Below are positions 1-8,901 of a DNA stretch of 8,901 nucleotides, piece by piece (the first letter of the stretch is position 1; each line of letters starts with the position of its first letter). A program made the position numbers and the translations under genes. Origin of the DNA: Candidatus Hydrogenedentes bacterium CG07_land_8_20_14_0_80_42_17. GTDB taxonomy: Bacteria > UBA8481. The notes under the pieces were generated by a model. That model worked only from the letters and a program-made list of their open reading frames with translations, was not told the DNA's origin and did no database searches. Location of the stretch: positions 1 to 8,901 of the forward strand of contig PEWQ01000027.1 in NCBI GenBank assembly GCA_002780065.1, read 5' to 3'.

Positions 1-7
1 TATTTAC

Positions 8-82
8 GGCGGTATCGTCTAACGGTTAGGACGTCAGATTCTCAATCTGGTAATAGGGGTTCGATTCCCCTTACCGCTACCA
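8..82 (+). tRNA. tRNA-Glu (anticodon CTC)
   Basis: This is a complete cloverleaf. The acceptor arm pairs 8-14 with 72-78 (the first pair is G-T), the D stem pairs 17-20 with 29-32, and the anticodon stem pairs 34-38 with 46-50 around the loop TTCTCAA. The T arm is at 55-71 with loop TTCGATT. The anticodon CTC (41-43) reads GAG, giving glutamate. The discriminator is A79 and the CCA end is encoded at 80-82. Its promoter lies outside the window. It faces the tRNA-Gln gene, which is on the other strand. Confidence 0.96.
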
Positions 83-135
83 TCTATAACTAGAAGCTGT
101 GAAAAAATCCTGCTGTTGAAAATCTTTTTTGGAGA

Positions 136-154
136 CGCAGGCGTCACGCCTGTG
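136..154. repeat. GC-rich hairpin between the two tRNA genes
   Basis: CAGGCG (138-143) and CGCCTG (147-152) form a perfect 6 bp stem around the loop TCA; a G-T and a C-G pair (136-137 with 153-154) extend it to 8 bp. Neither strand has a T-run directly after the stem, so it is not a standard intrinsic terminator. The motif looks like the short REP-type palindromes scattered through many bacterial genomes, but copy number cannot be seen here. It sits between two converging tRNA genes. Confidence 0.55.
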
Positions 155-164
155 CCCTCAGGTT

Positions 165-238
165 TGGCTGGGGGACTAGGATTCGAACCTAGATACCGAG
201 AGTCAGAGTCTCGTGTCCTGCCGTTGGACGATCCCCCA
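165..238 (-). tRNA. tRNA-Gln (anticodon CTG)
   Basis: Read on the minus strand this is a complete cloverleaf with acceptor TGGGGGA pairing with TCCCCCA. The D arm is GTCC/GGAC, the anticodon stem CGAGA/TCTCG encloses the loop CTCTGAC, and the T arm is CTAGG/CCTAG with loop TTCGAAT. Anticodon CTG (complement of 204-206) reads CAG, giving glutamine. The discriminator is G, as is typical of bacterial tRNA-Gln, and the CCA end is encoded. A candidate promoter lies upstream at 261-288. Confidence 0.96.
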
Positions 239-260
239 AAAAGGAACGTCATTAACCAAT

Positions 261-288
261 AATATATTCTCTTCAAAAAAATAATCAA
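261..288 (-). promoter_or_regulatory. Candidate sigma70-type promoter for tRNA-Gln
   Basis: On the minus strand, TTGATT (283-288; 4 of 6 matches to TTGACA) is followed by a 16 nt spacer and TATATT (261-266; 5 of 6 to TATAAT). The tRNA 5' end is 22 nt further on, leaving room for a short 5' leader that would be removed by processing. This is consensus matching only. Confidence 0.45.
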
Positions 289-296
289 GAATTCGA

Positions 297-325
297 TTCA
301 AATCATCGAGTATTTCCTATATCAT
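297..325 (+). promoter_or_regulatory. Candidate promoter for nuoB and downstream genes
   Basis: TTCAAA (297-302; 4 of 6) and TATCAT (320-325; 5 of 6) are separated by 17 nt. The expected transcription start would fall near 331-333, on top of the GTG start of nuoB at 332. With no Shine-Dalgarno sequence before that codon, this suggests a leaderless or nearly leaderless message. It lies back to back with the tRNA-Gln promoter and does not overlap it. Confidence 0.4.
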
Positions 326-331
326 AGTTAT

Positions 332-946
332 GTGAGTGAATTATCTAAAGAATGGAAATATGAATTTGGAATTCCCGGTCCTGATCCCGGCGGCAAGCAA
401 AACAATTGCTTTGCAAGCCGAGACATGTCTCTTGGAATTCGTCTTCTAAAACTTGAAGACGCTGTCAATTGGGCGCGCTCTAATTCGATTTGGCCTCTGA
501 CTTTCGGGCTTGCATGTTGCGCAATAGAGATGATGGCAACTATGGATTCTCGATTCGATCTCTCGCGGTTTGGCTCAGAAGTTTTCCGCGCCTCGCCGCG
601 GCAGGCTGACCTTATGATCGTTGCCGGCACGGTAAACAAAAAGATGGCGCATGTTGTCCGAAAGCTATATGAGCAGATGGCTGAACCGAAATGGGTAATC
701 GCAATGGGCGTCTGTGCATCGACTGGAGGCATGTATCGGGTTTACAATGTGGTTCAAGGTGTTGACCGCGTAATACCGGTGGATGTATATGTCGGCGGCT
801 GTCCTCCTCGTCCTGAAGCGTTAATTGACGGAGTAATGGAACTTCAGCGAATGATTAGAGGTGAAGTGCCGCGCAAAAAACCTGCTCTGGAGATATCTGA
901 ATCTACCGACAATAAAAAATATTTTCCGATAGGAGTGCGACCGTGA
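332..946 (+). CDS. nuoB: NADH-quinone oxidoreductase subunit B (complex I)
   Basis: NuoB is the peripheral-arm subunit of complex I that carries the terminal [4Fe-4S] cluster N2, which passes electrons to quinone. All four expected cluster ligands are present: the tandem Cys62-Cys63 in the [11 protein letters not shown] motif, Cys128 in [10 protein letters not shown], and Cys157 in GGCPPRPEA. The family signature [17 protein letters not shown] is at about 79-95. At 204 residues it is within the normal range. The GTG at 332 gives a 31-residue tail before Met32 (codon at 425), where shorter family members begin; E. coli NuoB also has an N-terminal extension, so 332 is kept. There is no Shine-Dalgarno site at 332. 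It overlaps the next gene by 4 nt. No nuoA lies upstream and no nuoC follows, so this subunit is separated from its usual partners. Confidence 0.95.
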
Positions 947-1887
947 AAAAAATTATCTTAGTCTTTTTAGCAATCATTCTTTTCTCCTTACCATCGTTTG
1001 CCGGAGATTTGAGACCAGTTGATTGGATTGTTGCCGTAGTTGATGCCGACATCATAACGTTCACTCAATTTGTCGAGGAGATGCGCGTCGAATCTGCGCG
1101 AAGAGGAGTTTCAATTGAACAACTCACTCCCGAGCAGAAGAACCAACTCGGAGACGCAGTTATGGAAAAACTTCTCACCGAGGCTCTTCTTGTTCAAGAG
1201 GCTCGCCGACAAATCATAACCGTCACACCCGCCGAAATCGAAAAGGAAGCTCAAGATGCAATGAGCCGCTTGAGACAGCAATTTGTTGACCAAGCCGCAT
1301 TCGAACGCGCGTTAGCCGCAGAATTCACTACGCCTGAAAGAATTAATGAACGCTACCGAAACCAAGCGGAAGCCCAATTGCTCCGCACAAAACTTATCAA
1401 TCAGGAAATTAAGCGAAAGATAAAAATAACCGATAGCGATATTTTGTCCGCGTATCAAACTCGTGCAGAAGAAGTTCATGTGCGGCATATTCTAGCCGCT
1501 GACTCTAAGCTTGCCGAATCAATCCGTATAAGACTCTCCTCCGGAGAAAAGTTCGAAGATGTAGCAAGCAGTGTTACTGCGCTCGAAGCGGCTGATCTCG
1601 GCTGGGTGCGCCGCGGTACCATGGTAGAAGCCTTCGAGAACTCTGCTTTTGCGCTTATGCCCAATCAAACTTCTGATGTAGTAAAAACAAGATACGGATA
1701 TCACGTGATTCAACTTATTGAACGTAAAAAATCTGAACTGCCGCCGCTCTCTGACGATATTAAGGAGAGAGTTTTTAATGAGCTCTATACGTCAAAATTC
1801 GACTCTATGCTCGAAAATTTTGTCGATTCGATACGTGAGCATGCTTATGTAGAAATTCGTGAGGCTTCCCTGGAACCTCTCTTTTAA
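943..1887 (+). CDS. surA: Periplasmic peptidyl-prolyl isomerase / chaperone, SurA-like
   Basis: This is a secreted folding factor expected to escort outer-membrane proteins through the periplasm. Residues 1-20 form a signal peptide: a basic start, a hydrophobic core and a probable cut after SFA. Residues about 25-165 match the helical SurA N-terminal region, beginning with [12 protein letters not shown] single parvulin (PpiC) domain spans about 175-262, shown by [18 protein letters not shown] and [15 protein letters not shown]. coli SurA has two parvulin domains and about 430 residues, so this 314-residue form is a short one-domain version. The helical C-terminal tail fits the SurA chaperone module. 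The start is GTG at 943 with AGGAG at 931-935, overlapping the nuoB stop (GTGA), so translation is probably coupled. The surA-pdxA-rsmA order supports the name; a general PpiC-family isomerase is the alternative. Confidence 0.87.
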
Positions 1888-1896
1888 TTTTCAGCG

Positions 1897-2853
1897 ATGA
1901 ACAATACTGAACTGCCGATCGGCATCACTTCAGGCGATATTGCAGGAATAGGTCCCGAAATAATTCTCCGTTCTTTGCAAAAAATTCAAACAAAAATATT
2001 GTTGATAGGACCAAAAAATATTTTTTTGGAAGCCGAAAAAAAAATTGGAATTAATCTGCCTGAATGTGATTTTGCAGATACCGGTTCTATTGACGCAAAA
2101 TTTCTTTTTCTCAAAAAAAATTTACCGGAGATCGGAAAATCTTCTCACGATGCAGTAGTGCTCGGAGCACAACTCGCTTTATCTAAAAAAATCTCCGTGC
2201 TCGTCACTGCTCCGATTTCAAAATTTGCTTGGCAATTAGCCGGCTTCTCGGATCCGGGGCACACCGAGTTGATAGGCAAAATCGCTCAGAAAAAACCTGT
2301 AATGGGTTTCATTGGCAGAGAAACTGAAGGAGCTGTTCTAAGGCTTGCGCTTGTCACAATACATGATCCAATTTCAAAACTCCATGATTTGATTACTGCT
2401 AAATCAATCGAAGAAACTGTGCGAATAGCCCGAGATTTTCTCGTCAGCCGAGTAAAAATATCAAACCCTAAAATCGCTGTTGCAGGTTTCAATCCACACT
2501 CTGGAGAAGGCGGCAAAATAGGCAATGAAGAGATCGAAACTATAATTCCCGAAATAACGAAATATAAAAGCGAAGGAATAAATATTGACGGTCCAATACC
2601 TGCTGACGCGCTCTTTTCTCACCGCATAAGACGACGATACGATCTTCTAATCGCAATGTATCATGACCAAGGGCTAACCGCTTTCAAGGCCCTGACCTCG
2701 GGCACTGGAGTGAACGTCACAATGGGGCTTCCATTCATTAGAACCTCTCCGGATCATGGCACTGCTTTCGAGATTGCAGGGAAAGGAATTGCAGATCCGT
2801 CAAGCATGATCTCTGCAATCAAATTAGCGCTGGAATTAAAAAATGCCGAATGA
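1897..2853 (+). CDS. pdxA: 4-hydroxythreonine-4-phosphate dehydrogenase
   Basis: PdxA oxidises 4-phosphohydroxy-L-threonine with NAD(P) in the DXP-dependent route to pyridoxal 5'-phosphate (vitamin B6). It acts in the cytoplasm as a metal-dependent dimer. The sequence opens with GITSGDIAGIGPE and carries GHTELIG (His122), NPHSGEGG (His201), GPIPADALF and MYHDQGL (His256). With a constant offset of 10, His156, His201 and His256 match the E. coli metal ligands His166, His211 and His266. Lys264, Asn273 and Arg282 match the substrate-contact residues Lys274, Asn283 and Arg292. The 318 residues are a normal length, so the enzyme should be active. It starts 9 nt after surA with no clear Shine-Dalgarno site and overlaps rsmA by 11 nt. 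Confidence 0.95.
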   Translation: MNNTELPIGITSGDIAGIGPEIILRSLQKIQTKILLIGPKNIFLEAEKKIGINLPECDFADTGSIDAKFLFLKKNLPEIGKSSHDAVVLGAQLALSKKISVLVTAPISKFAWQLAGFSDPGHTELIGKIAQKKPVMGFIGRETEGAVLRLALVTIHDPISKLHDLITAKSIEETVRIARDFLVSRVKISNPKIAVAGFNPHSGEGGKIGNEEIETIIPEITKYKSEGINIDGPIPADALFSHRIRRRYDLLIAMYHDQGLTAFKALTSGTGVNVTMGLPFIRTSPDHGTAFEIAGKGIADPSSMISAIKLALELKNAE

Positions 2854-3676
2854 TTTGACAAATCTTTCAGTAATTAAAAACTCGCTTGCAGAACATGGAA
2901 TCTTTCCGTCTAGAAGGCTGGGACAAAATTTTATCTGCAATTCAGGAGCTATAAAAAAGATCATTGAAGCGGCAATGGCTGAAGAAAAAGAATGTTTGGA
3001 GATCGGGCCCGGACTTGGCGCTCTGACATCAGCTCTTTCTGACATAGCCAAATGCGTCACTGCAGTCGAAGTATGCGAAAAACTTGAAGGAGTTCTTGAA
3101 GAAAATCTCGCAGAACTCAAGAATGTAAAAATTATTTTTCAAGATTTTCTCAAACTCGATCCTAAATCAATTGGAAATTTGAGTTGGGTTGTAGTATCAA
3201 ATCTCCCCTATTCAATTTCTACACCAGCTCTTTTCCGATTCATAGACGGAGGCTTCAAATGGGAGCGCATGATATTTACTCTTCAAGCCGAAGTTGGAGA
3301 ACGACTCGCGGCAAGCCCCAGAACAAAAGAATACGGAGCTTTATCAATTGCGGTGCAGGCATCATGCAAAGTAGAACTGCTGAATCGATTCCCTTCATCT
3401 TTCTTCTGGCCTCGGCCAAAAATCGAATCGGTGCTCGTAAGACTCACGCCTTCCGAAAACGAGAAGCCTTTACCAGTCTTAAGAAAAGTTCTCCGCACAG
3501 CTTTTTCATCGAGACGCAAAACAATGAGGAATGCTATGAAAGGAATAGAACACGGAATCGAGGCTCTATCAGCCGCTAAACTCGATCCGAATTGCAGACC
3601 CGAGGAAATCCCTGTTCCGCTCTGGATTGAACTCGCTAGAAAAATCTCTGAACTCGAAAATAAAAAAGATATATGA
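2843..3676 (+). CDS. rsmA: 16S rRNA (adenine1518/1519-N6)-dimethyltransferase
   Basis: RsmA (KsgA) uses S-adenosylmethionine to dimethylate two adjacent adenines near the 3' end of 16S rRNA during late 30S assembly. Motifs run in the family order: RRLGQNF (24-30), the SAM-binding loop EIGPGLGALT (53-62), the catalytic NLPY (120-123), FWPRPKIESVLVRL (188-201) and the basic FSSRRKTMRN (221-230). The length of 277 residues is typical. The ATG at 2843 lies inside the end of pdxA (11 nt overlap), with a weak GGA 8 nt upstream. The stop overlaps the next start as ATGA. In E. coli rsmA is followed by apaG and apaH; here that place is taken by the unusual cassette described below. Confidence 0.95.
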   Translation: MPNDLTNLSVIKNSLAEHGIFPSRRLGQNFICNSGAIKKIIEAAMAEEKECLEIGPGLGALTSALSDIAKCVTAVEVCEKLEGVLEENLAELKNVKIIFQDFLKLDPKSIGNLSWVVVSNLPYSISTPALFRFIDGGFKWERMIFTLQAEVGERLAASPRTKEYGALSIAVQASCKVELLNRFPSSFFWPRPKIESVLVRLTPSENEKPLPVLRKVLRTAFSSRRKTMRNAMKGIEHGIEALSAAKLDPNCRPEEIPVPLWIELARKISELENKKDI

Positions 3677-4200
3677 GGGAAGAATCGAATTCAAAAATCA
3701 TTTCGCATGTAAAACCAGTAATCATCTCCGCAGTTAAATGTAATTACAATTGTAAAGGTTGTCCTAAAGCCGACGCGAAAGACGGATTAGTTGTAAGAAT
3801 TGTTGGTTACAACAAAAATACCTCAAAATTAATTTCGGCGTTTCAGCACCGATTTGTGGAACTTGCATCCGGCAATCTACCGACCGACGTTGAAACTTAT
3901 TTCGAATTAAAATCGTGCGGTCTCAATCGTTTAATCGTTCCGCTATTCGGATTGGAATCAGAACATGACAAATTAACAAATGAAAAAGGCTCGTTTAAAA
4001 AAACATTGAAAGCGCTGAAAGCGGCAAAAAAAGCGAGTCTCGAGTCTTGGATAATAACACCTGCCGGCAATATTAAAGAGATGGCTCATGAACATTCCGA
4101 TAATTTACGAAGACTTATGAGGCTTGGCTGGGACCTTCACTCGAAATTAATGCTTTACGATAAAGTTCATCTTCCTTGCTATGCTGAATATTTTGAGTAA
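3673..4200 (+). CDS. Small degenerate radical SAM-type protein
   Basis: A CxxxCxxC motif (Cys23, Cys27, Cys30, in VKCNYNCKGCPKA) is the classic [4Fe-4S]-binding loop of radical SAM enzymes. The rest reads like a radical SAM barrel: strand VVRIVG (40-45), strand FVELASGN (61-68) where many members have a TNG turn, strand RLIVPLFG (86-93), then ESEHDKLTNEKGSFKKTLKA and strand SWIITPAGN. Two things are odd. Only about nine residues separate the cluster loop from the next strand, so helix alpha-1 is missing. The GGEP motif that contacts SAM is replaced by VGYNK. The whole protein has 175 residues and lacks a C-terminal auxiliary-cluster (SPASM) region. The start overlaps the rsmA stop (ATGA). It may modify the adjacent 63-residue peptide, or it may be a non-catalytic relative; both are inference. 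Confidence 0.7.
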   Translation: MREESNSKIISHVKPVIISAVKCNYNCKGCPKADAKDGLVVRIVGYNKNTSKLISAFQHRFVELASGNLPTDVETYFELKSCGLNRLIVPLFGLESEHDKLTNEKGSFKKTLKALKAAKKASLESWIITPAGNIKEMAHEHSDNLRRLMRLGWDLHSKLMLYDKVHLPCYAEYFE

Positions 4201-4209
4201 GATTAAATT

Positions 4210-4401
4210 ATGAGTGAAAAAGAAACAATAGTAAAAAAAAGAGAGTATTCGCGCCCTGCCCTGACGCGCTACAGAATGAAAGAGAGCATTGCAGAATATC
4301 AACTTGCCCATTCAACACCAAACGTCTTGAAATGCGCTAATAATCCGCCTGGATGTCGCGGCAGAGGCAGAAGCCTATTCGCTCCGCCGCCGTGGGGTTA
4401 G
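4210..4401 (+). CDS. 63-residue putative precursor peptide (RiPP-like)
   Basis: I recognise no named family. The first 34 residues are charged and include YSRPALTRY (13-21), a Tyr-x-x-Pro-x-Leu pattern followed by a predicted helix (KESIAEYQLAH). Lasso and several other ribosomal peptide leaders use a similar YxxPxLxxxG pattern to bind their recognition domain. The last 27 residues differ sharply: two cysteines (Cys42, Cys49) flank ANNPPG, then comes Gly/Arg-rich CRGRGR and a proline-rich end, FAPPPWG. This split between a charged leader and a Cys/Gly/Pro-rich tail is what a modified-peptide precursor looks like. It sits 9 nt after the radical SAM-type gene and 12 nt before the next, in the same orientation. 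No strong Shine-Dalgarno site is seen. An ordinary small protein, for instance one that only binds a neighbour, is the alternative. Confidence 0.6.
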   Translation: MSEKETIVKKREYSRPALTRYRMKESIAEYQLAHSTPNVLKCANNPPGCRGRGRSLFAPPPWG

Positions 4402-4413
4402 TCAATTCCTGCC

Positions 4414-5100
4414 ATGCCGAACAAAACTTCACTTCAACGCTCATCAACTTACATAAACGGTTGGGAAGTTGCTCTACAAATTGACGAAAATGCCGCTCCG
4501 TATAAAAATCTTATCGAATGCATAGAATTTTCCAACGGTTCAAAAACATTTTATCTTTTCGATCTCGATTGTCCTGAAGACGACATTATTGGAATGGTAG
4601 GAATAATCCGCGGCGGAGTTGGCTCGATTGGGCTCATATATCAGGACTCGTTCAAATCGCTTTCAAGATTAATTCAGGAGTTCGAACTAATCCTGCCTGA
4701 GTGTAATAATTTGAAAGCAATGGCAATTCATATACCAGAAGGCAAGGATGTTATCACCATAAGTAAAACTTTTTTTCCACAGCCTTTCCACTTGTTTTCA
4801 AATAGTGTAAAAAATGTTGTTGAGCAAATATTTGAAGAAAGCAATAAAAAAGAAGCTAAAGAAATAAAGGAAAAAGTTCAACAATATGACGTGGAACTTT
4901 CAGATAAAGATTCAATTATAGTTTTTTCCGGAAATGCGTCTATCAACAGCAATTCCCAAGATTTGCAAGAGATTATAAGAACAAACCTCAATGATTTTTC
5001 TGATGCTTCGGCTTTATCTTGTCTCACTTCTCTTTCTGAATCCTGCAGTAAAGCACAATTGGCTCACCCTCTACTCTGGATCAAAAGAACCAATCCTTAA
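4414..5100 (+). CDS. Uncharacterised protein, possible SpoIIE/PP2C-like pseudophosphatase
   Basis: No family is certain. The layout of this 228-residue protein resembles a SpoIIE-type PP2C phosphatase domain. NGWEVALQIDENAAP (15-29) is followed by NGSKTFYLFDLDCPEDD (41-57), where active enzymes have a strand ending in DVSGHG. A helix SFKSLSRLIQEFELILPE lines up with the 'LN' helix. LKAMAIHIPEGKDVITISKTFFPQPFHL matches the strand pair before the usual AGHPP, and VELSDKDSIIVFSGNASI (160-177) matches the segment that normally ends YTDGVTE. The C-terminal WIKRT takes the place of the DDxT strand. All expected metal-binding Asp positions appear lost, so a binding or regulatory role would be likelier than phosphatase activity. 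There is no signal peptide or membrane segment. It closes the cassette. The fold assignment is my alignment by eye. Confidence 0.5.
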   Translation: MPNKTSLQRSSTYINGWEVALQIDENAAPYKNLIECIEFSNGSKTFYLFDLDCPEDDIIGMVGIIRGGVGSIGLIYQDSFKSLSRLIQEFELILPECNNLKAMAIHIPEGKDVITISKTFFPQPFHLFSNSVKNVVEQIFEESNKKEAKEIKEKVQQYDVELSDKDSIIVFSGNASINSNSQDLQEIIRTNLNDFSDASALSCLTSLSESCSKAQLAHPLLWIKRTNP

Positions 5101-5155
5101 AATCTCCTTGCACTCAAAGATATTTACGAATTTGAAATCATGTGGAAGAAAAAAC

Positions 5156-5183
5156 TTGACGCTCTGTAAGAAGTAGATAGAGT
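5156..5183 (+). promoter_or_regulatory. Weak candidate promoter for the HTH-M23-fapA-PPTase run
   Basis: TTGACG (5156-5161; 5 of 6 to TTGACA) is followed by a 16 nt spacer and TAGAGT (5178-5183; 4 of 6). It lies in the 112 nt gap before the HTH gene, the longest gap between protein genes in the window and the natural place for a new transcript to begin. No terminator hairpin is obvious in the gap, so read-through from the cassette is possible. Confidence 0.35.
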
Positions 5184-5212
5184 TTTCTTGTTTCGATAAC
5201 AGGAGCGAAGTT

Positions 5213-5437
5213 GTGACAGAAGAACAACAAATACAGAAAGACGAATTTCTCACCAGCAAAGAGGCTGAGGAATATCTCAAGGTATCTAGTGTCACCTTAT
5301 GGCGGCTGGTAAAAGAGGGACTCATACCGATATATAAAATTCATAATCGTAATAGATACAGGCGATCTGACCTGGAAAACTTTATGGAATCGCATAAAGT
5401 TTCTTCAGCAAATACTACTCCAGTGAGTTCTAACTAA
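5213..5437 (+). CDS. Small winged helix-turn-helix DNA-binding protein (excisionase/MerR-like HTH)
   Basis: This 74-residue protein consists almost entirely of one HTH_17-type domain. LTSKEAEEYLKVSSVTLWRL (13-32) is the helix-turn-helix, and LIPIYKIHNRNRYRRSDLENFM (37-58) supplies the wing and closing helix. The tail is a short Ser/Thr-rich stretch. The family covers phage excisionases, MerR-like regulators and many stand-alone chromosomal proteins. No integrase or attachment site is nearby, so a local transcription or nucleoid role is more likely. Its start is GTG at 5213 with AGGAG at 5201-5205. An inverted-repeat cluster follows its stop and could be its own operator or an RNA hairpin. The target is unknown. 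Confidence 0.85.
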   Translation: MTEEQQIQKDEFLTSKEAEEYLKVSSVTLWRLVKEGLIPIYKIHNRNRYRRSDLENFMESHKVSSANTTPVSSN

Positions 5438-5454
5438 TAGTTCATTTAGAACTA
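5426..5454 (+). promoter_or_regulatory. Overlapping inverted repeats between HTH and M23 genes
   Basis: AGTTC occurs at 5426-5430 and 5439-5443, and its complement GAACT at 5449-5453. This allows two mutually exclusive hairpins: AGTTCTAA (5426-5433) with TTAGAACT (5446-5453), an 8 bp stem with a 12 nt loop, or TAGTTC (5438-5443) with GAACTA (5449-5454), a 6 bp stem with a 5 nt loop. Both end about 14 nt before the strong ribosome binding site of the M23 gene. The stems are AT-rich and no clean T-run follows, so this may be a weak terminator, an RNA switch or a protein-binding operator. Confidence 0.4.
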
Positions 5455-5468
5455 AATTTCTTTATTGC

Positions 5469-5474
5469 AGGAGG
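5469..5474 (+). promoter_or_regulatory. Strong ribosome binding site for the M23 gene
   Basis: AGGAGG, extended by two more G, is the best Shine-Dalgarno match in the window. It lies 4 nt before the GTG at 5479, a slightly tight spacing. No other in-frame Met or Val codon lies close by, so it fixes this start. Confidence 0.65.
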
Positions 5475-5478
5475 GGAA

Positions 5479-6288
5479 GTGCAAAAATACAGAAGTAAAA
5501 GATTTGAAAGGCATATTTATCGGCGAAGGCCACGTTTCATAAATCATGGCTTTTACGATTTACTCACAAACATCACGTCTGACAGAGTCATAATTTCTCT
5601 ACTTTTTATTGCCGCAATACTTTTTGTAACATTAGATGCGCCAAATATGTTTGAAACCCAGAAGGCATGGGCTCTGACTAATAGATTTGTTCCTTACGAA
5701 CTTGCTTTAACCAATTTTGTCAAGCGGTCGGAATCAAAAGGAACCAGCTCTTCACTTCTAGACCTTCCTACCATAAAAATGAATCCAATGAAAGCGTGGG
5801 GCGGAAGAGTTCCTGAAATGGACCTAATTAACACCAACTCCAATTCCAGCATTACTTCATCCGAGATTCATGAGAAAGCCATAATTGATAATGACCAAAT
5901 AAATAGCAGCAAGCCCTGCAATATTTCTTCACCATTCGGATACAGGCGATTAGGCAGAAGCGTCAGGCATCACGATGGAATCGACGTTTCAATGCCGTAC
6001 GGAAGACCGATACTAGCGAATGAAGACGGGACCGTATCATTTGCGGGTTGGAAGAGCGGATACGGAAATCTTGTCATCTTGGATCACGGATATGGAAAGC
6101 AAACCTTTTACGCTCACGCTTCATATATCAGAGTAAAAGTCGGAGACAATATAAAAGAAGGCGAGGCCATAGCAAATGTTGGAGCAACGGGTCGGGCATT
6201 CGGCACACATTTGCATTTTGAGATAAGGTATAACGGAGTTCCAGTAGACCCTGAGCAAGAATTTTTATCTAAGAAGTTGTATTTCTGA
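5479..6288 (+). CDS. Membrane-anchored M23 (LytM-type) zinc endopeptidase
   Basis: This protein is expected to cut, or regulate the cutting of, peptide cross-links in peptidoglycan outside the cytoplasmic membrane. A very basic cytoplasmic start (RSKRFERHIYRRRPR) leads into one transmembrane segment at about 37-53 (VIISLLFIAAILFVTLD). A Ser/Asn-rich linker follows, then the LytM domain at about 147-262. Catalytic residues are intact: HHDGIDV gives His165 and Asp169, YAHAS gives His213, and HLHFEIR gives His244 and His246. His165, Asp169 and His246 should bind zinc; His213 and His244 should act in catalysis. No coiled coil like that of EnvC or NlpD relatives is seen between anchor and domain. 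It lies 41 nt after the HTH gene and 23 nt before the FapA gene. Confidence 0.92.
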   Translation: MQKYRSKRFERHIYRRRPRFINHGFYDLLTNITSDRVIISLLFIAAILFVTLDAPNMFETQKAWALTNRFVPYELALTNFVKRSESKGTSSSLLDLPTIKMNPMKAWGGRVPEMDLINTNSNSSITSSEIHEKAIIDNDQINSSKPCNISSPFGYRRLGRSVRHHDGIDVSMPYGRPILANEDGTVSFAGWKSGYGNLVILDHGYGKQTFYAHASYIRVKVGDNIKEGEAIANVGATGRAFGTHLHFEIRYNGVPVDPEQEFLSKKLYF

Positions 6289-6311
6289 CATTGTAGTTTT
6301 ATTCTAAAGAA

Positions 6312-8165
6312 GTGATTGAAGATAAGAGCAAAAACGAATCAAAAGATAAGAATAAAATTCTTATCTCTGCAAAAAATCTGCGAGAGGCAATTAAAACAGC
6401 CGCAGAAAAACTCGGGTGTCCCGAGCGCAACATTCGTTACCAAATAATACAGAATCCCCGTTACATATTTTTTGGATTATGGTCACAGTCTGCAAAGATA
6501 ATTGCATGGAAGCATGATGCTCTAAATATGCACGTAGCGGAAGCATTACGCGCGGCAAGTGATATAGACGGACATATCTCAACTGAATTAATTAATTCTG
6601 AGCTCAGACTAACTGTTTACGCTCCGATCGGAAGAGGAATTCCAGTATCATTCGAAAAAGTAATCACAAATCTTAGAGAATACGAACCTGACGAACTTGA
6701 TGAAGAGAAAGTTAGAGATTTAGTCAACCGAGCTGACGGCAAATCCGAAACGGTAGGGCGAATTTCAAAAAGCGGAGGACGCGACGGCACATTTTCCATC
6801 GACGTTTCAAAAGATGGAATGGAAGCTTATCTAACACTCTTTCCGCCAGGAAAAGGCGGAAGAAAGATTGATCTCGAAGATATAATAAAAGGGTTAGTTC
6901 GAGAAGGAATTGTATACGGTTTAAAAGAAGACATAATTAAATGGGCTATTTCCGAAAACAGGTACAACGAATCGATTTTAATAGCAGAAGGCAATTCTCC
7001 AGTCCCCGGAGCAGACGGCAGGCTTGAATTCAAATTCAGAAAAGATCTGCACATTATCAAATTGAAAGAAGACGAGAAAGGACGAGTTGATTACAAAAAT
7101 CTTGAGCTGATAGAAATGGTCAAAGCCGGAGACATTCTCATTGAAAGGATTCCATCTGAACTTGGAGAAGCCGGAAAAAATGTTTACGGCAAAGAAAGTC
7201 TGCCTCTTTCCGGAAAAGATGTGGAACTGCCTCAAGGTGAAAACATTAAAGTCGAAGGTAATACAATGCTGGCCGGGATAGAAGGGCATGTAATTTGGAG
7301 CACTGGCAAAGTAACAATATCTCCCGTGTATTATGTCAAAGGCGATGTAAATTACAGCACAGGAAATATTGATTTCAATGGAACTGTCTGCATAGACGGG
7401 CTTGTTGAAGACTCTTTCAGCGTAAAAGCCGGCGGCAGTATTATTGTAAAAAAGTCGATAGGCAAATGCAAAATTTCAGCGGGCGGAAACGTAACAGTAT
7501 TAGGTGGAATACTTGGCAGGCAGGAAGCAGAAATAGATATTGACGGAGATCTCGTCGCATTGTTTATCGAGAACGCCAAATTAAAAGTTAAAGGCAATTT
7601 AATTACCAGTGAAATGATTCTTCACTCTAATGCTATAGTCGGAGGAGAAATATTTTTAAATGGAGTCAGAGCCGCTCTGGTAGGAGGATCGGTAACAGCC
7701 GGAAGAGACATAACTGTTCGGAGCATTGGTGGAGAAGGCACAAGCAGAACTTCTGTTAGAGCAGGAGTCAAATACAAATATGCTGTCAAACAACTTGAGC
7801 TAAAAGAAGAGATGGCTCGAATCGACAGCATAATAGAAAAAATAGATACCGCAATAAAGCAAGTTGAGTCGAATAAAGAAACTTCCTCCGATTATGTCAA
7901 TACAATGAAACAGCTGATAACGAGAAAGAACCAGATACAGTTACATCTCAAAGCATTGCGCGAAGAGAGCCGAACACTTGAAAATGAAATCGACTTAAAT
8001 TCAGCTCATGCATCTATAAATGTTTATGAGTTAGTTATGCCCGGAACCAAAATTGAAATTGGAAACACTTCAATGGTAATATCAAACAACATAAAATACG
8101 TCACATTTAAAAAACTTGGAGTAAAAATCAATGTTATGCCTTATGAAGGCAAAAGCATCGAATAA
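6312..8165 (+). CDS. FapA/DUF342 family protein with N-terminal Jag-N domain
   Basis: The 617-residue protein has four parts. Residues about 15-68 look like a Jag-N (KhpB N-terminal) domain (ILISAKNLREAIKTAAEKLG, then a strand with IFFGLWSQSAKI). Residues about 155-335 hold the conserved FapA region with AEGNSPVPGADGR (225-237) and AGIEGHV. Residues about 335-485 form a repetitive, glycine-rich beta-helix (VKGDVNYSTGNIDFNG, VKAGGSIIVKKSIG, GGNVTVLGGILG). Residues about 490-562 are a charged helical stretch that should form a coiled coil, before a short beta-rich tail. FapA proteins are widespread; links to polymerisation or envelope scaffolding have been proposed, and the biochemical role is not settled. 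Here the neighbouring M23 peptidase hints at a cell-shape role. The start is GTG at 6312 with only a weak purine-rich leader. Confidence 0.9.
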   Translation: MIEDKSKNESKDKNKILISAKNLREAIKTAAEKLGCPERNIRYQIIQNPRYIFFGLWSQSAKIIAWKHDALNMHVAEALRAASDIDGHISTELINSELRLTVYAPIGRGIPVSFEKVITNLREYEPDELDEEKVRDLVNRADGKSETVGRISKSGGRDGTFSIDVSKDGMEAYLTLFPPGKGGRKIDLEDIIKGLVREGIVYGLKEDIIKWAISENRYNESILIAEGNSPVPGADGRLEFKFRKDLHIIKLKEDEKGRVDYKNLELIEMVKAGDILIERIPSELGEAGKNVYGKESLPLSGKDVELPQGENIKVEGNTMLAGIEGHVIWSTGKVTISPVYYVKGDVNYSTGNIDFNGTVCIDGLVEDSFSVKAGGSIIVKKSIGKCKISAGGNVTVLGGILGRQEAEIDIDGDLVALFIENAKLKVKGNLITSEMILHSNAIVGGEIFLNGVRAALVGGSVTAGRDITVRSIGGEGTSRTSVRAGVKYKYAVKQLELKEEMARIDSIIEKIDTAIKQVESNKETSSDYVNTMKQLITRKNQIQLHLKALREESRTLENEIDLNSAHASINVYELVMPGTKIEIGNTSMVISNNIKYVTFKKLGVKINVMPYEGKSIE

Positions 8166-8862
8166 TTCAATATTGAACTCAAGTAAGTTGATTATTATTG
8201 AAGAAGAACTGCATCTATGGTATCGGCATCTAGCAATTAACTGCAAGCAAACTGAATCTATCAAATTATTATCCGAAGACGAAATTGAAAGAGCGGAACA
8301 AATCACAAATGCACAAAGTCGAATGACGTTTATCGAATCGCGATCAACATTGAGAAATATTTTAGCAATGTATTTAGACAAAGATCCAAAAAGTTTGAGA
8401 CTTGAAAAGAGCTTAAACGGCAAACCGCATCTAAAAGGTAAAAGTCATCTTTGCTTTAATATCGCTCATACAAATGGCATAGCTCTATTTGCAATATCTA
8501 ACGGTGCGGAGGTAGGAGTTGACGTTGAACGAATAGACAGAAGAATCGATTCAGATGCAATCGCAAAAAGATTTTTTTCAATAAGAGAACAGAATATTTT
8601 AAAAAAGCTATCTGTCAAAAAAAAGCAAAAATACTTTTTCGAATGTTGGACATGCAAAGAGGCTGTTGTAAAAGCAATGGATAAAAAAGTAATTTATCAT
8701 CTATCAGAAATTGAGCTCTCCGAAAATAAAGATTCAATAATGATAAAAGATAATCCTGATGCCGAGCACTGGCGAATCTGGTTTCCAAAACTTCCCAATG
8801 GATTTATCGGAGCAGTCGTAAGAAAAAAGGGGCAATTCAATACGAATGTTAGCCGCATCTGA
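8131..8862 (+). CDS. 4'-phosphopantetheinyl transferase, Sfp type
   Basis: This enzyme moves the phosphopantetheine arm of coenzyme A onto a serine of acyl or peptidyl carrier proteins. The expected motifs are present in order: NGKPHL (96-101), CFNIAHTNG (108-116), VGVDVERI (128-135) with metal ligands Asp131 and Glu133, and FFECWTCKEAVVKAMDK (169-185) with Glu177 and Lys181. The 243 residues match the Sfp group rather than the short AcpS group. The ATG at 8131 has GGAG 9 nt upstream, at 8118-8121, and lies inside the end of the FapA gene (35 nt overlap), so the two are probably cotranslated; Met5 (8143) is a second possible start. No carrier protein, PKS or NRPS gene is in the window, so its substrate may be the fatty-acid ACP or a distant pathway. 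Confidence 0.92.
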   Translation: MLCLMKAKASNNSILNSSKLIIIEEELHLWYRHLAINCKQTESIKLLSEDEIERAEQITNAQSRMTFIESRSTLRNILAMYLDKDPKSLRLEKSLNGKPHLKGKSHLCFNIAHTNGIALFAISNGAEVGVDVERIDRRIDSDAIAKRFFSIREQNILKKLSVKKKQKYFFECWTCKEAVVKAMDKKVIYHLSEIELSENKDSIMIKDNPDAEHWRIWFPKLPNGFIGAVVRKKGQFNTNVSRI

Positions 8863-8901
8863 CCAAAAAGCAGTATTTTGTCATTGCGAAGACAGGCGAG
8901 G
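8863..8901. repeat. Intergenic tail, possible start of a dispersed repeat
   Basis: The last bases read TCATTGCGAAGACAGGCGAGG (split here: TCATTGCGAAG at 8880-8890, then ACAGGCGAGG). Many bacterial genomes carry dispersed palindromic elements that begin with TCATTGCGA; the matching half would lie beyond the window. The call rests on that resemblance only. Confidence 0.3.

Follow-up and report, generated by a model that had tools for sequence, protein, structure and literature searches.

Radical SAM/SPASM clusters that depend on an RRE (PqqD) domain and carry YxxP leaders are a known kind of RiPP system, represented by PQQ, the StsB/StsC-type sactipeptides and many unnamed clusters, and the YxxP motif has been described as a class of RRE ligand (PMC12710340). 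The two loci considered here, A and B, probably fit this RRE-guided kind, their unusual features being a split layout, an enzyme of the PRMT type and a plausible pseudo-SpoIIE companion. Like the known clusters, locus A combines the leader motif with a discrete RRE, a SPASM maturase and a short Cys-containing precursor, but unlike them it reaches no NCBIfam equivalog cutoff, includes a PRMT-family methyltransferase and is matched by a second precursor (B), which is encoded elsewhere beside a partner protein of its own. Some prochlorosin precursors are likewise encoded away from ProcM. That enzyme is promiscuous and acts on many precursors (PMC10783134), a precedent for the use of a maturase in trans that we propose here, although the prochlorosins differ in their lanthipeptide chemistry and in their variable cores, whereas in peptide B conservation is highest at the end of the core.

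The window, that is, the whole stretch analysed, covers contig C156 (8901 bp) of genome G000 (207 contigs, 87% complete) from end to end, and comparison within the phylum covered two genomes, G000 itself and G001, of the same order. As the first-pass annotation had described, three ORFs follow one another on the + strand at 3673-4200 (175 aa), 4210-4401 (63 aa) and 4414-5100 (228 aa), with gaps of 9 and 12 nt, and the first is coupled to rsmA through an ATGA overlap, its ATG beginning at 3673 and the rsmA stop occupying 3674-3676. Synonymous codon choice in the three resembles that of other G000 genes (z of 4.5, 2.8 and 4.7, with rsmA at 7.7), and they are therefore coding frames rather than chance ORFs. 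Downstream on the same strand lie a small HTH_17 (excisionase-type) DNA-binding protein (5213-5437; PF12728, 3.8e-14), 66% identical to its syntenic counterpart in G001, and an M23 peptidase (5479-6288; PF01551, 1.7e-34), also syntenic there, with 62% identity over the domain. Promoter and terminator scans gave scores no higher than those of shuffles. Elsewhere in the window two tRNA genes stand on opposite strands at the contig start (8-79, +; 168-238, -), and a gene for an Sfp-type phosphopantetheinyl transferase (8131-8862) overlaps the end of a FapA-like gene.

The middle frame (4210-4401, + strand) had been read as a leader-like half joined to a Cys/Gly/Pro-rich half, the mark of a RiPP precursor, and its relatives bear this out. 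Peptide B is 43% identical to precursor A of G000 over 54 residues (BLASTP E 3e-12) and also matches precursor A of G001 (BLASTP E 5e-9), and when 386 genomes were searched with a profile of these three, a fourth peptide turned up on G001 contig C119 (E 2.5e-10), so that B has both a paralogue in its own genome and an orthologue in the other. Its leader, KREYSRPALTRYR...EYQ, carries YSRPAL (4246-4263, + strand), a YxxP-type motif and predicted RRE ligand that aligns as Y/W-x-K/R-P in precursors A and B. The pattern KPxLxRYR...EYQ is common to the A and B leaders, and Y/WxxP, RYR and YQ are kept in all four peptides. The tail, which forms a separate core, has two Cys, GRGR and APPPWG. In alignment score the B leader lies nearer to that of A than to that of the second radical SAM-peptide pair in the genome. 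No viral relatives came up in a scan with the alignment of the peptides. Profile matches in G340, G103 and G077, among those with E between 1e-4 and 0.1, were rejected as antisense or chance ORFs; a match in G370 adjoins a full radical SAM/SPASM gene with an RRE, has a YxxP-type leader and is perhaps a distant cousin of the A/B precursors.

The end of the core is the most constrained part of the peptide. In the tail GRGRSLFAPPPWG (4360-4398, + strand) all 13 residues are identical to those of the G001 orthologue despite synonymous differences at 10 of the 13 codons, which indicates strong purifying selection; the background identity between the two genomes is 39% for rsmA, 43% for pdxA, 41% for the whole M23 protein and 25% for P3, the product of the third frame. 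The first-pass annotation had let its reading depend on the peptide being conserved outside its own genome and under purifying selection, and both hold. Most known RiPPs have a conserved leader and a variable core. Here the usually variable core end is frozen between two distantly related genomes, at a site away from the likely enzymes, which suggests a fixed target for peptide B and points to a housekeeping-type function, as a cofactor or signal, rather than one in warfare.

Those likely enzymes lie on another contig. An RRE domain search over G000 returned one discrete PqqD/RRE protein above cutoff, on contig C150, where it shares a strand with a full radical SAM/SPASM maturase, precursor A and a methyltransferase (locus A, L026); the same four genes occur in the same order in G001. 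The earlier observation that no separate recognition domain is visible is thus accurate for the window, which has no RRE beside peptide B, but it missed the one at locus A. Relatives of the locus-A radical SAM/SPASM protein in other genomes often stand beside RREs and short Y-x-x-P peptides, and the enzyme is one of a broad group associated with RREs, none of its matches reaching the cutoff of a named equivalog. Close upstream of locus A (L026 3450-10400) are two large proteins, named by eye as CHASE2/adenylate-cyclase-like.

The locus-A methyltransferase matches the sequences of PRMT1 structures with an E of 2e-31 and shares with PRMT1-type arginine methyltransferases a Rossmann fold and the double-E loop, which reads SEMLGNVLLDE and SETIGNMMLDE in the two genomes; KEWPKQHWY and KTWPNQSWY occupy a place comparable to the canonical PRMT THW loop. 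It differs from them in being bacterial, in lying inside a RiPP cluster and in its putative peptide substrate. Arg flanked by Gly, as in GRG, is a common target of PRMTs, and GRG is present in both B peptides and in one A peptide. It is absent from precursor A of G000, so GRG methylation would not be general to the family. A PRMT-family enzyme in an RRE/radical SAM cluster together with GRG cores gives a concrete idea of how peptide arginine methylation might occur in bacteria. In an unrelated genome, L084 (1-2286; G214:C34) holds a PRMT-like methyltransferase, a kinase-like protein, an RRE and two tandem RG-rich short proteins (RGVARGRARGVARGRITPPPGRGRGRG), and is a possible arginine-methylated RiPP. 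Short RG-rich proteins beside other PRMT-like genes were convincing in L084 only, the remaining RG-rich ORFs lying mostly in high-GC regions and looking like noise, so the PRMT/RG peptide idea is supported by one independent case.

The counterpart of the window locus in G001 (C119, L059) has the peptide, a P3-like protein of 255 aa, the HTH protein and the M23 peptidase in the order seen in the window, with no radical SAM frame upstream of the peptide before a divergent pilB-like gene. The conserved unit is therefore the peptide with P3, HTH and M23; only the lineage of the window has the short radical SAM gene. Because surA-pdxA-rsmA lies in G001 on a different contig from peptide-P3-HTH-M23, that gene stands where two ancestral blocks meet. 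Of the expectation that homologues of all three genes would co-occur, the part concerning the third gene stands, since peptide and P3 are side by side in both genomes; the radical SAM gene is missing from the G001 locus.

The short radical SAM protein (3673-4200, + strand; 175 aa, codon z 4.5) had been called degenerate, an assessment with which our comparisons agree. It matches Pfam PF04055 above the cutoff (E 8.7e-8), with only residues 64-131 aligned. In an alignment with four full-length SPASM proteins from G000 and G001 it keeps the CX3CX2C cluster motif as CNYNCKGC in invariant columns (residues 23-30; 3739-3762, + strand), but GYN replaces GGE, the distance from the last cluster Cys to this position is 15 residues instead of 35, and about 20 residues after the cluster motif, corresponding to the first helix, are missing, leaving an incomplete partial TIM barrel. 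The protein ends before any C-terminal SPASM/twitch domain. As its frame is open and the deletions are in frame, we rejected the view of it as a simple frameshifted pseudogene. Matches to it in 372 genomes are partial and fall within proteins of ordinary full length; no similarly short homologue was found among them, nor an orthologue in G001, and scans of the genome and viral collections returned no relatives of it. It is best explained as a reduced accessory protein or relic and probably not the main catalyst of peptide B maturation. A pure relic is argued against by the retained cluster Cys, intact frame, native codons and translational coupling. AlphaFold2 run without homologues reached a mean pLDDT of only 35-36 for this protein and for P3, and the fold search was therefore given no weight.

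P3 (4414-5100, + strand; 228 aa) is weakly SpoIIE/PP2C-like. It has no family match in Pfam, NCBIfam or PDB sequences, no relatives in genome and viral collection scans, and no similarity to the locus-A methyltransferase or the HPrK-like protein. Its global similarity to the positional orthologue in G001 was reached by none of 1000 shuffles, local BLAST being marginal, and at 25% identity it is evolving fast. A profile built from the two sequences scored 25.1 against SpoIIE domains, compared with at most 20.3 in 100 column shuffles and at most 15 for unrelated and reversed-profile controls, at an E of 0.005 and a probability of only 6.8%. The alignment with SpoIIE/RsbU-type PP2C phosphatases falls in the expected register around the AGH and GD...TDG strands, and the metal-binding Asp and the catalytic Asp/Gly motifs are absent from P3. 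The earlier suggestion of a dead SpoIIE phosphatase thus holds for the missing catalytic residues, the resemblance itself being weak, and a catalytically dead "pseudo-SpoIIE" is plausible. A literature search found no paper on SpoIIE in a RiPP/radical SAM system.

We give slightly better than even chances to the reading that the locus-A machinery accepts precursor B as a further substrate and matures it in trans, with the short radical SAM protein an accessory or relic. The RiPP system would then have two loci, with locus B in the window: the locus-A RRE would bind the YxxP-type leader of precursor B, the locus-A radical SAM enzyme would modify the Cys/aromatic core of that precursor, Arg in its GRGR motif may be a methylation site for the PRMT-like enzyme, and P3, as a dedicated partner, would most likely bind or escort the peptide or its product. 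This reading is supported by the paralogous and orthologous precursors, by the RRE-radical SAM-precursor-methyltransferase order that G000 and G001 share, by the location of the single discrete RRE of G000 at locus A and by the closeness of the B leader to A; the G001 locus without a radical SAM gene, the identity of a tail whose neighbors have diverged so far, the PRMT1-like methyltransferase with its double-E loop, and the loss of GGE and SPASM from the short protein argue in the same direction. It is weakened by the lack of GRG in precursor A of G000, by the features that the short radical SAM protein has kept, and by a comparison of two genomes, one of which, at 87% completeness, could hold unseen enzymes. 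The first-pass annotation had instead seen a self-contained cassette, with the short radical SAM protein as the enzyme that modifies peptide B and P3 as a partner. Adjacency and the 9-12-nt gaps speak for it, as do the intact CX3CX2C motif, native codons and purely in-frame deletions, but the missing GGE, core helix and SPASM domain, the G001 orthologue with no adjoining radical SAM gene, the full enzymes at locus A and the want of any similarly short homologue in the genomes searched make it unlikely; what survives of the proposal is a RiPP-type precursor with P3 beside it.

An explanation that we rate a little short of evens concerns the short radical SAM gene only and is compatible with maturation in trans: that gene would be rearrangement debris between the nuoB-surA-pdxA-rsmA and peptide-P3-HTH-M23 blocks, locus B working without it. 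Its position exactly at the junction of blocks that are on separate contigs in G001, where it has no orthologue, fits such an origin, against which stand its open frame, native codon bias and coupling to rsmA. It is improbable, in our estimate, that peptide B is an unmodified small regulatory or RG-type protein descended from a RiPP precursor and acting with P3/HTH; the syntenic G001 locus offers no enzyme, protease or exporter, the tail is hyperconserved like a binding motif and RG motifs are present, yet Y/WxxP, RYR and YQ, needless without an RRE, are retained in all four leaders. Returning to maturation in trans, its most specific form is a doubtful one: in a deep-branching phylum, a RiPP pathway would be split so that PRMT-family and radical SAM/SPASM enzymes act in trans on the invariant GRGRSLFAPPPWG core and the pseudo-SpoIIE protein receives the product. 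If true, the RiPP would be conserved and cofactor- or signal-like, and a dead phosphatase would serve as its receptor. RiPP mining takes precursor and enzymes to be neighbors, and the locus B precursor sits apart from its likely enzymes.

A second radical SAM/SPASM gene with a Cys-rich YxxP-leader peptide occurs in both G000 (C53, L007 6970-8224) and G001 (C58, L006 644-1980); the leader ends in SPSN, and neither copy has an adjoining RRE. On G001 contig C88 (L028 514-3124), an RRE is followed by an ATP-grasp-like and a PLP-decarboxylase-like protein, and the N terminus of the latter resembles a YxxP leader (KKIYEKPMILPQ), making it a possible leader-fused enzyme.
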